NCBI GenBank assembly: GCA_030538475.1 | Contig: JAUNTX010000002.1 | Coordinates: forward strand, 62,001-126,000 | Reading direction: 5' to 3' | Source: Dermabacter sp. | GTDB taxonomy: Bacteria > Actinomycetota > Actinomycetes > Actinomycetales > Dermabacteraceae | DNA length: 64,000 nt | Part shown: positions 1 to 64,000 of the stretch, piece by piece | How positions within the stretch are numbered: position 1 is the stretch's first letter | How the letters are laid out: every line of letters starts with the position of its first letter | Translations under genes and position numbers: made by a program | The notes under the pieces: model-generated | Told to the model about the DNA's origin: nothing | What the model saw: only the letters and a program-made list of their open reading frames with translations | The model's database searches: none

Positions 1-96
1 GGAGAGGATGACGTTTTTCTGGTCGGTGGGGGTCAGGGTGAGGCCCGTGCCCCAGCCGCTTCCGCCCTTACCCACATGAATGCTCGCGTAGCTCAT
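1..96 (-). CDS. srlE: PTS glucitol/sorbitol-type EIIB component, 3'-truncated by window edge
   Basis: Only the first 32 codons are in the window. The translated start (MSYASIHVGKGGSGWGTG, then LTLTPTDQKN) matches the opening of glucitol/sorbitol EIIB/C proteins, which begin with a short strand, a glycine-rich GGWG-like turn and a PTD segment. The ATG overlaps the stop codon of the upstream EIIC gene by four bases (ATGA), and AAGGAGG lies just upstream, so the two are translationally coupled. In the family this subunit carries the phosphocysteine that passes phosphate to the incoming polyol; that residue lies outside the window. The substrate may be a polyol other than sorbitol, given the unusual catabolic genes upstream. 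Confidence 0.8.
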   Translation of the reverse strand, partial: MSYASIHVGKGGSGWGTGLTLTPTDQKNVILS

Positions 97-698
97 GCCA
101 CTCCTCCTTGAATGTGCCCGGCGGCGTATTCTTCGTCGTACTTCGCGAACGTTGCTTCATGCCCACCGCGCTTGATGAGCAGGTTGGTCATCCACTGTGT
201 TGCGAGTCCGCGGATGAGGATGACGACGATGCCCGTGCCGAAGTAGAGGATGGCGAGGGTCGCGTACTTTTCCGGGGCGATGGCGAGCACACCGGCGGAG
301 ACGCCGGTCCACACGAAAATTTCGCCGGCGTTCGCGTGCGGGAACAGTGCCGTGACGGGGTGGACGAACGAGACGGCCGAATCGTAGAAGGCCGGCTTGT
401 AGCGTTCGGGCAGGAACCTGCCGAACGTGTACGCCATCGGGTTGGTGAGCAGCAGGACGGCGAGGATCGGCATGATCGTGTAGCGCGTGACGGCGTACTT
501 TCCCGCCCACTGCACGCCGCGCGTCACGCGCTCCTCACCGATCCACGTGGTGAGGGCGTACATGAAGGTCAACATGACCATGAGCAGGGGCAGCACCCCC
601 GTCACGAGGCCCATGAAGGATTCGGCCGCGGCGTTGAAGATGCCGATGAAGTGCTCTGCGGCCCATGTCAGGGCGTTCATCACTGGGTTGTTGTTCAT
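93..698 (-). CDS. srlA: PTS glucitol/sorbitol-type EIIC membrane subunit
   Basis: The 201-residue protein has several hydrophobic segments (about residues 25-55, 70-90, 125-145 and 148-170) and family features such as a GEERVTRG loop near 55 and a NPMAYTFGRFLPERYKPAFYD stretch near 86-106, as in the SrlA/GutA EIIC family (usually about 180-200 residues). It forms the membrane channel for a polyol imported and phosphorylated by the PTS, working with EIIB (next gene) and an EIIA not visible here. A 95-bp gap separates it from the upstream YjbQ gene, and AAGGAGAT precedes the ATG. It ends in a four-base overlap with the EIIB gene. Family assignment is firm; the transported polyol is unknown. Confidence 0.88.
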   Translation of the reverse strand: MNNNPVMNALTWAAEHFIGIFNAAAESFMGLVTGVLPLLMVMLTFMYALTTWIGEERVTRGVQWAGKYAVTRYTIMPILAVLLLTNPMAYTFGRFLPERYKPAFYDSAVSFVHPVTALFPHANAGEIFVWTGVSAGVLAIAPEKYATLAILYFGTGIVVILIRGLATQWMTNLLIKRGGHEATFAKYDEEYAAGHIQGGVA

Positions 699-793
699 GA
701 AATCTCCTTAGCGTGCGTGATCGAGCATCGCTGCGAAGGCCCGTGGGTGCTGCGTCCGCGCATCACTCGTGGCCCTTCGTCGCGCCAGTGGGG

Positions 794-1324
794 TTAGTCC
801 CCGGTCACGATGACGTGACACGTGCGGTCGCGCGCTCGGGCGCGATCGAAATCGACAAAGAAGAGGTATCCCGTTTCCCCGAAGGCCACGGCGCCGTCGA
901 TCACGCCGACCACTTGCGAGGAGCCCAGCAGGTTTGCCTTGAGGTGGGCGTCGGCATTGAGGAGCTGGCGCCGGTCCCCGCCCGGCAGGAATGTGGGGGC
1001 CGACGGCCACGACTCGACCTCGGTGAAGTGCTCCTCACCCGGGTAGTGGTAGCCGCCGTGGGGCGGGAAGTCGGTCTGCGCGGGAAACAGGCGACCGAGC
1101 GCGGCATCGAGGTCCAGTTGGAGGAAGTCCGTGCCGTCCTCAAGCTGGTCGTGCGCGAACTCATCGAAGTACACGGCGCACGTGGTGTGCGGGGAGAGAA
1201 CCGTGGCCGTTCCCACCGTGATGCCACTGTCTGCGACGGCGGCGCGCACATCGGCGGTGATGTCCACGAACGTGGGGGTGGTGCCGTGACTGCGGAGGGT
1301 CAGGCGGCGGGCGAAGCTAGTCAT
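794..1324 (-). CDS. YjbQ / UPF0047 family protein (secondary thiamine-phosphate synthase-like)
   Basis: The 176-residue protein shows the YjbQ signature: a HTTCAVYFDEFAHDQLEDGTDF segment near 47-68, HGGYHYPGEE near 89 and a conserved C-terminal GVIDGAVAFGETGYLFFVDFD. YjbQ proteins are small beta-barrel proteins; E. coli YjbQ has weak thiamine-phosphate synthase activity but its physiological role is unsettled. The gene sits six bases downstream of the aldolase gene and upstream of the PTS EIIC gene, so it is probably co-transcribed with polyol genes. That context suggests a catabolic role rather than thiamine synthesis; this is an inference from neighbourhood only. Confidence 0.85.
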   Translation of the reverse strand: MTSFARRLTLRSHGTTPTFVDITADVRAAVADSGITVGTATVLSPHTTCAVYFDEFAHDQLEDGTDFLQLDLDAALGRLFPAQTDFPPHGGYHYPGEEHFTEVESWPSAPTFLPGGDRRQLLNADAHLKANLLGSSQVVGVIDGAVAFGETGYLFFVDFDRARARDRTCHVIVTGD

Positions 1325-1330
1325 GAGGAG

Positions 1331-2215
1331 TCACCTTTCGTTGCGGTTTTCGGTGGCCGGGCCCTCGTTCTCCGGGGTGGAGACGAGGTCAACGAACCGG
1401 GCCACGTCGGTCTCGACGGCGTGTTGGGCCGCGACGGCGAGCGTGGGAAAGAGCGTGCCTTTGCCTTCCTGGACGAGCGGCACCACCGCGTCATACGCCG
1501 CTCCGGCCGCGTACGTGTAGTAGTTGATTTTTCGGACGCCGCGGGCGATCGATGCGCGGTAGTCCTCGGCGCTCAGTCCGCTTCCGCCGTGCATGACGAG
1601 CGGCACTCCAGCGGTGTCGCGGAGGCGGGAAATCAGGGGAAGGTTGAGGGACGGAGCTTGGCGATAGAGGCCGTGGACGGTGCCGAAAGAGGCGGCCAGG
1701 CAGTCCACGCCGGTGCGCTCGACGAACTCGCGCGCCTGGTCGGGGTCGGTGAAGAGGGTCGAGTCGGCGATGCCCTGCGAGGGGTTGCCGTTCTCGTTGC
1801 CGGTCATAACGCCGAGTTCCCCTTCGACCGCGACGCCGCGTTCGTGGGCCATCGCCACCACGTCCGCCGTGAGGCGCACGTTGGTCTCAAAGGGGTGCCG
1901 GGAGCCGTCGATCATGCACGAGTTGAAGCCGATCTCGAGCCCCCGCTCGATGTATTCGCGGTCCTCGCCGTGATCCACGTGGACCACGAACGGGGCGGGC
2001 GACCTCCGGGCGAGCTCGACCATCGCGGGGCCGATGTTGTCGATGCTCATCACGTCTTCGTGCACCTGCGCGAACTGAAGGATGATCGGAGTTCCGGTGC
2101 GCTCGCCCACCTCGATGGTGGCCAGCAGCGCTTCAAAGAAGGGGGTGTTGACGGCCGCGATGGCCGTGCGGGTGCGTTCGGCGTGGGCAAGGGCGTCGGT
2201 GAGGGACACAATCAT
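1331..2215 (-). CDS. Class II (zinc) ketose-bisphosphate aldolase, GatY/KbaY/FbaA type
   Basis: The 294-residue protein has the class II aldolase barrel motifs in order: NTPFFEALLATIEVGE near 24, the HVDHGED catalytic Asp and zinc His near 90, the EGELG zinc glutamate near 133, the GTVHGLY zinc His near 187, MHGGSGL with the last zinc His near 213, and a KINYYT phosphate-binding segment near 233. The enzyme cleaves a phosphorylated ketose to dihydroxyacetone phosphate and an aldehyde. It lies four bases downstream of the isomerase gene. The KINYYT segment differs from the more usual KINVAT form, in keeping with a specialised substrate. The exact ketose phosphate cannot be read from the sequence. 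Confidence 0.87.
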   Translation of the reverse strand: MIVSLTDALAHAERTRTAIAAVNTPFFEALLATIEVGERTGTPIILQFAQVHEDVMSIDNIGPAMVELARRSPAPFVVHVDHGEDREYIERGLEIGFNSCMIDGSRHPFETNVRLTADVVAMAHERGVAVEGELGVMTGNENGNPSQGIADSTLFTDPDQAREFVERTGVDCLAASFGTVHGLYRQAPSLNLPLISRLRDTAGVPLVMHGGSGLSAEDYRASIARGVRKINYYTYAAGAAYDAVVPLVQEGKGTLFPTLAVAAQHAVETDVARFVDLVSTPENEGPATENRNER

Positions 2216-2219
2216 GGCG

Positions 2220-2909
2220 TCAGCTTTCTGCGATGGCGGTGTACATGTCGGTCAGGATGTCGCGCCAGCTGGGGTCGCCGACGATGCCGCTCGTGCCTCC
2301 CGAACCGTCGGCGCCTTGGGAAAGGACGCGCGCCACGTCGGCACCCGTGCTCACTCCCGCCGCCTGAATCACGAGGATCGAGGGGTCGATGGACTTCACG
2401 AGGGCGGTGGTGCGGGCAACGTAATCGCCCGCGTCCATGGCGCCCGTGCCGATCGCGGCCGTCGGCTCGCAGATCATCGCCGTGGGGCCGAGGTGAGCGA
2501 CGGCGCGCACCTGCGCGTCGGTGTCGGCGCACACGATGGTCGCCAGTCCCACCTCCCGCGCGCGCTCGAGCGTCGCGTCGAGCGCCGACAGGGTGAGGGC
2601 ATGTTCGGCGTGGTTGAGCACCACGGCCCGGGCTCCGGCGGCGACGAGGGATTCGGGGAGGATGTGCCCCATGCCGCGACCCGGGGTGATGGGGTCCATG
2701 TGCTGAGCAGTGATGGTGAGGTTGCTCGTGGCCTCAGCGACCTGGCGCAGATCGGCGTGCTGCGCCGTGAACAGCGTGGTGATGCCGAAGCGCCCGGCCA
2801 GTTCGTCGGTCAGGCGCGCGAGGCTCAGGAGCTCGGGGCCGTAGAGGTATGCCTTGGGGTTGACGATGAGCAGGGGCCCATCGATCTGTTCTTGGTGCTG
2901 CGCTGCCAT
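2220..2909 (-). CDS. Archaeal-type triosephosphate isomerase homologue
   Basis: The 229-residue protein is shorter than the usual bacterial enzyme (about 250). The lysine is in VNPKAYLYG near residue 17, the histidine in LNHAEH near 95, the glutamate in CEPTAAIGTG near 144, and an AAGVSTGADV phosphate loop near 180. The NHxEH form and AQHMDP segment recall the short archaeal type rather than bacterial GHSERR. I chose the ATG at 2909 because GGAAGG lies at good spacing; a longer ORF start at 2948 has no ribosome site. It is the first gene of the polyol operon. It may isomerise triose phosphates or, like EryH/DerI-type relatives, a tetrulose or other sugar phosphate. Confidence 0.82.
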   Translation of the reverse strand: MAAQHQEQIDGPLLIVNPKAYLYGPELLSLARLTDELAGRFGITTLFTAQHADLRQVAEATSNLTITAQHMDPITPGRGMGHILPESLVAAGARAVVLNHAEHALTLSALDATLERAREVGLATIVCADTDAQVRAVAHLGPTAMICEPTAAIGTGAMDAGDYVARTTALVKSIDPSILVIQAAGVSTGADVARVLSQGADGSGGTSGIVGDPSWRDILTDMYTAIAES

Positions 2910-2933
2910 GACCACGCCTTCCACGCTGTCGTA

Positions 2934-3039
2934 TGCAACTATGTGCATTCGATAGCACTTTGTTGCTTACTGACAGCATGGCACGAGGGCAGCGCGAAGC
3001 GCAAGCATTTTCTGCAACTTTTTTAATCGTGTTGCAACT
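2934..3039 (-). promoter_or_regulatory. Upstream region of the polyol operon with repeated TTGCAAC-like motifs
   Basis: Between the isomerase start and the GH3 stop there are four copies of a GTTGC(A) core: 2934-2940 and 3013-3019 (TGCAACT on plus), 2962-2966 (GTTGC), and 3031-3039, which contains the 8-bp palindrome GTTGCAAC. An A/T-rich run (TTTTTTAA, 3020-3026) is embedded, unusual in this GC-rich DNA. Clustered short repeats upstream of a catabolic operon suggest a regulator site. No regulator gene for this operon is in the window and no clear -35/-10 pair stands out. Confidence 0.35.
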
Positions 3040-3080
3040 GTGTGCGCACGAGGGGCGTCGCATCCCCCGCACGCGCCGCC

Positions 3081-5519
3081 TCACATCACCCGGCGCGCCC
3101 CTCGCGCCTGCCCGTCGGCCAGCGCATGCCCGTGCAGGTCGGCACGCAGAAGGAAGGTGAGCGCGTTCGCGGCGCTGCGCTGCACTTCGGCCCGCGTGAG
3201 CCCGCCAGAACTGCCGAGCGAGTCGATCACGCCGGTATCGCGCACGTCGCCGCCGTGGACTTTCGAGCCGGGCATGAGCACATCGACCTGCGCGCGGACC
3301 CGGTAGGCGCTATCGCGCAGCGCGGGAAAGTGCGGGTCGCTCGCCATCTGCATCCACCAGTCGGTGATGACGAGGCCGGTGTAGCCCCATTCGCCGCGGA
3401 GGATCGTGGTCACGAGGTCGTAGTGGTAGTGCCCCCACACGCCGTTGATTTTGTTGTAGGAGGTCATGAGGGTGAGCGGGGCGGCCTCGCGGACCACGAT
3501 CTCGAAGCCGCGGAGGTAGATTTCGCGCAGCGCCCGCTCGGACACTCGGGCGTCCACGTGGATGCGGTTGAACTCCTGGTTGTTGGCGGCGAAGTGTTTG
3601 GGGCAGGCGGCCACGCCCCGCGATTGCACGCCGGCCACGATGGCGGCGCCCATGCGGCCCGTGAGCAGGGGATCTTCGGAGAAGTACTCGAAGTTCCTGC
3701 CGCACAGGGGGTCGCGCTGGATGTTCATGCCGGGGCTGAGCAGAATGTCCGAGCCCTTCGCGATCATCTCCTCGGCGTGGATCGCGGCGAGGTCCCGGAC
3801 GGCGGGGAGGTTCCAGGTGGAGGCGAGGCCGGTGCCGCAGGGAAGCAGGGAGGCAAAGGCCGCCACGCGCAGCCCGGAGGGTCCGTCGGTGGTGATGGCG
3901 GGCTCGATGCCGCGGGCGCGCAGCGCCTCGCTCACGCCGCCAAGCGCTCCGGCATTGCCCGCGACCCCGAGCGGAGAGTCCATGGTCGTGTCGCCGTAGG
4001 TGAGGTCCGCGAGTTCGGTGTCGCTCAGGGACGCGACGAACTCCTCGAGGCTCCCCTCGCCCGCGCGCACGGCGTCCCACGTGGGGGCCGCGCCGTCCCG
4101 GGCCGCGAACTCCTCGGGTAGGCGATCCAGGATGCGGCCCGCGAGGTCACGCGTTTCGAGCGGCACCGGCTCGGTGGCCACCCGGGGCGTCCCGTCGCTC
4201 GCCCGGCCGCGGACCATGCGCTCGAAGCCCGCTCCGGCCGGAACGGACGCGGCTTCCTCGCACTGGCGCACCAGCTGAAGCTCCGCCACGTCGATGCGGC
4301 CGGCCTCGCTGGCGCTGCGCGTATCCGGCCCCACGTGCACGCGGTACATGCCGGGCTCGAGCACGAAGGCGCTGCGGTGACCGGTCACGCCCGCGTCGTC
4401 GTAGGCGGCGCAATCGGCGAGGTCCACGGCCAGGCGCACCTCCGTGCTCTCGCCGGGGGCGAGGGTGCCCGTGCGGGCGAAGGCCGCGAGGTGGCGCATG
4501 GGCCGGGACAGCGCGCCGTCCGGCGCCTCAACATAGACCTGGACCACCTCGCTCGTCGGCAGATCTCCCGTGTTCGTGACCGTCGCGGCGAGGGTGGCCG
4601 TGAGACCGTCGGCCTCGAATTCCCGGCACTCGATCACCCGCGTGGAGTAGCCGAGCCCGTAGCCGAAGGGGTACTGGACGGCGCCCTGGGCGAAGGTCTC
4701 GAAGTAGCGGTAGCCCACGAAGATGTCTTCGCGGTACTCGCTGATGTCGGCTTCGCCGAAGGTAGGGGCCGACGGGTAGTCCCGGTACTCGCGCGCCACG
4801 GTGGCGGTGAGGCGCCCGCCGGGTTCGGCGCGGCCGGTCAGGATATCGGCCACGGCGCTGCCCGCTTCCATGCCACCCGCCCACGCGATGAGCAGGCCCG
4901 AGATCGGGTAGCGCTCGGCCCAGGACAGGTCGATGAGGTTGCCGGTGTTGACGATGACGAGGGTGCGGGCAAACGCGGCGGTGACGCGCTCAAGCAGGGA
5001 GGTTTCCTCGGGCGTCAGGTAGTAGGAGCCGGGGGCCAGCTGGGCGTCGCGATCCTCGCCGGCCGCGCGGCCGATCACCACGATGGCGAGGTCGTTGCGC
5101 GCGGCGGCCGCCTCGATCACGTCCCCGCTCACGGGCATTTCGGGGTAGTGGGTGGGCCACGCGCCCCATTCCTTCCCGGGGGCGGCCGGGTGTTGGGCGG
5201 AGAAGTCGGCGTAGAGCGCCGCGAGGTCGGCATCGACGTGGAGGTCCGGCTCGTCGGCGAGGGCTCCCGCGAGGGTGCTCTGGTACGGCGGGTTGACGTC
5301 TCCCCCGGAGCCGTAGCCGACGGGGATCCAGTCGAGCGCGGTGCGCCCGAACACCGCCACGCTCGTGCCGGGCGCGAGCGGAAGGATGCCGTCGTTGACG
5401 AGGAGGACGGAGCCCTGGGCGGCGAGCGCGCGGGCCTGGCGGGCGAGGGCGGGATCCACCCAGCGCGAGGCGTCGGCGTCGGCAGTGGTGCTGGCCTGGG
5501 AAAGCAGGTGCTGGCTCAT
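3081..5519 (-). CDS. Glycoside hydrolase family 3 beta-glucosidase, domain-permuted
   Basis: The 812-residue protein hydrolyses beta-linked glucosides in the GH3 family. The module order is reversed relative to most GH3 enzymes: the C-terminal-type sandwich comes first (GSVLLVNDGILPLAP near 36-50, GRAAGEDRDAQL, IAWAGGMEAGSAVADILTG), then a fibronectin-like region near 300-390, then the catalytic barrel (TTDGPSGLRVA, SPGMNIQRDPLCGRNFEYFSEDP, PKHFAANNQE) with the nucleophile Asp in LVITDWW near residue 720. Permuted GH3 enzymes are known, for example in Ruminococcus. There is no signal peptide, so it is probably cytoplasmic and acts on imported oligosaccharides. The ATG at 5519 has GAGGAG at good spacing. 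It is divergent from the sugar importer. Confidence 0.88.
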   Translation of the reverse strand: MSQHLLSQASTTADADASRWVDPALARQARALAAQGSVLLVNDGILPLAPGTSVAVFGRTALDWIPVGYGSGGDVNPPYQSTLAGALADEPDLHVDADLAALYADFSAQHPAAPGKEWGAWPTHYPEMPVSGDVIEAAAARNDLAIVVIGRAAGEDRDAQLAPGSYYLTPEETSLLERVTAAFARTLVIVNTGNLIDLSWAERYPISGLLIAWAGGMEAGSAVADILTGRAEPGGRLTATVAREYRDYPSAPTFGEADISEYREDIFVGYRYFETFAQGAVQYPFGYGLGYSTRVIECREFEADGLTATLAATVTNTGDLPTSEVVQVYVEAPDGALSRPMRHLAAFARTGTLAPGESTEVRLAVDLADCAAYDDAGVTGHRSAFVLEPGMYRVHVGPDTRSASEAGRIDVAELQLVRQCEEAASVPAGAGFERMVRGRASDGTPRVATEPVPLETRDLAGRILDRLPEEFAARDGAAPTWDAVRAGEGSLEEFVASLSDTELADLTYGDTTMDSPLGVAGNAGALGGVSEALRARGIEPAITTDGPSGLRVAAFASLLPCGTGLASTWNLPAVRDLAAIHAEEMIAKGSDILLSPGMNIQRDPLCGRNFEYFSEDPLLTGRMGAAIVAGVQSRGVAACPKHFAANNQEFNRIHVDARVSERALREIYLRGFEIVVREAAPLTLMTSYNKINGVWGHYHYDLVTTILRGEWGYTGLVITDWWMQMASDPHFPALRDSAYRVRAQVDVLMPGSKVHGGDVRDTGVIDSLGSSGGLTRAEVQRSAANALTFLLRADLHGHALADGQARGARRVM

Positions 5520-5584
5520 GATGCTCCTCGGTAATGCGGGTGATCGTGGACATGCGGGCGATCGTGGGCGCCCACTGCAGCGGC

Positions 5585-5612
5585 TTGCCACGATGGGCGG
5601 GAGGTGTATAGT
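5585..5612 (+). promoter_or_regulatory. Candidate sigma-70-type promoter of the sugar ABC operon
   Basis: TTGCCA at 5585-5590 and TATAGT at 5607-5612 are separated by 16 bp, close to the vegetative consensus. The predicted transcription start falls at about 5619-5621, immediately before the palindrome at 5626-5643, which is the usual geometry for repressor blockage. Confidence 0.55.
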
Positions 5613-5625
5613 TCTGAACATCCCC

Positions 5626-5643
5626 TCTGAGAACGTTCTCAGA
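5626..5643. promoter_or_regulatory. LacI-family operator (18-bp perfect palindrome)
   Basis: TCTGAGAACGTTCTCAGA is a perfect palindrome with the central CG step and GAGAACGTTCTC core typical of LacI-family operators. It lies just downstream of the -10 element and 35 bp before the binding-protein start. The LacI regulator at the end of the same operon is the obvious candidate to bind it. It is also in the divergent intergenic region of the GH3 gene, so it may control both directions. Confidence 0.75.
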
Positions 5644-5677
5644 ACCAGTGTACGGGACCGGAACGAAGGAGTTTCCC

Positions 5678-6937
5678 ATGAAAGTCACCCGACGCACCGC
5701 CCTCCAGGCCTCCCTCGCCGCGGGCCTTGGCGCGACCGCCCTCGCCGGATGCGGCGGCGGCAGCAGCTCGAGCGGAAAGACCGAGATCACTGTCGCCACC
5801 TTCAACGAGTTCGGCTACGAAGACCTCTACGCCACCTACATGGCCGAGAACCCCGACGTAGTCATCAAGGCAAAGAAGGCGGCCACGAGCGACGAGGCCC
5901 GGCAAAACCTCCTTACCGGGCTCGCCGCGAAATCCGGGCTCGCCGACATCGAGGCCATCGAAGTGAACTGGTGGGCCGAACTCAAGCAATACGCGACGGT
6001 ATTCGAGGACCTCGCGAGCCCGGAGGTCGAGGGCCGCTGGCTCGACTGGAAGACCGAAGCCGCGATGATCGACGGCAAGCTCCTCGGCTACGGCACCGAC
6101 ATTGGCCCCGAAGCCATCGCGTATCGCGGAGACCTCTTCACGACCGGCGGCCTGCCCGCCGACCGCGGTGATGTGAAGGCCCTGCTCGAAGGCGACTGGC
6201 GCACCTTCCTCGATGCGGGACGCTCCTTCACCCAGGCCTCCGGGATCCCCTTCTACGACAGCGCTGGCGGCACCTTCAACGGGATGATGCAGCAGCTCAC
6301 CCACCCCTACGAGGAAGAGGACGGCACCCCCATCCCACTCGGCGACAACGCACCGATCAAGGAGATCTACGACCTCCTCGTGGAGTACAAGGACATCTCC
6401 GCCGGGCTCGGCCAATGGTCCGAAGACTGGGTGGCCGCGTTCCAGACCGACGGCTTCGCCACGATGCTCTGCCCCGCATGGATGATGGGCCCGATCCAGG
6501 GCAACGCCGACGGCGTGGACGGCTGGGACATCGCCGACGTCTTCCCCGGCGGGGGCGGCAACTGGGGCGGCTCCTACCTCACCGTCCCCTCCCAGGGGAA
6601 GAACGTCGAGGCCGCCAAGAAGCTCGCCGCCTGGCTCACCGCACCCGAACAGCAGGTCGCCGCGTTCACCGCCGTGGGCGCCTTCCCCAGCCAGGTGGAA
6701 GCCCTCGAATCGCCCGAGGTCACGAGCGTCGTGGAGCCCTTCTTCAACGATGCCCCCGTCGGCCAGATCTACTCCGAGCGCGCCAAGGCCATCACCACCC
6801 AGCCCGCGCTCGGGCCGAACTTCTTCACGATCAACGGCCTCGTGGCCGATGCGATCACGCGATTCGATGTGGAAGGCATGGATCCGGCTGCCTCGTGGCA
6901 GGAAGCCCTCACGGCCTACAAGGAACTGGGTCTCTGA
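5678..6937 (+). CDS. Sugar ABC transporter, extracellular solute-binding lipoprotein
   Basis: The 419-residue protein starts with a twin-arginine-like signal (TRRTALQ) and a lipobox LAGC, so it is a membrane-anchored lipoprotein, possibly Tat-exported. The mature part follows the family 1 solute-binding pattern (ITVATFNEFGYED, GIPFYDSAGGTFNGMM, AAKKLAAWLTAPEQQ). GAAGGAG precedes the ATG at 5678. It is first in an operon with two permeases and a LacI regulator and is divergent from a beta-glucosidase, so beta-glucosides such as cellobiose or gentiobiose are likely ligands. No ATPase is encoded here; actinobacterial sugar importers commonly share an MsiK-type ATPase encoded elsewhere. Confidence 0.9.
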   Translation: MKVTRRTALQASLAAGLGATALAGCGGGSSSSGKTEITVATFNEFGYEDLYATYMAENPDVVIKAKKAATSDEARQNLLTGLAAKSGLADIEAIEVNWWAELKQYATVFEDLASPEVEGRWLDWKTEAAMIDGKLLGYGTDIGPEAIAYRGDLFTTGGLPADRGDVKALLEGDWRTFLDAGRSFTQASGIPFYDSAGGTFNGMMQQLTHPYEEEDGTPIPLGDNAPIKEIYDLLVEYKDISAGLGQWSEDWVAAFQTDGFATMLCPAWMMGPIQGNADGVDGWDIADVFPGGGGNWGGSYLTVPSQGKNVEAAKKLAAWLTAPEQQVAAFTAVGAFPSQVEALESPEVTSVVEPFFNDAPVGQIYSERAKAITTQPALGPNFFTINGLVADAITRFDVEGMDPAASWQEALTAYKELGL

Positions 6938-6978
6938 CCCCGCTCATCCCCGCCCCGCTGATAAGGACAGGCGAGCCC

Positions 6979-7956
6979 ATGCCCCAGCCCTCCACCACCC
7001 CGGATTCCCCGAAGCGCTCGGCCTGGCGCAGCAGGCTCACTATCCTCGATCAGAGGCTCAGCCCCTACCTCTTCATCAGCCCGTTCTTCCTGCTGTTCCT
7101 CGTCACGGGCCTGTTCCCCATCGCCTACACCGCGTGGGTGTCCCTGCACGATTGGGACCTCATCCTCGGGCAGGGCGATTTCATCGGGGTGCAGAACTAC
7201 ACCGACGTGCTCGAGTCCCCGAACTTCGGGAAGGCGCTGCGCAACACGTTCTCGATTTTCCTGCTCAGTTCGGTTCCGCAGGTCATCATCGCCATCGTCA
7301 TCGCGTATGCCCTCGATACCAACCTGCGGGCCCGCACTTTCTGGCGCATGGGGGTGCTGCTGCCCTACGTCGTCGCGCCCGTGGCCGTCTCCCTCATCTT
7401 CGCGAAGATCTTCGCCGACCAGTCGGGACTCATCAACGCGCTCCTGACGGGCGCGGGGCTGCCCGCCGTCGGCTGGCACACGGACGTGCTGTCCTCCCAC
7501 GTCGCCATCGCCACCATGGTGAATTTCCGCTGGACCGGCTACAACGCCCTCATCTTCCTCGCGGCCATGCAGGCGATCCCGCGGGACATGTACGAGGCCG
7601 CCATCATCGACGGCGCGGGGCGGGCGCGGCGCTTCTTCAGCGTCACCGTTCCGATGCTGCGGCCCACGATCCTCTTCGTGGTGATCACCTCGACCATTGG
7701 CGGGCTGCAGATCTTCGACGAACCGCGCATGTTCGACGTGGCCGGGCAGGGCGGCGCTTCACGCCAGTGGATGACCATGACGATGTACCTCTACGAACTG
7801 GGGTGGGGCCCCCAGGTGTCGTTCGGCAAGGCGTCCGCCGTGGCGTGGCTGCTGTTCATGATCATCGTCGCCGTCGGCGTCCTGAACTTCATCCTCACCC
7901 GGCGCATCGCCTCGACCGGTTCCGCCCCGCGCTCCACCCGGAAGATAAGGAAGTAG
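6979..7956 (+). CDS. Sugar ABC transporter permease (MalF/UgpA type)
   Basis: The 325-residue inner-membrane protein has about six membrane helices and the cytoplasmic EAA loop YEAAIIDGAGRARRFFSVTVP near residue 210, which docks the ATPase. The ATG at 6979 follows AAGGACAG and lies 41 bp after the binding-protein stop. Together with the next permease it forms the heterodimeric channel. The N-terminal 30 residues are polar and precede the first helix at LSPYLFISPFF. Confidence 0.9.
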   Translation: MPQPSTTPDSPKRSAWRSRLTILDQRLSPYLFISPFFLLFLVTGLFPIAYTAWVSLHDWDLILGQGDFIGVQNYTDVLESPNFGKALRNTFSIFLLSSVPQVIIAIVIAYALDTNLRARTFWRMGVLLPYVVAPVAVSLIFAKIFADQSGLINALLTGAGLPAVGWHTDVLSSHVAIATMVNFRWTGYNALIFLAAMQAIPRDMYEAAIIDGAGRARRFFSVTVPMLRPTILFVVITSTIGGLQIFDEPRMFDVAGQGGASRQWMTMTMYLYELGWGPQVSFGKASAVAWLLFMIIVAVGVLNFILTRRIASTGSAPRSTRKIRK

Positions 7957-7958
7957 CC

Positions 7959-8867
7959 GTGCAGTCCTCCGCCGCCATCGAACAGTTCGCCGGGAAGGGC
8001 GCCGCCCGTGCCGCGCGCCGACGCCTCAAAGGGGGCGGCGGCGTGGACGCCCGTCCGCGCTGGTGGAACTACCTGTTCCTCGCCGCCGCCCTCGCGGCGT
8101 TTGCCTATCCCCTGTACTTCGCGATCCTCCTCGCCTCCTCCGACGCCCCCACCATCGCCCGAAGCCCGATCCCCTCCCTCATCCCGGGCGGGAAGCTGCT
8201 GGAGAACATTCAGACCGTCATCGCCTCCGACATCAACTTCTGGGGCGCGCTCGGCAACTCGATCCTCGTGGCGACCGTGACCTCACTGTCCGTGGTGTTC
8301 TTCTCCACGCTCGCGGGCTTCTCCTTCTCGAAGCTCCGGTTCCGCGGCCGAAAGTGGCTCCTCGCGTTCGTGATCGCCACGATGGCCGTGCCCGTCCAGC
8401 TGGGCGTGATTCCCCTGTTCATCATCATGTCGAAGCTCGGGTGGGTGGGCGACCTCAAAGCGGTCATCGTTCCCGCCCTCGTGACGGCCTTCGGCGTGTT
8501 CTGGATGACCCAGTATCTTGAGGATGCGTTGCCGTTCGAACTGGTGGAGGCCGCGCGCATGGACGGCTGCTCCCTGCTCCAGACGTATTTTCACGTGGCC
8601 CTTCCCGCAGCCAAGGGCGCGGGCGCGATGCTGTTCCTGTTCACCTTCGTGGGTTCGTGGACCAACTTCTTCTGGCCCTTCATCATCCTTGGACCCGACA
8701 ATCCGACGCTTCCCGTGGCCCTGCAGCAGTTGCAGGCCTCGTTCTTCAAGGACTACTCCCTCATCATGGCCGGGGTGGCGGTGTCCGTGGTCCCGCTGCT
8801 TCTGCTGTTCGTCGTGGCGGGGCGCCAGCTCGTCAACGGGATCATGGCCGGCGCCGTCAAGGGCTAA
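7959..8867 (+). CDS. Sugar ABC transporter permease (MalG/UgpE type)
   Basis: The gene starts at GTG 7959, two bases after the stop of the first permease, with ATAAGGAAG as ribosome site; longer in-frame extensions overlap the first permease and are not expected. The 302-residue protein has a basic N-terminus, about six membrane helices and the EAA loop VEAARMDGCSLLQTYFHVALP near residue 195. It forms the second half of the importer channel. Confidence 0.9.
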   Translation: MQSSAAIEQFAGKGAARAARRRLKGGGGVDARPRWWNYLFLAAALAAFAYPLYFAILLASSDAPTIARSPIPSLIPGGKLLENIQTVIASDINFWGALGNSILVATVTSLSVVFFSTLAGFSFSKLRFRGRKWLLAFVIATMAVPVQLGVIPLFIIMSKLGWVGDLKAVIVPALVTAFGVFWMTQYLEDALPFELVEAARMDGCSLLQTYFHVALPAAKGAGAMLFLFTFVGSWTNFFWPFIILGPDNPTLPVALQQLQASFFKDYSLIMAGVAVSVVPLLLLFVVAGRQLVNGIMAGAVKG

Positions 8868-8990
8868 CCTGGCTGTAGCCCTGTTTTCCGAACCTTGTCA
8901 CCCGCAAGCCCTCTTACCTGCCGCCCCCTCACTCGCGCTGCGGCCCCCTCTTCCCGGGACCGTCGGCCCCGCCCCGATGTGGAGTTTTTC

Positions 8991-10010
8991 TTGCCCCGCG
9001 CCCCCCGCACGGCCGCCGTGCCCACCATTCGCGATGTTGCGCGCCTCGCTGGCGTCTCGGTCGCCACTGCCTCGAGGGTGGTGCGCGGCGAACAGCTCGT
9101 GCGGCCCGAAAAGGTTGAGGCTGTCCAGGCCGCCGTCCAGTCCCTCGGCTATATCCCGAACTCTGCCGCGCGCGGCCTCGTCGAGCGCCGCACCGGCGCC
9201 ATAGCCATGGTGTTTCCCGAACGGGAGGGCCGCGTGTTCTCCGATCCGTTCTTCGGTTCCGTGGTTTCAGGAGTGTCAACGGTCCTGCACTCGACCGAGC
9301 AGCAGCTCGTGCTCGTCATGACCGGCGGGGACGATAGTGGCGAGAAGCTGCATCGTTTTGTGCGGGGAAATCATTGCGACGGGATCATTCTTGCGTCGCA
9401 TCACGAGAGCGAGGCCCTCGCTGCCGCGCTGTCCACGGCGGTGATTCCCGCGGTGTCGATCGGTGCGCCCATTGCCGGGCTCAGCATCCCGTATGTCGAT
9501 CTGGACAATACCGAGGGTGGGCGCCTTGCCGCGCGCCGCCTCGTGGAGGCGGGCCGTCGGCGTCTCGCCGTCATTGGCGGGCCGCAGGACATGCCGTCTG
9601 CGAACCACCGCCTTTCCGGGTTTCTCGAGGTCGCGGCAGGGGCCGGGGTGGAGCCGCCGGTGGTGGTACACGGTGATTACTCTTCTGGTTCGGGCACCGA
9701 GGCGATCACCCGCATTCTGGACCGAGCGCCGCAGATCGATGGGCTGTTCGTGGCGAACGACCTCATGGCCCATGCGGCCTTGCAGCAGCTTCGCGCGCGT
9801 GGCGTGCGGGTGCCGGAGGACGTGGCGGTGGTGGGTTTCGACAATATCGACGCGCAGCGGGCCGAACTCGCGGGCCTGACCACCATCAACAATCCGGTGG
9901 CCGCGATGGCTAAAAGTGCCGCGACCCTGCTCCTGGACACCATCGCGGGGGCCGACGTCAAGGATCACGCCATCTACTCCCCCACCCTCGTGCCCCGCGC
10001 CACGGCGTAG
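8991..10010 (+). CDS. LacI-family transcriptional regulator
   Basis: The 339-residue protein has an N-terminal helix-turn-helix (TIRDVARLAGVSVATASRVVRG, about residues 11-32) with the hinge helix region IPNSAARGL near 56, then a periplasmic-binding-like sensor domain ending in VGFDNIDAQRAELAGLTTINNP. I chose TTG 8991 because GGAG lies six bases upstream; it places the HTH 10 residues from the start as usual. The gene follows the permeases by 123 bp and probably binds the palindrome at 5626-5643 to control beta-glucoside uptake and hydrolysis. Confidence 0.88.
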   Translation: MPRAPRTAAVPTIRDVARLAGVSVATASRVVRGEQLVRPEKVEAVQAAVQSLGYIPNSAARGLVERRTGAIAMVFPEREGRVFSDPFFGSVVSGVSTVLHSTEQQLVLVMTGGDDSGEKLHRFVRGNHCDGIILASHHESEALAAALSTAVIPAVSIGAPIAGLSIPYVDLDNTEGGRLAARRLVEAGRRRLAVIGGPQDMPSANHRLSGFLEVAAGAGVEPPVVVHGDYSSGSGTEAITRILDRAPQIDGLFVANDLMAHAALQQLRARGVRVPEDVAVVGFDNIDAQRAELAGLTTINNPVAAMAKSAATLLLDTIAGADVKDHAIYSPTLVPRATA

Positions 10011-10656
10011 GGCACCTCGCCTCTGCCCCTATGACTACGACCTCAAGACCCGCAACGGCTAGAGCGGGCAGAACAGGCGGGAGGCGTCAGTATCGGCCGC
10101 GCCGATCCCCGCTCGCCTCAGCGTCTACCAGGACTTGAAGACGGGACTGCAGAAAGCAGCCGAAGAGGTCCATATGGGCAAGGTCGGGTTCCCAAGCAAT
10201 TCACAACCGACGGCATGCACGACAGCCCGTCTCACACCAATCGAGCACCGATAGATTCTCGACTCCACCACGGGAAAGACCCCCAAAGGGCACCTCCGGA
10301 GGTCGCCTGCAGCATCACCCCAGGCGAGGGAGACAAGTGGTTCACCGAGAAGATCCGGGAGACCATGCGCCACCTCAGGTCATCCGCGCTTACGCTGAGA
10401 ACACGGTGGCGGCGGAGCGCGAGGGGCGCACCCCGACCCCAATCAGGAGGCACCGAAAACTGCAACGTGGCAGAACAACTCAGTGCGGCGACACCTCCTA
10501 CCGACCCTTCTGGGGGGGGGCACCGCGACCGAAATAATCCGGGGGCTTGCGCACCAACCCAAAGCAACGTAGGGTGCAAGAACGGAGCACGCACGCGTAT
10601 CAGGGTGTGCGTCGCAGCTACAAGCCACATCCCTGCGCGGCATTAAGGAGTGACGC
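10011..10656. other. 646-bp gene-poor stretch, probable decayed coding remnant
   Basis: I see no intact gene here. Short peptide-like stretches appear in shifting plus-strand frames (for example a lysine/glutamate-rich run near 10120-10180 and another near 10330-10380), broken by stops, which looks like an eroded gene I cannot identify. A run of nine G residues lies at 10512-10520. Base composition drops from here into the following genes, so this is likely the left edge of the accessory region. The exporter's ribosome site (AAGGAG) closes the stretch. Confidence 0.5.
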
Positions 10657-11670
10657 GTGGGGAGCCTTACTAACTCATTGCAAGATCCGCTCATTACAAT
10701 GCGGAGCGTATCAAAAGAGTACGAGACGATACGTCAGGCCGATACAACACTGGGTGCGGTCGCCGGCATATTTCGCCGCAAGCGGATCATAAAACATGCC
10801 GTCACTAACCTCGATCTTGATATACATCCAGGTGAAATTGTCGGCTTACTGGGCCCTAACGGTGCGGGAAAAACCACAACCGTTAAATTACTATGCGGAT
10901 TATTAACCCCCAGCTCTGGTTCGATACGAGCTTTTGGGGAAACCCCATCTAAGCGCGACTTTGAGTTCCTCAGAAGGATCTCCGTAATCTTCGGCCAGAA
11001 GTCTATGCTGTGGTGGGACGTATCAACGCTCGAGTCACTCAAAATCCATAAGGCCATCTACGAGATAACGCAGACCGATTTCAAGACAACAGTTGATAGA
11101 CTTACAGAAACCTTAGATATTGGACATGTCATCAATGTCCCTGCAAGAAGCCTTTCACTAGGTGAGCGGATGAAGTGCGAGCTAGCCCTCGCCTTACTTC
11201 ATAGTCCACGGCTGCTCTTCGCGGATGAACCAACAATAGGCCTTGACGTTAACGCCAAGGTGGAAGTGCGCAACCTGTTCCGCGCCGTCAACACCGAATT
11301 TGGCACAACCATCGTCCTCACTACTCACGACATGAACGACGTTGAAGCCCTGGTAGAACGGGTAGTTCTAGTATCCGCAGGGCGCAAGCAATTCGATGGA
11401 GACCTAGACGCCCTGAGACGCAATGTCACGACAAAGCAGCCCCTAGTATTGACGTATCGACATGCCCCACAAATACCGGACGCATATGCAGGACTCGTAT
11501 CGCGGCGGACCGCCGAGAGCATCGCCATTAGCGTAAACGATGCCACCCTCGGTGAGACTATACGCGAAGCCACCAGATGGGGCACCGTGGCCGGAATAAA
11601 TGTCGAAGAAGCCTCGCTTGACAACGTCATGATTGCCGCCTTTCGCGACAACGAAAGCGCTGCGCCATGA
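10657..11670 (+). CDS. ABC-2 type exporter ATPase
   Basis: The 337-residue protein has a complete nucleotide-binding domain: Walker A GPNGAGKTT near 68, a Q-loop VIFGQKS near 112, a signature LSLGERMKCELA near 168, Walker B LLFADEP near 188 and the H-loop LTTHD near 223. It starts at GTG 10657 with AAGGAG seven bases upstream. An N-terminal 30-residue preface and a C-terminal extension of about 75 residues flank the core. Together with the two overlapping permease genes it matches the COG4586/4587/3694 type of exporter, whose substrates are mostly unknown. Base composition is lower in GC than the flanking core genes, which suggests acquisition. Confidence 0.9.
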   Translation: MGSLTNSLQDPLITMRSVSKEYETIRQADTTLGAVAGIFRRKRIIKHAVTNLDLDIHPGEIVGLLGPNGAGKTTTVKLLCGLLTPSSGSIRAFGETPSKRDFEFLRRISVIFGQKSMLWWDVSTLESLKIHKAIYEITQTDFKTTVDRLTETLDIGHVINVPARSLSLGERMKCELALALLHSPRLLFADEPTIGLDVNAKVEVRNLFRAVNTEFGTTIVLTTHDMNDVEALVERVVLVSAGRKQFDGDLDALRRNVTTKQPLVLTYRHAPQIPDAYAGLVSRRTAESIAISVNDATLGETIREATRWGTVAGINVEEASLDNVMIAAFRDNESAAP

Positions 11671-12464
11671 GGACCGCGAACATATTCCGAGCGCTCCTCC
11701 ATCAAGAGCTATTAATGATATCGAACTATCGTTGGTGGCTTCTAGCTATGCAGCTGAGCGTAGCTTCAGCGCCGTTGATCTCACTCCTAGCCTGGCGGGG
11801 CTCAATCGCCCTAGGCGCGACTCCACCTGTCACAACCGAGTACCTGACCAGTTACCTTATTCTCGTCAGCGTAGTTACGATGCTCACCTCTAGTTGGACC
11901 GCACCATTTCTCGCAGAATCAATCAGAATGGGAACACTAAACTCGTGGTTGGTAAGGCCATGTTCTACGCATGTTGCATCAGCCGCGAATAACATCGCCG
12001 AGAAGCTGGCAAAGCTGATAACCCTCACGCCCGTCATACTAATACTTGCGATCTACTTTCGCGAGTCATTCACACTTCCGACAGACCTACGGCTATGGGC
12101 CGCTTTCGTTCTTTCCCTTTTGCTGGCAGCGGTAATGGTGTACGCGCTCGATATCGCTATCGGAGCACTGGCCTTTTGGTGGGAGGACATAGCATCACTC
12201 GAACGGTTCAGGCAGCTTGTAGCAGTTGTACTATCCGGCGCAGTTGTCCCTTTTGCAACACTTCCCGACAGCTGGCAAGAACCTCTCCGATACCAACCAT
12301 TTGCATACCTTGCATCAGTACCCCTAGATATACTCCTACGGCCAGAGCAGATCGGAATCATTCAGAGCCTGCTAATTGAGTGCCTGTGGGTGGCGGGCGC
12401 ACTTGGCCTCGCGGTAACAGTTTGGCGGTTGGGTATCAAGCAGTACAAAGGGGCGGGAGCATGA
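11667..12464 (+). CDS. ABC-2 type permease, first subunit
   Basis: The 265-residue protein has about six hydrophobic segments (near 20-45, 60-80, 115-135, 145-170, 190-205 and 235-255) and resembles COG4587-type permeases. Its ATG overlaps the ATPase stop by four bases. A polar PLRYQPFAYLASVPLDILLRPEQ stretch near 212-234 is typical of this family. It should pair with the next gene as a heterodimeric exporter. Confidence 0.82.
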   Translation: MRTANIFRALLHQELLMISNYRWWLLAMQLSVASAPLISLLAWRGSIALGATPPVTTEYLTSYLILVSVVTMLTSSWTAPFLAESIRMGTLNSWLVRPCSTHVASAANNIAEKLAKLITLTPVILILAIYFRESFTLPTDLRLWAAFVLSLLLAAVMVYALDIAIGALAFWWEDIASLERFRQLVAVVLSGAVVPFATLPDSWQEPLRYQPFAYLASVPLDILLRPEQIGIIQSLLIECLWVAGALGLAVTVWRLGIKQYKGAGA

Positions 12465-13264
12465 CGGCTTCAATGCATCTTTCTACAGTAAGACGAACTA
12501 TCAGCACGTCGAAGGCTCTTTTCGTCCAAGCAATCCGCAGAGATCTGCAGTTTCGAAGTCAAGCGTGGATCGGCATAGTTGTAGGATTAGGCGAACTCGC
12601 AGCGGGCCTAGTACCAGTCCTGGTTATAACGAGCTTCTACCCGCCAAGCAGCCCCGTCGCCGGGTTGGTAGTGCCCACCGCAGGGTTCTTTGCCCTCGCC
12701 TGCGGATTAATGGACACCTTCATCACGCCCGGGCTCCGCAGATTTGACACGGCTGTACGAAAAGGAGACCTAGACTCCTCTCTACTTCGACCTGTTCCGA
12801 CAGCGCTCTATGCAATATTTCGATGGATGCGACCGGCAGAACTTGCCAAGGCAGTCGCTGGAATAGCTCTACTTGTCGCGTGGGCCCTTACCTCAAAGGT
12901 GGCTCCAACGGGCTCGGAGCTTCTGCTGGGTGGATTAATCGCTCTCGCCGGCGCAATGGCTTACAGCGCGGCCTGGGCCGCCATGGCCTTCCTAGCACTG
13001 TGGCTCAAGTCCATTGAGCCGGTCAATGATCTCGCAGCAGTCTGGAGAAATGCCGGTCAGTATCCGCTTGGAGTCTTCACCCAAGGAGTGACAGTGGTTC
13101 TTCAAACGGCAATCCCCGTTCTAGGTTTAGCAGCATTACCAGCGACGAAAGTGCTCAATCTACAGACCACCGGGGCAACTCTAGCCATTAGCGTCACGTG
13201 GATCTTAGCCGCCACTGCCGTTTGGAGGGCGGGCATACGTCATTATGAGGGGGCGAGCACGTGA
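12461..13264 (+). CDS. ABC-2 type permease, second subunit
   Basis: I start this 267-residue protein at ATG 12461, which overlaps the previous stop by four bases and has GGGCGGGAG upstream; longer ORF starts are internal to the previous gene. It has about six membrane segments and the DLDSSLLRPVPTALYAIFRWMRP loop near 100-122, matching COG3694-type permeases. The gene ends at 13264, a few bases before an ISL3-family transposase remnant, so it may be the last of a transferred segment. Confidence 0.82.
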   Translation: MTASMHLSTVRRTISTSKALFVQAIRRDLQFRSQAWIGIVVGLGELAAGLVPVLVITSFYPPSSPVAGLVVPTAGFFALACGLMDTFITPGLRRFDTAVRKGDLDSSLLRPVPTALYAIFRWMRPAELAKAVAGIALLVAWALTSKVAPTGSELLLGGLIALAGAMAYSAAWAAMAFLALWLKSIEPVNDLAAVWRNAGQYPLGVFTQGVTVVLQTAIPVLGLAALPATKVLNLQTTGATLAISVTWILAATAVWRAGIRHYEGAST

Positions 13265-14640
13265 CGAGACTAAAGGGGCTCATCGCATTTGGAGGTTTAG
13301 GTGGGGTTTGAAGCCGCTTGATTCGAGGAGGCTGCGGGCGATGTCGTTGGTGAGGTTGCGGGAGCCGCGGGCAGAGCCGCGGAGATGCTCGAGACGGCCA
13401 TTGATCGCCTCGGTAGGTTCGTTGCTGGTGCCGGGACGGTCGAAGAACGCGAGGATATCGTCCCGTAGTTTGGCCAGGGCGCAGCCGAGCTTGCGGATTT
13501 CGGTAAGCCCGGACGGGACCTCGGTTCTGAGGAAGTCGACCATGTGGCCCATCGCGAACCTCGCGAGCTTCCGGTCGGGTTCACGGTAGGCCGCAACCAT
13601 CTGCTGATAGATGCCCCAGATCGCTTCCACAGCAGTTTGCTGATCGGTGGCGAACGGTCGCCCAGACGGGCCTACTGCTTCTAGGTCAGCAGCCCGGCGC
13701 CGGTCAGCAGCGTGCGGCGGCCTTGTCGAGCGGGTCGTTCTCGCTTCCTCGCCTGCCCAGCAGGCGTTGTTGAACACTTCGGCGGCACTCATCGACCGCG
13801 TTTGCGGCCAGGCGCACGACGTGAAACGGACCCATCACCGCAATGGCCGAGGGCAGTTCCTCGCTGATGGCGGTCTTGAAGCCCGTGAACCCGTCCATCG
13901 CGACAACCTCGATCCCGTCCCGCCAGCGTTTCGGACGTGCTGCCAGCCACGTCTTGAACGCCTGTTTCGAGCGTCCTTCGACCATGTCCAGCAGCCTGGA
14001 CGGCCCGGCTCCGTCCCTGATGGGGGTCAGATCGATGAGCACCGTGACGTAGGTGTCCCCACGCCGGGTGTACTGCCACACATGCTCATCAACGCCGAGG
14101 ACTTTGACGCCGTCGAACCGGGTCGAGCTATTGATCAGGGCGCGTGCGCCTTCGTCGAGGACCGCGTCGTTCGCGGTGTGTCACGCAACCCCCAGGCTCG
14201 CAACCACACGCGTGATGGTGAGGTGATCGACCATCAGAACCTTAAGGGCGTACAGAATCCCGGCCCTGGACAGATTTACTCGCTCGCCCACTGCCTTGCT
14301 GGTGTCTTCGCGCCACGAGCGGCCACATCCCGGGGCAGTGGTAGCGGCGGATCCGCAGTAGCAGCGTGCTCGGACGATGACTGGACGGAACATGCACCAA
14401 GCGCCGAGCCACCGACCCGAGCGAGAGAGCCTTGCCGCCACATCCCTGGCACCACGGATCAGGATTCTGCAGGCGGCATTCAACCAACGCGCGGTACGGG
14501 GACAACAACGGACCTGACCACGTTGACCGAGCTCGTCCAGCCGAGCAAACGTGGTCAGATCAGGGGCAGTGAAGGTAGCGCGAGGTATGTCGAGGCCTTC
14601 TGGATGAGGCGTGTAGGAACCCTCATCATCAGAGGACCTC
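13265..14640. mobile_element. Degraded ISL3-family insertion sequence
   Basis: The transposase remnant is flanked on the left by GGGGCTCATCGCATTTGGAG at about 13275-13294 and on the right by a minus-strand GGGTTCCTACACGCCTCATC near 14614-14633. These have only partial mutual similarity, so element boundaries are approximate. The element separates the ABC-2 exporter from the DUF6318 operon. Confidence 0.5.
13280..14524 (-). pseudogene. ISL3-family transposase, multiply frameshifted
   Basis: Fragments in three minus-strand frames read in order as one ISL3 transposase. An N-terminal zinc-ribbon part near 14242-14520 includes LTTFARLDELG and DPWCQGCGG. The continuation WREDTSKAV...LSRAG ends at a stop at 14181. 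The catalytic DDE core spans about 14150-13704 (GVDEHVWQYTRRGDTYVTVLIDLTPIRDG, GPSRLLDMVEGRSKQAFKTWL, VAMDGFTGFKTA). The C-terminal part is 13280-13792 (EAIWGIYQQMVAAYREPDRK, FFDRPGTSNEPTEAINGRLEHLRG). At least three frame changes make it non-functional. Terminal inverted repeats are not clear by eye. Confidence 0.85.
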
Positions 14641-14708
14641 GGCGCTTATCCCGGGCCCAACGCGCCACCAACGCCCCGGCAACCTACCCCCTCAACTGCG
14701 AAGAGCCA

Positions 14709-15368
14709 CTAAAGCTCCTCATCCCGCCAGCTGACGCTTGTCAGAAGCCATCGCCCGTCCTCAAAGATGAGGAAGGCGCCCGCATGGATGATCTCCGCAG
14801 GATGGGTCTCGATATTTCCATCCTTGTCGAGGACGTCGATTTCACCATCAAGGTACGCATAATATACGTGGGTCAACCCTTCTCGGTAAAGAGCGGTCTC
14901 GCCGAGCTTTCGCGGCTCCAATGAGTACTTGGTGTAGAATTCACCTTCGCCGGAGGTGCTCTCGCGAACATCTTCAATGACACGCACGCAGACCTCGCAG
15001 TCAGATCGGGTGACACTCTCTAGAGGGCCCACATCTCCAGTCGCATACGCGTAATACTTTGCGTCAAAGTAGAATCGGACCGTCTGTTCGGCGCCCTCTG
15101 CACCCTCGGAGTCGATCCCCAGATAGTCCGCGCGATCGGGCGGCTGCATGCCTTTATTCTTGGCGGGCATGGCGTATCCACCATCGCTGGCGCTCCCACT
15201 GCCACTGCTGGACGCGCCATCCGCGTCCGATGCAGCCGATTCTCCCCCTCCTAACTGCCCAGTACAGGCGGCGAGAGCCAGTAATCCCACTAACGCCACC
15301 GCCGTGAACTTCTTTCTCCAGGACGTGCGCGCCATGTCAGCCGGGCGCGGCTTCGAGTCGCTACACAT
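14709..15368 (-). CDS. DUF6318-like lipoprotein, paralogue A
   Basis: The 219-residue predicted lipoprotein has a signal peptide with lipobox LAAC (near residue 34), a low-complexity Ser/Gly/Asp/Ala linker, and then a conserved domain: AMPAKNKGMQPPDRADYLGIDS, AEQTVRFYFDAKYYAYATGD, GPLESVTRSDCEVCVRVI with a CxxC pair, THVYYAYLDGE, and a terminal FEDGRWLLTSVSW. This matches the actinobacterial DUF6318 layout as I recall it; function is unknown. ATG 15368 has GGGGAG upstream and overlaps the stop of paralogue B by eight bases, so it is the last gene of a coupled operon. Confidence 0.75.
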   Translation of the reverse strand: MCSDSKPRPADMARTSWRKKFTAVALVGLLALAACTGQLGGGESAASDADGASSSGSGSASDGGYAMPAKNKGMQPPDRADYLGIDSEGAEGAEQTVRFYFDAKYYAYATGDVGPLESVTRSDCEVCVRVIEDVRESTSGEGEFYTKYSLEPRKLGETALYREGLTHVYYAYLDGEIDVLDKDGNIETHPAEIIHAGAFLIFEDGRWLLTSVSWRDEEL

Positions 15369-16068
15369 CAGAATTCTCCCCCCATACAAAATAGATTACT
15401 TGCCAACGGCCATCCTGAAATTCCAGTTCAATATCGGCATGCATATTCCTTCCTGGGTCCCCTTCAATCGTCCCGTCGCGTAGGCGCGTGCTATGTTCGC
15501 CTTCATAGTATGCATAATAGACGGCCCTCATGCCCCCGCCATATGGATCGTACTCATACATTTCCTGCGGATGGATGGAGTGCCCGATGTCATATACCCC
15601 ATAGACCCGAGTTCGAGCGAGAGTCGCATAGACAAAACTCTGACACTCCCCGCAGCGGTCACTCGATACGCTCTCCAGAGGCCCGGTGTCACCCGTCTCG
15701 AAACCGTAGTACATCGCATCAAGGAAGTACCGGGCGGTTTCCTGTGCACCCACATAGGCCGGGGATTCAATGCCTGGATAATGAGCTGGGTTGGGCTGAG
15801 TACGAGCCTCGTTTTCTGGCGGCATCGCGAACTCATCAGGCTCGTCGCTCCCGCCACCGTCGCTAGCGCTCGCGTCCACGCCACTGTCTGGCACTCCGCC
15901 CGCATCCGAAGACGCCCCGCTATCACTACCTTGCCCCGAGGACTCTTTCCCTCCGTCGGCGGTGCATGCCGCGAGACCCAGCACCACAATCGCTGCCACC
16001 GCAGCCAGGCGCCTGAGCCACCTGTCGTCGATCTGCTGATCCATCCCAGCCCTTCTCCCCTTCTTCAT
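15361..16068 (-). CDS. DUF6318-like lipoprotein, paralogue B
   Basis: The 235-residue protein has a signal peptide and lipobox LAAC, an acidic Ser/Asp/Gly linker and the DUF6318 core (PENEARTQPNPAHYPGIES, ETARYFLDAMYYGFETGD, GPLESVSSDRCGECQSF with the CxxC pair, AVYYAYYEGE, FQDGRWQVIYFVWG). ATG 16068 lies six bases after GGAAGG; a GTG six bases earlier and an ATG at 16044 are alternatives. A 70-nt stretch encoding the signal/linker (15902-15971) is nearly identical to that of paralogue D, which points to recent duplication or gene conversion. Confidence 0.75.
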   Translation of the reverse strand: MKKGRRAGMDQQIDDRWLRRLAAVAAIVVLGLAACTADGGKESSGQGSDSGASSDAGGVPDSGVDASASDGGGSDEPDEFAMPPENEARTQPNPAHYPGIESPAYVGAQETARYFLDAMYYGFETGDTGPLESVSSDRCGECQSFVYATLARTRVYGVYDIGHSIHPQEMYEYDPYGGGMRAVYYAYYEGEHSTRLRDGTIEGDPGRNMHADIELEFQDGRWQVIYFVWGENSDV

Positions 16069-16164
16069 GTCCACCCTTCCAGTTCTTCTATGGCTTCACG
16101 CGCTTGCCGACTCGCCCACGCTCCACCACGCGGGCTCCTTGCCCCTATCGACGTTGCTGCATCG

Positions 16165-16872
16165 CTACACATCGGTGTTACTCCCCCACTCGGCGTAGAG
16201 TACTTGCCAACGTCCATCAACTACCTTCAGATCAGCAACAGCATTCATGTTTCCACCCGAGTAGGTGCTCGTACTTCCATCGCTGAAAAGCCTTTCGCTC
16301 TCGCCCTCTCGATAGGCATAGTAGATCGTCCGCACGCCGGGACGAGTTGGCACATAATCCACTACTTCTTGAGGTTCTATCGAGTATGAGGTCAGGAAAG
16401 CACCCTGCTCTCTGGTGCGTGAGCGAATATCATCGACAGCTTCCAAGCACGGCTTGCAATTCTTGTGAGAAACACTTTCGAGTGGCGCAGTATCCCCCGT
16501 AGCGTACCCGTAGTACCGCGCATCGATGAAGAATCGCATCGCCTGTTCGGCACCTTCGTCAGACTCCGAGTCCATGCCGGGGTAGTTGACCGGATCTGGC
16601 GACGCCATACCCTTGTTCTGGGGCGGTATTGCAAACCCCACGGCTTCTGTCCCCTCATCGCCGTTGCCTGCGTCAGCTCCGCCATTGTCGGAAGGCTGTC
16701 CGCTGGGACCAAACTTCTTCTCTTGGGCAATCTGGATCTCCGACTTTTCCGGCTCTTCTTCCTTGCTGCACGCCGTGAGTCCCAGCGTTGCAATCGCTAC
16801 CGCCGCTGCCAGACGCCTCGCCCAACTGCCTCGGTTGAGCAGGTGGCCTGCTGTGAACTGTTGATTGTCCAT
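16165..16872 (-). CDS. DUF6318-like lipoprotein, paralogue C
   Basis: The 235-residue protein has a signal peptide and lipobox LTAC, followed by a charged EEEPEKSEIQIAQEKKFG segment and a Gly/Asn/Asp-rich linker, then the same core: AIPPQNKGMASPDPVNYPGMDS, EQAMRFFIDARYYGYATGD, APLESVSHKNCKPCLEAV with CxxC, RTIYYAYREGE, DGRWQVLYAEWG. AGGAGG upstream fixes ATG 16872; a longer ORF running to 17130 would overlap the PKD-like gene and lacks support. The sequence just after its stop (ATGTGTAGCGA) repeats the start of paralogue A, a trace of tandem duplication. Confidence 0.75.
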   Translation of the reverse strand: MDNQQFTAGHLLNRGSWARRLAAAVAIATLGLTACSKEEEPEKSEIQIAQEKKFGPSGQPSDNGGADAGNGDEGTEAVGFAIPPQNKGMASPDPVNYPGMDSESDEGAEQAMRFFIDARYYGYATGDTAPLESVSHKNCKPCLEAVDDIRSRTREQGAFLTSYSIEPQEVVDYVPTRPGVRTIYYAYREGESERLFSDGSTSTYSGGNMNAVADLKVVDGRWQVLYAEWGSNTDV

Positions 16873-16961
16873 CTTTCCCCTCCTGGCGATTGTCGGACCG
16901 GCGGCTCGGCGCCGCGCAGCCTCCACGCCGACTGCGATCTTGCCCCAACTTGACGCTCGTC

Positions 16962-18017
16962 CTACCGTCGCTTCTTCTTCGTGTTCTGTCCCGGGTACTT
17001 CAGGGTCGTCTTCTTCGCCTTCGGGTTGGGTTTGCCGAGGGTCTCTTCGGTGCGTTCGGGGATCTCGTTCAATGCCGGATCCACCGGCCCGCTCACCAGG
17101 CGTGCTTTCATGACGTTGGCATACAGCCACCGAGGCTCGGAGGTGACGTGGATGGTGCCGTCGATCGGCACGAAGGGGCCTCCGGCCACGGAGTACTCGC
17201 CGGCGAACTCGGTGGTCAGCGAGAGTTCGTACCAGCCTTCATTGCGGTACCGCATCGAAATATCCCGCTCCGGCCACGGCCTGCCAGCGAACGACGTGGT
17301 CAATTCAGTACCGTCACCGAACGTCCACACGTACTTAATCGGCGTCGCTCGAATCACCACGTCCTGACCCAGCAGTTCCGTGTGGAGTTCCTGCACTCGG
17401 CGCTCAGCCCACACGATCACGTCCATACTGGTCGGGATCTGCATCGCCACCGGCGGCCCCAAATGCGCCACCAGAGGCTCCACACCCAGGGACGCAAACT
17501 CCGTCTCGGTGACCACGACGGGCGCAGCCTCGATGCCACCAGCACTACCGGTACCGGGCCTCACGCACGAGGTGCGCGCCCACGTCCCGGTCCGCTGTCC
17601 GGTTGCCCCATCCACCCGATGACTCACCACAGCTTGCGAACCGTCACCGAGGGCTATGTTCAACGCAGTGCACACATGGGAGAACCCCAGGCACACCACA
17701 GTCTCGGCAGTCTCCTTGTCCGGATCATCTTGCCCCTTGTATATCCCGCGACAGCCCCGCTCCGGATCCGACCAAGGCGCCGACACCGTCTGCACGGCAT
17801 TCTTCACACGGTACGTGCCGGAACTATTGGTGCTAGAGTTCGAGCCATTAGTCCCGTTCGTCGCCGAGGAATCCTGACGCGCGGCACCAAACCCATTACC
17901 CGATTCATTAGCGCTACCGACCGTATCGGCGTTCTCATTCGTCATTCCTGGACTCATGGGCATAACAAACCCGTAAACGAATAGAGCAATGATCGAAAAA
18001 CCGACGCTACGACTCAT
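16962..18017 (-). CDS. Secreted or membrane-tethered PKD-like protein within the DUF6318 operon
   Basis: The 351-residue protein begins with a hydrophobic signal or anchor (about residues 4-22, VGFSIIALFVYGFVMP), then an Asn/Ser/Thr-rich low-complexity linker (near 30-70). A cysteine-bearing central region follows (CRG, CLGFSHVC, SCVRPG), then a PKD-like beta-sandwich with the motif KYVWTFGDGTELTTSF near 240, and a basic C-terminus (GQNTKKKRR). PKD domains usually mediate extracellular binding. I prefer ATG 18017, with GGGGGA nine bases upstream, over TTG 18023. The start overlaps the stop of paralogue D. It does not resemble a known enzyme. Confidence 0.72.
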   Translation of the reverse strand: MSRSVGFSIIALFVYGFVMPMSPGMTNENADTVGSANESGNGFGAARQDSSATNGTNGSNSSTNSSGTYRVKNAVQTVSAPWSDPERGCRGIYKGQDDPDKETAETVVCLGFSHVCTALNIALGDGSQAVVSHRVDGATGQRTGTWARTSCVRPGTGSAGGIEAAPVVVTETEFASLGVEPLVAHLGPPVAMQIPTSMDVIVWAERRVQELHTELLGQDVVIRATPIKYVWTFGDGTELTTSFAGRPWPERDISMRYRNEGWYELSLTTEFAGEYSVAGGPFVPIDGTIHVTSEPRWLYANVMKARLVSGPVDPALNEIPERTEETLGKPNPKAKKTTLKYPGQNTKKKRR

Positions 18018-18696
18018 TGTCAACCATCCCCCAACCCGCGTCTACTATTCGCCAGCCTTCATCCTGGAACTTGAGATCGGCGAAGGCGTGCATATTACGT
18101 CCCTCATGCGACTCTGAGGGGCGATCTTTGAACCGTCTTTCCGTGGGACCTTCATAGAAGGCGTAATACACTGTTGTCAGCCCAGCCTCATCCGGAGTTA
18201 CTAGATACAGTTCCTGGATCTCGATGGCGTACCCAACGATGAACGATTCTTCCGTTTGAGTGCGTTCATGAATTTTATTTATCGCTTCACTACATACAGT
18301 GCAATCGGTGGTGGAAACACTTTCAAGTGGGACGGTGTCACCGGTGGCGTGCCCGTAATATAGGGCATCGATAAAGAACCGTGTTGCCTGCTTGGCCCCC
18401 TCGTCATTCTGCAGTTCCATCCCTGGGTAGTTGGCCGGGTCAGGTGGTTGGAGTGCTTCGTTCTCGGTAGGCATTGCGAACTCGTCAGGCTCCTCGTTTC
18501 CGCCGCCGTCTATTCCGCCACCATCGGATGCTCCACCGGCATCCGAGGACGCCCCGCTATCACTACCTTGCCCCGAGGACTCTTTCTCTCCGTCGGCGGT
18601 GCACGCCGTGAGCCCCAACGCCGCAATCGCCACCACCGCAGCCAGACGCTTTGCCCACACTCCCCGCGTCTTCCGCCCCATGTTCGTCGTCGCCAT
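18007..18696 (-). CDS. DUF6318-like lipoprotein, paralogue D (first gene of the operon)
   Basis: The 229-residue lipoprotein has a basic start, hydrophobic segment and lipobox LTAC (near 32), an acidic Gly/Ser/Asp linker and the DUF6318 core (TENEALQPPDPANYPGMEL, KQATRFFIDALYYGHATGD, VPLESVSTTDCTVCSEAI with CxxC, TTVYYAFYEGP, FQDEGWRIVDAGWG). It is the most upstream gene of the five-gene minus-strand operon and overlaps the PKD-like gene by 11 bases. GGAG is the nearest ribosome site, at somewhat long spacing. Confidence 0.75.
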   Translation of the reverse strand: MATTNMGRKTRGVWAKRLAAVVAIAALGLTACTADGEKESSGQGSDSGASSDAGGASDGGGIDGGGNEEPDEFAMPTENEALQPPDPANYPGMELQNDEGAKQATRFFIDALYYGHATGDTVPLESVSTTDCTVCSEAINKIHERTQTEESFIVGYAIEIQELYLVTPDEAGLTTVYYAFYEGPTERRFKDRPSESHEGRNMHAFADLKFQDEGWRIVDAGWGMVDNES

Positions 18697-18978
18697 CTAC
18701 ATCCAGCTCCACCCTTGCGCCCCGCGCCAGCCGCGGAACTCGTGCTCACAGCGTAAGCAATCTCCAGAGTGACCGCCAGCACCAAGGGCCCATTGTGGAT
18801 AACCTGCGCACAATCTCGACCTGGCAACACCTCGGCACGCAGAAAGGTCCCGGAACACCCGCGGAACCCATCACATTCGGGCAGAGGAGAGTCTCCGGTG
18901 CGGGACAGCGTTCCGAGCGGCGCCACGCATGGGCCGCACCGGACAGGTCATCGCCGAACGCACCATCGCCCCACACAT
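18697..18978. other. Intergenic region upstream of the DUF6318 operon
   Basis: No convincing gene is seen. On the minus strand this is the presumed promoter region of the lipoprotein operon, but no clear -35/-10 pair stands out. It contains one consensus DnaA-type nonamer (TGTGGATAA, 18794-18802), which alone has no weight. Confidence 0.4.
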
Positions 18979-19015
18979 GAAAAATGCCGGGACACCGAAT
19001 GAACGATGTCCCGAC
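18979..19015 (-). terminator. Rho-independent terminator after tRNA-Ser(GCT)
   Basis: On the minus strand a nine-base stem (GTCGGGACA / TGTCCCGGC, one G-U pair) with a 12-base loop is followed by ATTTTT. The arms are at 19007-19015 and 18986-18994 on the plus strand. It sits 11 bases after the tRNA 3' end and so should end the tRNA transcript. Confidence 0.75.
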
Positions 19016-19026
19016 ACTTCACAATG

Positions 19027-19116
19027 CGGAGACGAGAGGATTTGAACCTCCGAGGCGACTCATCGTCACCTACTCCCTTAGCAGGGGAGCGCATTCGGCC
19101 GCTCTGCCACGTCTCC
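19027..19116 (-). tRNA. tRNA-Ser(GCT)
   Basis: The 90-nt gene folds as a class II tRNA with acceptor GGAGACG/CGTCTCC, an anticodon loop CTGCTAA giving GCT (serine AGC/AGU), a long variable arm and the TTCAAAT T-loop. No CCA is encoded. Its 3' end faces the lower-GC accessory region 10011-19026, a common integration side for genomic islands. Confidence 0.95.
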
Positions 19117-19267
19117 TTATTCCTCCACGGAGGCACCGGGAGGGTGCCGTGACGCGGGGGTTCGCGCCACGAAGGCGCCGGTCCAGCCTACCCGAGGCTG
19201 GCCCGGCGCCACAAATTATGGTGATCCAGGCCCGCGGCGCCGTGGGGGTGCCTCGCGGTCGTGCGGA

Positions 19268-19846
19268 TCAGAGGGCCATGTACATCTTGCCGTCGACCAG
19301 CTTGACGACCTTCAAGCCCATGTCCGAGCCCATGAAGCTCACGGAGCCGGTGCCGTCACCGTTGTCGGTGACAGTAAGGTTCTCTACGGTGAAGAGATCC
19401 CTCATCTGCTGGAGCTGCTCGGCGCCACCCTCGGGGAGCTCACCCTTCGCGGTTTCTCCACAGAGCTGCAGGAGGGCCTCGTTGGTGATGGGCTCAACAG
19501 GGGTCTCACTCATCAGCACGGACATGCCGCATGCCTTCGCGAAGTCACCATCGGCGGAGGCGTTCATGAAGTCCACGACTACCTGGGAGCCCGCGGTGAG
19601 GTCAGCCTCGCTAAGTGGGCCGGACTGCACGCCTTCGGGAACGGCACCTTCAGCAGCTTCCGTGGTGGCAGCCTCGGTGGTGGCGGCTTCCGTGGTGGCT
19701 TCTTCGGTGGTCTGCTCGGCCGTGGCGGTAGGAGTGCTGTCGTCGTTGCTCCCGAGAATCGCACCGCAGCCGCTCAGGGCGAAAACCAGAGCGCCAGCAG
19801 CGGCGAGGGAGGAGACGGAACGCAGGGAGCGCATGGAGTGGGACAT
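19268..19846 (-). CDS. Hypothetical lipoprotein with Thr/Glu/Ala repeats
   Basis: The 192-residue protein has a signal peptide and lipobox LSGC (near 26), a TTEEATTEAATTEAATTEAAEG repeat linker near 45-66, then a folded domain of about 125 residues (GSQVVVDFMNASADGDFAKACGM, LLQLCGETAKGELPEGG, DNGDGTGSVSFMGSDMGLKVVKLVDGKMYM). The FAKAC...LCGE pattern and the small alpha/beta layout resemble secreted actinobacterial lipoproteins of unknown function. The gene is monocistronic between tRNA-Ser and the peroxiredoxin gene. Confidence 0.75.
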   Translation of the reverse strand: MSHSMRSLRSVSSLAAAGALVFALSGCGAILGSNDDSTPTATAEQTTEEATTEAATTEAATTEAAEGAVPEGVQSGPLSEADLTAGSQVVVDFMNASADGDFAKACGMSVLMSETPVEPITNEALLQLCGETAKGELPEGGAEQLQQMRDLFTVENLTVTDNGDGTGSVSFMGSDMGLKVVKLVDGKMYMAL

Positions 19847-19939
19847 GAGTAGGGGTCCTCATCTATCAGTTATTAAGGCGGAACACTTCATAGTGTGCAC
19901 TACCGGGGCCTCGGTCGCCAAGGGGAAGTTGTCCCCTGA

Positions 19940-20425
19940 TCACCGGTCCCCACCAGGGGTAAGACCCACTGCGGAAGCAACCCATTCGGCGTGACGGGGC
20001 GTGCCCACGCGATACCGGACGTTCGTGAGGGTGCCGTGCTCATCGATGACGAAGCTGGAGCGAATCACGCCCATCGTGAGCTTGCCGTACATGTTCTTCT
20101 CGCCCCACGCGCCGTAGGCCTCCATGACCGCGTGATCCTCGTCGCTCGCCATGTCGAACGGGAGCTGCTGCTCGCTCACGAACCGCTCGATGTCGGCCAC
20201 CGGGTCGGGCGAGATTCCCACGACGCGCACGCCCGCGGCGTCTAGGCCCACGAAGGAGTCCCGCAGGTCGCACGCCTGGCGCGTGCACAGGGGCGTGTTC
20301 GCCGCGGGATAGAACCAGATCACGGCAGGTGCCCCGCGCAGGTCGGCGAGGCTGATCCTGCCGCCGCCCGCACGCGGAAGGTCGAAGTCGGGGGCCTTCT
20401 GGCCCACCTCAAGCTTGACGGTCAT
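19940..20425 (-). CDS. bcp: Peroxiredoxin, Bcp/PrxQ type
   Basis: The 161-residue thiol peroxidase reduces hydrogen peroxide and organic peroxides in the cytoplasm. The active site is FYPAANTPLCTRQACDLRD near 38-56: the peroxidatic Cys is followed five residues later by a second Cys (CxxxxC), the PrxQ helix pair. GISPDPVADIERFV and a late RSSFVIDEHGTL strand complete the thioredoxin fold. Length is typical for Bcp. Confidence 0.92.
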   Translation of the reverse strand: MTVKLEVGQKAPDFDLPRAGGGRISLADLRGAPAVIWFYPAANTPLCTRQACDLRDSFVGLDAAGVRVVGISPDPVADIERFVSEQQLPFDMASDEDHAVMEAYGAWGEKNMYGKLTMGVIRSSFVIDEHGTLTNVRYRVGTPRHAEWVASAVGLTPGGDR

Positions 20426-20461
20426 GATCGGTCCCTTCGTGGTGCGTCGGCTACTGCGCCC

Positions 20462-21481
20462 TTAGCCTACGCGGACCACGGTGCGCCCCCGCACCTGCCC
20501 CTCAAGCAGCGGCGCGCTCACCTCGCGCGCCTGCGCAAGCGGGATCTCACGGGTGAGGGAGGCGAGGACATCGGGAGCATCTGCGGGTGAAAGCGCGGTA
20601 GCGATGAGCTGCCAGGCGACCTCGCGGCGTTCGCGCGTCACTCGCACGGAGTCGATGCCGATGAGGCTCACGCCGCGCAGGATGAACGGGAGCACGCTCG
20701 CGGGCAGATCGGCGCTCTGGGCGAGCCCGCACGCGGTCGCGATGCCGGAGTGCTCGAGGCTCGCGAGGACGTTGGCGAGGATCGGCCCACCCACGGTATC
20801 GACGGCGCCCGCCCACCGGCTGCGCTGCAGGGGCCTGCCCGCCTCAGCGAGGTCTGCCCGGTCGATGATGGCGGAGGCGCCGAGGTCGCTCAGCCACGGC
20901 CCCAGGGATTCGGCACGGCCCGTGAGGGCGTGAACCTCGAATCCGCGCGCGGCCAGCAGGGCCACGGCGAGGGAGCCGACGCCGCCGCCAGCGCCCGTGA
21001 CGAGCACCGGCCCGGCCTCGGGCGTCAGCTCGGCCGTCTCAAGGGCCAGCACGCTGAGGGCGGCGGTGAAGCCCGCAGTGCCGACGGCGGCCGCCTCGAG
21101 CGCGCCGAAACCGCCGGGAACACGCACGGCAGCCGACGCGGGCACGAGTGCCCTGGTGGCGAGGCCGCCGCTGAACTCTTCACCGATCCCGGCCCCGGTT
21201 ACGACCACGAGCTCACCGCCGTCAAACCCGTGCGCCGCCGCCACGTCGCTCGCGCGCACGCGGCCCACGGCATCGATGCCGGGAATGATCGGGAAGGCGC
21301 GCAGCACTCCGGGCTTTCCTTCGAGCGCGAGGGCGTCCTTGTAGTTGAGGGAGGAATACTCAACGTCGATGTCGAGCATCGGCGGAGCCGTGGCGGGTGC
21401 CTCCAGCAGCGCGGCATCGAGGTCCCCGAACGTGGCCTCCTGGCCCTTGCCCTGCACAACCCAACCCCTCAGCGTGGCCAT
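20462..21481 (-). CDS. Zinc-independent MDR oxidoreductase, AcuI/YhdH (acrylyl-CoA reductase) type
   Basis: The 339-residue protein has the AcuI-type start MATLRGWVVQGKG, the VEYSSLNYKDALALEGKPGVLR substrate segment near 39-60, the Rossmann loop VLVTGAGGGVGSLAVALLAARGFEV near 147-171, and SADLPASVLPFILRGVSLIGIDSV near 263. These enzymes reduce acrylyl-CoA or related enoyl compounds with NADPH. I chose ATG 21481 with GAGGAG upstream; a longer ORF to 21616 is not supported. The last residues GQVRGRTVVRVG match the family end. Confidence 0.87.
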   Translation of the reverse strand: MATLRGWVVQGKGQEATFGDLDAALLEAPATAPPMLDIDVEYSSLNYKDALALEGKPGVLRAFPIIPGIDAVGRVRASDVAAAHGFDGGELVVVTGAGIGEEFSGGLATRALVPASAAVRVPGGFGALEAAAVGTAGFTAALSVLALETAELTPEAGPVLVTGAGGGVGSLAVALLAARGFEVHALTGRAESLGPWLSDLGASAIIDRADLAEAGRPLQRSRWAGAVDTVGGPILANVLASLEHSGIATACGLAQSADLPASVLPFILRGVSLIGIDSVRVTRERREVAWQLIATALSPADAPDVLASLTREIPLAQAREVSAPLLEGQVRGRTVVRVG

Positions 21482-21599
21482 CTGTCGCTCCTCGTTCCTG
21501 GGCTGAGCCGGACTCTCCAGGCGAATGCCCGCACATGATCTACCGTATCGAGAGGGCGGGCCGACGGCGGGGACCCTGGGCCTCGGCGCGACGACAACA

Positions 21600-21632
21600 G
21601 CGCCCCCGCGAGTCATCGCTCGACGGGGACGC
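21600..21632 (-). terminator. Possible terminator after tRNA-Ser(TGA)
   Basis: On the minus strand a GC-rich stem (GCGTCCCCG opposite CGGGGGCGC, one T-G pair) follows the tRNA by a few bases, with a 15-base loop that may pair further. Only TGTTGTC follows, so the T-run is weak. Confidence 0.4.
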
Positions 21633-21636
21633 TGGG

Positions 21637-21724
21637 CGGAGAGTAAGGGATTTGAACCCTTGGTGCAGGGTTACTGCACAACGGTTTTCAAGACCGTCAC
21701 ATTCGGCCGCTCTGTCAACTCTCC
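21637..21724 (-). tRNA. tRNA-Ser(TGA)
   Basis: The 88-nt class II tRNA has acceptor GGAGAGT/ACTCTCC, anticodon loop CTTGAAA giving TGA (serine UCA-family codons), a long variable arm and the TTCAAAT T-loop. It lies just downstream of the HAD and serS genes, a sensible serine neighbourhood. Confidence 0.95.
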
Positions 21725-21806
21725 CGGGTGCGAACCTCGGTTCGCGGGCGCGGGCGGGTGGGCCCGGCGCCGCACAAGTCTAGCAGCGCCTTTCGCCGGC
21801 GCCGGG

Positions 21807-22673
21807 CTAGTCGAGCAGCAATCGGAGGGCGTGGGCGGCGCCGTGCTGGTCGATGCCGAGGGTCGCGGCGTTCGCGGCGGCGTGGACGGCGGGCGAGGCC
21901 TGCCCCATGGAGATCCCCGCTCCGGCCCAGGCGAGCATTTCCACATCGTTGCTGCCGTCGCCGATGGCGAGGGTGCTTTCGGGGGCGATGCCGAGGCGCA
22001 CGCGCAGGGCCTCGAGCGCGGAGGCTTTCGTGACGCCGGGGGCGGACATGTCGAGCCAGCTGGACCAGCCGATCGCGTATTCGCAGCCGTGCAGGCCCGC
22101 GTCGGCAACCACCTGGGAGAACTCCTCGTTGGTGAGGTCCGGGGAGGTGACCACGACGCGAACCACGGCCTTTTCGGCGAACAGGGCGTCCATCTCCACG
22201 TGCAGGGCTTCGAGCCCGAAGCTCATGTCCTGGAAGGACTGCGTGGCGAGGAACGAACCGTCGGGCCGCTCTACGGCGAACCGGGCGTCGGGCACGGCCC
22301 GGTGCATCGCGCGCAGCGCATGCTCGGGGTCGAAGGTGAGGGTCTCGAGGATCTCGATCTGGTCGTCGGCTTCGCCGAGGATCCGGGTGGTGACGGCGCC
22401 GTTGGAGCTCACGGACCAGCCATCGTTCACGCCCGCAAGGCGCACGATGGGCAGGGTCGATCCGAGCGCGCGACCGGTCGCGATGACCACGTGGTGCCCG
22501 GCCTCGCGCACGGCGTGCAGGGTCTCGCGGACCTCGGGGTCCATGTGCCCGCGGTGATCCACGAGCGTGCCGTCCACATCGAGCCCGATCAGGGCGGGGC
22601 CGGAGCGCAGCGGGGCAATGACGGATTGGAGCAGCTCGGGATCGAACCCGAGCGCGGGGGCGTCGGTACTCAC
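21807..22673 (-). CDS. HAD-superfamily hydrolase, Cof/IIB type
   Basis: The 288-residue protein has HAD motif [16 protein letters not shown] near 31-45, motif II VIATGR near 69, a cap region, the lysine motif region [15 protein letters not shown] near 215 and motif [19 protein letters not shown] near 236. Such enzymes dephosphorylate small sugar phosphates or cofactors; the substrate is not evident. It starts at GTG 22673, overlapping the serS stop by four bases (GTGA), so translation is coupled to serS. Longer ORFs reaching 22925 are in the shadow of serS. Confidence 0.87.
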
Positions 22674-23929
22674 TGGACTTCGAACACCTCGCGGCCGCCG
22701 AGGTAGGGGCGCAGGCCCTCGGGGACCACGACGGAGCCGTCGGCCTGCTGGTGGTTTTCGAGGACCGCCACGATGAAGCGGGTGGTGCCGAGCGTGCCGT
22801 TGAGGGTCGCGGCGGGCCGCAGGGCGCCGTCCACGCGCTCGCGGATGTTGAGGCGCCGCGCCTGGAACTGCGTGCAGTTCGAGGTCGAGGTGAGTTCGCG
22901 GTACGTGCCCTGGCTCGGGATCCACGCCTCGCAGTCGAACTTGCGGGCGGCGGACGTGCCAAGATCGCCCGCGGCCGTATCGATGATCCGGTACGGAACG
23001 TCGATCAGGGCCATCATCTCGCGCTCGTAATCGAGCAGGCGTTCGTGCTCCTCGTAGCTCTGCTCAATCGCGCAGTAGGAGAACATTTCGACCTTGTGGA
23101 ACTGGTGCACGCGGATGATGCCGCGCGTGTCCTTGCCGTAGCTCCCGGCCTCGCGGCGGTAGCAGGCGCTCCAGCCCGCGTAACGCAGCGGCCCGTTCGA
23201 AAGGTCCAGCACCTCGTCGCGGTGATAGCCCGCGAGCGCCACCTCCGACGTGCCCACGAGGTAGAGGTCATCGCCCTTGTCCAGGCGATACACCTCGTCG
23301 GCGTGTTCGCCGAGGAACCCGGTGCCGTCCATCGTTTCGGGCAGCACGAGCGTGGGGGTGATCATGGGCGTGAATCCGGCGCGGGTGGCCTTGTCCATCG
23401 CGGCGTTAAGGATCGCGAGTTCGAGCTGGGCGCCCACCCCGGTGAGGAAGTAGAAGCGTGAGCCGGAGACCTTCGCGCCGCGCTGCATATCGATCGCGCG
23501 GAGCTTTTCGGCGATGTCGAGGTGATCGGCGACCTCGAAATCGAACGTGGGCGCCTCGCCCACGATCTCGCGGACCGTGAAGTCGTCCTCGAGCCCTTCG
23601 GGGGCGCCTTCGGCGATGTTCGGGATGGCGCGCAGGGCGTTGTCGCGGGCCTCGGCGGCCTCGGTCGCGGCGGCATCGAGCGCCTTCACGCGCGCCGACA
23701 CGTCCTTGGCGCGCGCCAACAGTTCCTGCTTTTCGTCGCCCTTCGCCTGGGCCACGGACTTGCCGAGGATCTTCTGCTCGGCGCGCAGAGACTCGAACGC
23801 CTGCGTGGCCTCGCGCCAGGATTCGTCGGCCGCCAACACGGCATCAACCGCGGCGGCGTCGCGGCGGCGGGCCCGCTGGGCCTCGCGCACACGCTCGGGA
23901 TTCTCGCGCAATACTCGCAGATCAATCAT
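22670..23929 (-). CDS. serS: Seryl-tRNA synthetase
   Basis: The 419-residue class II synthetase has the N-terminal tRNA-binding coiled arm (about residues 1-105, starting [14 protein letters not shown]), motif 2 [12 protein letters not shown] near 250, [14 protein letters not shown] near 345 and motif 3 [18 protein letters not shown] near 375. Length matches the family. I start at ATG 23929; the ORF extends two codons upstream to a GTG. No strong ribosome site is seen, so it may be leaderless. It is divergent from the lipid kinase gene. Confidence 0.96.
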
Positions 23930-23970
23930 GAACACAGACTACCGCGAGGGCCTCGGCGTAGGCTCAGGGC

Positions 23971-24912
23971 GTGATCGAAGATCGGGTGGGCGCGGTCATG
24001 AACCCGTCCAAGTTTCAGAATCCGGAGCGCTTCCGCACCCAGGTGCGCGCGCTCGCGGAGGAGCTGGGCGTCCCGGGAGGGGTCCGCTTTTACGATACGA
24101 GCGTCGAAGATGCCGGGTTCGGCCAGGCCCAGCAGGCGGTGGCCGACGGCTGCACGATTGTCCTTGCCGCGGGCGGCGATGGCACGGTGCGCAAGGTGGC
24201 CGCGGGCGTGGCCGGCTCCGATGCGTCGCTCGGGATCGTGCCCGTGGGCACGGGCAATCTGTTCGCCCGCAACCTGGACCTGCCCATCGACGACGCTCTC
24301 AAAGCCGTGCGGGTGGCGATCACGGGCACGCCCCGCCCCATGGACCTCGGGTGGCTCGGCTTCGGGCACAGCGCCGAAGCGGCACATACGGCCACGCCCG
24401 AACCGTTCCTCGTGATCGCGGGCTACGGGTTCGACGCGATGATTATGGAAGCCACCGATTCCACCCTCAAGAAGTACCTGGGCTGGGTGGCCTATGCGGT
24501 CGCGGGCGCGAAGAAACTCGCGGGCCGCAGCCAAAGCATCTCCCTCACGCTCGACGGGCGCCGCGCTCGCCCCCTGACCGCCCGCACCGTTATGATCGGC
24601 AACGTGGGCCGCCTGCCCGGGGGCCTCACCCTCATGCCGGGGGCCGACGCCGCCAACGGCTCCCTCGAAGTCCTCGCCCTCGATTGGCGCGGCGCCGCCG
24701 GGTTCGGCCAGATCGTGCGGGAAATGGTCGCGCCCGGATCCCCGTCGCTCGCCCGCATTTCCCACAAGCGCACGTTCCAGGCGCGCCGCATGTGCGTGGA
24801 GACCGACGCGGAACTGCCCGTGCAGGTAGATGGGGACGCGCTCGGGTACGGCACGCACCTCGAGGCGCGGGTGCAGGCGCACGCGCTGTGCATCCGCACC
24901 GCGGACAGCTGA
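23971..24912 (+). CDS. Diacylglycerol kinase-family lipid kinase (DAGK/YegS-like)
   Basis: The 313-residue protein has the catalytic GGDGTVRKVAAG motif near 66, IVPVGTGNLFARNLDLP near 89, and the C-terminal sandwich region with VQVDGDALGYG near 287. Members phosphorylate diacylglycerol or other lipids at the membrane. It starts with GTG 23971, 41 bp from the divergent serS start. A short GC-rich hairpin (CGGGGC-CTCA-GCCCCG) lies between its stop and the convergent pheA stop. Confidence 0.87.
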   Translation: MIEDRVGAVMNPSKFQNPERFRTQVRALAEELGVPGGVRFYDTSVEDAGFGQAQQAVADGCTIVLAAGGDGTVRKVAAGVAGSDASLGIVPVGTGNLFARNLDLPIDDALKAVRVAITGTPRPMDLGWLGFGHSAEAAHTATPEPFLVIAGYGFDAMIMEATDSTLKKYLGWVAYAVAGAKKLAGRSQSISLTLDGRRARPLTARTVMIGNVGRLPGGLTLMPGADAANGSLEVLALDWRGAAGFGQIVREMVAPGSPSLARISHKRTFQARRMCVETDAELPVQVDGDALGYGTHLEARVQAHALCIRTADS

Positions 24913-24937
24913 GCGAAGCGGCCGACGGGCCGGGGCC

Positions 24938-25945
24938 TCAGCCCCGCTGGATCTGCGCGGTGAGGTCGTGCATCCATTCCCGTGCGTCGTCGTACGCCGC
25001 ATCGGTGTTGTGCTGCGCGACGGCGGGCACGCTCCCGTCGGCCCGGGCATAGCTGCCGAGGAACACGAGCCGGGTGCACACGCGATGGAGGTTCGCGAGG
25101 GCGGCGGCCACGCGGCGATCCTCGAGGTGGCCTTCCATGTCCATCGAGAAGGAGTAGCGGCCCAGGGAATCGCCCGCGGGCCGCGACTCGATGCGGGACA
25201 GGTTGACCCCTCCGGCGCTCAGGACCTCGAGCATTTCCAGGAGCGCGCCCGCGCGGTTGTGCGCGAGGTAGGCCACGACCGTGGTCTTGTCCGCCCCGGT
25301 GCGGGCGGGGATGCGGCCATCGCGCTGCACGAGCACGAAGCGGGTCTGGGCGCCCACAAAGTCCTCGATCCCGCTCGCGATGACGGTCAGGCCGAAGTGG
25401 TCGGCGGCCAGGCGCGAGCAGATGACGGCCGCGCCGCGCGCACGCGGATCCCCCGGCGGCAGCTCCGCGAGTTCGCGGGCCGCGGCGGCCGTGGACAGCG
25501 CGGGCTGCGGGGACGCGTTCGGGAGTTCGGCGCGCACGAAACGCTGGCACTGCGCTTGCGCGTGCGTGTGCGAGGTGACGGTACGCACGTCATCGAACGC
25601 GAGCTGTTCCCTCGCGGCCAGCACGAAGCTGATGGGCACGATCTGTTCGGCAACGATCGTGATGCCCGCGGTGTCCGCGAGCACATCGAGCGTGCCCGAG
25701 ACCCCACCCTCGACCGAGTTCTCGATGGGCGCCATCATCGCGTCCACCTCGCCCGCCACGAGGTCGCCGATGGCGGCGGCCACGCTCGGGTAGGGCACGA
25801 GGCTGCGCTGGGCCTCGCCCCCGGGCTCCGTCGGACCCTCATCCTCGCGCGCGACCGCGGCGCCGAGCGCGGGCAGAGCATCGAGGGCCTGCAGGAGGGC
25901 CTGGTGGGTGAACGTGGTCTCGGGACCGAGGAATCCGTAACGCAT
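24938..25945 (-). CDS. pheA: Prephenate dehydratase
   Basis: The 335-residue enzyme converts prephenate to phenylpyruvate for phenylalanine synthesis. It has a PDT domain (GFLGPETTFTHQALLQAL at the start, IENSVEGGVSGTLDVLA near 78, GAQTRFVLVQRDG near 207) and a C-terminal ACT domain with GALLEMLEVLSAGGVNLSRIESRP near 232, including the ESRP phenylalanine-binding motif for feedback control. An insert of low complexity near residue 30 (VAREDEGPTEPGGEA) is not usual. No chorismate mutase domain is fused. Confidence 0.94.
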   Translation of the reverse strand: MRYGFLGPETTFTHQALLQALDALPALGAAVAREDEGPTEPGGEAQRSLVPYPSVAAAIGDLVAGEVDAMMAPIENSVEGGVSGTLDVLADTAGITIVAEQIVPISFVLAAREQLAFDDVRTVTSHTHAQAQCQRFVRAELPNASPQPALSTAAAARELAELPPGDPRARGAAVICSRLAADHFGLTVIASGIEDFVGAQTRFVLVQRDGRIPARTGADKTTVVAYLAHNRAGALLEMLEVLSAGGVNLSRIESRPAGDSLGRYSFSMDMEGHLEDRRVAAALANLHRVCTRLVFLGSYARADGSVPAVAQHNTDAAYDDAREWMHDLTAQIQRG

Positions 25946-25983
25946 GCGCCCCAGCGTAGCGGGGTGCTCGATACGCTGGGCAC

Positions 25984-28107
25984 ATGCCCGCGACTCGACT
26001 GGGCAGTGCCCTCGCCCTCGCCGCGAGCGCCGTGCTGCTCATCCTTCCCGTCCTCGTGCCGTCCCTCACGTGGGGCACGGCGCGCGCCGGCGCCAGCCCC
26101 GCCTCCACCCCGCTCACCACCGTCTACGTGACGAGCGGCCTCACCTGGGCCGACCTCAGCGCCTCCACCACCCCCGAGCTGTTCTGCTTCGCCGAGCACT
26201 CCGGCGTGGGCGCGATGAGCCTCACGAGCGGCTCCGTCCTCACCACCAAACGCCAGGGACTCGCCTCGCTCACGACGGGCGAGCGCACGCCGCCGCTCGC
26301 GCGCGGCGAAGTGAATGGACTGCCCGCCGAGGGGGCCGACGGCCTTCGCATCATCGACCTCGGCGACGTAGCCGTGGGCCCCGGCGTCAGCGCCGCCGAG
26401 CGGGAGGCGTCCCTGCGCGCGCTCGATGCCCGGTTCGCCGAAGCCCAGGGGGCGTGCGGCGCGGGGCTGCCGGGCACCGCGACAGACAGCACCGAGGCGC
26501 GCGGCGAGGCCCCGCGGGTCGCGGTCGCGAGCGTCGGCGCGCTCTCACCGGCGCCCGAGCGCGCCGCCGCCATCGAGAACGAGCGCTCCCCCGCCGCGCT
26601 GCACCAGATGGCCACCGACCTCCAGCTCCAGGTCTATATCGACTCCGGTTTCGGCCCCGGCCTACTCACGAGCCCCTCCACTCGACAGCCGGGTCTCGTG
26701 CTCAACGTGGACGTGGCGCCGAGCGCGGGCGAGGGACCGGGCATCGGCCGCGCCATCGAGGGGACACCCCGCACCCCGGAGAGCGAGAGCTCCGAGAGCG
26801 AGCGGGCAGACGACGAGCAGGCGCGCGCCGATGCGAGCATTGCGCGCGTCACCGCCCTCACCACGGACTCACGCCTGACCGAGGACGCCCTCGCGCCCGT
26901 CATCGGGCTCTACCTGGCCGTGCTCGGCGTCGCCGCAGCCGGGGCCCTCGGCCTGCGAGCCGCGCGCTGGGAGTACTCCGCGCGGGCCCGCCGCCTTCAG
27001 CGGGCCTGCGCCACGGTGCTGGGCACCGCGATCCTCGCCGTTCCGCTCGGCCTCACTTCCTCCCAGCTGCCCCTCGCGGACCTCGCCGCCCGCGGCATCA
27101 GCCCCGCCCTCGCCATCGTCGCGGCGGTCGGTGCGCTCGCCGCGCTCGCGGGCACGCTCCTTTCCCGCGGCCTCGCCTCTCTCGGCCTCCGCACCCTCAC
27201 GCCCGCCGTCGCCGCGCTCATCGCCGCTGCGCTCATCGCCCTCGAGGTCGCGCTCGGTGCCCACGCCCAGCTCGGCTCCGTGCTCGGCAACCAGCCCCTG
27301 TACGGGGGCCGGTTCTACGGGCTCGGCAACCACCTCACCGGCATCCTCCTCGCCGCGTGGGCGCTCGGGATCGGGGGCCTCCTCGACCACGCCGCGCGCC
27401 TTCTCGCCACGACGGCGGGCCGGGTGGGGCTCGTGGCGCTCACGGGCGCGGCGCTCGGATTCGTGGCGCTCTCCCCCACGATGGGAGCCGACGCCGGAAG
27501 CGCCCTCATCTTTGGCCCCGCGACCCTGCTCGGCTGCCTTGCCGTGAGCGGCGCGCGGCTGAAGGCCCGGCACGTCGTCGGAGCGCTCGCGGCCGGGGGC
27601 GTGCTCTTTGCTCTGGCCGGTCTCCTCGACTATCTGCGGCCGCCGTCGGCCCGCACCCACCTGGGCGCGTTCGTCGCCGATCTGCTCGACGCGGGGGGCC
27701 CGCTCGCCGCGCTCGGCACCGTCGCGGCGACCGCCGCCGATCGCGCGGTGCGCATGGCCGAGCCGCTGTGGATCACAAGCCCGCTCATCGTCGTGCCCGC
27801 CGCGGCGGCCATCGTCGCTCTCACGTGGGCGAGCCTCACTCGCGGCGCCACGGCCGCGGGGCGGTTCAACCGCGCGCACCGCTGGCTATGGGCGATGCGA
27901 GCATCGGCCCTCGTCGGGGCGTGGATCGGCGCGGCCACGAACGACACGGGGCTCACGCTGCTCGTGGCCGCCTACGCGGTGGGCGCGCTCGTCCAGGCGG
28001 GGCTTATCGCCGCGGCGCCTCGGTCTCCGAGCCCCGCCCCGTCGCCTCAGGATCGCCCACGGGAGAATCGGGCCGAGGGCCGTCCTCGAGCGGATCATTC
28101 GGGCTGA
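25984..28107 (+). CDS. Large actinobacterial membrane protein with extracytoplasmic N-terminal domain
   Basis: The 707-residue protein has a signal-anchor (near 8-30), an extracytoplasmic region of about 270 residues starting VYVTSGLTWADLSASTTPELFCFAEH, and about ten membrane helices after residue 295. The membrane part includes NQPLYGGRFYGLGNHLTGILL near 437 and LSPTMGADAGSALIFGPA near 497, motifs I recall from a conserved actinobacterial family. The N-terminal part recalls alkaline-phosphatase-like folds, but metal ligands are not clear. Function is unknown; cell-envelope work is plausible because a glycosyltransferase follows. Its 3' end overlaps that gene by 104 bases on the other strand. 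Confidence 0.78.
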   Translation: MPATRLGSALALAASAVLLILPVLVPSLTWGTARAGASPASTPLTTVYVTSGLTWADLSASTTPELFCFAEHSGVGAMSLTSGSVLTTKRQGLASLTTGERTPPLARGEVNGLPAEGADGLRIIDLGDVAVGPGVSAAEREASLRALDARFAEAQGACGAGLPGTATDSTEARGEAPRVAVASVGALSPAPERAAAIENERSPAALHQMATDLQLQVYIDSGFGPGLLTSPSTRQPGLVLNVDVAPSAGEGPGIGRAIEGTPRTPESESSESERADDEQARADASIARVTALTTDSRLTEDALAPVIGLYLAVLGVAAAGALGLRAARWEYSARARRLQRACATVLGTAILAVPLGLTSSQLPLADLAARGISPALAIVAAVGALAALAGTLLSRGLASLGLRTLTPAVAALIAAALIALEVALGAHAQLGSVLGNQPLYGGRFYGLGNHLTGILLAAWALGIGGLLDHAARLLATTAGRVGLVALTGAALGFVALSPTMGADAGSALIFGPATLLGCLAVSGARLKARHVVGALAAGGVLFALAGLLDYLRPPSARTHLGAFVADLLDAGGPLAALGTVAATAADRAVRMAEPLWITSPLIVVPAAAAIVALTWASLTRGATAAGRFNRAHRWLWAMRASALVGAWIGAATNDTGLTLLVAAYAVGALVQAGLIAAAPRSPSPAPSPQDRPRENRAEGRPRADHSG

Positions 28108-28930
28108 TCGAACGGCGCTTCGCGAGCGCCCGCACCACATCGCGCAGCTGGCTCGCGCGATGCAACTGCCCGCGAAAATCCGAGCCCGTGGCCCGGTGGT
28201 GAAGATCCGCGGGCACCTCTTTCACCCAGAACCCGTGGTGGAGGGCATCGATGGTGAGCCCCGTTTCCACGCCCCAGCCCGCAGCAAGCGGCTGCACGGC
28301 CTCCCACGTCTCACGGGTGATGCAGCGCGTGCCACTGAGCGGCTGCTCGGTCTCAAAACCCGTGGCCTTGCGAATCCCGTTGCGCGAGGTGCGCACCACG
28401 AGGCCCATGCCCGACGCGCCCTCTTGCGGCGGGATCACCGCGATGCTCATATCCACGCCGTCCTTCAGGACGGGGGCCACGAGCGCGGAGGCGTTGCGGG
28501 CGGAATCCTCCATGTCGGCGTCGATAAACAGCAGGGCCCGCGGCGGCGGCCCACCCTCCGGGTTGATGATCGGCAGCGGGCCGGTGTGGCCGCGCTCGCG
28601 CGGCTCGGTCAGCAGTTCCTGCCCCGTTGTGCCCTCTCCCCCGGCGCGTTCGGCTTCCTCGCGCATGTGCACGACCTTCGCGCCCGTCTCCATCGCGGCG
28701 GCCTTGCCGCGATTGGTCTTGTGGCGCACCACGACCGCCCCGGCACCCTTGGCGAGCGCCGCCGTGGCATCCACCGAGCCGTCATCGACCACGATCACGA
28801 GGTCCACGCCCTCGATGTCGCGCGCGGCGAGCACCGTGGCTTCGATCCGCTGTGCTTCGTCCTTCGCCGGAATGATGACCGCGGCGCTGCGGGGCCGCGT
28901 CAGGGGTGGCGTGGAGCCCCCCTCGCTCAT
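28004..28930 (-). CDS. Family 2 glycosyltransferase (glucosyl-phosphoglycerate-synthase-like)
   Basis: The 308-residue GT-A protein has AAVIIPAKDEAQRIEATV near 16, VIVVDDGSVDATAALA near 45, the HKTNRGKAAAMETGA motif near 69, ALLFIDADMEDS near 131 with the DxD metal site, and a late LSGTRCITRETWEAVQPLAAGWGVETGLTIDA segment near 200-232. This resembles GT2/GT81 enzymes that make glucosyl-3-phosphoglycerate, though the acceptor is unproven. ATG 28930 overlaps the upstream DUF5926 stop by four bases. The C-terminal 35 residues are charged and low-complexity and overlap the opposite-strand membrane gene. Confidence 0.82.
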   Translation of the reverse strand: MSEGGSTPPLTRPRSAAVIIPAKDEAQRIEATVLAARDIEGVDLVIVVDDGSVDATAALAKGAGAVVVRHKTNRGKAAAMETGAKVVHMREEAERAGGEGTTGQELLTEPRERGHTGPLPIINPEGGPPPRALLFIDADMEDSARNASALVAPVLKDGVDMSIAVIPPQEGASGMGLVVRTSRNGIRKATGFETEQPLSGTRCITRETWEAVQPLAAGWGVETGLTIDALHHGFWVKEVPADLHHRATGSDFRGQLHRASQLRDVVRALAKRRSISPNDPLEDGPRPDSPVGDPEATGRGSETEAPRR

Positions 28931-29757
28931 CGCAGGGTCACCTGCCGCGCCACGATCCCGCCGCGGGCCCGGCGCTCGAGGCCGGTCAGCGGCTCGGTGC
29001 TCGCGAGTGCTTCCTCGAAGCGCGCCTTGAACGCCGCCGCTTCCTCTTCCACGCCCTCGACCCCGAAGCCCTTCGGCAGGTCCCACACGGGAATCGTGAG
29101 GCCGTCGGCCCTGAACGATCCCACGTACTTCGTGCCCTCGCCCACGCCGGAGTTCCGCTTCGCGTGCAGGCGCGCCACGGCGTCGATCACCTGGTCTTCG
29201 CCCTCTTCGAGCACCCAGCGCAGGTGCTCCTTCGCGCCCGCATCCACCCAGTAGGCGTGCGGGAGGCCGCCCACGGCGGCGGTCGGCATGATCGCCTCGT
29301 TCGCTTGCGCGAGGCCCTCGTCCAGTTCCTCGGTGCGCGTAGCGCCCGCATCGATCCAGTAGTCGAAGGAATCGTGGACCTCGATCACGGGCTCCGCCGC
29401 GAACTCCACGATGTCCTGCAGGCGCGGCGAATCCGCGGCCACATCCACGGTCGAGACCGCGGTGCCCGGCTCAGAATCGAGCGCCGTCTTGAGGGCAGCG
29501 CCAAGGCCGCGCGAGGTGTCGTTGCCGGGCACGGTGGCCTGCATGCCCACCATGACGGTGCCGTCCTCGCGCTTGAGGGCCGCCCAGTTCATCGGCAACA
29601 GCGAGGCGATCACGAGGTCCGTGCCGCCGAAGTCCGCGCTCGTGCGCGCGGTGAGCGTGGCCGACGGGATGAGCTGACGCATCGCCACGAGGTCGCGTTC
29701 GGCAACAAGCCCCTCAAACGGGCGGCGAACAAGCGTGGTCAAAGAAGGTGAGGTCAT
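28927..29757 (-). CDS. DUF5926 family protein
   Basis: The 276-residue protein has the layout I recall for DUF5926, an actinobacterial family of unknown function: TLVRRPFEGLVAERDLVAMRQLIPSATL near 7-34, EFAAEPVIEVHDSFDYWIDAGA near 117-138, VGGLPHAYWVDAGAKEHLRWVLEEGED near 161-187, and a C-terminal RARGGIVARQVTLR. There is no signal peptide or membrane segment. It is translationally coupled to the glycosyltransferase gene. Confidence 0.78.
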   Translation of the reverse strand: MTSPSLTTLVRRPFEGLVAERDLVAMRQLIPSATLTARTSADFGGTDLVIASLLPMNWAALKREDGTVMVGMQATVPGNDTSRGLGAALKTALDSEPGTAVSTVDVAADSPRLQDIVEFAAEPVIEVHDSFDYWIDAGATRTEELDEGLAQANEAIMPTAAVGGLPHAYWVDAGAKEHLRWVLEEGEDQVIDAVARLHAKRNSGVGEGTKYVGSFRADGLTIPVWDLPKGFGVEGVEEEAAAFKARFEEALASTEPLTGLERRARGGIVARQVTLR

Positions 29758-29799
29758 GCCGCCAGCCTACTTGCTCGCCTCCGCGGCCGTCACCTCTTC

Positions 29800-30078
29800 T
29801 CAGGCGCCTTCTCCCGCGGGCGGGCCCTCGCTCCGGCCCCTGCGCACGGGCGGGGGCGGCACCTCTTTCACGATGACGATGATCGCGCGGGGCACGCGGG
29901 CGAAGCCGCGGCGGGTCTCAATCGTCACGGTGTCGGCGTCGAGGGCGCGCACGTAGCCGAGCGCGTCGGCCACCTTCTCGTGCCCCGCATGGGTGTGGGG
30001 GTTCAGGGCGTAGCGCACGGTCAGGCGCCTGCCCACCTCGATGATGGGCGCCCAACCGGCCCGCGCATTGTCGCTCAC
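29800..30078 (-). CDS. Small stand-alone SH3-like (Rv0428c N-domain type) protein
   Basis: The 92-residue protein has a single beta-rich domain: GRRLTVRYALNP, ALGYVRALDADTVTIETRRGFARVPRAIIVIVKEVPPPP. This matches the N-terminal SH3-like domain normally fused to GNAT acetyltransferases of the Rv0428c type, here without the acetyltransferase. The C-terminal 18 residues are disordered. It lies between the DUF5926 and uracil permease genes on the same strand. Confidence 0.7.
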   Translation of the reverse strand: MSDNARAGWAPIIEVGRRLTVRYALNPHTHAGHEKVADALGYVRALDADTVTIETRRGFARVPRAIIVIVKEVPPPPVRRGRSEGPPAGEGA

Positions 30079-30085
30079 TCCGGGT

Positions 30086-31384
30086 CTAGGCCGCGGGGCG
30101 TCCGGCGCCCACGAGCGGTTCGTCGTCCTGCTCGGTGCCGGTGAGGCGGCCGAGGATCCCCATGACGTGATAGACGAGCAGCGCGGCCAGGGTGCCGAGC
30201 GCGATGCCGGTGAAGGAGAACCCGCCGATCTCCCAGTGCAGATCCGCGATGGCGATGACGAGGGCGAGGCCCGCGGTCATCTGATTGCGGGGGCGTGCGA
30301 AGTCCACGCGGCCCTCGATCCACATGCGAAAGCCCACGATGGCGATGAGGCCATACAGCACGAAGGTGACGCCGCCGATCACGCCGAGCGGGATCGTGTT
30401 GATGATCGCGCCCACCTTGGGGCTCATCGCGAGCAGGATCGCGGTGATGCCCGCGACCCAGTACGCCGCGGTTGAATACACGCGGGTGGCGCTCATGACG
30501 CCGATGTTCTCGCCATACGTGGTCGTGGGCGAGCCGCCGAACGTGCCGGACAGGGCCGTTGCAAAACCGTCGGCAAAGAGCGTGCGGCCCACCTCCCGAT
30601 CGAGGTTCCGGCCGGTCATGGTGCCCACCGAGATTACGTGCCCCACGTTCTCCGCGAGCAGCACGACGATGACGGGCAGGAAGATCGGCAGCAGGCCCAG
30701 GTTGAAGGTGGGGTAGTGGAACTCGGGAAGGCCCAGCCACGCCGCCTCGCGCACCGGATCCAGGTTCACTTCGCCGCGCACGAGCGCGATGACGTAGCCG
30801 ATGATGACGCCGAGCAGGACGCTGATGCGCCCGAGGATCCCCTTGAACAGGGTTGTGCACAGCACGATGGCGATGAGCGTGCACACGGCCGTGAACGGCG
30901 CCTTCGAGAAGTTCGCCTGATAGGTGGTGGGCACGAGGTTGAGGCCGATCAGCGCCACAATCGAGCCCATCACGACGGGCGGCATGAGCAGCCCGATCCA
31001 GCGGGTCCCCACCTTCCCGATGAGAAGGCCCAGCAGCGCGAGCAGGACGCCGGTGACCACCACACCGCCGAGCGCCGCCCCCATCGAATCCGCCTGGGTG
31101 GAGGCGGTGATGGGGGCGATGAAGGCGAAGGAACTGCCCAGGTAGCTGGGCACCCTGTTGCGCGTGATGACGAGGAACAGCAGGGTGCCGATCCCGGAAA
31201 ACAGGAGAGTCGTGGCCGGGGGGAAGCCCGTGATGATCGGGACCAGGAACGTGGCGCCGAACATCGCGATGACATGCTGGGCGCCGATCCCAATCGTGTA
31301 CGGCCAGGCGAGGCGCTCTTCGGGCAGCACAACCTTGCCGGGTTCAACGGTGCGGCCATTGCCGTGAATCGTCCACAGAGGCAT
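30086..31384 (-). CDS. uraA: Uracil/xanthine permease (NCS2 family)
   Basis: The 432-residue transporter has about 14 membrane segments with the NCS2 landmarks IGAQHVIAMFGATFLVPIITG near 31-51, SYLGSSFAFIAPI near 79-91, a central LPVIVVLLAENVGHVISVG with the substrate-site glutamate near 243-260, and TYGENIGVMSATRVYS near 288. It imports uracil (possibly xanthine) by proton symport. The C-terminal tail is polar. Confidence 0.92.
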   Translation of the reverse strand: MPLWTIHGNGRTVEPGKVVLPEERLAWPYTIGIGAQHVIAMFGATFLVPIITGFPPATTLLFSGIGTLLFLVITRNRVPSYLGSSFAFIAPITASTQADSMGAALGGVVVTGVLLALLGLLIGKVGTRWIGLLMPPVVMGSIVALIGLNLVPTTYQANFSKAPFTAVCTLIAIVLCTTLFKGILGRISVLLGVIIGYVIALVRGEVNLDPVREAAWLGLPEFHYPTFNLGLLPIFLPVIVVLLAENVGHVISVGTMTGRNLDREVGRTLFADGFATALSGTFGGSPTTTYGENIGVMSATRVYSTAAYWVAGITAILLAMSPKVGAIINTIPLGVIGGVTFVLYGLIAIVGFRMWIEGRVDFARPRNQMTAGLALVIAIADLHWEIGGFSFTGIALGTLAALLVYHVMGILGRLTGTEQDDEPLVGAGRPAA

Positions 31385-31399
31385 GGGGAAACCTTCGTT

Positions 31400-33097
31400 C
31401 TAGGCGGGTGAGGAGGGAGAGGGGAAGGCCTTGCGTTCGGCGGTGGCGCGGGAAATGTCGGGAAGGAAACGCTGGGCGATGGAGGGAGCGAGTTCGCGGG
31501 CGCGGAAGGCCGTGAACGTGGCGTCAAGATCGGGGGCGCCGTGTTCGTCCCGCACCGGCGTGGGCACCGTGAGCATGAGCGCGGAGCTCATGCCGATGAG
31601 CAGGGCGAGCCCGCCATTGGTGAGGCCCGCCGCATCCCCGCTCGCGAGCGAATACACGAGCACGGAGACGAACCCGATGACGGTGAGGGCCACGCCCGCG
31701 ACGACCGCGTGGGCGCGAGCCCGGGAGGCGTCGCGGTAATCGAGCGCGCGGCGCGCGAAGGCCGACAGCAGGGCGAACAGGAGCGCGAGCAGCATCGCCG
31801 CGAGGGTGAGGGGCAGGCCGACGCGGCTCGGGTAACCGAGCACGATCGCGAGGGCCATGAGGGCGCTCACCACGAGGGAGACGCCGTGCATGAGGACGGA
31901 GAACTCGAGCGTGCGGGCGGCGTAGACGATCCAGTCCACGCGCGTGAACCGCAGCGCGCTCGAGCGCACGTAGGCCCGCGAGATGAGCAGGCCGAAAGCG
32001 GCCACGACGAACGGGAGCCACACGTAGGAGGTGGAGAAGCTGACGGGGGCGGCGTAGCTGAGCCGCAGCGTGTTGTCGGCGGCGGCGCCCACGACGATGG
32101 CCCCCGCCACGCCCGTGAGGAACACGTACCACGAGGGGCTGCGGCGCAGGCCCGGCTGCACGATGAGCAGGACGAGCGCGAGCCCCGTCAGGGAGCGGGC
32201 GAAGGTGACGAGGGAGAACAGGCCGTCGCCGCTCACGGCCTTGCCCACCATCATGACGGCCGCGAGCGCGAACGAGCCGAGCGCGGCGTAGCGGAGGATT
32301 CCGAGCACGCGGCCCGCGCGGGCCTTGTGGGCGGCATCCGGCACGTAGCCCTCGAAGCCGCGCCGCTCGCTGCCCACAATCGCGCCGAGCAGAAGGAGCG
32401 AGACCCCCGCGCCGAGGCCCACCCGCGGGCCGTCCGGCAGCGGCGTGAGGAGGTCCGGGATCGACGCCGCGAGGTCGTACCCGATCGTGCCGAGCGCGAC
32501 GAGGGCCGCGGGCACCATGCCCACGAGTCGGACCGTGCCGATCAGGCGCAGGTTCGGCTCGCGCTGCGCGGCCTCGCCCGTGCGATAGGTGGGCGCCCAC
32601 CGCAGCACGTACACGGCCACCATCGCCGCAAAGCCGAGGCCCGCGGCCAGGCGCGGCACGAGCATGGGCACGGCCTCGGGGTTCTGCGTGAAGGTGGTGA
32701 CGGCGGCGGAGCCGAAGCACAGCACCACGAGGAGGTCTCGAAGGGCGTCCCAGCCGCTCAGGTCACGAAAGCGCGGCGGCAGGACGGAGGCGGCGGGGCG
32801 CGGCGCGGCCGCGGGCGTGTAGCCGCTGCGGGCATAGGTGGCCGGGCTCGCGTCGTGCGCGGGCAGCGGCAGGGGCGCCGAGTCCTGCGCGCTGGTCCGC
32901 GGCGCGAAATAGTGGTCGGGATCGCCGCTCAGGTGGGCCTTCTCGCGGCGAATCCGCTCGAAATCCTCCCGGCTGGGCAGGCGTTCGGTGGGAAGCGTGC
33001 CCGGCTCGGAGGGGAAGATCCACTCGTCGCCTTCGCTGCCGCGGCCGCCGGATGCGTCGGGGCCGTTCGGCGTCTCGGACCGATCACTCATCGCCAT
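31400..33097 (-). CDS. Multi-pass membrane protein of unknown function
   Basis: The 565-residue protein has a cytoplasmic-looking N-terminus of about 115 residues, rich in Pro/Ser/Arg, then about 12 hydrophobic segments (first near 120) and a C-terminal amphipathic tail (DATFTAFRARELAPSIAQRFLPDISRATAERKAF). The N-terminal half of the membrane part contains RWAPTYRTGEAAQREPNLRLIG. I do not recognise the family with confidence. The start MAMSDRS offers two ATGs, and the second is equally possible. It is 15 bp upstream of the permease gene in the same direction, so the two may be co-transcribed. Confidence 0.7.
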   Translation of the reverse strand: MAMSDRSETPNGPDASGGRGSEGDEWIFPSEPGTLPTERLPSREDFERIRREKAHLSGDPDHYFAPRTSAQDSAPLPLPAHDASPATYARSGYTPAAAPRPAASVLPPRFRDLSGWDALRDLLVVLCFGSAAVTTFTQNPEAVPMLVPRLAAGLGFAAMVAVYVLRWAPTYRTGEAAQREPNLRLIGTVRLVGMVPAALVALGTIGYDLAASIPDLLTPLPDGPRVGLGAGVSLLLLGAIVGSERRGFEGYVPDAAHKARAGRVLGILRYAALGSFALAAVMMVGKAVSGDGLFSLVTFARSLTGLALVLLIVQPGLRRSPSWYVFLTGVAGAIVVGAAADNTLRLSYAAPVSFSTSYVWLPFVVAAFGLLISRAYVRSSALRFTRVDWIVYAARTLEFSVLMHGVSLVVSALMALAIVLGYPSRVGLPLTLAAMLLALLFALLSAFARRALDYRDASRARAHAVVAGVALTVIGFVSVLVYSLASGDAAGLTNGGLALLIGMSSALMLTVPTPVRDEHGAPDLDATFTAFRARELAPSIAQRFLPDISRATAERKAFPSPSSPA

Positions 33098-33275
33098 TCC
33101 TGCCTCGGTGTCATGTCTCCCTCGGTATCACGTGCGCCCCGCAGCGCGGAGCCTGACCCCATGCCTGGGCACACGGGGTGTCGAGGCCATAGTAGGAGCG
33201 GCCAGGTGGTCGGGCGGCGCGGGCGCGCCGCGTGAGACGCCTCGAGCTGTGTGATGTTCCGCGAGGCGGGACCCG

Positions 33276-33788
33276 CTACCGCGCGAGGCCCGAGTACTGC
33301 TTGGCGAACCGCACGAGCGGCGAGGTTCCCGACCCGGAGCTGGCGGCGCTCACCCGGCACACGGCCAGGTGGTGCGTGGCCGCCTCGTGCACCGCATCCA
33401 GGCGCAGGCTGAAGTGGGTGATCGCGCCGGTCAGCAGGGCGTTGCCCGCCGCATCCCGCGCGTGCTCCACACCCTCGAGCATCCCCTGGAGCGGCAGGCC
33501 CGGCTCGCCGTAGCGTTCGGCGAGGTGCTGCTGGTTCGCGGCGAGCACCGAGAGCGCGCACGTGCCACGCTCCGCGAGCGCCTCGGCCGCGCGCGAGTCG
33601 CCGTACAGGCTCACGAGCATCGTGGGCGGGTCGTAGCTGACATCGAGGAAGGAGTCGATGGTGGTCACCAGGTCCCAGCGGCCCACGCGGGTGGCGAGGA
33701 CGGCGACGGGCGCCGGGAAGTCATCGGCGAGGCGCCGGTACGCCTCGGACTCCATCGCCGACGCGCGGCTCGTCACGGGCTCCGTCAC
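33276..33788 (-). CDS. Flavin reductase-like FMN-binding protein
   Basis: The 170-residue protein has the split-barrel flavin reductase pattern: APVAVLATRVGRWDLVTTIDSFLDVSYDPPTMLVSLYGDSR near 26-66 with the NSF-type strand as DSF, and a late HFSLRLDAVHEAATHHLAVCRV near 125. Such proteins reduce FMN with NAD(P)H, often to serve a monooxygenase. Its ATG overlaps the esterase stop by four bases, so it belongs to the regulator-esterase-reductase operon divergent from the sialic acid genes. Its role there is unknown. Confidence 0.82.
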   Translation of the reverse strand: MTEPVTSRASAMESEAYRRLADDFPAPVAVLATRVGRWDLVTTIDSFLDVSYDPPTMLVSLYGDSRAAEALAERGTCALSVLAANQQHLAERYGEPGLPLQGMLEGVEHARDAAGNALLTGAITHFSLRLDAVHEAATHHLAVCRVSAASSGSGTSPLVRFAKQYSGLAR

Positions 33789-34906
33789 AGGGCCGCGAGG
33801 CGGCGCGCGATGGCCTCGAGCGTGAGCGGCGTGGTGCGGATCCCGCGGCGGTTGAGGGTGCCGTGGGGAACGCCCTGGCGCACGTGGTAGTCCACGCTCA
33901 CCCCGGCCTCGGCCAGCTGTTCGGCCCAGCGGCGGGCCGACGGCCGCAGGTCATCGAACTGCGCCGATTCGAGATAGACGGGGGCCAGCGGGGAGCGGGC
34001 GTGGAGTGCGGCGAGCGCCTCGGCCGTGATCTCGCCGGGGAACACCTCGGGCCCCACGCCCTCGAGCGGGCCGCCCGCGTAGTTCTCGTTCATGACGCGC
34101 ACCTTCACGGGATCAAAACCGAGCGGGGGCGGCACGAGCGCGAGGTCGTGGGCCTCCTCGGGCGTGGAGGCGGGCATCGCGGCGTGGATGACGGGGTAGA
34201 TGGGTGCGGCGAAGGCGAGGGGGAAGCCCTCGCGCGCGGCGCGCAGGTGGGCGGCGGCCGCGAGGCAGCCTCCGGCGCTCGCCCCGCCGACGGCGATCTT
34301 GTCCGGATCGACCCCGGAGTCGCCCGACCGCTCCCGCACCCAGGCGAGTCCGGCCATGAGGTCATCGAGCGGAATCGGCGCGTGGACGCCGCTCTGCCCG
34401 CCGGGGTTCGGGCGATGCCCCGCGGGATCGAAACCGTCCGGGACATCGCACAGGCGGTAGTCCACGCTCACGACCACGGCGCCCGCGCGCCCGGCCACGC
34501 CGAGGCCGACGGCGTGGGATTCGGGCATGTCGAGGTCGCCGTGGATGAAGGCGCCGCCGTGGGCCCACACGAGCGCGGGGCGGCCGGCGACGGCGGCCTC
34601 GTCGTCCTGATTCACCGGGACGGGCGTGTAGATGCGCACGGCGATGGGGCCGTGCGGCCCCGCGACCTCGGCGTCGGAGACCTCGACCTCCCACGGGCCG
34701 CCGCCCGTCCCGTCGTCCCCCTCGACAGAGGCGTCCTGGCCGGGCATGGCCCAGTCGGCGCGCGTTTCCCACGGGCCGTAGGGGGCCAGCCACTTCTCAA
34801 AGGCCGCGGGGTCCACGGTGCCGTCGGCCTCGAGGTCGCCGCCGGGCCCGCGCGGCTCGATGAGCGGCAAGCGCTCGCGCATCTCGGGCAGGAGGGGGAT
34901 GCTCAC
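33785..34906 (-). CDS. Alpha/beta hydrolase fold-3 esterase
   Basis: The 373-residue cytoplasmic esterase has the oxyanion HGG motif (ALVWAHGGAFIHGDLD near 135), the nucleophile elbow VGGASAGGCLAA near 227 (GxSxG), a downstream Asp region ESAQFDDLRPS near 316 and the His in VRQGVPHGTLNR near 343, so the catalytic triad looks intact. GTG 34906 overlaps the regulator stop by four bases. A sialate O-acetylesterase role is an attractive guess from its divergent position to the sialic acid genes, but the sequence itself only supports carboxylesterase. An N-terminal insert near 60-80 is Gly/Asp-rich. Confidence 0.85.
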   Translation of the reverse strand: MSIPLLPEMRERLPLIEPRGPGGDLEADGTVDPAAFEKWLAPYGPWETRADWAMPGQDASVEGDDGTGGGPWEVEVSDAEVAGPHGPIAVRIYTPVPVNQDDEAAVAGRPALVWAHGGAFIHGDLDMPESHAVGLGVAGRAGAVVVSVDYRLCDVPDGFDPAGHRPNPGGQSGVHAPIPLDDLMAGLAWVRERSGDSGVDPDKIAVGGASAGGCLAAAAHLRAAREGFPLAFAAPIYPVIHAAMPASTPEEAHDLALVPPPLGFDPVKVRVMNENYAGGPLEGVGPEVFPGEITAEALAALHARSPLAPVYLESAQFDDLRPSARRWAEQLAEAGVSVDYHVRQGVPHGTLNRRGIRTTPLTLEAIARRLAAL

Positions 34907-35742
34907 GCGCCCACCCCCAACACGGTGCCCGCGAGCCGGGCCCGGTCGCTCTCGTGAGTGCCATCGGCCTCGTGGGCGCCGTCGGCCTCCCGCGGCACGT
35001 CGAGCAGGCGGCGCAGGGGCCGGTAGTGCGCGAAGACCGCCTCGCGGTAGCCCTCGGCATCGCCCGCCACGAGCGCATCGACCATGGCCTCGTGGGCATC
35101 CACGGTGTCGGAAATGTCCTGCGCCTGGGGCAGGCCCAGGGCGGGCACGGCGATGGTGTGCACTTCCCAGAACGCGAGGCCCAGCTGGCGGAGCATCTGG
35201 TTGCTGGTCACCGAGAGGAGCTCGGAGTGGAAGGACTGATCGCACTGGGCGAAAGTTTCACCCGCCGCGACGTGCGAGCGCATCCGCTCGACGTGCGAGC
35301 GCAGGCCGGGCTGGAGAGAGCCGCGGTAGTGGCGGATGAGTTCGTCGGTGAGGGCGAGGTCGAGCGCGGTGCGCACTTCGACCACTTCACGCAGGGCCCG
35401 GAAGTCGTCTTCCGCGTTGAGGCGGGCGCGAAAGAGCACCGCTTCGATCATGGGAGAGAAGGAGAGCGATCCGACACGCATGCCGCGGCCGTGCTCGATG
35501 GCGACGATGTCGAGGGACTGGAGGGTGCGCAGGGCTTCGCGCACGCTCGAGCGGGACACGCCGAGGATCTCCTGGAGCGCGGTCTCCGTGGGCAGGGCGT
35601 CGCCGGGGCGCAGGCGGTTCTCGACGATGTACTGCTTGATCGCGTTCACGGTGGCGCTGCCGGAGGCCCGCCGTTTATGTCCGCGGGTGGCGCCGCCCGT
35701 GAACGGCGCGCTCGCGACCTCGCTGTGGGGGGAGCTGGACAT
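34903..35742 (-). CDS. GntR-family FadR/FCD transcriptional regulator (NanR-like)
   Basis: The 279-residue protein has an N-terminal winged HTH (ETALQEILGVSRSSVREALRTLQSLDIVAIEHGRGMRVG, about 55-93) and an all-helical FCD ligand domain (DFRALREVVEVRTALDLAL, CDQSFHSELLSVTSNQMLRQL, DTVDAHEAMVDALVAGD) with metal/ligand His and Asp residues. AAGGAGG fixes ATG 35742. It is divergent from the SatA gene and probably controls the sialic acid operon through the TCGTC-N8-GACGA site. The C-terminal 25 residues are charged and repetitive (EADGAHEADGTHESD). Confidence 0.87.
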   Translation of the reverse strand: MSSSPHSEVASAPFTGGATRGHKRRASGSATVNAIKQYIVENRLRPGDALPTETALQEILGVSRSSVREALRTLQSLDIVAIEHGRGMRVGSLSFSPMIEAVLFRARLNAEDDFRALREVVEVRTALDLALTDELIRHYRGSLQPGLRSHVERMRSHVAAGETFAQCDQSFHSELLSVTSNQMLRQLGLAFWEVHTIAVPALGLPQAQDISDTVDAHEAMVDALVAGDAEGYREAVFAHYRPLRRLLDVPREADGAHEADGTHESDRARLAGTVLGVGA

Positions 35743-35870
35743 GAGTCCTCCTTGAATCTCACGCACGGGGCGTTTGCTTACGAGGCTACCGCCTCATTGT
35801 GACCCGTCGCATCGTTGCGGTGCCGGGACACGTCACTGACCTGGGGAAATAAAATTGTTGGGCGGATCCT

Positions 35871-35900
35871 TTGACGAAACCGCCCGCGGGCCTCTACGAT
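35871..35900 (+). promoter_or_regulatory. Promoter of the sialic acid operon
   Basis: TTGACG (35871-35876) and TACGAT (35895-35900) are spaced by 18 bp, near vegetative consensus. Transcription should start near 35907, right at the inverted repeat. Confidence 0.6.
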
Positions 35901-35908
35901 AGCACTAT

Positions 35909-35926
35909 TCGTCAGACATCAGACGA
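35909..35926. promoter_or_regulatory. Inverted repeat TCGTC-N8-GACGA, candidate GntR/FCD operator
   Basis: The half-sites TCGTC (35909-35913) and GACGA (35922-35926) flank an 8-bp spacer and begin just downstream of the -10 element. FCD regulators often bind GT..AC-type palindromes overlapping a start site. The spacing is longer than in the classic FadR consensus, so exact site limits are uncertain. Confidence 0.5.
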
Positions 35927-35986
35927 CTACCGGAGTGGTGACACTCCACCGCCGCACCCGCAATCCCCTTGCAAAGGAGCATCTCC

Positions 35987-37609
35987 ATGGGAACCCCTCG
36001 CACCCTCAGCCGCCGCGCCGCCCTCAAGGCCGGCGCCGTGACCGCTAGCGCTGCCGGCCTCGTCGCCGCCATCTCAGCCTGCGCCCCCTCCGGCACCTCG
36101 GGCGGCTCAGGCGCCGCCTCCGATGAAGGTGGCGACCACGAGGTCAAGGCCGACGGCACCATCAAGGCCGCCATCTCCTACGAACTCGGCACCAACGGCT
36201 ACGACCCGATGACCACGACCGCCGCCCTCACGGTGGCCGTCAACTGGCACACCCTCGAAGGCCTCACCGAGCTGTACCCCGCGAGCCGCGAGGTCTACGC
36301 GGCCCTCGCCTCGGAGATCCCCTCGACCGACGGCACCTCGGTGGACGTGGCCCTGCGCGACGGCGCCGTGTTCCACGACGGCACCAAGGTCACCCCCGAA
36401 GACGTCGTGTTCTCCTTCGAGCGCGTGCTCAACCCCGACAACAACTCGCTGTACGCGCAGTTCATCCCGTTCATCGACTCGGTGGTCGCCAACGGCGAGG
36501 ACGGCGTGACGATCAACCTCAAGCACCCCACCGGCCTGCTCGCCGAGCGCCTGTCGGTCGTGAAGATCGTCCCGAAGGCCGCCGTCGAAGCAGATCCGAC
36601 GGCGTTCGATGCCAACCCCGTCGGCACCGGCCCCTGGAAGATGACCGACAACGGCGCTGCCAGCAAGGTCATCACGTTCGAGCGCTTCGACGACTACACG
36701 GGCGAGGTGCCCGCGCGCGCGAAGACGATGGAGTGGCAGGTCATCCCCGATGCCTCCACCCGCACCAACTCGATCCAGTCGGGCGAGGTCCAGGCCATCG
36801 ACTCGGTGCCCTACCTCTCGATCGACGCCCTCAAGGGCACGTCCACCGTGGAATCGGTGCAGGGCTTCGGCCTCCTGTTCGCCATGTTCAACAACAGCGC
36901 GAACAACCCGTTCAGCGACCTGCGCAACCGCCAGGCGTTCCTCACGGGCGTCGACACCGAGCGCGTCATCACCACCGGCCTGTCCGGCCAGGCGCAGCCC
37001 GTCACGTGCTTCGTGCAGGAAGACCACCCGGCATACAAGAAGGCCTCGACCGTCTACACGCACGACGTGGCCAAGGCGAAGGCCGCGTTCGCGGAGACCG
37101 GCCTCACCAAGTTCCGCATGCTCTGCACCGACCACGACTGGGTTCAGCAGGTCACCCCGATCATCCAGGAGTCCCTCCAGGAAGCGGGCGTCACCGTCGA
37201 GATCGAGCAGAAGCAGTCGGCGGAGGTCTACACGACCATCGACTCCAACCCGGACGCGTTCGATGTCGTGATCGCCCCCGGCGACCCGTCGGTGTTCGGC
37301 CAGGACGCCGACCTCCTCATGCGCTGGTGGTACGCGGGTGACGTGTGGATCGACAACCGCATGCACTGGAAGGGCTCGGAGGCTCAGGTCTCCCTCCAGG
37401 AGCTGCTCACCGCCGGTATTGAGGCGACCGATACGAAGGATCAGATGGACGCCTGGCACAAGTCGTTCGACCTGATCTCCGACGAGGTGCCGCTGTACCC
37501 GCTGTTCCACCGCAAGACCCCGACCGCCTACAACGGCCAGAGCCTCGTGGACTTCCAGCCCATCTCGCTCACCGGCCTCAGCTTCGTGGGCGTCGCGAGC
37601 GGCATCTGA
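35987..37609 (+). CDS. Peptide/sialic-acid-type ABC substrate-binding lipoprotein (SatA-like)
   Basis: The 540-residue family 5 binding lipoprotein has a twin-arginine-like start (SRRAALKAG) and a lipobox ISAC near 32. The mature part includes LYPASREVYAALASEIPSTDG, FHDGTKVTPEDVVFSFERVLNP, NPVGTGPWKM and DLRNRQAFLTGVDTERVI. In actinobacteria and Haemophilus ducreyi, family 5 binding proteins next to nan genes import N-acetylneuraminate. AAGGAG precedes ATG 35987. A hairpin right after the stop (37615-37632) probably keeps its transcript in excess over the permeases. Confidence 0.85.
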   Translation: MGTPRTLSRRAALKAGAVTASAAGLVAAISACAPSGTSGGSGAASDEGGDHEVKADGTIKAAISYELGTNGYDPMTTTAALTVAVNWHTLEGLTELYPASREVYAALASEIPSTDGTSVDVALRDGAVFHDGTKVTPEDVVFSFERVLNPDNNSLYAQFIPFIDSVVANGEDGVTINLKHPTGLLAERLSVVKIVPKAAVEADPTAFDANPVGTGPWKMTDNGAASKVITFERFDDYTGEVPARAKTMEWQVIPDASTRTNSIQSGEVQAIDSVPYLSIDALKGTSTVESVQGFGLLFAMFNNSANNPFSDLRNRQAFLTGVDTERVITTGLSGQAQPVTCFVQEDHPAYKKASTVYTHDVAKAKAAFAETGLTKFRMLCTDHDWVQQVTPIIQESLQEAGVTVEIEQKQSAEVYTTIDSNPDAFDVVIAPGDPSVFGQDADLLMRWWYAGDVWIDNRMHWKGSEAQVSLQELLTAGIEATDTKDQMDAWHKSFDLISDEVPLYPLFHRKTPTAYNGQSLVDFQPISLTGLSFVGVASGI

Positions 37610-37614
37610 GCCCG

Positions 37615-37632
37615 GGTGCCCTCTGGGGCACC
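37615..37632 (+). promoter_or_regulatory. Intercistronic hairpin after the binding-protein gene
   Basis: GGTGCCC (37615-37621), loop TCTG, GGGCACC (37626-37632) form a strong 7-bp stem five bases after the stop, without a T-run. Such hairpins after binding-protein genes usually stabilise the upstream mRNA or cause partial termination. The remainder of the 166-bp gap to the permease gene holds no gene. Confidence 0.55.
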
Positions 37633-37775
37633 GCATCCATGACCCGGCCGCTCACCCCGGCCGCAGCACATCGAGGGGAGGCGTCGAAGCGTACGCGCCT
37701 TCGTCGCCTCCCCTTCGCGCGCCCTCAGCCACGTCACGAGGGCCATCCCCGACCGGAACAAGGAAGTCCCCACAC

Positions 37776-38741
37776 ATGGCTAACTTCGTCAGACTCATCG
37801 GCCGCAGGCTCATCTCGCTGCCATTCATGATCCTGGGCGTGGCGCTCCTCGTGTTCGTCGTGATGTCGTTCTCGAACGTCGATCAGGCACGGCTCGCCCT
37901 CGGTGAATCGGCCTCACCGGCCGCCCTCGAGGCCTACCGCGACCAGCACGGGCTCAACGACCCGCTCTTCATCCAGTTCTTCACCTTCCTGGGCGGCCTG
38001 CTCCAGGGCAACCTCGGCACTTCGTCCGGCAATGTGCCGGTCGTGCAGCTCGTGGCCGAGGCCTTCCCGCGGACCCTCCAGCTCACCTTCCTCAGCCTCA
38101 TCATCGCCGTCACCCTCGCCGCGATCCTCGGCGTCCTCGCCGCCCTGTACCGCGACCGCTGGGTGGATCAGGTGATCCGCGTCTTCTCGATCGCCTCGCT
38201 CGCCACGCCGTCGTTCTGGCTCGCGATCCTGCTCATCCAGTGGCTCGGCAACGTGCCCGGCGGCTGGGGCATCTTCCCCGCGCTCGTGCCGCAATGGGTG
38301 CCGTTCAGTGAGGACCCGCAGCAATACCTGCTGAATCTCGCGCTCCCCGCCATCGCGGGCGCCGTCCCCGTGGCCGGCTCCCTCACCCGCGTGGTGCGCA
38401 CCTCGATGGTGGAAGAACTCGACCGCGACTACGTGCGCACCGCCATCGGCGCGGGTATCCCCTACCCCATCGTCGTGGGCCGCAACGTGCTGCGCAACGC
38501 TCTCATCACCCCGATCACCGTGCTGGGCCTGCGCGTCGGCTACCTCATGGGCGGCGCGGTCATCATCGAGATCATCTTCAACATTCAGGCGATGGGCAAG
38601 CTCATCCTCGATGGCATCCAGCGCAATGACGTCTACCTCGTGCAGGGCGTGACGCTCACGGTGGCGATCGCGTTCATCGTGATCAACCTCCTCGTGGACA
38701 TCCTCTACGTGCTGGTCAACCCCCGAATCAGGAGCATCTGA
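37776..38741 (+). CDS. Oligopeptide/sialic-acid-type ABC permease (DppB/SatB-like)
   Basis: The 321-residue inner-membrane protein has about six helices, the GLNDPLFIQFFTFLGGLLQGNLGTS segment near 55-79 and the EAA-like loop MVEELDRDYVRTAIGAG near 210, then VGRNVLRNALITPITVLGLRVGYLMGGAVIIEIIF. AAGGAAG lies before ATG 37776. It should pair with the permease half of the next, fused protein. Confidence 0.9.
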   Translation: MANFVRLIGRRLISLPFMILGVALLVFVVMSFSNVDQARLALGESASPAALEAYRDQHGLNDPLFIQFFTFLGGLLQGNLGTSSGNVPVVQLVAEAFPRTLQLTFLSLIIAVTLAAILGVLAALYRDRWVDQVIRVFSIASLATPSFWLAILLIQWLGNVPGGWGIFPALVPQWVPFSEDPQQYLLNLALPAIAGAVPVAGSLTRVVRTSMVEELDRDYVRTAIGAGIPYPIVVGRNVLRNALITPITVLGLRVGYLMGGAVIIEIIFNIQAMGKLILDGIQRNDVYLVQGVTLTVAIAFIVINLLVDILYVLVNPRIRSI

Positions 38742-38743
38742 TC

Positions 38744-40831
38744 ATGCGACCGAACCTTGAAAAGAACCTCAAGAAGAGCTCCGGGGCATCGCTCAAGGCC
38801 CTGCGTGGCCTCAAGCCGATCAACATCGTGGCGCTCGTGTTCCTCACGCTGCTGGCCGCCTCGGCGATCTTCGCGCCGCTCATCGCGACGCACTCGCCGC
38901 TGGCCACGGGCGTGCCCGTGCAGCCGCCGAGCGCCGAAAACTTCTTCGGCACGGACCAGATCGGCCGCGACATCTTCTCGCGCGTGATCTACGGCGCCCG
39001 CTACTCGCTCGTCATCGGCCTGTGCGCGACCGGCCTCGCCCTCCTCATCGCCGCGGTCCTCGGCTCGTTTGCCGCGACCGCGCACAAGTGGGCCTCCGAA
39101 GTGCTCATGCGCTTCCTCGACGTCATCATGTCGATTCCCGGCATCGCGCTCGCGGCCGTGTTCGTGGCCGCATTCGGCACGTCGCTGCCGGTGCTCATCT
39201 TCGCCATCGCGTTCCTCTACGTGCCGCAGCTGGCCCGCGTGGTGCGCGCGAACGTGCTCGCCCAGTTCGGCGAGGACTACGTGAACGCCTCGAAGGTGAT
39301 GGGGGCCGCGGTGCCGTGGATCCTCATCAAGCACGTGGCCCGCAACTGCCTGGCGCCGATCCTCGTGTTCGCCACGGTGCTCGTTGCCGACGCGATTGTG
39401 CTCGAGGCGTCGCTGAGCTTCATCAACGCGGGCGTGCAGCCGCCGGAGCCGTCGTGGGGCAACATCCTCGCGCAGGGCAAGCAGCTGCTGCTGTCCGGCT
39501 ACTGGTGGCCCACGTTCTTCCCCGGCCTCATGATCCTCGTGACGGTGCTGAGCCTCAACATCCTCTCCGAGGGCATGACCGACGCTTTCGCGTCGCCGCG
39601 CGTGAAGAAGGTTGTGGACGTGGATGCCGACGAGAAGGCCGCGCAGGCCGCTCCCGAGGTGCAGCTCAACACGCTGGGCCTCACGGATCCGGTGGAGGCG
39701 CGCAGGCTGCTCGTGAAGTCGCTGCGCACGCTCCACGTGGCCGAGTCCCGGCGCACCGATCGCCTCGTGTATGCGGGCACCGACAAGGCGCCGCTGCTGG
39801 ATGTCAAGGATCTGCGCGTGGCCTTCCCGGGCGCGCACGGCGATGTGGACATCGTGGACGGCGTGAGCTTCACGATCCGCCCGGGCGAAACCATGGGTCT
39901 CGTGGGCGAATCGGGCTCGGGCAAGTCCGTGACCTCGATGGCGATCATGGGCCTGTTGCCGAAAACCGCCCGGATCAGCGGCGAGGCCATCCTCGAAGGC
40001 AAGGACCTGCTCGGGATGTCCACGCACGATCTCAACCAGATGCGCGGCCGCGAGATCGCGATGATCTATCAGGACGCGCTGAGCTCGCTCAACCCGTCGA
40101 TGCTCATTCGCAGCCAGATGGCGCAGCTGACCAAGCGCGGCGGCACCCGCACCGCGTCCGAACTGCTCGAACTCGTGGGCCTGGACCCGAAGCGGATGCT
40201 GAACAGCTACCCGCACGAACTGTCGGGCGGTCAGCGCCAGCGCGTGCTCATCGCGATGGCCCTCACGCGCAACCCGAAGCTCGTGATTGCCGACGAGCCC
40301 ACGACCGCGCTCGACGTCACCGTGCAGAAGCAGGTGGTGGAGCTGCTCAACGAGCTGCGTGAGGAGCTGGGCTTCGCGATGCTGTTCGTCAGCCACGACC
40401 TCGCGCTCGTGGCCCAGCTGGCCCACAAGATCACGGTCATGTACGCCGGTCAGGTGGTCGAACAGGGCACCACGACCGAACTGCTCACCGATCCGCGGCA
40501 CGAATACACGCAGGGCCTGCTCGGCTCCGTGCTCTCCATCGAGGCGGGCGCGAAGCGCCTGCACCAGGTGCAGGGAACGGTCCCCTCGCCCCGCGAGTTC
40601 GTCTCGGGTGATCGTTTCGCCCCACGTTCAAGCCAGCCCACCGTCGGCCTCACCACGAAGCCCACCCTGCTGGACATCGAGGGCACCACCCACCGGGTCG
40701 CCTCGACCGGCGACCTGCCCAGCTCCCTCGTGGGCGCGGGCGTCACCGGCGCGGCCCTCACCCCGCCGGAGGGGATCGGCGAGGCCGATTCGACCGGTAT
40801 CACCGCACCGAAGGAAGGAGAGGGCGCATGA
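38744..40831 (+). CDS. Fused ABC permease-ATPase (DppC-DppD fusion, SatC-like)
   Basis: The 695-residue protein joins a DppC-type permease (about 1-300, with GTDQIGRDIFSRVIYGARYSL near 65 and an EAA-like loop FGEDYVNASKVMGA near 172) to a DppD-type ATPase (about 345-605): Walker A GESGSGKS near 388, signature LSGGQRQR near 495, Walker B LVIADEP near 515, H-loop FVSHD near 547. A charged linker (about 285-345) connects them, and a disordered tail follows. The reading frame is continuous with no sign of frameshift. The SatABCD sialic acid importers are known to have this permease-ATPase fusion. It starts two bases after the SatB stop. Confidence 0.88.
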   Translation: MRPNLEKNLKKSSGASLKALRGLKPINIVALVFLTLLAASAIFAPLIATHSPLATGVPVQPPSAENFFGTDQIGRDIFSRVIYGARYSLVIGLCATGLALLIAAVLGSFAATAHKWASEVLMRFLDVIMSIPGIALAAVFVAAFGTSLPVLIFAIAFLYVPQLARVVRANVLAQFGEDYVNASKVMGAAVPWILIKHVARNCLAPILVFATVLVADAIVLEASLSFINAGVQPPEPSWGNILAQGKQLLLSGYWWPTFFPGLMILVTVLSLNILSEGMTDAFASPRVKKVVDVDADEKAAQAAPEVQLNTLGLTDPVEARRLLVKSLRTLHVAESRRTDRLVYAGTDKAPLLDVKDLRVAFPGAHGDVDIVDGVSFTIRPGETMGLVGESGSGKSVTSMAIMGLLPKTARISGEAILEGKDLLGMSTHDLNQMRGREIAMIYQDALSSLNPSMLIRSQMAQLTKRGGTRTASELLELVGLDPKRMLNSYPHELSGGQRQRVLIAMALTRNPKLVIADEPTTALDVTVQKQVVELLNELREELGFAMLFVSHDLALVAQLAHKITVMYAGQVVEQGTTTELLTDPRHEYTQGLLGSVLSIEAGAKRLHQVQGTVPSPREFVSGDRFAPRSSQPTVGLTTKPTLLDIEGTTHRVASTGDLPSSLVGAGVTGAALTPPEGIGEADSTGITAPKEGEGA

Positions 40832-41694
40832 GTGCCACCGCCACCAATGAACCGGGGCGCGGCTTCGGCAAGCGCCGCGCGGGCGTGGACCCGCTCGGGT
40901 ACGACGCCGCCTCGGAGCCGATCTTGGACCTGCAGGACATTCACGTCGTGCACACGCTGCGCAGCGGGTCGATCCTCAAGCCGGACACGATCCGGGCCGT
41001 GGACGGCATCAGCGTCCAGGTGCGCCGCAGCGAGGTCCTCGGGATCGTGGGCGAGTCCGGTTCGGGCAAGTCCACGCTCGCGAACGTCATGCTGGGGCTC
41101 CAGCAGCCGACGAGCGGGACGGTGCTGTTCAAGGGCAAGGACCTCTCCGGCAGCCGGAAGGCCCGCATGGAGCGCGGCCGCGCCGTCTCCGTGGTGTTCC
41201 AGGATCCCTCGACGGCGCTGAATCCGCGCATGATCGTCAAGGACACGCTCATCGATCCGCTGCGGGTGCACGGCATCGGCACGGAGAAGGAGCGCCTCGC
41301 GATGGTGAAGGAGCTCATGCACCTCGTGGGCCTTCCCCAGTCGGCGCTCGATGTGCTGCCGCGCCAGATTTCGGGCGGGCAGCGCCAGAGGGTCGCAATT
41401 GCTCGCGCGCTCGCGCTCGAACCGGACATCGTGATCGCCGATGAGCCCACGTCCGCGCTCGATGTGTCGGTGCGCGCCCAGGTGCTCAACCTGCTCATGG
41501 ACCTCAAGAAGGAACTGGGCCTCGCGCTCGTGTTCATTTCGCACGACATCAACACCGTGCGGTTCGTCAGTGACCGTCTGCTCGTCATGAACCGCGGCAA
41601 GGTCGTGGAATCGGGCACGAGCGACACGATTTTCGAGAGTGCGAGTGATGAATACACGCGGACCCTGCTGGCCGCGGCCCCGTCTCTTCTTTAG
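40828..41694 (+). CDS. Oligopeptide/sialic-acid-type ABC ATPase (DppF/SatD-like)
   Basis: The 288-residue ATPase has Walker A GESGSGKS near 76, a Q-loop VVFQDPSTALNPRM near 125, the signature ISGGQRQRVAIARAL near 180, Walker B IVIADEP near 201 and H-loop FISHD near 233. ATG 40828 overlaps the SatC stop by four bases. With the ATPase half of the fused protein it completes the heterodimeric motor. Confidence 0.9.
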   Translation: MSATATNEPGRGFGKRRAGVDPLGYDAASEPILDLQDIHVVHTLRSGSILKPDTIRAVDGISVQVRRSEVLGIVGESGSGKSTLANVMLGLQQPTSGTVLFKGKDLSGSRKARMERGRAVSVVFQDPSTALNPRMIVKDTLIDPLRVHGIGTEKERLAMVKELMHLVGLPQSALDVLPRQISGGQRQRVAIARALALEPDIVIADEPTSALDVSVRAQVLNLLMDLKKELGLALVFISHDINTVRFVSDRLLVMNRGKVVESGTSDTIFESASDEYTRTLLAAAPSLL

Positions 41695-41752
41695 TCGCCC
41701 CTCCCCCATCCACGCATCATCCACCCCCTCTTTTGTGAAGGAAAGCCACCCC

Positions 41753-42679
41753 ATGTCTACTGAAACTCCCGCTCTCACGGGCGTCGTTCCCCCGCTGCTC
41801 ACCCCCCTCACCGAGTCCGGCGAGCTGGATCGGGCTTCGCTCGAAAAGCTCATTGCCCACATGATCGATGCCGGGGTGGATGGCATTTTCGCCCTCGGTT
41901 CGTCGAGCGAGGTCGCGTTCTTCGATGATCGGATGCGCGCCGAGGTGCTCGATGCCGTGACCTCGATCGTCGCGGGCCAGCTGCCGATCCTGGCCGGTGT
42001 GATCGATATGCAGACCCACCGCGTGCTGCAGCACGTGCGGGCCGCCGAAAAGTACGACCTTGCGGGCTTTGTGGCGACGGCGCCGTTCTACGCGATCACG
42101 GGCCCGCAGGAGATCGAGCGGCACTTCCGCCTGCTCGGCGAGAACGCTCCCGCGCCGGTGTGGGCGTATGACATTCCGGTGTGCGTGCACACGAAGCTCG
42201 ATGGCGCGATGCTCACCCGCCTCGGTTCCGAGGGCCTGCTCGCGGGCGTCAAGGATTCGAGCGGCGACGACGTGGCGTTCCGCCGCCTGGCCCGCATGAA
42301 TGCGGCGGCCGGGAGCCCGCTCGTGCTCCTCACGGGGCACGAAGTCGTGGTCGATGGCGCGTATCTGGCGGGGGCCGACGGGGCCGTGCCGGGGCTCGGC
42401 AACGTGGATCCCGCAGGCTACGTGCGCATGCACAAGGCCGCGATGGCGGGCGACTGGGACGCCGTGAAGGCCGAGCAGGATCGCCTCGCGGGCCTGTTCG
42501 AGATCGTGTTCCAGCCGAGTGACAAGACGGGCCCCGCGGCGGGCGTGGGCGCGTTCAAGACGGCCCTGCGCGAGCTGGGGATCTTCTCGACGAACACAAT
42601 GAGCGAGCCGATGACCGCGATCGAGGGCGAGACCGTCACGCGCATCCGCAAGATCCTTGAGGGCGCGGGACTGAAGTGA
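41753..42679 (+). CDS. nanA: DapA/NanA-family lyase, probable N-acetylneuraminate lyase
   Basis: The 308-residue TIM-barrel aldolase has the family residues: GALGSSSEV-type loop (FALGSSSEVAFF, where most members have a TTGE or STGE), the Tyr in WAYDIP near 144, the Schiff-base Lys in AGVKDSSGD near 169, and a GADGAVPGLGNV segment near 207. NanA cleaves sialic acid to N-acetylmannosamine and pyruvate. The position between a SatABCD-type importer and kinase/epimerase genes makes this likely; sequence alone cannot exclude another 2-keto acid aldolase. GAAGGAAAG precedes ATG 41753. Confidence 0.78.
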   Translation: MSTETPALTGVVPPLLTPLTESGELDRASLEKLIAHMIDAGVDGIFALGSSSEVAFFDDRMRAEVLDAVTSIVAGQLPILAGVIDMQTHRVLQHVRAAEKYDLAGFVATAPFYAITGPQEIERHFRLLGENAPAPVWAYDIPVCVHTKLDGAMLTRLGSEGLLAGVKDSSGDDVAFRRLARMNAAAGSPLVLLTGHEVVVDGAYLAGADGAVPGLGNVDPAGYVRMHKAAMAGDWDAVKAEQDRLAGLFEIVFQPSDKTGPAAGVGAFKTALRELGIFSTNTMSEPMTAIEGETVTRIRKILEGAGLK

Positions 42680-43707
42680 TGACGAGCGTGGGCGTGCAGG
42701 AAGCCGACGGCGCGGCTCAGTCCGTGCCTCGCCGGGTTCTGGCCGTGGACATTGGCGGCACGAAGATTAACGCCGCCGTCGTCTCGCTGCCGGGCGCGCA
42801 GCTCGGCACGGTCCACACCACGCCCACGCCCGCCGCTCGCGGCGCTCAGGCGGTCGTACAGGCCGCGCTGTCCGTCGCACGCGAGGCGCTCGAGGCCGAC
42901 AAGGCCGACCACGCCCCGGGTGGTGGCGGCGAGGCCGCGCCTCTCGTGGCGGTCGGGATCGCCTCCGCCGGGGTGATCGACGCCGAGCGGGGTGTGGTCA
43001 CGTCGGCCACGGGCGCCCTCCCGGGCTGGCCCGGGACCGATCTGGCCGGGGCCTTTGGCGAGGCGTTCGGCGCTCCCGCGCGGGCCCTCAACGACGTGCA
43101 CGCCCACGGCCTCGGCGAATACGCCTTCGGGGTGGGCCAGGGCCGCGACGCGCTCTTGCTCGTCGCGATCGGGACGGGCATCGGCGGGGCGATCATCGCC
43201 CACTCGCGCGTGCTCACCGGGGCTGGCGGCGCGGCGGGCCACATCGGCCACGTGAGCGTGAGTGGTGTTCCCGGCGCGAGCGACCTCACGTGCTCATGCG
43301 GCCGCGTGGGCCACCTGGAGGGCTTCGCCTCCGGGCCCGGCATCGCCGCCGAACTCACTCGCCGGGGCGTCGCGGCTGATTCCACCCGCGAGGTGGCGGC
43401 CATCGCGAACGATCCCTCCCACGAGGGTTCGCGGGCCGCGCTCGGGGTCCTCATGGATGCGGGCTTTGCCACGGGCCGCGCCATCGGCGGCCTGCTCAAC
43501 GTGCTCGATCCCGGGCTCGTGGCGATCACGGGCGGCGTGTCCAGCGCGGACGGCGCCGCCGGGAACGCCTGGTGGGGCGCCCTCGTCGAAGGTGTCGAGC
43601 ACGACGCCATGGACGCCGTGGCCCACACTCCCCTCGTGGTGGCCCGCGCGGGCAACTACGCCGCACTGCTCGGGGCCGCGGCGTTCGCGGTGCAGCCCGC
43701 GCCCTGA
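42676..43707 (+). CDS. nanK: ROK-family sugar kinase, probable N-acetylmannosamine kinase
   Basis: The 343-residue kinase has the ATP phosphate motif VLAVDIGGTKINAAVVS near 18, AIGTGIGGAIIAHSRVLTGAGGAAGHIGHVSV near 165-195 and the ROK metal region LTCSCGRVGHLEGFASG near 205, in which the usual last Cys of CxCGxxGC is His. ATG 42676 overlaps the lyase stop by four bases. It should phosphorylate ManNAc at C6. An insert DKADHAPGGGGEAAP near 76-90 is disordered. Confidence 0.82.
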   Translation: MMTSVGVQEADGAAQSVPRRVLAVDIGGTKINAAVVSLPGAQLGTVHTTPTPAARGAQAVVQAALSVAREALEADKADHAPGGGGEAAPLVAVGIASAGVIDAERGVVTSATGALPGWPGTDLAGAFGEAFGAPARALNDVHAHGLGEYAFGVGQGRDALLLVAIGTGIGGAIIAHSRVLTGAGGAAGHIGHVSVSGVPGASDLTCSCGRVGHLEGFASGPGIAAELTRRGVAADSTREVAAIANDPSHEGSRAALGVLMDAGFATGRAIGGLLNVLDPGLVAITGGVSSADGAAGNAWWGALVEGVEHDAMDAVAHTPLVVARAGNYAALLGAAAFAVQPAP

Positions 43708-43754
43708 TCCCACCATCCCGCTCACAGACGCCACTCCCGTTGGAAGGACTTCCC

Positions 43755-44471
43755 ATGCATCCCCTCGTCAGCCCCCTGGCCGGCACCCTCATCGTTTCCG
43801 CCCAGGCGTATCCGGGCGAGCCCATGCGCGATCCCCGCACGATGGCCCAGGTGGCGGCGGCGGTGGCGGCCGGCGGGGCGAGCGCGATTCGCGCCCAGGG
43901 GCTCGAGGACATCCGTGCCGTGAAGGCCGCCGTGACCACCGTCCCGATCATCGGCATCTGGAAGGACGGCAGCGAGGGCGTGTTCATCACGCCCACCTTC
44001 GCCCACGCCGAGGCGGTGCTCGAGGCGGGGGCCGACATCATCGCCCTCGATGGCACGCTGCGCGAGCGCCCGGATGGCCTCACGTTTGCCGAGACGGTGG
44101 CGCGGATCCGGGACGTGAGCGATGCGGCGATCATGGCCGATTGCGATAGCGAGGATTCGGCGCTCGCCGCGGCCGACGCGGGAGCGGACATCATCGGCAC
44201 GACCCTCGCCGGGTACACGGGGGCGCGGCCCACCACTGAGGGCCCGGATCTCGAGCTGCTCGCCTCGCTCGTGCGGCAGCTTCCCGAGCACGCCGTGGTC
44301 GCGGAGGGTCGCGTCCACACCCTCGCCCAGGCGGCCGCGTGCCGCGAGGCCGGAGCGTTCGCCGTCGTCGTCGGCACCGCGATCACCCACCCCACGTCGA
44401 TCACCCGCTGGTTCGATGCCGCCGTCCGCGGCGCCGCGGGCCCCACCGCTCACGAAGGGCAGCCCTCATGA
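43755..44471 (+). CDS. nanE: N-acetylmannosamine-6-phosphate 2-epimerase
   Basis: The 238-residue TIM barrel matches NanE: TLIVSAQAYPGEPMRDP near 11, AIRAQGLEDIRAVKAAV near 44, VPIIGIWKDGSEGVFITPT near 63, AGADIIALDGTLRERP, MADCDSEDSALAAADAGADIIGTTLAGYTG near 127-156, VVAEGRVHT near 178 and VVGTAITHPTSITRWF near 207. It converts ManNAc-6-P to GlcNAc-6-P for glycolysis. GGAAGG precedes ATG 43755. Downstream NagA/NagB are not in the window. Confidence 0.92.
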   Translation: MHPLVSPLAGTLIVSAQAYPGEPMRDPRTMAQVAAAVAAGGASAIRAQGLEDIRAVKAAVTTVPIIGIWKDGSEGVFITPTFAHAEAVLEAGADIIALDGTLRERPDGLTFAETVARIRDVSDAAIMADCDSEDSALAAADAGADIIGTTLAGYTGARPTTEGPDLELLASLVRQLPEHAVVAEGRVHTLAQAAACREAGAFAVVVGTAITHPTSITRWFDAAVRGAAGPTAHEGQPS

Positions 44472-45445
44472 CCACCGATTATCCCGCCACGCCCGTGCCG
44501 AGCGTGGGCGCCCTCTACACGCTCGTGCAGGACCTCGACCGCGCCGGACAGGAAGAACTGTTCGCCGAGCTGGCCTCGCGCGGGATCGCCCAGGGCATCG
44601 AACTGCCCTTCCGGGATTCGCTCGATACGGACCTGCCGTGGCTCGCCTCGCAGCTGCGCGGGCGCTTTACCCACAGCGTCGTCACGCCCATCCCGGGCAC
44701 GATGCAGCGCGTGGCCGCCGATCCGCACTTCGGGCTCGCCTCGCCCGATCCGGAGGGCCGCGAGCGCGCACTCGCCTTCATGCGCGGTGTGCTCGCGGAG
44801 GTGCGGGAGCTGACGGCGCTTGCGGGCGAACGGGTGGTCGACGCCGTTTTTGTTCACTCCGCACCGAGTGGCCTGGCCGACGCGGATGCGTTCCGCGCCT
44901 CCATCGCCGACCTGTTGGCGGAGATCGCGGCGAGCGGGGATGCGGCGGCGCCGCACCTCATCATCGAGCACTGCGATGCCGCGAACGATGCGGTGCCCGG
45001 GGAGAAGCGCTTCCTCAGCATCGAGGCCGAGGTCGAGATTGCGCGCGAGCTGGGCGTGGGCGTGACGATCAACTGGGGCCGCTCGGCCGTCGAGGCGCAC
45101 GAGGCCGACGTGGTGCTCCGTCATATCCGCGCGGCTCGCGAGGCGGGGGTTCTCGCGGGGCTCATGCTGTCCGGCGCGGGTCCCGAGGCGAATGGCTTCG
45201 GCGCGGCGTGGGCGGATGCTCACCTGCCCCACACCGAGAACGAACCCACGTCGCTCCTGGACGATGCGGCGATTGCCGCGTCGATGAGCGCCGCCGGGCT
45301 CGATACTCCCGCCCACGCCTTCGACGGCACGGCGGGCCTTCCCGCGGCCACATATGCGGGGATCAAGGTGCAGTGCGCGCCAGCGCTCAGCATCCCGGCC
45401 CGGATCGACACCCTCGCCCGCGTTTACCGGGGCATGTGGGGCTGA
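44468..45445 (+). CDS. DUF4862 family protein, last gene of the sialic acid operon
   Basis: The 325-residue protein looks like a TIM barrel of the xylose isomerase-like kind: GIAQGIELPFRDSLD near 40, VDAVFVHSAPSGLADADAFRASIADL near 125, PHLIIEHCDAANDAVPGEKRFLSIEAEVEIARELGVGVTINWGRSAVEAHEAD near 162-215 with metal-like Glu/His/Asn residues, and AGLMLSGAGPEANGFG near 233. It carries no signal peptide. ATG 44468 overlaps the NanE stop by four bases, so it is firmly coupled to sialic acid catabolism. A role on an unusual sialic acid or an anhydro form is possible but not shown. Confidence 0.8.
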   Translation: MTTDYPATPVPSVGALYTLVQDLDRAGQEELFAELASRGIAQGIELPFRDSLDTDLPWLASQLRGRFTHSVVTPIPGTMQRVAADPHFGLASPDPEGRERALAFMRGVLAEVRELTALAGERVVDAVFVHSAPSGLADADAFRASIADLLAEIAASGDAAAPHLIIEHCDAANDAVPGEKRFLSIEAEVEIARELGVGVTINWGRSAVEAHEADVVLRHIRAAREAGVLAGLMLSGAGPEANGFGAAWADAHLPHTENEPTSLLDDAAIAASMSAAGLDTPAHAFDGTAGLPAATYAGIKVQCAPALSIPARIDTLARVYRGMWG

Positions 45446-45467
45446 GGTAAGCACCCGAGAAGATCGC

Positions 45468-46304
45468 TCACCGTCCTTCTTCGCGTCGCGGGCTACTACT
45501 CTCTCGTCCCCGCGAACGCGAAAGGCGGTGTCGCGCCGACGGGGGTTGGCCAAGCTGTTGCCGAGTCGCCTCGGTCGCTAACTGTGGATAGGTCGCACTC
45601 AACGGTGAACGCACCGGCTCATTAAGCGGTGCGGGATCAACCCCTGCATTTCCAGGCTGCCCACGGAGCAGCGCCGCCCACCGTGTACAACGCTCCTTCA
45701 CACCATCCAGTTGCGCGGCGCTGACGCCGTAGCGCTCGACATCGAAAAGCGTCACACGGCGCACGGCTTCCAATTGCAGGGCAAAAATCCCCACTTCGAA
45801 GCCCGCATCACGCTCGGCTGCCGCGCTCAAGAGTTCCTGATCGCTGAATCGGCCCCATCCACGGATCGCATCAACATCCAGGTAATCGCGCGGCTCACCA
45901 CGCGAGTACATCGCGGAGACTTTATTACCGACCGCATCCTTCACGCTCAGTACGGGACCGATCTCAAGTCTCACCGGCTCGTTCTCGCGCCAGTCAATGC
46001 CCATATCGATATCGAGTTGACAGTCTTCGGAGGTCATCACCTGCAACCGTGCAAACTGTGCGGTGCGGCGAGTTTCTTCGACCTCGTATCCATTCCGCCG
46101 CAAATCCGCGATGACGCGTTCGACAGCTTTCGCAAACCTGTCACTGTGCTGCGCCGTAGTGAACAGATCAACGTCTTCTGTAGGCCGGTCGATCACGCCG
46201 TGCTCGCGAATCGCACCGGAGCCTGCGAGGGCGAAACCGGCCTCTGAGATGCCGCCCAGGGCAATGCGGGTGACTGTGCGCTGCACATCTGTCGCGGCAC
46301 TCAC
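45468..46304 (-). CDS. AbiEii/AbiGii-like nucleotidyltransferase, candidate toxin
   Basis: The 278-residue protein has the nucleotidyltransferase core: ALAGSGAIREHGVIDRPTEDVDLFT near 25-49, giving the GSG...DxD metal site, then CQLDIDMGIDWRENEP near 94 and a helical VGNKVSAMYSRGEPRDYLDVDAIRG near 122-146. This fits the type IV toxin AbiEii-like family, which transfers nucleotides to RNA or other targets. GTG 46304 has GGAGG seven bases upstream and overlaps the preceding stop by four bases. The C-terminal 60 residues are disordered. It converges on the DUF4862 gene with a 22-bp gap. Confidence 0.8.
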   Translation of the reverse strand: MSAATDVQRTVTRIALGGISEAGFALAGSGAIREHGVIDRPTEDVDLFTTAQHSDRFAKAVERVIADLRRNGYEVEETRRTAQFARLQVMTSEDCQLDIDMGIDWRENEPVRLEIGPVLSVKDAVGNKVSAMYSRGEPRDYLDVDAIRGWGRFSDQELLSAAAERDAGFEVGIFALQLEAVRRVTLFDVERYGVSAAQLDGVKERCTRWAALLRGQPGNAGVDPAPLNEPVRSPLSATYPQLATEATRQQLGQPPSARHRLSRSRGRESSSPRREEGR

Positions 46305-46726
46305 GTACTTACCTCCGCGCTCAATTCGGGAAAACGGGCCTCCCACAGTTCGCGAGCCCGCCGCGGCAACAACAACTCCGACCAGACGGTGATCAGTCGA
46401 TCACGGTTCACGATCCTCACCTGGTCTTCCACCGTGCCCTCGGCCACTACCGCCCGGTACGCCAAGCCGATACCGCCTTCGACATCCAGGTCAACGCGGC
46501 CGTCCCCCGGCGCCCACAGCACCGAATGCGGCAACTCGACAACACCACCTGCTGGACCCCTCAAGTCCTCGAGGCTCTCGGGGACCGCATAGGGCTTGAT
46601 GTCGCGAAAGAAGACGCGTTGCTCGACTGGCGCATCGGTGGTCGTAACGGCGGGACTATCCGGCTGTGCCGCAGTCTTGCGCCGCAGTATTCCCGTTTCA
46701 GGGTCGATGAACTCAGTCGAGGCCAT
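46301..46726 (-). CDS. Small protein of unknown function between antitoxin-like and nucleotidyltransferase genes
   Basis: The 141-residue protein starts MASTEFIDPETGILRRKTA, then has a Pro/Thr linker and a conserved-looking C-terminal half: VVELPHSVLWAPGDGRVDLDVEGGIGLAYRAVVAEGTVEDQVRIVNRDRLITVWSELLLPRRARELWEARFPEL. The last helix is rich in Leu/Arg/Trp. I do not recognise the family. It overlaps the VbhA-like gene by 14 bases and the nucleotidyltransferase gene by four, so it is an integral part of the operon, perhaps a second antitoxin or chaperone. Confidence 0.68.
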   Translation of the reverse strand: MASTEFIDPETGILRRKTAAQPDSPAVTTTDAPVEQRVFFRDIKPYAVPESLEDLRGPAGGVVELPHSVLWAPGDGRVDLDVEGGIGLAYRAVVAEGTVEDQVRIVNRDRLITVWSELLLPRRARELWEARFPELSAEVST

Positions 46727-46910
46727 AACGGGCGCGGGCGCGAGCCACGAGTTCGTCGGAGTCAATACGGCCAGCAATGTACTCCTGGGCGTCTGCGCGG
46801 CCCGCGGGCGAGACGTCCAACCCCTCCATCTGGACACTGTGAATCGCCTCGGCGACGCGGCGCGCGCGCTCAGCCTCGGTGGTCGCTGTCGTCGGTGTCG
46901 TTGCGGTCAT
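46713..46910 (-). CDS. VbhA-like antitoxin-domain protein
   Basis: The 65-residue protein has a Thr-rich start and a helical domain RVAEAIHSVQMEGLDVSPAGRADAQEYIAGRIDSDELVARARARYGLD. The pattern (S-V-x-M-E-G, A-D-x-x-x-Y-x-x-G-x-I) matches the VbhA antitoxin domain, which normally inhibits Fic AMP-transferases; the inhibitory S/T-x-x-x-E-G helix is present as S-V-Q-M-E-G. No Fic gene follows; instead a nucleotidyltransferase does. GGGAG lies six bases before the ATG. Confidence 0.78.
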   Translation of the reverse strand: MTATTPTTATTEAERARRVAEAIHSVQMEGLDVSPAGRADAQEYIAGRIDSDELVARARARYGLD

Positions 46911-47043
46911 GTCAGGCTCCCGCCTCTCGATGCTGCCTCCAGCCTATGCGATCACCCAGAAACGGTCGAGGGAAGTCGCTGCGCACCCAGTACAATTTTC
47001 GTGCCCCACGACCCACCACCTGCAGAGGAAGACGTTCTTTGCC

Positions 47044-47205
47044 ATGAGGAAGTACTGGCTGCCGCTGTTCATCATCTCGTTCTTCGTGGCTATCTACGCG
47101 ACGCCGACGGGAAGTGCCGATGTTGCCGTGTTCGCGTGGCTCGTCTTCGTCTACTCCGCGGTCATGTTGTGGCAGCCGTGGGCGAAGCGAAACCAGCGCG
47201 CGTAG
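47044..47205 (+). CDS. Small two-helix membrane protein
   Basis: The 53-residue peptide (MRKYWLPLFIISFFVAIYA..., then VAVFAWLVFVYSAVMLWQPWAK) has two hydrophobic segments joined by a short polar turn and a basic tail. Positive charges at both ends fit a small inner-membrane protein. The nearest ribosome-like site (GAGGAAG) is a little far (about 12 bases). The function is unknown, and the gene is supported mainly by its hydrophobic pattern. Confidence 0.5.
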   Translation: MRKYWLPLFIISFFVAIYATPTGSADVAVFAWLVFVYSAVMLWQPWAKRNQRA

Positions 47206-47321
47206 GTCGAGTGTGCCCAACCAAAGTGCCGCACCAGGCGCAGGGCACGTGACCAATCCGTCAGTCGCACGCCCGTCGCTCGACAGGCGTGCGGGCGGGG
47301 CCTCGCACTAGGCTGACGTGC

Positions 47322-49079
47322 ATGACTGCACCGGAACTCGCCCTCACCCTCCGCTTCCAGGACGCCTTCGCGGCGGCGTTTGGCGAGGAGTACCGCACGG
47401 CGGATCCGGTGATCCGTCCGGGCAAGTTCGCGGACTTCCAGGCGAACGCGGCGATGGGGCTCGCGAAGCGCCTCGGCATGAAGCCGCGGGACGTGGCGCA
47501 GAAGATCGTGGAGACGGTCGAAGTCAGCGACATTGCCGAGCCGCTCGAGGTGGCCGGGCCCGGTTTCATCAACATCACGCTGAAGGCCGCGTGGATCGCC
47601 CAGCAGACCGCCGGCCTGGCCGCCGACCCGCAGCTCGGCGTTGCGGAGCCCGAGGCGCCGCAGACCGTGGTCATCGACTACTCCGCGCCGAACGTGGCGA
47701 AGGAAATGCACGTGGGGCACCTGCGGACCACGGTCGTGGGCGATTCCCTGGCCCGCACCCTCGACTTCCTCGGGCACCGCGTGGTGCGCCAGAACCACAT
47801 CGGTGACTGGGGCACCCCGTTCGGGATGCTCATCGAGCACCTGCTCGACGTGGGCGAAGGCTCCGCCGAAGCCGAGCTTCTGCTCACGGACCCGAACGCG
47901 TTCTACCAGGGCGCTCGCGCGAAGTTCGATGCCGATACCGAGCAGGTGGGCTTCGCGAAGCGGGCCCGCGCCCGCGTAGCAACCCTGCAATCGGGCGATC
48001 CGGCATCGCTCGAGATTTGGACCCGCCTCGTGGCGATGTCCACCGAGTACTTCCACCGGATCTACGAGACGCTCGACGTGACCCTCACCGACGAGGACCT
48101 CGCGGGCGAATCGACCTACAACGACGAACTGGCCCGAACGTGCGACGACCTCGAGCAGGCGGGCGTGGCCCGCATGTCCGACGGCGCCCTGTGCGTGTTC
48201 CCCGCCGGGTTCACGGGCCGCGACGAGCAGCCACTGCCGCTCATCATCCGCAAGTCCGACGGCGGCTACGGGTACGCGACCACCGACCTCACGGCGATCC
48301 GCCACCGCGTGCGGACCCTCGGCGCGGACCGCATCGCCTACGTCGTGGGCACGGCACAGGAGTTGCACTTCCAGATGGTGTTCACCTCTGCGCGCGAAGC
48401 CGGGTGGCTGCCCGACACCGTCGATGCGGAGCACGTGAAGATCGGCTCGGTCCTCGGCGAGGACGGCAAGATCCTGCGCACCCGCTCCGGCAGCTCGCTG
48501 CGCCTCATGGCCCTCCTGGAGGAAGGCATCGCGAAGGCGCAGGCGGTCATTGACGATCTGCGCCCCGACCTGTCGGCCCCCGAACGCGAGCGCATCGCCC
48601 GCCAGATCGGGATCGGCGCGATCAAGTACGCGGACCTGTCCACGGCCCACGATTCGGATTACGTGTTCGATCTGGATCGCATGCTCGCCCTCCAGGGCAA
48701 CACGGCGCCCTACCTGCAGTACGCGGTGGCGCGCATTCGTTCGCTCCAGCGCAAGGCCGCGGGCCAGGGCATCGATGCCGACGCCATCGCCCAGGCCACG
48801 CCGCGCGTCGTGGATCCGTCGGAGCGGGCGCTCGCTTTGCAGCTTCTCCAGTTCGCCCCCACGGTCACGGAGGTGGGCGAGGAGTACGTGCCGCACAAGC
48901 TCGCCGCGTACCTGTTCGATCTGGCCCAGGGGTTCATGAGCTTCTACGAATCCAGCCCCATCCTCAAGGACTGCGACGCCGACACCCGGCTGGGCCGCCT
49001 CGCGCTCGCCCATCTCACGGAGCGCACGCTCGTGCAGGGGCTCGATCTGCTCGGGGTGCAGGCCCCCGAGCAGATGTGA
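47322..49079 (+). CDS. argS: Arginyl-tRNA synthetase
   Basis: The 585-residue class I synthetase has an N-terminal tRNA-recognition domain (1-110), the HIGH motif as HVGHLRTTVVGDSLAR near 131 after VVIDYSAPNVAKEM, a QNHIGDWGTPFGML segment near 161, KSDGGYGYATTDLTAIRHR near 310, and the C-terminal anticodon-binding domain (PYLQYAVARIRSLQRKA). I start at ATG 47322; the ORF extends 33 bases upstream without support. The C-terminus ends LDLLGVQAPEQM, usual for the family. Confidence 0.96.
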   Translation: MTAPELALTLRFQDAFAAAFGEEYRTADPVIRPGKFADFQANAAMGLAKRLGMKPRDVAQKIVETVEVSDIAEPLEVAGPGFINITLKAAWIAQQTAGLAADPQLGVAEPEAPQTVVIDYSAPNVAKEMHVGHLRTTVVGDSLARTLDFLGHRVVRQNHIGDWGTPFGMLIEHLLDVGEGSAEAELLLTDPNAFYQGARAKFDADTEQVGFAKRARARVATLQSGDPASLEIWTRLVAMSTEYFHRIYETLDVTLTDEDLAGESTYNDELARTCDDLEQAGVARMSDGALCVFPAGFTGRDEQPLPLIIRKSDGGYGYATTDLTAIRHRVRTLGADRIAYVVGTAQELHFQMVFTSAREAGWLPDTVDAEHVKIGSVLGEDGKILRTRSGSSLRLMALLEEGIAKAQAVIDDLRPDLSAPERERIARQIGIGAIKYADLSTAHDSDYVFDLDRMLALQGNTAPYLQYAVARIRSLQRKAAGQGIDADAIAQATPRVVDPSERALALQLLQFAPTVTEVGEEYVPHKLAAYLFDLAQGFMSFYESSPILKDCDADTRLGRLALAHLTERTLVQGLDLLGVQAPEQM

Positions 49080-49086
49080 GCGCCCC

Positions 49087-49104
49087 CGCCTGAGAACTCA
49101 GGCG
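49087..49104. terminator. Perfect inverted repeat between convergent argS and binding-protein genes
   Basis: CGCCTGAG (49087-49094), AA, CTCAGGCG (49097-49104) form an 8-bp perfect stem that includes the binding-protein stop codon. It may act as a bidirectional terminator, but there is no T-run on either strand. Confidence 0.45.
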
Positions 49105-50144
49105 CCGAGGTAGGCGTCCAGGCCCGCCGACACCTTCAAGAGCACCGCGCGCGCATCGGAGAATCCAGCAATCGTGTTCTTCCCGAACGGATACGCGTGC
49201 CCCGCCAGGACGGCGGGTAGCTGCTGGTACAGGCTGGTCTGCTGCACTGCCACCATCGTGGCCGACGGCTCGTCCTTCAGATTCGTGTCGTAGAACAGCA
49301 CCTGGGCGTCCCCGACGACCTCGAGCAGGCGCTCGTTCGAGATCGTCGCTTCCGGTTCCTTTTCCGCCGCCACGGCGGCATTTTCCATGGGCGACCACGT
49401 GATGCCGAGCGGCATGAGGATCGTGCCCTGCATGTTGTCCTCACCCCACGCGTAGAAGTTGCCCTCTTCGTAGGAGGCGATGACGCCGACCACGAGCCCG
49501 GCCGTCACATCCGCGTAGTTCGCGGCCGCCGCGCCGAGCTCCCCCTCCCACGCGGTCGTCAGCTCCTCGAGCTGGGTCTCGCGATTGAGGGCATCGGCCA
49601 CTTCCCGCACCCGCTGCTGCCAGTCGGCCCGCTTGCCGCCGCGCAGCGTGAACTGGAAGACCGGCGCCACGCGCCGAAGCTGCGCGAGAACATCGTCTTC
49701 GAGGATGTTCGGGGCGAGGATCAGATCGGGGCCGAGCGCCGCGATCTCCTCAATCTTCGGCTCCTGCTGCTGAAGAACAATCGGGACATCCTTGAGCTTC
49801 TTCCAGATGTCGGCGGGGACGTAACTCTCTTCGTCCCCTCCCCCGCCCTGGCCCGCGGGGCCCGTGCCGATCGGGGTGAGGCCCAGGTCGATCATCGCTT
49901 GCGAGCCCGCGTAGTGCAGGGACACGACCTTGCTCGGCTGAACCGGCACCTCCACGCTCGTGCCCGTCGCGTCGGTGAGGGTGCGTGTCGTGCCGTCGGA
50001 GCCGCCGTCGGATCCCGCGCCGCCGTCCGAGGCCCCGCCGGAGGTCTCGCTCGAGCAGGCGGCGAGGCCGACGGCGGCAACAGCCGCGGCAGATCCGAAC
50101 AGGTGGCGGCGGTTCAGGGTGGTGAGGGGCAGGCGCGTGGTCAT
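49098..50144 (-). CDS. Iron-siderophore ABC substrate-binding lipoprotein
   Basis: The 348-residue protein begins with NRRHLFGSAAAV (twin-arginine-like) and a lipobox LAAC near 29, followed by a Ser/Gly linker. The core fits a class III binding protein: TVEVPVQPSKVVSLHYAGSQAMIDLGLTPIGTGPAGQ, KIEEIAALGPDLILAPN, LRRVAPVFQFTLRGG. It binds ferric siderophores outside the membrane for the FecBCD-like complex encoded upstream. Its start overlaps the ATPase stop by four bases, and it is the last gene of the operon. Confidence 0.88.
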   Translation of the reverse strand: MTTRLPLTTLNRRHLFGSAAAVAAVGLAACSSETSGGASDGGAGSDGGSDGTTRTLTDATGTSVEVPVQPSKVVSLHYAGSQAMIDLGLTPIGTGPAGQGGGGDEESYVPADIWKKLKDVPIVLQQQEPKIEEIAALGPDLILAPNILEDDVLAQLRRVAPVFQFTLRGGKRADWQQRVREVADALNRETQLEELTTAWEGELGAAAANYADVTAGLVVGVIASYEEGNFYAWGEDNMQGTILMPLGITWSPMENAAVAAEKEPEATISNERLLEVVGDAQVLFYDTNLKDEPSATMVAVQQTSLYQQLPAVLAGHAYPFGKNTIAGFSDARAVLLKVSAGLDAYLGA

Positions 50145-51019
50145 GAGGATTCTCCGTTATTTCGTGAGGGATGGTTGGGTCGTGAGGGGTGAGGGGGTCG
50201 TCGGCGGTGCGCCGGGACCACGAGAGGGCCGCCGTTCAGGGGGTCCTCGATGACGACGGCTTCGAGCGCGAAGACGTCGGCAAGCATGTCGCTCGTGATG
50301 ACGCGAGTGGGGCTGCCCTCGGTGAGGACCCGCCCGTCTTTCATCACCACGAGGTGATCCGCGTATCTCGCGGCATGGTTGATGTCGTGCAAGACCGCCA
50401 CGATGGTGCGGCCGTCGTCGTGCAGATCGGCGAAGAGGTCGAGCAGCGAGATCTGGTGCGCGATATCGAGGAAGGTCGTGGGTTCGTCGAGCAGGAGCAG
50501 GCCCGTGTCTTGGGCGAGCGCCATCGCCACCCACGCCCGCTGGCGCTGGCCACCCGACAGCTCATCGACCAGCCTCGCTTCGAGCTCGCTCATGCCGGTG
50601 GCCTCGAGCGCGGCCTGGACGGCGCGCGCATCCGCCGGAGACCAGCGTGAGAACAGGGACTGGTGGGGGTAGCGTCCGCGGGCCACGAGGGAGCCGACGG
50701 TGATGCCGTCGGGCGCGGTGGCCGATTGGGGCAGCAGGCCGAGCCGCGTGGCGAGGGTCCGGGTGCCGAGCTGCTGAATGTCGGTGCCGTCCAGCAGCAC
50801 CGTGCCCGCAGCGGGGCGAAGGAGCCGAGCCAGGGCGCGCAACGTGGTGGACTTGCCGCACGCGTTCGGCCCGATGATGACCGTGAAGGAGCCTTCGGGC
50901 ACGGTGAGGCTGAGGCTCTCGCTCACGAGGCGGGCGTCGTAGCCGAGCCGCGCCTCGCGCACCTCGAGGGCGGGCGGCGCCGGGCTCCGGGGCGGGGCCT
51001 GGGTGTGGGTCTGGGTCAC
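50141..51019 (-). CDS. Iron-siderophore ABC ATPase (FecE/FepC type)
   Basis: The 292-residue ATPase has Walker A IIGPNACGKSTTLRAL near 48 (Cys in place of the usual Gly/Ala), the Q-loop LLPQSATAPDGITVGSLVARGRYPHQ near 94, signature LSGGQRQRAWVAMALAQ near 153, Walker B LLLDEP near 174 and the H-loop VLHDINHAARYADH near 207. It powers ferric siderophore uptake. It overlaps the flanking permease and binding-protein genes by four bases each. Confidence 0.92.
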   Translation of the reverse strand: MTQTHTQAPPRSPAPPALEVREARLGYDARLVSESLSLTVPEGSFTVIIGPNACGKSTTLRALARLLRPAAGTVLLDGTDIQQLGTRTLATRLGLLPQSATAPDGITVGSLVARGRYPHQSLFSRWSPADARAVQAALEATGMSELEARLVDELSGGQRQRAWVAMALAQDTGLLLLDEPTTFLDIAHQISLLDLFADLHDDGRTIVAVLHDINHAARYADHLVVMKDGRVLTEGSPTRVITSDMLADVFALEAVVIEDPLNGGPLVVPAHRRRPPHPSRPNHPSRNNGESS

Positions 51020-52023
51020 AGGGTTCCTTTCCGTCTCTCGCGGGCCACGAGGATGAGCAGGTAGATACCGCCGAGGCTTACGGTGACGACGCCGACGGGC
51101 AGGCTCGTGGCACCGAACGCGTGCTGTGCCACGAGATCGGCGGCGAGCAGCAGCGGGGCCCCGACGAGGGCGGCGGGCAGCATCGGGGTGCCTTCGGCCC
51201 GGATCAGACGCCGGGCGATCTGCGGGGCGGCCAGCGCGAGAAACGCGATCGGCCCGGCAACGGTCACGGTGACGGCGACGAGGGCGACGCCGAGGAGGAT
51301 GGTGAGCACGCGCGTGCGCTCGGGCCTCGCGCCAATCGCTTCGGCGAGGTCATCGCCGAGGTCCAGCTGCGCGAGGGGGCGTGCCAGGAGCGCGGCGAGG
51401 GCCAGCAGCACGAGGCCCACCGCGAGCGACGGGGCGGCGTACTCCCAGGCCACGCCGTTGAACGAGCCCGCGCCCCACACGCTCGCGACCATCGCGATGT
51501 CCAGGTCGGCGGTGAGCACGAGGTAGGTGTCGAGGCTCGCGAGCATCGACGTGAGCGCGATGCCCACGATGATGAGCCGGAAGCCGGAGGTGCGGCCGCG
51601 GCGCGCCAATAGCATCACCGCGAGCGCGGTCGCGAGGCCCCCGGCGACGGCCCCGCCCGCGACGGCGGCGTAGCTGCTGCCCACGAGGATCAGCACGATG
51701 AGCCCGCCCGTGTGGGCGCCCGTGGTGAAGCCGATGATGTCGGGGGACCCGAGGGGGTTGCGGGTGAGGGTCTGGAACATCGCCCCCGACACCCCCAAGA
51801 GGGCGCCCACGATGAGGGCGGCCAGCGCCCGCGGCAGCCGCCACGTGAGGACGTAGAGCTCGGTCAGAGGATCGTCGGCGCGGCCGGTCAGCGCCCGGAG
51901 GACCTCGCCGGGCGTGAAGGTCCGCTCGCCGAGCATCAGGGCCAGCAGGAGCATCCCGATGCTCGCGGCGATGAGGAGCGCAAAAATGGCGGTGGTGCGG
52001 CGACGGGCCGCAAGGGTCCTCAC
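51016..52023 (-). CDS. Iron-siderophore ABC permease (FecD/FepG type)
   Basis: The 335-residue FecCD-family permease has about nine hydrophobic segments and the family motifs WRLPRALAALIVGALLGVSGAMFQTLTRNPLGSPDIIGFTTGAH near 60-103 and PIAFLALAAPQIARRLIRAEGTPMLP near 255. It forms a membrane heterodimer with the adjacent permease and overlaps it by four bases. Confidence 0.92.
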   Translation of the reverse strand: MRTLAARRRTTAIFALLIAASIGMLLLALMLGERTFTPGEVLRALTGRADDPLTELYVLTWRLPRALAALIVGALLGVSGAMFQTLTRNPLGSPDIIGFTTGAHTGGLIVLILVGSSYAAVAGGAVAGGLATALAVMLLARRGRTSGFRLIIVGIALTSMLASLDTYLVLTADLDIAMVASVWGAGSFNGVAWEYAAPSLAVGLVLLALAALLARPLAQLDLGDDLAEAIGARPERTRVLTILLGVALVAVTVTVAGPIAFLALAAPQIARRLIRAEGTPMLPAALVGAPLLLAADLVAQHAFGATSLPVGVVTVSLGGIYLLILVARERRKGTL

Positions 52024-53051
52024 AGCTCACTCACCCGGGCGCGGCGCACGAGAATGATGAGCAGGGGCGCGCCCACGAATGCCGTGACCACGCCGACGGG
52101 CAGGTCGCGCCCGAACAGCAGCAGGCGAGCGGCGATGTCGGAGGCGAGCAGCAGCACGGCGCCCGCGAGGATCCCGAGGGGAACGATCACGGTGTTGTCG
52201 GGTCCCACGAAGGTGCGCACCAGGTGGGGCACCATGAGGCCGACGAAGGCGATGGGTCCGGCCACCGCGGTCGCGGCGCCCGCGAGCAGCGTGATGCAGG
52301 CGAGGGCGAGCAGGCGCGTCGCGCGCACGCGGGTGCCGAGCGAGGTGGCAACCTCCTCCCCCATGCTCACGGCGTTGAGGGAGCGGGCGATGGCGAGGGC
52401 GAGGACGAGGCCAACGATCATGGCGGGAAGGACCGCGCCCAGATCGGCGAGGCTGCGGCCGGTCAGCGATCCCGCCGCCCACACGCGGAAGCGGTCGAAG
52501 GTCTCGGGGTGCAGGAGGCGGATGGAGGCGGTGACGCCGCCGAGGACCGCCGCGAGGGCGATCCCGGCCAGGGTCATGCGGATCGGGGTCGAGGGCCCGC
52601 GCCCGAGGGAGCCGAGGGCAACGACGGCGAGGGTCGCGATGCCCGCCCCCGCGAGGGCGGCCCACAGGAGGTCGCTCGTGGCGCTCACCCCGAGCAGCCA
52701 CACGGCCAGGACCACGGCGAGGGACGCACCCGCGTTGACGCCGAGGATGCCGGGATCGGCGAGGGGATTGCGGGTGAAGGCCTGCATGACGGTGCCCGCG
52801 ACGGCGAGGCTCGCGCCGACGGCGATGGCGAGCGCGGTGCGGGGCACGCGGAAGTCGACGAGCAGCGCCACGACGTCGGCTCCCGCGGCGCCTCGGGTGA
52901 AGGCGAGGAGTTCGTCGATGCTGATGAGGCGGGCGCCGACGAGCAGGCTCGCGAGGATCGCGAGCCCCAGCAGGAGCGCGAGGGCCAGCGCCGCGACCCG
53001 GACAGGGGTGCTGGAGCGACCGAGGCGCCGGGTGGGGGCGGGGGCGCTCAC
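52020..53051 (-). CDS. Iron-siderophore ABC permease (FecC/FepD type)
   Basis: The 343-residue FecCD permease has the motifs FRVPRTALAIAVGASLAVAGTVMQAFTRNPLADPGILGVNAGAS near 72-115 and PIAFVGLMVPHLVRTFVGPDNTVIVP near 255. I start at GTG 53051, which overlaps the stop of the reductase-fusion gene by four bases (GTGA); the ORF extends upstream only within that gene. About nine membrane helices are expected. Confidence 0.92.
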   Translation of the reverse strand: MSAPAPTRRLGRSSTPVRVAALALALLLGLAILASLLVGARLISIDELLAFTRGAAGADVVALLVDFRVPRTALAIAVGASLAVAGTVMQAFTRNPLADPGILGVNAGASLAVVLAVWLLGVSATSDLLWAALAGAGIATLAVVALGSLGRGPSTPIRMTLAGIALAAVLGGVTASIRLLHPETFDRFRVWAAGSLTGRSLADLGAVLPAMIVGLVLALAIARSLNAVSMGEEVATSLGTRVRATRLLALACITLLAGAATAVAGPIAFVGLMVPHLVRTFVGPDNTVIVPLGILAGAVLLLASDIAARLLLFGRDLPVGVVTAFVGAPLLIILVRRARVSEL

Positions 53052-54817
53052 GAAGCGGCGGCGGCCCGGCCGGGAGCCACGACGAGCGAGGGGCCGAAGC
53101 CCCAACCGAGCGGCTCTGCCGACGCGCCGTCGAGCCCTGCGTCCGCGAGCAGGCGCACGAGCTGGGCGCTCGTGCGCAGCGGGACGCCGGTGGCCGTGAG
53201 GTGCGCGAGGGCGTCTTCGGCCACGTGATCGTCTGCCTCGGCGCCGTCGGCGCTCGAGGTGACGACGACGATTGCCCCGTCCACTCGCGCGCGCAAATCC
53301 CGCACGAGGTCGATGGCCTCGGCATCGGTCGCGTCATCCAGCGCGAACTGCAGGATCGCGGCGTCGGCGTCGCCCTCCGTGACCGGGTGGCGCCCGGCCT
53401 TGACGAGTTCGCCGATCGTCGCGGCGGTGCCCGAGCCCGCCACGAGGATCCTCGAGGCGCCCGCGAGCGCGGCGTGCTCGATGAGCGGTTGCAGGCTGTG
53501 CTCGAGTTCTTCTTCGGCGCGCTCCATGAAGGCCCGATCCACGGCGCCGTCGCCGCGCCACTGCCGCACGCGTGCGGGCATGATCGGGGTGGGGGCCTCG
53601 CCGCGGAGTTCGTCGAGGAGGTGGACGATGCTGTAGCTCACGCGGTTCGCGGGGTTGTCGAGGTTGAGCCGGGCGTCCGCGAGTTCGTCGAGGAACATTT
53701 CGCCGAGCGCGGTGTGGGTGAGCGTGCCGTCCGCCTCGCGCAGAATCCCGAGCGCGAGCAGGGCATCCACGAGGGCGGAGAGTTTCACGGCCTCGATGCC
53801 GAGGGTGTCGGCGAGGCCGTCGCGCGTGAGGCGGGCGTCGTTGACGGCGTGGAACAGGCCCAGGGTTACGGCGGCGCGGATGGCGACCGGCGCGAGAAGT
53901 TCGGTCATCTCATACGCCTGCATGATGTAGTCAATCGGCGCGGGAGCGGCGGGTGCGGAGGCGGCCTCGGGTGCGGGCGCCTCCCCCGGCTCGGGCGCTG
54001 GGTCCGCGGCGATGCGCCGCCAGTAGCCCACGACCTCTACGTCGTCCTTCGGCAGGGCCTTCTCGTTGCGCAGGAATCGGCGGATCGGCGCCATGGTCAG
54101 GGCCTCGCCCGCGCACCACGCGTAGACGCGGCCGGGAAGGAAGTCGAGCGCGCGCACGGCGTCGCCGAGAAGCGGGGAGTACCCGGGGCGCACGTCGGCG
54201 GGCCGTACGAGCCAGCGAATGTCGGCCGTGGCGCGGGTGGGCAGGTCTTGGCGATCCTCGTCGCTCGGGATCTCGACGATGACGATCGCGCGCATGTCGG
54301 CCGTGGCCTCCTCGAGCCAGCGCGCGATGGCGGGCAGGGCCGTTTCGTCGCCCACGAGAAGGTGCCAGTCAACGTCCGGGGTGATCCGGGCGCTCGCCTT
54401 CGGCCCGGCAAAGGCAATCTCGTCGCCGATCTGGCAGCGGCGCACCCAGTCGCTCGCGGCTCCCGATTCGTGCACCACGAAGTCCACCTCGATGCGCCCG
54501 TGATCGAGATCGACGCGGCGCACGGTGTAGTCGCGCGTGAGGGGCAGGACTCCCGGGTTCCACGCGAATCGCTCCCCCTCCTGGGTGCCGGGGTCGGGGA
54601 TGCTGCCGTCGGCCCCGGGGATGATGAGCTTGATGTGGTCATCGAAGCCGTCGCTGCGGAAGGCGGGGACGGGCACGCCGTCGCGTTCACCGGCCCCGAG
54701 CTGCGGGCCTTCGATGGTGAGTCGCCGCATGTGCGGGGTGAGATCGTCAATCGCGGCGACCGTGAGGGTGCGCACGGTGATGGGGAAGATGCTCATGGGC
54801 CGGCTGGTGCGGGGCAT
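53048..54817 (-). CDS. Siderophore-interacting protein fused to a winged-helix/methyltransferase-like module
   Basis: The 589-residue protein has an N-terminal SIP ferredoxin-reductase-like domain (about 1-275) with RDYTVRRVDLDHGRIEVDFVVHESG near 93, GDEIAFAGPKASARI near 130, VGDETALPAIARWLEE near 154 and WCAGEALTMAPIRRFLRNE near 230. These flavin enzymes reduce ferric siderophores in the cytoplasm. After an Ala/Pro linker (275-298) comes a module with YIMQAYEMTELLAPVAIRAAVTLGLFHAVNDARLTRDGLADTLG near 298, like the dimerisation/winged-helix part of O-methyltransferases, then a degenerate Rossmann-like ILVAGSGTAATIGELVKAG near 445. An iron box lies upstream. Confidence 0.85.
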   Translation of the reverse strand: MPRTSRPMSIFPITVRTLTVAAIDDLTPHMRRLTIEGPQLGAGERDGVPVPAFRSDGFDDHIKLIIPGADGSIPDPGTQEGERFAWNPGVLPLTRDYTVRRVDLDHGRIEVDFVVHESGAASDWVRRCQIGDEIAFAGPKASARITPDVDWHLLVGDETALPAIARWLEEATADMRAIVIVEIPSDEDRQDLPTRATADIRWLVRPADVRPGYSPLLGDAVRALDFLPGRVYAWCAGEALTMAPIRRFLRNEKALPKDDVEVVGYWRRIAADPAPEPGEAPAPEAASAPAAPAPIDYIMQAYEMTELLAPVAIRAAVTLGLFHAVNDARLTRDGLADTLGIEAVKLSALVDALLALGILREADGTLTHTALGEMFLDELADARLNLDNPANRVSYSIVHLLDELRGEAPTPIMPARVRQWRGDGAVDRAFMERAEEELEHSLQPLIEHAALAGASRILVAGSGTAATIGELVKAGRHPVTEGDADAAILQFALDDATDAEAIDLVRDLRARVDGAIVVVTSSADGAEADDHVAEDALAHLTATGVPLRTSAQLVRLLADAGLDGASAEPLGWGFGPSLVVAPGRAAAAS

Positions 54818-54865
54818 GGAAGGTCTTTCGGGTGGGTGACGTCGTTATCGAACACCCGAAGCCTA

Positions 54866-54884
54866 GCTTAAGCGAGCCTCACCT
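54866..54884 (-). promoter_or_regulatory. DtxR/IdeR-type iron box
   Basis: On the minus strand the 19-mer TTAGGTGAGGCTCGCTTAA matches the DtxR/IdeR consensus TTAGGTTAGGCTAACCTAA at 15 of 19 positions. It lies 49 bp upstream of the start of the siderophore-reductase gene, at the head of the five-gene uptake operon. In this class, Fe(II)-loaded repressor shuts the operon when iron is plentiful. Confidence 0.75.
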
Positions 54885-54907
54885 AAGAGGAGCGTATCGA
54901 GCGCGCC

Positions 54908-55801
54908 TTACCCGAGGGCACGCTCGATGAACGCACGCTGTTCGCTCATGAGGCGCTGCATGTCCGCACCGCGCCGCAGCCGGGGCGCCACCGAGATCCG
55001 GCCGTTGATCTCGCGGTAGGTGAGCGCCACGTCCGCCTGCTCGAGTTGCAGCTTGAGGATCCGCGTATCCGTGAGGAAGAGGTCCTTCGAGCCCACCGAC
55101 ACGTGCGTGGGGCCCAGGAAGCCGAGGTTGCCGTGCACGGGCGAGAGTTCCGGATCATCGAGGCTCGCACGGCCCGCGTACGCTTCCGCGGAGACCTGCA
55201 ACAGCCGACGCTCGTGCACCGGATCGCGGCTTTCGGTCTCCGTCAACTCAAGGTTCGTGAGCGCGAGGTCTAGGCACGGGTTCATGAGCACAACTCCGGC
55301 GGGGGCGGCGTTCGCGCCCTCCGCCTCAAGGCGGGCCACGAGGGCCACGCCGAGGCCCGCGCCGCTCTGATGCCCAGCGAGCACCCACGTGCCCGCCGCG
55401 ATGGTGGCCTCGGCCAGCAGCGCGCGCACCACGGCCGTCGCGTCATCGAGCGCGGTCGGGTGCACGTAGTCGGGGCCGTAGCGGTAGTCGATGAGCAGGC
55501 CCGCGCACTCGCGCGCATCGGCCTGCTGGCTCAGCCACTCCCAGTCGCCCTGGAAGGGGCCGGAGACGTAACCGCCGCCGTGCAGGTACACGATGACGCC
55601 GTTTGCGGCCTTGTGCCGATCCAGCCACACCACGCGGGTACGGTCCACGAGCTCGATATCCACGGCGTGCTTCTTCAGCACCGCGGTCGTGGGGCTCGGC
55701 ACGCGGAACTTGCCGAAGGTCGAGGTGTAGGCCCACGCGGGCAGCGGCGTGCGGATCAGGGTGCGGCCAGCGATCCGCGCGTAGTGCTGGATCCGATTCA
55801 T
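54908..55801 (-). CDS. Alpha/beta hydrolase (HSL-like) with altered nucleophile elbow
   Basis: The 297-residue protein keeps the oxyanion motif VIVYLHGGGYVSG near 71-83, but the nucleophile elbow reads WVLAGHQSGAGLGVAL near 142, with Ser flanked by HQ and GA instead of GxSxG. A late SVGSKDLFLTDTRILKLQLEQ near 238 fits the Asp region; the usual late His is not in a clear place (NGRISVAPRLR near 268). ATG 55801 has GGAGG six bases upstream; a longer ORF to 55909 lacks support. It may be a divergent esterase or a non-catalytic homologue. Confidence 0.75.
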   Translation of the reverse strand: MNRIQHYARIAGRTLIRTPLPAWAYTSTFGKFRVPSPTTAVLKKHAVDIELVDRTRVVWLDRHKAANGVIVYLHGGGYVSGPFQGDWEWLSQQADARECAGLLIDYRYGPDYVHPTALDDATAVVRALLAEATIAAGTWVLAGHQSGAGLGVALVARLEAEGANAAPAGVVLMNPCLDLALTNLELTETESRDPVHERRLLQVSAEAYAGRASLDDPELSPVHGNLGFLGPTHVSVGSKDLFLTDTRILKLQLEQADVALTYREINGRISVAPRLRRGADMQRLMSEQRAFIERALG

Positions 55802-55890
55802 CGACATCCTCCGGCTCGGGGGTCTGGGCGCCTGCCAGATTACGGGGCCTGGGTGGGGGCCCGCTGGGCGCCTGGGCGATACTGGGAGCC

Positions 55891-56697
55891 ATGAGTTCCC
55901 TGACTGCACCAGAGACGGCCGACGCCGACATCGACCTGCTCATCCTCGCGGCCATGCCCGAGGAAGCCGCCGCGATCCGGACCCTCGCGACCGGCATGCG
56001 CGCCGTGCCCCACCCCCTGTCGGGGGCGAGCGTGCGTGCCGAGGTGGGAACACTGCGCTCGGCGGGCGCGCACGCGCGGATCGCGCTCGTGACCACGGGC
56101 ATCGGCACGGCCGCCGCCGCGACGGTGGCAAGCTGGGCGCTCACGACCTTCGAGCCCCGCGCCGTGGTGAGCGTGGGCAGTTGCGGCGGGCTCGCCGACG
56201 GCATCGGGGTGGGCACGGTCATCGTCGGCACCGAATACGCGTATTCCATCGCCGACGCGACGGCGTTCGGGTACGCGCCGGGCCAGGTGCCGGGCGCCCC
56301 CGTCCGCTTCGCGGGCGGCTCACTCGGTGCCGACGAGGCGGCGGCGCGGGCCGAGGCGATCACCGAGGCGGCGCGCGCGGCCGGGCTCGCGGCGCAATCG
56401 GGGCTCATGATTTCCGGTGATGCCTTCGTCGTGGCCGCCACCGCGGAGCGCATGCGCGCGCAGTTCCCCGGCGCCCTGAGCGCCGATATGGAAACCACCG
56501 CGCTCGCCCACACCGCCCTTCTGCATTCGCGGCCATTCTTTGCCGTCCGCGCGGTGAGCGACCTGTGTTCCCCCCGCGCCGATGAGGAGTTCCATATCGG
56601 CCTCGACGTGGCCGCCGAGCATTCGGCCCGCGCCCTTATGGCGGCGCTCCCGCAGCTCACGGGCTCGACAGTCGCGCCGACTGTTCCCCAAGAGTGA
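55891..56697 (+). CDS. 5'-methylthioadenosine/S-adenosylhomocysteine nucleosidase family protein
   Basis: The 268-residue phosphorylase-fold protein has AAMPEEAAAIRTL near 19 with the first catalytic Glu, VTTGIGTAAAATVASWAL near 67, VVSVGSCGGLADGIGVG near 89, SADMETTALAHTAL near 195 (ME(T/G) base-binding Glu) and AVRAVSDLCS near 215 with the catalytic Asp. It hydrolyses MTA or SAH to adenine and a thio-ribose in recycling. It is somewhat longer than E. coli Pfs (232), with insertions near 120-150. Confidence 0.85.
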   Translation: MSSLTAPETADADIDLLILAAMPEEAAAIRTLATGMRAVPHPLSGASVRAEVGTLRSAGAHARIALVTTGIGTAAAATVASWALTTFEPRAVVSVGSCGGLADGIGVGTVIVGTEYAYSIADATAFGYAPGQVPGAPVRFAGGSLGADEAAARAEAITEAARAAGLAAQSGLMISGDAFVVAATAERMRAQFPGALSADMETTALAHTALLHSRPFFAVRAVSDLCSPRADEEFHIGLDVAAEHSARALMAALPQLTGSTVAPTVPQE

Positions 56698-56755
56698 AAA
56701 ACCCCTCTGTTCTGCGGGTTCTTTGAGAGTCGGCCCACGGGATTTTCAGCATCGC

Positions 56756-56784
56756 TTTACGTGGGCGGAGCCATCCCCTACGGT
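56756..56784 (+). promoter_or_regulatory. Candidate promoter of the BCCT gene
   Basis: TTTACG (56756-56761) and TACGGT (56779-56784) are separated by 17 bp. A start near 56791 would place the hairpin at 56807-56828 in the 5' leader of the transporter mRNA. Confidence 0.4.
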
Positions 56785-56806
56785 GGTAAGGAATGTGACG
56801 AAGGAC

Positions 56807-56836
56807 GGCCCGAGCATGGCTTCGGGCCTTTGTTTT
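56807..56836 (+). terminator. Terminator-like hairpin in front of the BCCT gene
   Basis: GGCCCGA (56807-56813), an 8-base loop, and TCGGGCC (56822-56828) are followed by TTTGTTTT (56829-56836), a good intrinsic terminator by composition. It lies 110 bp after the nucleosidase stop, yet only 23 bp before the BCCT start codon. If the promoter at 56756 is real it is a leader attenuator; otherwise it ends the nucleosidase transcript. Confidence 0.65.
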
Positions 56837-56858
56837 GCGCCCCAGAAAGAAACGAGAC

Positions 56859-58757
56859 ATGACAACAACGTCCGACCGCCCCACCCGGGCCCAGGGTTCA
56901 CGCCCCTCCTCGGCAAGCCCCGACTACGGGCTCGCCAAGGGAGTGTTCTACCCCTCGGCCGCCATCATCATCGTGGCCGTTCTGTTCGCCGTGGTCCTGC
57001 CCGGGCCATTCTCGAGCGTCATCGGCGCCATCAACTCCACGATCGTCTCAAGCGTGGGCTGGTACTACATCCTCGTGGCCACGTTCTTCGTGATCGCCGC
57101 CCTCGTCTTCGCGTTCTCGCGCCTCGGCTCGATCAAGCTGGGCAAGGACGACGAGGAGCCCGAATACAAGCTGTTCTCGTGGTTCGCGATGCTGTTCGCC
57201 GCGGGCATGGGCATCGGCCTCGTATTCTGGGGCGCCGCCGAACCCCTCACGTTCTTCGCCTCGAGCCCGCCGCCGAACATTGAGGGCCTCGCCGATTCGG
57301 CCCGCGCCCCGCGCGCCATGTCGCAGGTGTTCCTCCACTGGGGCTTCCACGCGTGGGCCATCTACGTGGTCGTCGGCCTCGCGGTCGCCTACGCGACCCA
57401 CCGCCGCGGCCGCCCGCTGTCCGTGCGCTGGGCCCTCGAACCCCTCCTCGGCCGCCGCACCAACACGTGGATCGGCGACGTCATCGACGTCATCGCGATC
57501 GTCGGCACCCTCTTCGGCGTCGCCACCTCACTCGGCTTCGGCGTCAACCAGATCGCGGCCGGCCTCATCCACCTCGGCATCCTCCCGGATGATCCGTGGA
57601 TGAAGGTCATCATGGTCGTCGTCATCACGGCGCTGGCCACCCTGTCCGTGGCCTCGGGCCTGGACAAGGGCATCAAGTTCCTCTCGAACCTCAACCTGAG
57701 CCTCGCGGCGCTCCTGCTCGTGGCCGTGCTCATCATGGGCCCCACGCTGTTCCTGCTGCGTGACTTCGTGTCCGGGATCGGCACCTACCTGCAGAACTTC
57801 GTGTCGCTCAGCTTCCAGACCTTCCCGTTCTTCGGCGACGAAGGCGCCTCGTGGCTGAACGGCTGGACCACGTTCTACTGGGGCTGGTGGATCTCCTGGT
57901 CCCCGTTCGTCGGCGTGTTCATCGCCCGCATTTCCCGCGGCCGCACCGTGCGTGAGTTCATCATCGGCGTGCTGCTCGTGCCCACCCTCGTGACGATGCT
58001 GTGGTTCACCGTCATGGGCGGCACCGCGATCTACAAGATGATGTTCGAGAACGCGAACTTCCTGACCGCCGACGGCGGCATCGACACGAACCTGGCTCTG
58101 TTCCAGCTGTTCGAGACGCTCCCCGCCTCGACCCTGCTGTCGGGCCTCGCGATCATCCTCGTGACGATCTTCTTCATCACCTCCGCCGATTCCGGCGCGT
58201 TCGTGGTGGACATGATCGCCCACCGCGGCGATCCGGAGCCCCCGCGCATCACCCGCATTTTCTGGGCCGTGAGCTCGGGCGCGATTGCCGCCGTGCTCCT
58301 CGGTCTGGCGGCCGCCCAGGGCGGCGATGGGGCCGACGGCATGAGCGGCCTGCAGGCCCTCGCCCTCGTGTCTGCCCTGCCATGGTCCGTGGTCATGGTC
58401 GCGATGGTCATCTCGATGTACCGGGCCCTCACGCGCGAGGTGCGGATCCTCGAGCGGCTCGAACTGCGGGTGCGCCGCCGCGAGCTCGTGGATCAGGTGA
58501 CCGGTCAGGTGGCCGAACAGATGTCGGATCGCATGGCCGAACAGGTGACGGAGCAGGTGACCGAGCAGGTCATGGAGAACGTCAACAACGGCCGCTTTTC
58601 CGACGAGGTCGCGGACCGGGTGTACGAGCGCGTGACCACCCAGACCGGCCAGATCGAGCTCGAGGCGATCCAGCGGGCGGAGGCGGCCTCCGAGGCGCCG
58701 AGCCCGCGGGCCGACGACCCCCGTCACGGCCTGTTTGACCGCTTCCGCAAGAAGTAG
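56859..58757 (+). CDS. BCCT-family (betaine/carnitine/choline) transporter
   Basis: The 632-residue secondary transporter has 12 expected helices and the family motifs GMGIGLVFWGAAEPLTFF near 118-135, SQVFLHWGFHAWAIYVVVGLAVAY near 158-181 and the tryptophan-rich FYWGWWISWSPFVGVFIARISRGRTVREF near 340. It imports compatible solutes such as glycine betaine. The C-terminal tail (about 525-632) is long, charged and coiled-coil-like, with repeated V-x-E-Q-V/M units near 553-575; in BetP such a tail senses osmotic stress. AGAAAG precedes ATG 56859. Confidence 0.92.
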   Translation: MTTTSDRPTRAQGSRPSSASPDYGLAKGVFYPSAAIIIVAVLFAVVLPGPFSSVIGAINSTIVSSVGWYYILVATFFVIAALVFAFSRLGSIKLGKDDEEPEYKLFSWFAMLFAAGMGIGLVFWGAAEPLTFFASSPPPNIEGLADSARAPRAMSQVFLHWGFHAWAIYVVVGLAVAYATHRRGRPLSVRWALEPLLGRRTNTWIGDVIDVIAIVGTLFGVATSLGFGVNQIAAGLIHLGILPDDPWMKVIMVVVITALATLSVASGLDKGIKFLSNLNLSLAALLLVAVLIMGPTLFLLRDFVSGIGTYLQNFVSLSFQTFPFFGDEGASWLNGWTTFYWGWWISWSPFVGVFIARISRGRTVREFIIGVLLVPTLVTMLWFTVMGGTAIYKMMFENANFLTADGGIDTNLALFQLFETLPASTLLSGLAIILVTIFFITSADSGAFVVDMIAHRGDPEPPRITRIFWAVSSGAIAAVLLGLAAAQGGDGADGMSGLQALALVSALPWSVVMVAMVISMYRALTREVRILERLELRVRRRELVDQVTGQVAEQMSDRMAEQVTEQVTEQVMENVNNGRFSDEVADRVYERVTTQTGQIELEAIQRAEAASEAPSPRADDPRHGLFDRFRKK

Positions 58758-58793
58758 TCCCTCACCACCGGCAGCGGCCTCACGGCTGGCGCG

Positions 58794-59561
58794 CTAGAAC
58801 CCCTCGATGCGGGCTTTCGATAGGAAGGCCCCGTGCGAGGTGGTGGCGTCCCAGCACGTGAGGCCGCTGTCTTTGGAGGAGCACACCACCCCGTTGTAGT
58901 GGACGGCGGCGCCGTAGGGGATCGCTTCGGGGCCGTCCTCGGGGCGCAGGCCCGTGAGGTCGGCGGGCGCCTGCTCGAGGCCGGGCACGCTCGTGCCGGA
59001 GACGCGAATGTAGCCGCTCGTGGCGCCCGCGGGCAGCGGCACGCTCGTGCTGTGCGCGACGCACGTGGCGTCCTCGACCGACGCGATCCGGCACTGAATG
59101 TTGCCGCTGGGGCTCGCCACGAGGGCGTAGCGGGCGCCGCCGGGGCCATCCTGCAGCACCCGGGCGGCGGTTGCGGTTTCCGGGACGGGGCCGCCCGCAT
59201 GTTCGCTCATGTACTCGGGGATCGAGGGCAGCGGCGCCGTGGGCGGGGCGGGGCGCTCCGTGTCCGATCCGAGACCGTCGGGGGCCAGGGAGGGGCGGGC
59301 CGACGCGCCGTCACCGAAGGCTCCGGCGTCCTTCGCCTCCTCGCCGTCGGCCTCCGCCGACTGCCCGCTACCGGGCGACTCTGCCGTCTCCTGCTGCTCG
59401 CCGGTGACGCCGAGCGCTCCGCAGCCGCTCGTGGCGAGGGCGAGCGTGGCGCCGAGGACGGTGGCGCGGACGGTGGCACGGCCGAGGCCGCGGCGCACTG
59501 TCGCACGCGGGCCCGGGCCCGTGCCCGCTGTCGTGCGTGGCATCGTGATGGAGGCAAACAT
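58794..59561 (-). CDS. Secreted lipoprotein of unknown function
   Basis: The 255-residue protein has a basic N-terminus, a hydrophobic segment and lipobox TSGC near 47, a Glu/Ala/Ser/Gly-rich linker of about 90 residues, then a C-terminal domain of about 115 residues: ASPSGNIQCRIASVEDATCVAH near 150-170, GYIRVSGTSVPG, YNGVVCSSKDSGLTCWDATTSHGAFLSKARIEGF. The paired cysteines and SGNIxC start resemble actinobacterial secreted domains of the DUF6636 kind, by recollection. The start codon is uncertain (ATG 59561 or 59543; neither has a good ribosome site). It converges on the BCCT gene. Confidence 0.68.
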   Translation of the reverse strand: MFASITMPRTTAGTGPGPRATVRRGLGRATVRATVLGATLALATSGCGALGVTGEQQETAESPGSGQSAEADGEEAKDAGAFGDGASARPSLAPDGLGSDTERPAPPTAPLPSIPEYMSEHAGGPVPETATAARVLQDGPGGARYALVASPSGNIQCRIASVEDATCVAHSTSVPLPAGATSGYIRVSGTSVPGLEQAPADLTGLRPEDGPEAIPYGAAVHYNGVVCSSKDSGLTCWDATTSHGAFLSKARIEGF

Positions 59562-59707
59562 TCCCCGAGCGTAGCCACCCGCTTCGCCGCGCCCGCCCGG
59601 GGTTGGCGCAACTTTGGGCAATCCGGCACCGTTTGTTGCCCGGGCGATGACGAGCGCCGGGGCCTTTGGGCCCAGGGCCGCGGGCTCTAGGTTGTTAGAT
59701 TGTGGAA

Positions 59708-59905
59708 ATGAACGCTTCCGATTCGCTCCTCACGAAGCGGCAGTTCAACGTCCAATTGCCGCAAGAGCTCATCACGCAGATCAAGCACGCCGCGATCGAT
59801 GAGTCCGTCACGCTCTCGGAGCTTGTCGATTCCCTGTTGCGCAGCAGCCTCGAACAGCGCCGGGTCGGCAAGAGTGAGGCGAACGAAACCAGCACCGCCG
59901 CGTAG
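59708..59905 (+). CDS. Ribbon-helix-helix DNA-binding protein
   Basis: The 65-residue protein has the RHH fold: RQFNVQLPQELITQIKHAAIDESVTLSELVDSLLRSSLEQRR, with the basic/polar first strand and two helices. Such proteins act as dimeric repressors or antitoxins. No toxin gene is adjacent. TTAGAT seven bases before an in-frame GTG at 59702 could be a -10 element of a leaderless transcript; ATG 59708 is the conventional choice. Confidence 0.72.
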   Translation: MNASDSLLTKRQFNVQLPQELITQIKHAAIDESVTLSELVDSLLRSSLEQRRVGKSEANETSTAA

Positions 59906-59909
59906 CTCG

Positions 59910-60869
59910 CTACTCCCCCTCCTCCGCGCGCTCCCCCTCGACACCCCGCGCACCGTCGCGTGACCATTCGGAGTACGAACCGGGATACAGGTACACGTGC
60001 TCGAAACCGGCCTGATCCATCGCGAGCACGCTCAGCGCGGCGGCCATGCCGGAGCCGCAATAGGCGAAGCAGACGCGTTCGCGGCGAAGCCCCGCGTCCT
60101 CGAAGAGGCGGCGCAGCCGCGCGGGCGCGTGGAGGCGGCCGTCCTCGTCCAGCAGCGCCGAAGAAGGGACGTTGACGGCTCCCGGAATGTGCCCCGGGCG
60201 AGGATCCAGGGTCTCGCCCCTGCCCGCGAACCGTTCCGCGGGGCGCGCGTCCACGAGCAGCGCGCCGCGCGTGGGGATCGCATGGGCCACCTCGTCCATC
60301 GAGACGAGCCGCACGAACGGCTGGAAGTCAAACTCGACCGCCTCGCGCACGCTCTCCTCAGTCTCGAGGGCCTCCTCGCCCATCTCGCGTACCCACGCCG
60401 AGAGGCCGCCGTCGAGCACCGCAGCCCGCACGCCACTCAGGCGCAGCATGAGCACGAAGCGGGCGGCACCGAGGGGATCGTCGGCGCCGTAGGCCACCAC
60501 CGTGTCCTCGAAGGCGATACCGAGCTCCGCGAGGGTGTCCGCGAAATCGTCCTCGTTCGGGAACGGGTGCCTGCCCCGCTCGGGCGCGCCCTCGCCCGTG
60601 AGGTGGCGCTCGACATCCACGGCGATCGCGCCGGGAAGGTGCCCGCTCGCATACGGCGCGGGCGCGTTCGCCCCGGGCGGCGCCCAGCGCACGTCGGCCA
60701 GGACGAGCGCGCCAGCGCGCGCCTCATCTCCGCCCTCGCGGTCCTCACGGTCCTCGCGCCCACGGTCCTCGATCTCGCGGCGCAGCTCGCCCACCGAGAT
60801 GATCGGGGCAAGGCCCAGGGCGCCCGGGTCACTCCAGGTCACGGCATCATTCCCCAGTGCACGACTCAT
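59910..60869 (-). CDS. Two-domain sulfurtransferase (rhodanese)
   Basis: The 319-residue protein has two rhodanese domains: an inactive N-terminal one (ISVGELRREIED, APYASGHLPGAIAVDVERHL near 72-91, DTVVAYGADDPLGAARFVLMLR) and an active C-terminal one (ALLVDARPAERFAGRGE near 200, HIPGAVNVPSSALLDEDGRL, VCFAYCGSGMAAALSVLAMDQAG) with the persulfide Cys in CGSGMAA near 273. It moves sulfur from thiosulfate or 3-mercaptopyruvate. An insert of acidic/arginine repeats (EDREDREGGDEA) near 33-50 is unusual. The last residues are Glu-rich. Confidence 0.87.
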   Translation of the reverse strand: MSRALGNDAVTWSDPGALGLAPIISVGELRREIEDRGREDREDREGGDEARAGALVLADVRWAPPGANAPAPYASGHLPGAIAVDVERHLTGEGAPERGRHPFPNEDDFADTLAELGIAFEDTVVAYGADDPLGAARFVLMLRLSGVRAAVLDGGLSAWVREMGEEALETEESVREAVEFDFQPFVRLVSMDEVAHAIPTRGALLVDARPAERFAGRGETLDPRPGHIPGAVNVPSSALLDEDGRLHAPARLRRLFEDAGLRRERVCFAYCGSGMAAALSVLAMDQAGFEHVYLYPGSYSEWSRDGARGVEGERAEEGE

Positions 60870-60873
60870 GGAA

Positions 60874-61725
60874 TCAGCCTATCCCCCGCCGCGCGCGCAG
60901 GGCCGCGTCGATCACGTGGGCCACACCCGCCTCATCGTTCGTGGGGGCAATCGCCTGCGCCCCGGCGTGCAGGATGGGGTGGGCGTTGCGCACCGCGATG
61001 CCGAGCGCGGACCACGCGAGCATGGGGGCATCGTTCGGCATATCGCCCACGGCCCACACGCTGTGGCGCGGGATGCCGCGCGCGTGCGCGATCCGCGCCA
61101 GGGCCGTGGCCTTGCTGAGGGTGGGCGGGCTCAGTTCGGCAAGCGCGTCGTCGGTGGAGATGTGCAGGCTCGCGCGATCACCCACGAGGATGCGGACACG
61201 GGCGCGGAACTCGTCGGCGCTGAGCGTGCTCGAGCGGGCGAGGATCTTCCCGGCGGTATCGGGAAGCTCTTCGAGCGGGGCCACGACCTCGTCGGCCCCG
61301 ACCCGCGGGCCGCGCACCCAGCCGCTCGCCATGGGAAGCTCACTCACGGGGTAGTGGGCGTCGCGCCAGGGGCCGCTCGCGCGTTCGGCGGACAGGGCGA
61401 TGCCGGGGATCTCCCGCAGCCGCTCGACGATGGCGAGAGTTTCGGCGGGGGTGAAGCCGCCGGTCACGCGGACGCTCCCGGTCGCGGGCGCGTATTCGAA
61501 GGCGCCGTTGCCGGCCACGATGATGGCGTCCTCGCCGACGAGCGGGGCCAGGTGGGTGAGCCACCGGGGTGGGCGGGCGGTGACGATGAGCAGCGCCAGC
61601 CCGGCGTCGCGGGCGCGGGCGAAGGCGTCGGTGACCGGGGCGGGAATCTGGCCTCCAGAATCGGCCAGCGTGCCGTCATAATCGGTCGCGATGAGGCCGG
61701 GAGTGCGGCATATCAAGGCATTCAC
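60874..61725 (-). CDS. HAD-superfamily hydrolase, Cof type
   Basis: The 283-residue protein has motif I LIATDYDGTLADSGG near 11, motif II LLIVTARPPRWL near 43, a cap domain (FTPAETLAIVERLREIPGIAL, WRDAHYPVSELP), the Lys segment SKATALARIAHARGI near 205 and motif III AVGDMPNDAPMLAWSALG near 226. I prefer GTG 61725 with AGGA five bases upstream over the longer ORF to 61788. It dephosphorylates a small sugar phosphate or related molecule, unspecified. It runs four bases after the sulfurtransferase gene, probably in one operon. Confidence 0.84.
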   Translation of the reverse strand: MNALICRTPGLIATDYDGTLADSGGQIPAPVTDAFARARDAGLALLIVTARPPRWLTHLAPLVGEDAIIVAGNGAFEYAPATGSVRVTGGFTPAETLAIVERLREIPGIALSAERASGPWRDAHYPVSELPMASGWVRGPRVGADEVVAPLEELPDTAGKILARSSTLSADEFRARVRILVGDRASLHISTDDALAELSPPTLSKATALARIAHARGIPRHSVWAVGDMPNDAPMLAWSALGIAVRNAHPILHAGAQAIAPTNDEAGVAHVIDAALRARRGIG

Positions 61726-61810
61726 ATAGGTCCTGAACTTAAGGTCAGTAGGCGGTAGGGTTGGGGTGGGCCCCCGCACCGCAGTCATTCAACCATGCCA
61801 GGACCTCACC

Positions 61811-62356
61811 ATGAGCCGTTCCCCCTCTCCCCATATCGATTCCCACTCCATCGGCACCATTTCTCACGCTCCGGATCCCCGATATCCGGCGGTGGTGCCG
61901 CACCGGGGGATCACCCGGGCAAGCATTGGCCGCGTGGTTCTCTTTCAGATTGCCGGGAATGATCTCCCCCGCCTCGCCACGTTTTACCGACGAGTGTTCG
62001 GGTGGGTGATCGACGACTGGAGCGATGAACTGGGCCTCGACTACTGGGGGATTCGCACCGGACGCGGCACCGAGGGCATCGACGGCGTTCTCATGCCCAG
62101 AAGCGCCCGCCCCCACATGTCGCCCGATCACCTGCACGACGAGCACGAAGGGTACGACACCTCCCCCGTCGGCGCCCGCGCCGCCTCGCAGGTGACCGTC
62201 GCCGTGGATGACCTCGAGGAAGCATGCGCGCGCGTAGTGCAGCACGGCGGCGAAGTCATTGGCCGCCCCCTGCACATCCCCCACTTCGGTTCCTTCCAGG
62301 ACGTGCGCGACCCCGAGGGTACGCTCCTCGTGCTGGGCCACAGCACGCAGTTCTGA
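61811..62356 (+). CDS. VOC-fold (glyoxalase/bleomycin resistance-like) protein
   Basis: The 181-residue protein has a 40-residue N-terminal extension and then one VOC domain: GRVVLFQIAGNDLPRLATFYRRVFGWVIDDW near 41-71, an acidic loop HMSPDHLHDEHEGYDTSP near 98-115, VTVAVDDLEEACARVVQHGGEVIG near 124 and SFQDVRDPEGTLLVLGHS near 160. Metal-type His/Glu residues are present, so an enzyme is likely, but its substrate is not known. It is divergent from the HAD gene. Confidence 0.8.
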   Translation: MSRSPSPHIDSHSIGTISHAPDPRYPAVVPHRGITRASIGRVVLFQIAGNDLPRLATFYRRVFGWVIDDWSDELGLDYWGIRTGRGTEGIDGVLMPRSARPHMSPDHLHDEHEGYDTSPVGARAASQVTVAVDDLEEACARVVQHGGEVIGRPLHIPHFGSFQDVRDPEGTLLVLGHSTQF

Positions 62357-62383
62357 GGCGCCCGCGCGAGTAGAGTCGTGGCC

Positions 62384-63316
62384 ATGCCCCGCGTTTTGCA
62401 CACCGCCCAGGCCCTCGTGGACATCACGATCGAACTGCCGCACCTGCCCGAACGGGGCAACAACGTCAACGCCGCGGCCCTGCCCACCGCGACGGCGGGC
62501 GGCGCCGTGACCATCGTGGTGGCGGCGGCCCGCACGGGCGCGAGCGCGGTCCACGGCGGCGCCCACGGCGAAGGCCGCAACGGCGACCTCGTGCGCGAGA
62601 CGCTTCGTGAGAACGGCGTGGCCTTCAGCGCCCCCATGACCGAAGGGCGCGATACGGGCTCGTGCTACGTCTTTCTCGAACCCTCCGCCGAACGCACGTT
62701 CGTGACCTGCTACGGCGCCGAACGGGACATCAGCGAAAAATCGCTCAGCACGCTGAATCCCCAGAGTGGCGACCTCGTGTGCGTGAGCGGCTACAGCCTC
62801 TTTCCGCCCACCCGGGATCCCCTGCTCGCGTGGCTGAAGAGTCTCGATCCGGGCGTCATCGTGGTCCTGGATCCGGGCGCCCCGTTCGCCGATTTCCCGG
62901 GGGCGCTGCGCAGCGAGGTCCTCGGGCTCACCGGCGTGTGGACCTCGAACGCCGACGAGGCGCGGGCCCTCACGGGCGAGGCCGACGCCGCCCGCACCCC
63001 GGCCGCGCTCGCCCCGCTCTTGCCGGACGGCGCGGTCATCATCGTGCGCGACGGGCCGCGCGGCTGCTGGGTCCACGAGGACGGGCGCACTACCGCCGTG
63101 CCCGGCTTCCCGCAGGTGCCGGTGGATACGAACGGCGCGGGCGATACGCACACGGGCCTGTTGCTCGGCGAGCGCGCGCTCGGCGCCCCGTGGGTCCTCG
63201 CGGCGCGGCGCGCGAACGCGGGCGCGGCGATCAAGGTGACGCGCAAGGGGCCGATCACGGCGCCGCACCGCGCCGATATTGACGCCTTCCTTGCCGCCCA
63301 CACAGCCACCGTGTAG
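62384..63316 (+). CDS. PfkB-family carbohydrate kinase
   Basis: The 310-residue kinase has ELPHLPERGNNVNAAALPTATAGGAVTIVVAAARTGA near 16-52, ATGGAAxN-like features in altered form, VWTSNADEARALTGEAD near 185, and the C-terminal catalytic motif VDTNGAGDTHTGLLLGERALG near 247-267 with Asp of GAGD as base. PfkB enzymes phosphorylate sugars or nucleosides. A GTG at 62378 is an alternative start, and no strong ribosome site is seen. The exact sugar is not evident. Confidence 0.86.
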   Translation: MPRVLHTAQALVDITIELPHLPERGNNVNAAALPTATAGGAVTIVVAAARTGASAVHGGAHGEGRNGDLVRETLRENGVAFSAPMTEGRDTGSCYVFLEPSAERTFVTCYGAERDISEKSLSTLNPQSGDLVCVSGYSLFPPTRDPLLAWLKSLDPGVIVVLDPGAPFADFPGALRSEVLGLTGVWTSNADEARALTGEADAARTPAALAPLLPDGAVIIVRDGPRGCWVHEDGRTTAVPGFPQVPVDTNGAGDTHTGLLLGERALGAPWVLAARRANAGAAIKVTRKGPITAPHRADIDAFLAAHTATV

Positions 63317-63389
63317 CCCCACCCGATACGATGGCGCGGTACACACCACGCCCATGTCGAAAGCCACGGCAGAAGGGGAGGCCCGATTC

Positions 63390-63872
63390 GTGAGCCTGTT
63401 CGACTTGACCGCCCGCAGCATCGATGGACGCGAGGTGGCGCTCTCGGAGTATCGGGGGCAGGTGTGCCTCGTGGTCAATACCGCGAGCGAATGCGGTTTC
63501 ACCTCGCAATACGACGGCCTGGAAAAGCTCTACGCGACCTATCGGGACCGGGGCTTCACCGTGCTGGGCTTTCCGTGCAACCAGTTCCGGGGGCAGGAGC
63601 CGGGCACGGATGAGGAGATCGCGGACTTTTGCTCCACGACCTTCCAGCTCACCTTTCCCATGTTTTCTAAAATCGACGTCAACGGCCCCGATGCCCACCC
63701 GGTGTTTTCGTGGCTCACCGCCCAAAAGGGTGGCGTGCTCGGTGGCCGCATCGCCTGGAACTTCACGAAGTTCCTCGTGGGCCGCGACGGGGAGGTCATT
63801 CGCCGTTTCGCCCCGCCCATTCCTCCGCATCGGATCGCCCGCGCCATCGAGCGGGCCCTCGATGCCTCGTAG
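63390..63872 (+). CDS. Glutathione peroxidase-family thiol peroxidase
   Basis: The 160-residue enzyme has the active-site NTASECGFTSQYDGLEKLY near 30-48 with Cys35, GFPCNQFRGQEPGTDEEI near 66 with the Gln of the catalytic set, and WNFTKFLVGRDGEVIRRF near 128 with the Trp and Asn. Most bacterial members use thioredoxin rather than glutathione, and a second Cys (FCSTTFQLTFPMF, near 88) may resolve. I choose GTG 63390, with GGGGAGG eight bases upstream, over ATG 63354, which lacks a site; the length matches the family. Confidence 0.9.
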   Translation: MSLFDLTARSIDGREVALSEYRGQVCLVVNTASECGFTSQYDGLEKLYATYRDRGFTVLGFPCNQFRGQEPGTDEEIADFCSTTFQLTFPMFSKIDVNGPDAHPVFSWLTAQKGGVLGGRIAWNFTKFLVGRDGEVIRRFAPPIPPHRIARAIERALDAS

Positions 63873-63902
63873 TCTCATCACCTCCTGAAAGGGGAGCCAT
63901 TC

Positions 63903-64000
63903 ATGGAAGCACTCGTCGGACTCGGCGTTGGCGCGATCGGCCTCATCGTCGCCGTCATCGTCATTGGCGCCATGCTGTTCGGGGGCCTGCGCACCTCCAT
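63903..64000 (+). CDS. Membrane-anchored protein, 3'-truncated by window edge (possible SPFH/flotillin)
   Basis: The visible 32 residues (MEALVGLGVGAIGLIVAVIV, then IGAMLFGGLRTS) make one hydrophobic N-terminal segment after a GGGGAG ribosome site. A short start then a single helix is typical of SPFH/band-7 (flotillin) proteins, but the diagnostic domain lies outside the window, so this is only a suggestion. Confidence 0.45.
   Translation, partial: MEALVGLGVGAIGLIVAVIVIGAMLFGGLRTS

Follow-up and report, generated by a model that had tools for sequence, protein, structure and literature searches.

The window, that is, the whole stretch of 64,000 nucleotides of Dermabacter sp. DNA that was analysed, contains an operon of five minus-strand genes in the order D, PKD, C, B, A, which encode four DUF6318 lipoproteins and one secreted protein with a PKD fold. 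The genes are as follows:

18007..18696, minus strand: gene D, DUF6318 lipoprotein, first in the unit and partner of PKD (PF19843 55.6 bits; NTF2-like fold)
16962..18017, minus strand: PKD-fold protein, secreted, one of 4 copies in the genome
16165..16872, minus strand: gene C, DUF6318 lipoprotein, own PKD partner absent (PF19843 54.8 bits)
15361..16068, minus strand: gene B, DUF6318 lipoprotein, own PKD partner absent (PF19843 41.4 bits)
14709..15368, minus strand: gene A, DUF6318 lipoprotein, own PKD partner absent (PF19843 46.4 bits)

This gene content and order had been described correctly in an earlier note on the same DNA, and its description of the lipoproteins as DUF6318-like was also confirmed, as all four exceed the curated cut-off of the Pfam family DUF6318 (PF19843; 41-56 bits against 23.8) and carry lipoboxes (LTAC/LAAC). 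The likely start of D is 18696 and that of the PKD gene is the ATG at 18017, giving an 11-nt overlap with the stop of D; C probably starts at the ATG at 16872 (with AGGAGG ahead), B at the ATG at 16068 and A at the ATG at 15368, overlapping the stop of B. The five genes had been called coupled, which is true of D-PKD and B-A, where the genes overlap, but not of PKD-C and C-B, which are separated by gaps of about 90 bp each. No PKD remnants were found after C, B or A in the window.

At the structural level, the DUF6318 model contains an NTF2-like domain (residues 75-225, pLDDT about 97), with the helices and curved beta-sheet cone that characterize this fold; its best match is the ARC6 intermembrane domain (Z 13.2, 126 residues, rmsd 2.4), and many NTF2-like matches lie above Z 10. 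Taken by itself, such a predicted fold would reveal no function. The CxxC motif, located in the model after the first helix, where the second long helix begins, was invariant in a first alignment of 24 DUF6318 sequences. Its conservation, which the earlier note had emphasized, held in a broad alignment: among 81 full-length paired copies 75 have it, and those lacking it are six Rothia loci. A redox role for the motif is conceivable.

The PKD protein is laid out as a signal peptide, a low-complexity linker, a Cys-bearing alpha/beta domain, a PKD domain and a basic tail, and its model comprises about 72 disordered residues, the small alpha/beta domain with conserved cysteines and the PKD domain. 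Its model has a PKD fold, which matches the PKD domains of ColG with Z 8.5-8.7 (VIA-align), but the protein stays below the sequence cut-off of PF00801 (20.8 bits against 23.5); homologues at the order level exceed this cut-off (28.6, 27.1 and 28.4 bits). A Foldseek search with the complete PKD model returned no significant match, probably because the N-terminal part is disordered. The basic tail is real (Lys/Arg) but restricted to the genus of the window, and Brachybacterium copies end in ...DPEATHREI instead. Neither the DUF6318 nor the PKD protein is a pilin: A-D and PKD gave no match to TadE/TadF/TadG (PF07811/PF13400) at E up to 1, and they carry a lipobox or signal peptide and no pilin-type N-terminus.

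Distribution of the two-gene unit

The genome of the window (2.53 Mb) encodes ten DUF6318 genes and four PKD genes, with four DUF6318-PKD units, and every PKD gene directly follows a DUF6318 gene. Extra DUF6318 copies come after PKD in the unit of the window (three) and in two other units (one each), while the tenth DUF6318 gene is solitary and its lipobox cysteine is missing. Throughout the Dermabacteraceae, DUF6318 lies immediately upstream of PKD in 57 of 64 PKD matches, most of the 7 unpaired matches lying at contig ends or being fragments, and in the sample of the order outside the family 89 of 94 PKD genes follow DUF6318 (where DUF6318 is detectable). PKD was found in 114 of the 149 genomes of the order sample (48 of 65 genera) and DUF6318 in 90; in Brevibacterium, a diverged lipoprotein without CxxC occupies the DUF6318 position. 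The expectation that PKD homologues adjoin DUF6318 elsewhere is thus borne out in the family as well as in the rest of the order. The run of four lipoproteins, by comparison, is not the essential feature: what is conserved is a unit of one DUF6318 gene plus one PKD gene, which has been expanded locally by C, B and A, extra copies being present in a few other genomes (tandem DUF6318 arrays similar to that of the window occur in G100, G129 and G155).

Clustering of the flanks placed the loci in several chromosomal contexts and not in a single mobile element. With respect to phage or plasmid origin, PKD had no phage match and matched only three Arthrobacter plasmid records, and DUF6318 had no plasmid match; libraries of defence and phage families (PADLOC, PHROGs) gave nothing notable. 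Within the library searched, no paper mentioned DUF6318, and none dealt with Brachybacterium together with the PKD domain.

Hypervariable core and constant arms

The unit can be divided into a core and two arms, the limits of the core being approximate:

18304..18804, minus strand: constant 5' arm (promoter, signal peptide, linker and first helix of DUF6318)
17532..18303, minus strand: hypervariable core (from CxxC to the end of DUF6318 D, plus PKD signal peptide, linker and N-domain)
16962..17531, minus strand: constant 3' arm (190 aa: PKD domain plus tail), compared by dN and dS between the four units

The DUF6318-PKD unit is a hypervariable locus, and its variability is solid. An unalignable block of about 0.45-1.2 kb, which covers the latter half of DUF6318 together with the beginning of PKD, is enclosed by flanks and arms that are up to 92-94% identical, and it crosses the boundary between the two genes in Dermabacteraceae, Micrococcaceae, Brevibacterium and Kineosporia. 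Specifically, among the four units of the window's genome (G000) the last 190 PKD residues hardly differ as protein, with dN of about 0.002-0.011 and dS of 0.36-0.56, whereas the core (DUF6318 second half, PKD leader and N-region) has dN of 0.2-1.5 and dS that is mostly much higher or saturated. Copies within the same genome in Brachybacterium G023 and G036 behave similarly, with pS mostly 0.01-0.3 in the arms against pS 0.6-0.9 and pN 0.4-0.6 in the core.

The same pattern is seen in the most telling comparison, which is that of orthologous loci between sister species. Over 10 kb, Arthrobacter MYb213 and Glutamicibacter ardleyensis are 92-94% identical except in the interval of -1355 to -392 (counted from the PKD stop), where they do not align. 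At the protein level, this pair is almost identical in the N-terminal 70 residues of DUF6318 and the C-terminal ~130 residues of PKD, with identity of about a quarter to a third in between. The Brachybacterium loci L084 and L087 (88-90% identical) have a gap from -1429 to -670, a second Brachybacterium pair has one from -1455 to -799 (both relative to the PKD stop), and pairs from Kineosporia, Sinomonas and Brevibacterium lose the alignment in the same manner as Arthrobacter and Glutamicibacter. The GC3 of the core is below that of the PKD arm in all 46 Dermabacteraceae loci, and in only 10 of these 46 is the nearest neighbour by the DUF6318 C-half also the nearest by the PKD domain. We infer from these sequence comparisons that the core is probably replaced through recombination between the conserved arms. 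Sampling comprised one genome per species, a scheme that has within-species allelic variation outside its reach. The suggestion of a ‘variable display’ in the earlier note is supported and can be sharpened to a hypervariable block across the gene junction.

Promoter type and the Tad pilus

Upstream of the operon, two elements can be recognized:

18794..18802, minus strand: DnaA-type box TTATCCACA, present at all four units of the genome
18750..18755, minus strand: -10-like TAnnnT (TACGCT), 38 nt after the box, a spacing that forms a pattern across loci

The four upstream regions of the genome have about 110 bp in common, starting with TTRTCCACA, which is the published sequence of the high-affinity DnaA box (TTGTCCACA in M. 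tuberculosis and S. coelicolor, TTATCCACA in E. coli; PMC4285127). The promoter signature of DUF6318-PKD is solid: the exact box is found upstream of 44 of 75 unique loci and in 10 of 1327 control windows (0.75%; Fisher 4e-53), and TAnnnT follows at 37-39 nt after 31 of 34 forward boxes (mean 0.68 and maximum 4 in 300 shuffles). Some Micrococcaceae have the box in reverse orientation and closer to the -10, and the exact box is missing from the same-genus loci L017, L018 and L047 and from about a third of Dermabacteraceae loci. The genome of the window has 31 boxes in total, four of them at the four units, and the phased pattern of box and -10 occurs at 3-8 promoters per Dermabacteraceae genome, with a reversed control near none. 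Genes behind such promoters also include DUF222/HNH genes and gyrB, so that this class of promoter extends beyond tad.

DUF6318-PKD shares this promoter type with cpaF of the Tad operon, which is among the phased promoters in six Brachybacterium genomes. More specifically, the exact box lies upstream of cpaF at 19 of 30 loci order-wide (27 of 30 when up to one mismatch is accepted), and in the genome of the window cpaF has an exact box at about -105. In the same genome, another box lies between genes for SAF (CpaB-like) and ParA-type (TadZ-like) proteins and an HTH_17 gene, which is the arrangement of Mlut_14650/14660 in M. luteus; mutations there alter comEA/EC expression and transformation (PMC8467076), a process that requires Tad pili (PMC4322843; PMC6916266) and whose upstream regulation has been described as still unidentified (PMC12849477). 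The box may be bound by DnaA or by another protein such as the HTH_17 product, both being candidates. Upstream windows of comEA/EC promoters did not contain the exact box; some comEA promoters share a TTRTCCCCA-like variant near -60.

Physical linkage to tad genes was observed in two lineages. In G174 the pair closes a tad operon (cpaF, tadB, tadC, tadE, unknown, tad, DUF6318, PKD), and in G074 and G057, which belong to one genus, it is divergent from an adjoining cpaF, whereas in most genomes, that of the window included, it is not beside tad genes. In raw counts that ignore kinship, 99-106 of the 149 genomes have both PKD and cpaF and 20-22 have neither. DUF6318-PKD may well belong to the Tad pilus system, an inference with good support. 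The earlier note had not anticipated the promoter type or the tie to Tad pili.

Interpretation and comparison with known systems

With moderate confidence, we propose that the five genes, an expanded two-gene unit with a hypervariable core, act as an exchangeable surface module of a Tad (competence or adhesion) pilus system. A wider proposal is put forward more tentatively, namely that throughout the order a recombination-swapped module of an NTF2-like lipoprotein and a PKD protein customises actinobacterial Tad pili, as part of a small regulon whose mark, a DnaA-type box 38 bp upstream of the -10, is recognised by DnaA or an HTH_17 competence regulator. DUF6318 would be a membrane-anchored lipoprotein with an NTF2-like domain and the PKD protein its secreted partner, possibly in a complex with it. 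Recombination between the conserved arms would swap the outer part of DUF6318 together with the PKD leader, linker and often N-domain, with no change to the PKD domain or to the promoter/anchor end. Apparently produced along with the Tad (Flp) pilus, from promoters that have this box in phase with the -10, the pair would probably serve as an exposed, exchangeable pilus accessory in adhesion or DNA uptake, whose variable faces would most likely escape pilus-directed phages or competitors, or alter what is bound; the extra copies C, B and A would supply alleles.

The pair might instead be engaged in an arms race at the surface (phage adsorption, host immunity or competitors) with no tie to Tad, the box then marking a general DnaA- or growth-linked promoter class. 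This fits the hypervariable core of low GC3 between fixed arms, the presence of the box upstream of gyrB and DUF222/HNH genes and the distance of most loci from tad genes, but we consider it rather doubtful in view of the pair's position within a tad operon (G174) or next to cpaF (G074/G057), and of phased promoters that are few per genome and repeatedly include cpaF. Fast neutral drift of unconstrained segments, combined with ordinary gene conversion of the ends between paralogues, is highly improbable: synonymous sites are saturated in the core and not in the arms or flanks, including at orthologous single-copy loci with flanks 84-94% identical, and the core retains the CxxC, Trp and a confidently modelled fold, even if drift is expected in the low-complexity PKD linker and signal peptide and gene conversion of the arms is plausible.

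An interbacterial effector-immunity system, in which PKD would bear a variable toxic N-domain, DUF6318 would be the matched immunity protein and C, B and A orphan immunity genes, is unlikely. DUF6318 C-halves and PKD N-domains show no co-variation beyond that of the arms (partial rho -0.14). This result speaks against strict cognate pairs, within the limits that partly saturated distances set on the test. In the paralogues of G023 and G036 the PKD N-domains are 96-98% identical whereas the DUF6318 C-halves share 17-24%. Moreover, Pfam, PADLOC and PHROGs give no match to a recognised toxin or defence family beyond DUF6318/PKD, and single copies prevail across the order. What favours such a system is that immunity proteins with an NTF2 fold, and one immunity family of lipoproteins, are on record (PMC3482391), that the unpaired extra DUF6318 genes resemble orphan immunity arrays and that the variable part extends over both genes.

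A family of unknown function has thereby become a defined hypervariable locus in about three quarters of the sampled genomes of the order, and its regulatory signature offers a testable tie to Tad pili. If the Tad module proposed here is correct, it would explain how monoderm Tad pili are customised, and would yield targets for typing as well as candidates for phage receptors and for a competence regulon.

Among known families, DUF6318 (PF19843) is without a described function, and the present analysis adds its hypervariability, NTF2-like fold, pairing with PKD and promoter type. The PKD protein of the window has the fold and GDG motif of other PKD domain proteins (PF00801/PF18911), and differs from them in being small and secreted, with a variable Cys-bearing N-region and a tie to DUF6318. 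Polymorphic toxin-immunity loci (PMC3482391) likewise have a variable segment between conserved arms, orphan copies and NTF2-fold immunity proteins, whereas the present loci have no toxin domain and no matched co-variation, and their variable part lies at the gene junction and not at the C-terminus. Variable lipoproteins and antigens of the Borrelia type (PMC11389397, PMC4534519) appear to share diversity by recombination and conserved ends, the differences being that DUF6318-PKD is found in mostly environmental or commensal actinobacteria, as a two-gene block and at one or few loci. With the actinobacterial Tad/Flp pilus (the competence pilus of M. luteus; also B. breve) there is a common box-type promoter, the operon location in G174 and the adjacency in G074/G057; unlike Tad/Flp clusters, DUF6318-PKD is usually unlinked to tad genes, and the M. 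luteus papers that were searched mention no PKD or lipoprotein genes in tad clusters. The Kil system of M. xanthus has Tad pilus tips with interchangeable minor-pilin complexes (PMC12075869); its parts are TadEFG-like minor pilins, whereas DUF6318 and PKD are a lipoprotein and a secreted protein without a TadE/TadG match, and the likeness lies in the idea of variable exposed domains that customise a Tad pilus.

Phased DnaA-type promoters beyond the DUF6318-PKD units

The phased promoter, in which a DnaA-type box (TTRTCCACA) lies 38±1 bp upstream of a TAnnnT -10 element, recurs at Brachybacterium DUF222/HNH endonuclease-like genes, two of which match PF02720 (L227, L231) while four are alike by eye (L228, L236, L238, L241). 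Since the same arrangement is repeatedly found at these genes, at the Tad-pilus gene cpaF and at DUF6318-PKD units, the three suggest a small common regulon. One DUF6318-PKD unit, on contig C9, directly follows a DUF3375 gene. The Wadjet-type genes that normally accompany DUF3375 (DUF4194/MksE and an SMC-like ATPase) are located about 17 kb away and are themselves preceded by a box, TTATCCACA.

L014 5078-6598 and L303 1635-3101, contig C9: DUF3375 gene and Wadjet-type genes

DUF6318 cysteines and the surroundings of the operon

A divergent lone DUF6318 copy, with the CxxC motif but no lipobox cysteine, exists in the window's genome and in each of the three relatives of the same genus that were searched (L066, L068, L069). 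Rothia DUF6318 proteins (L115, L117, L119, L121, L125, L133) lack CxxC, and their PKD partners carry 2-3 N-region cysteines, versus usually four or more; this joint reduction hints at a link between the cysteines of DUF6318 and those of its PKD partner.

L016 8145-8744, minus strand: divergent lone DUF6318
Window 13280-14081, minus strand: ISL3-family transposase (DDE_Tnp_ISL3) remnant
Window 19026-19116 and 21635-21724, minus strand: tRNA-Ser genes (GCT and TGA), near and upstream of the operon

Two neighbouring reading frames match consecutive parts of the transposase, and the remnant is therefore a broken insertion element; it lies immediately downstream of gene A.

Box-like sites near competence genes

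In four Dermabacteraceae genomes (L321, L336, L324, L326), comEA-like ORFs are preceded, at a distance of about 60 bp, by a recurrent variant of the box with one mismatch, TTRTCCCCA. In the window's genome, two box-like sites, one exact and one with a mismatch, are situated at about 1540-1570 of L287 (G000:C3:146600-149700), with a SAF/CpaB-like operon on one side and an HTH_17 gene on the other. The HTH_17 product is a candidate for the protein that recognises the box. This operon and the HTH_17 gene are the counterpart of the Micrococcus luteus competence-regulating locus (Mlut_14650/14660), mutation of which alters comEA/EC expression (PMC8467076).
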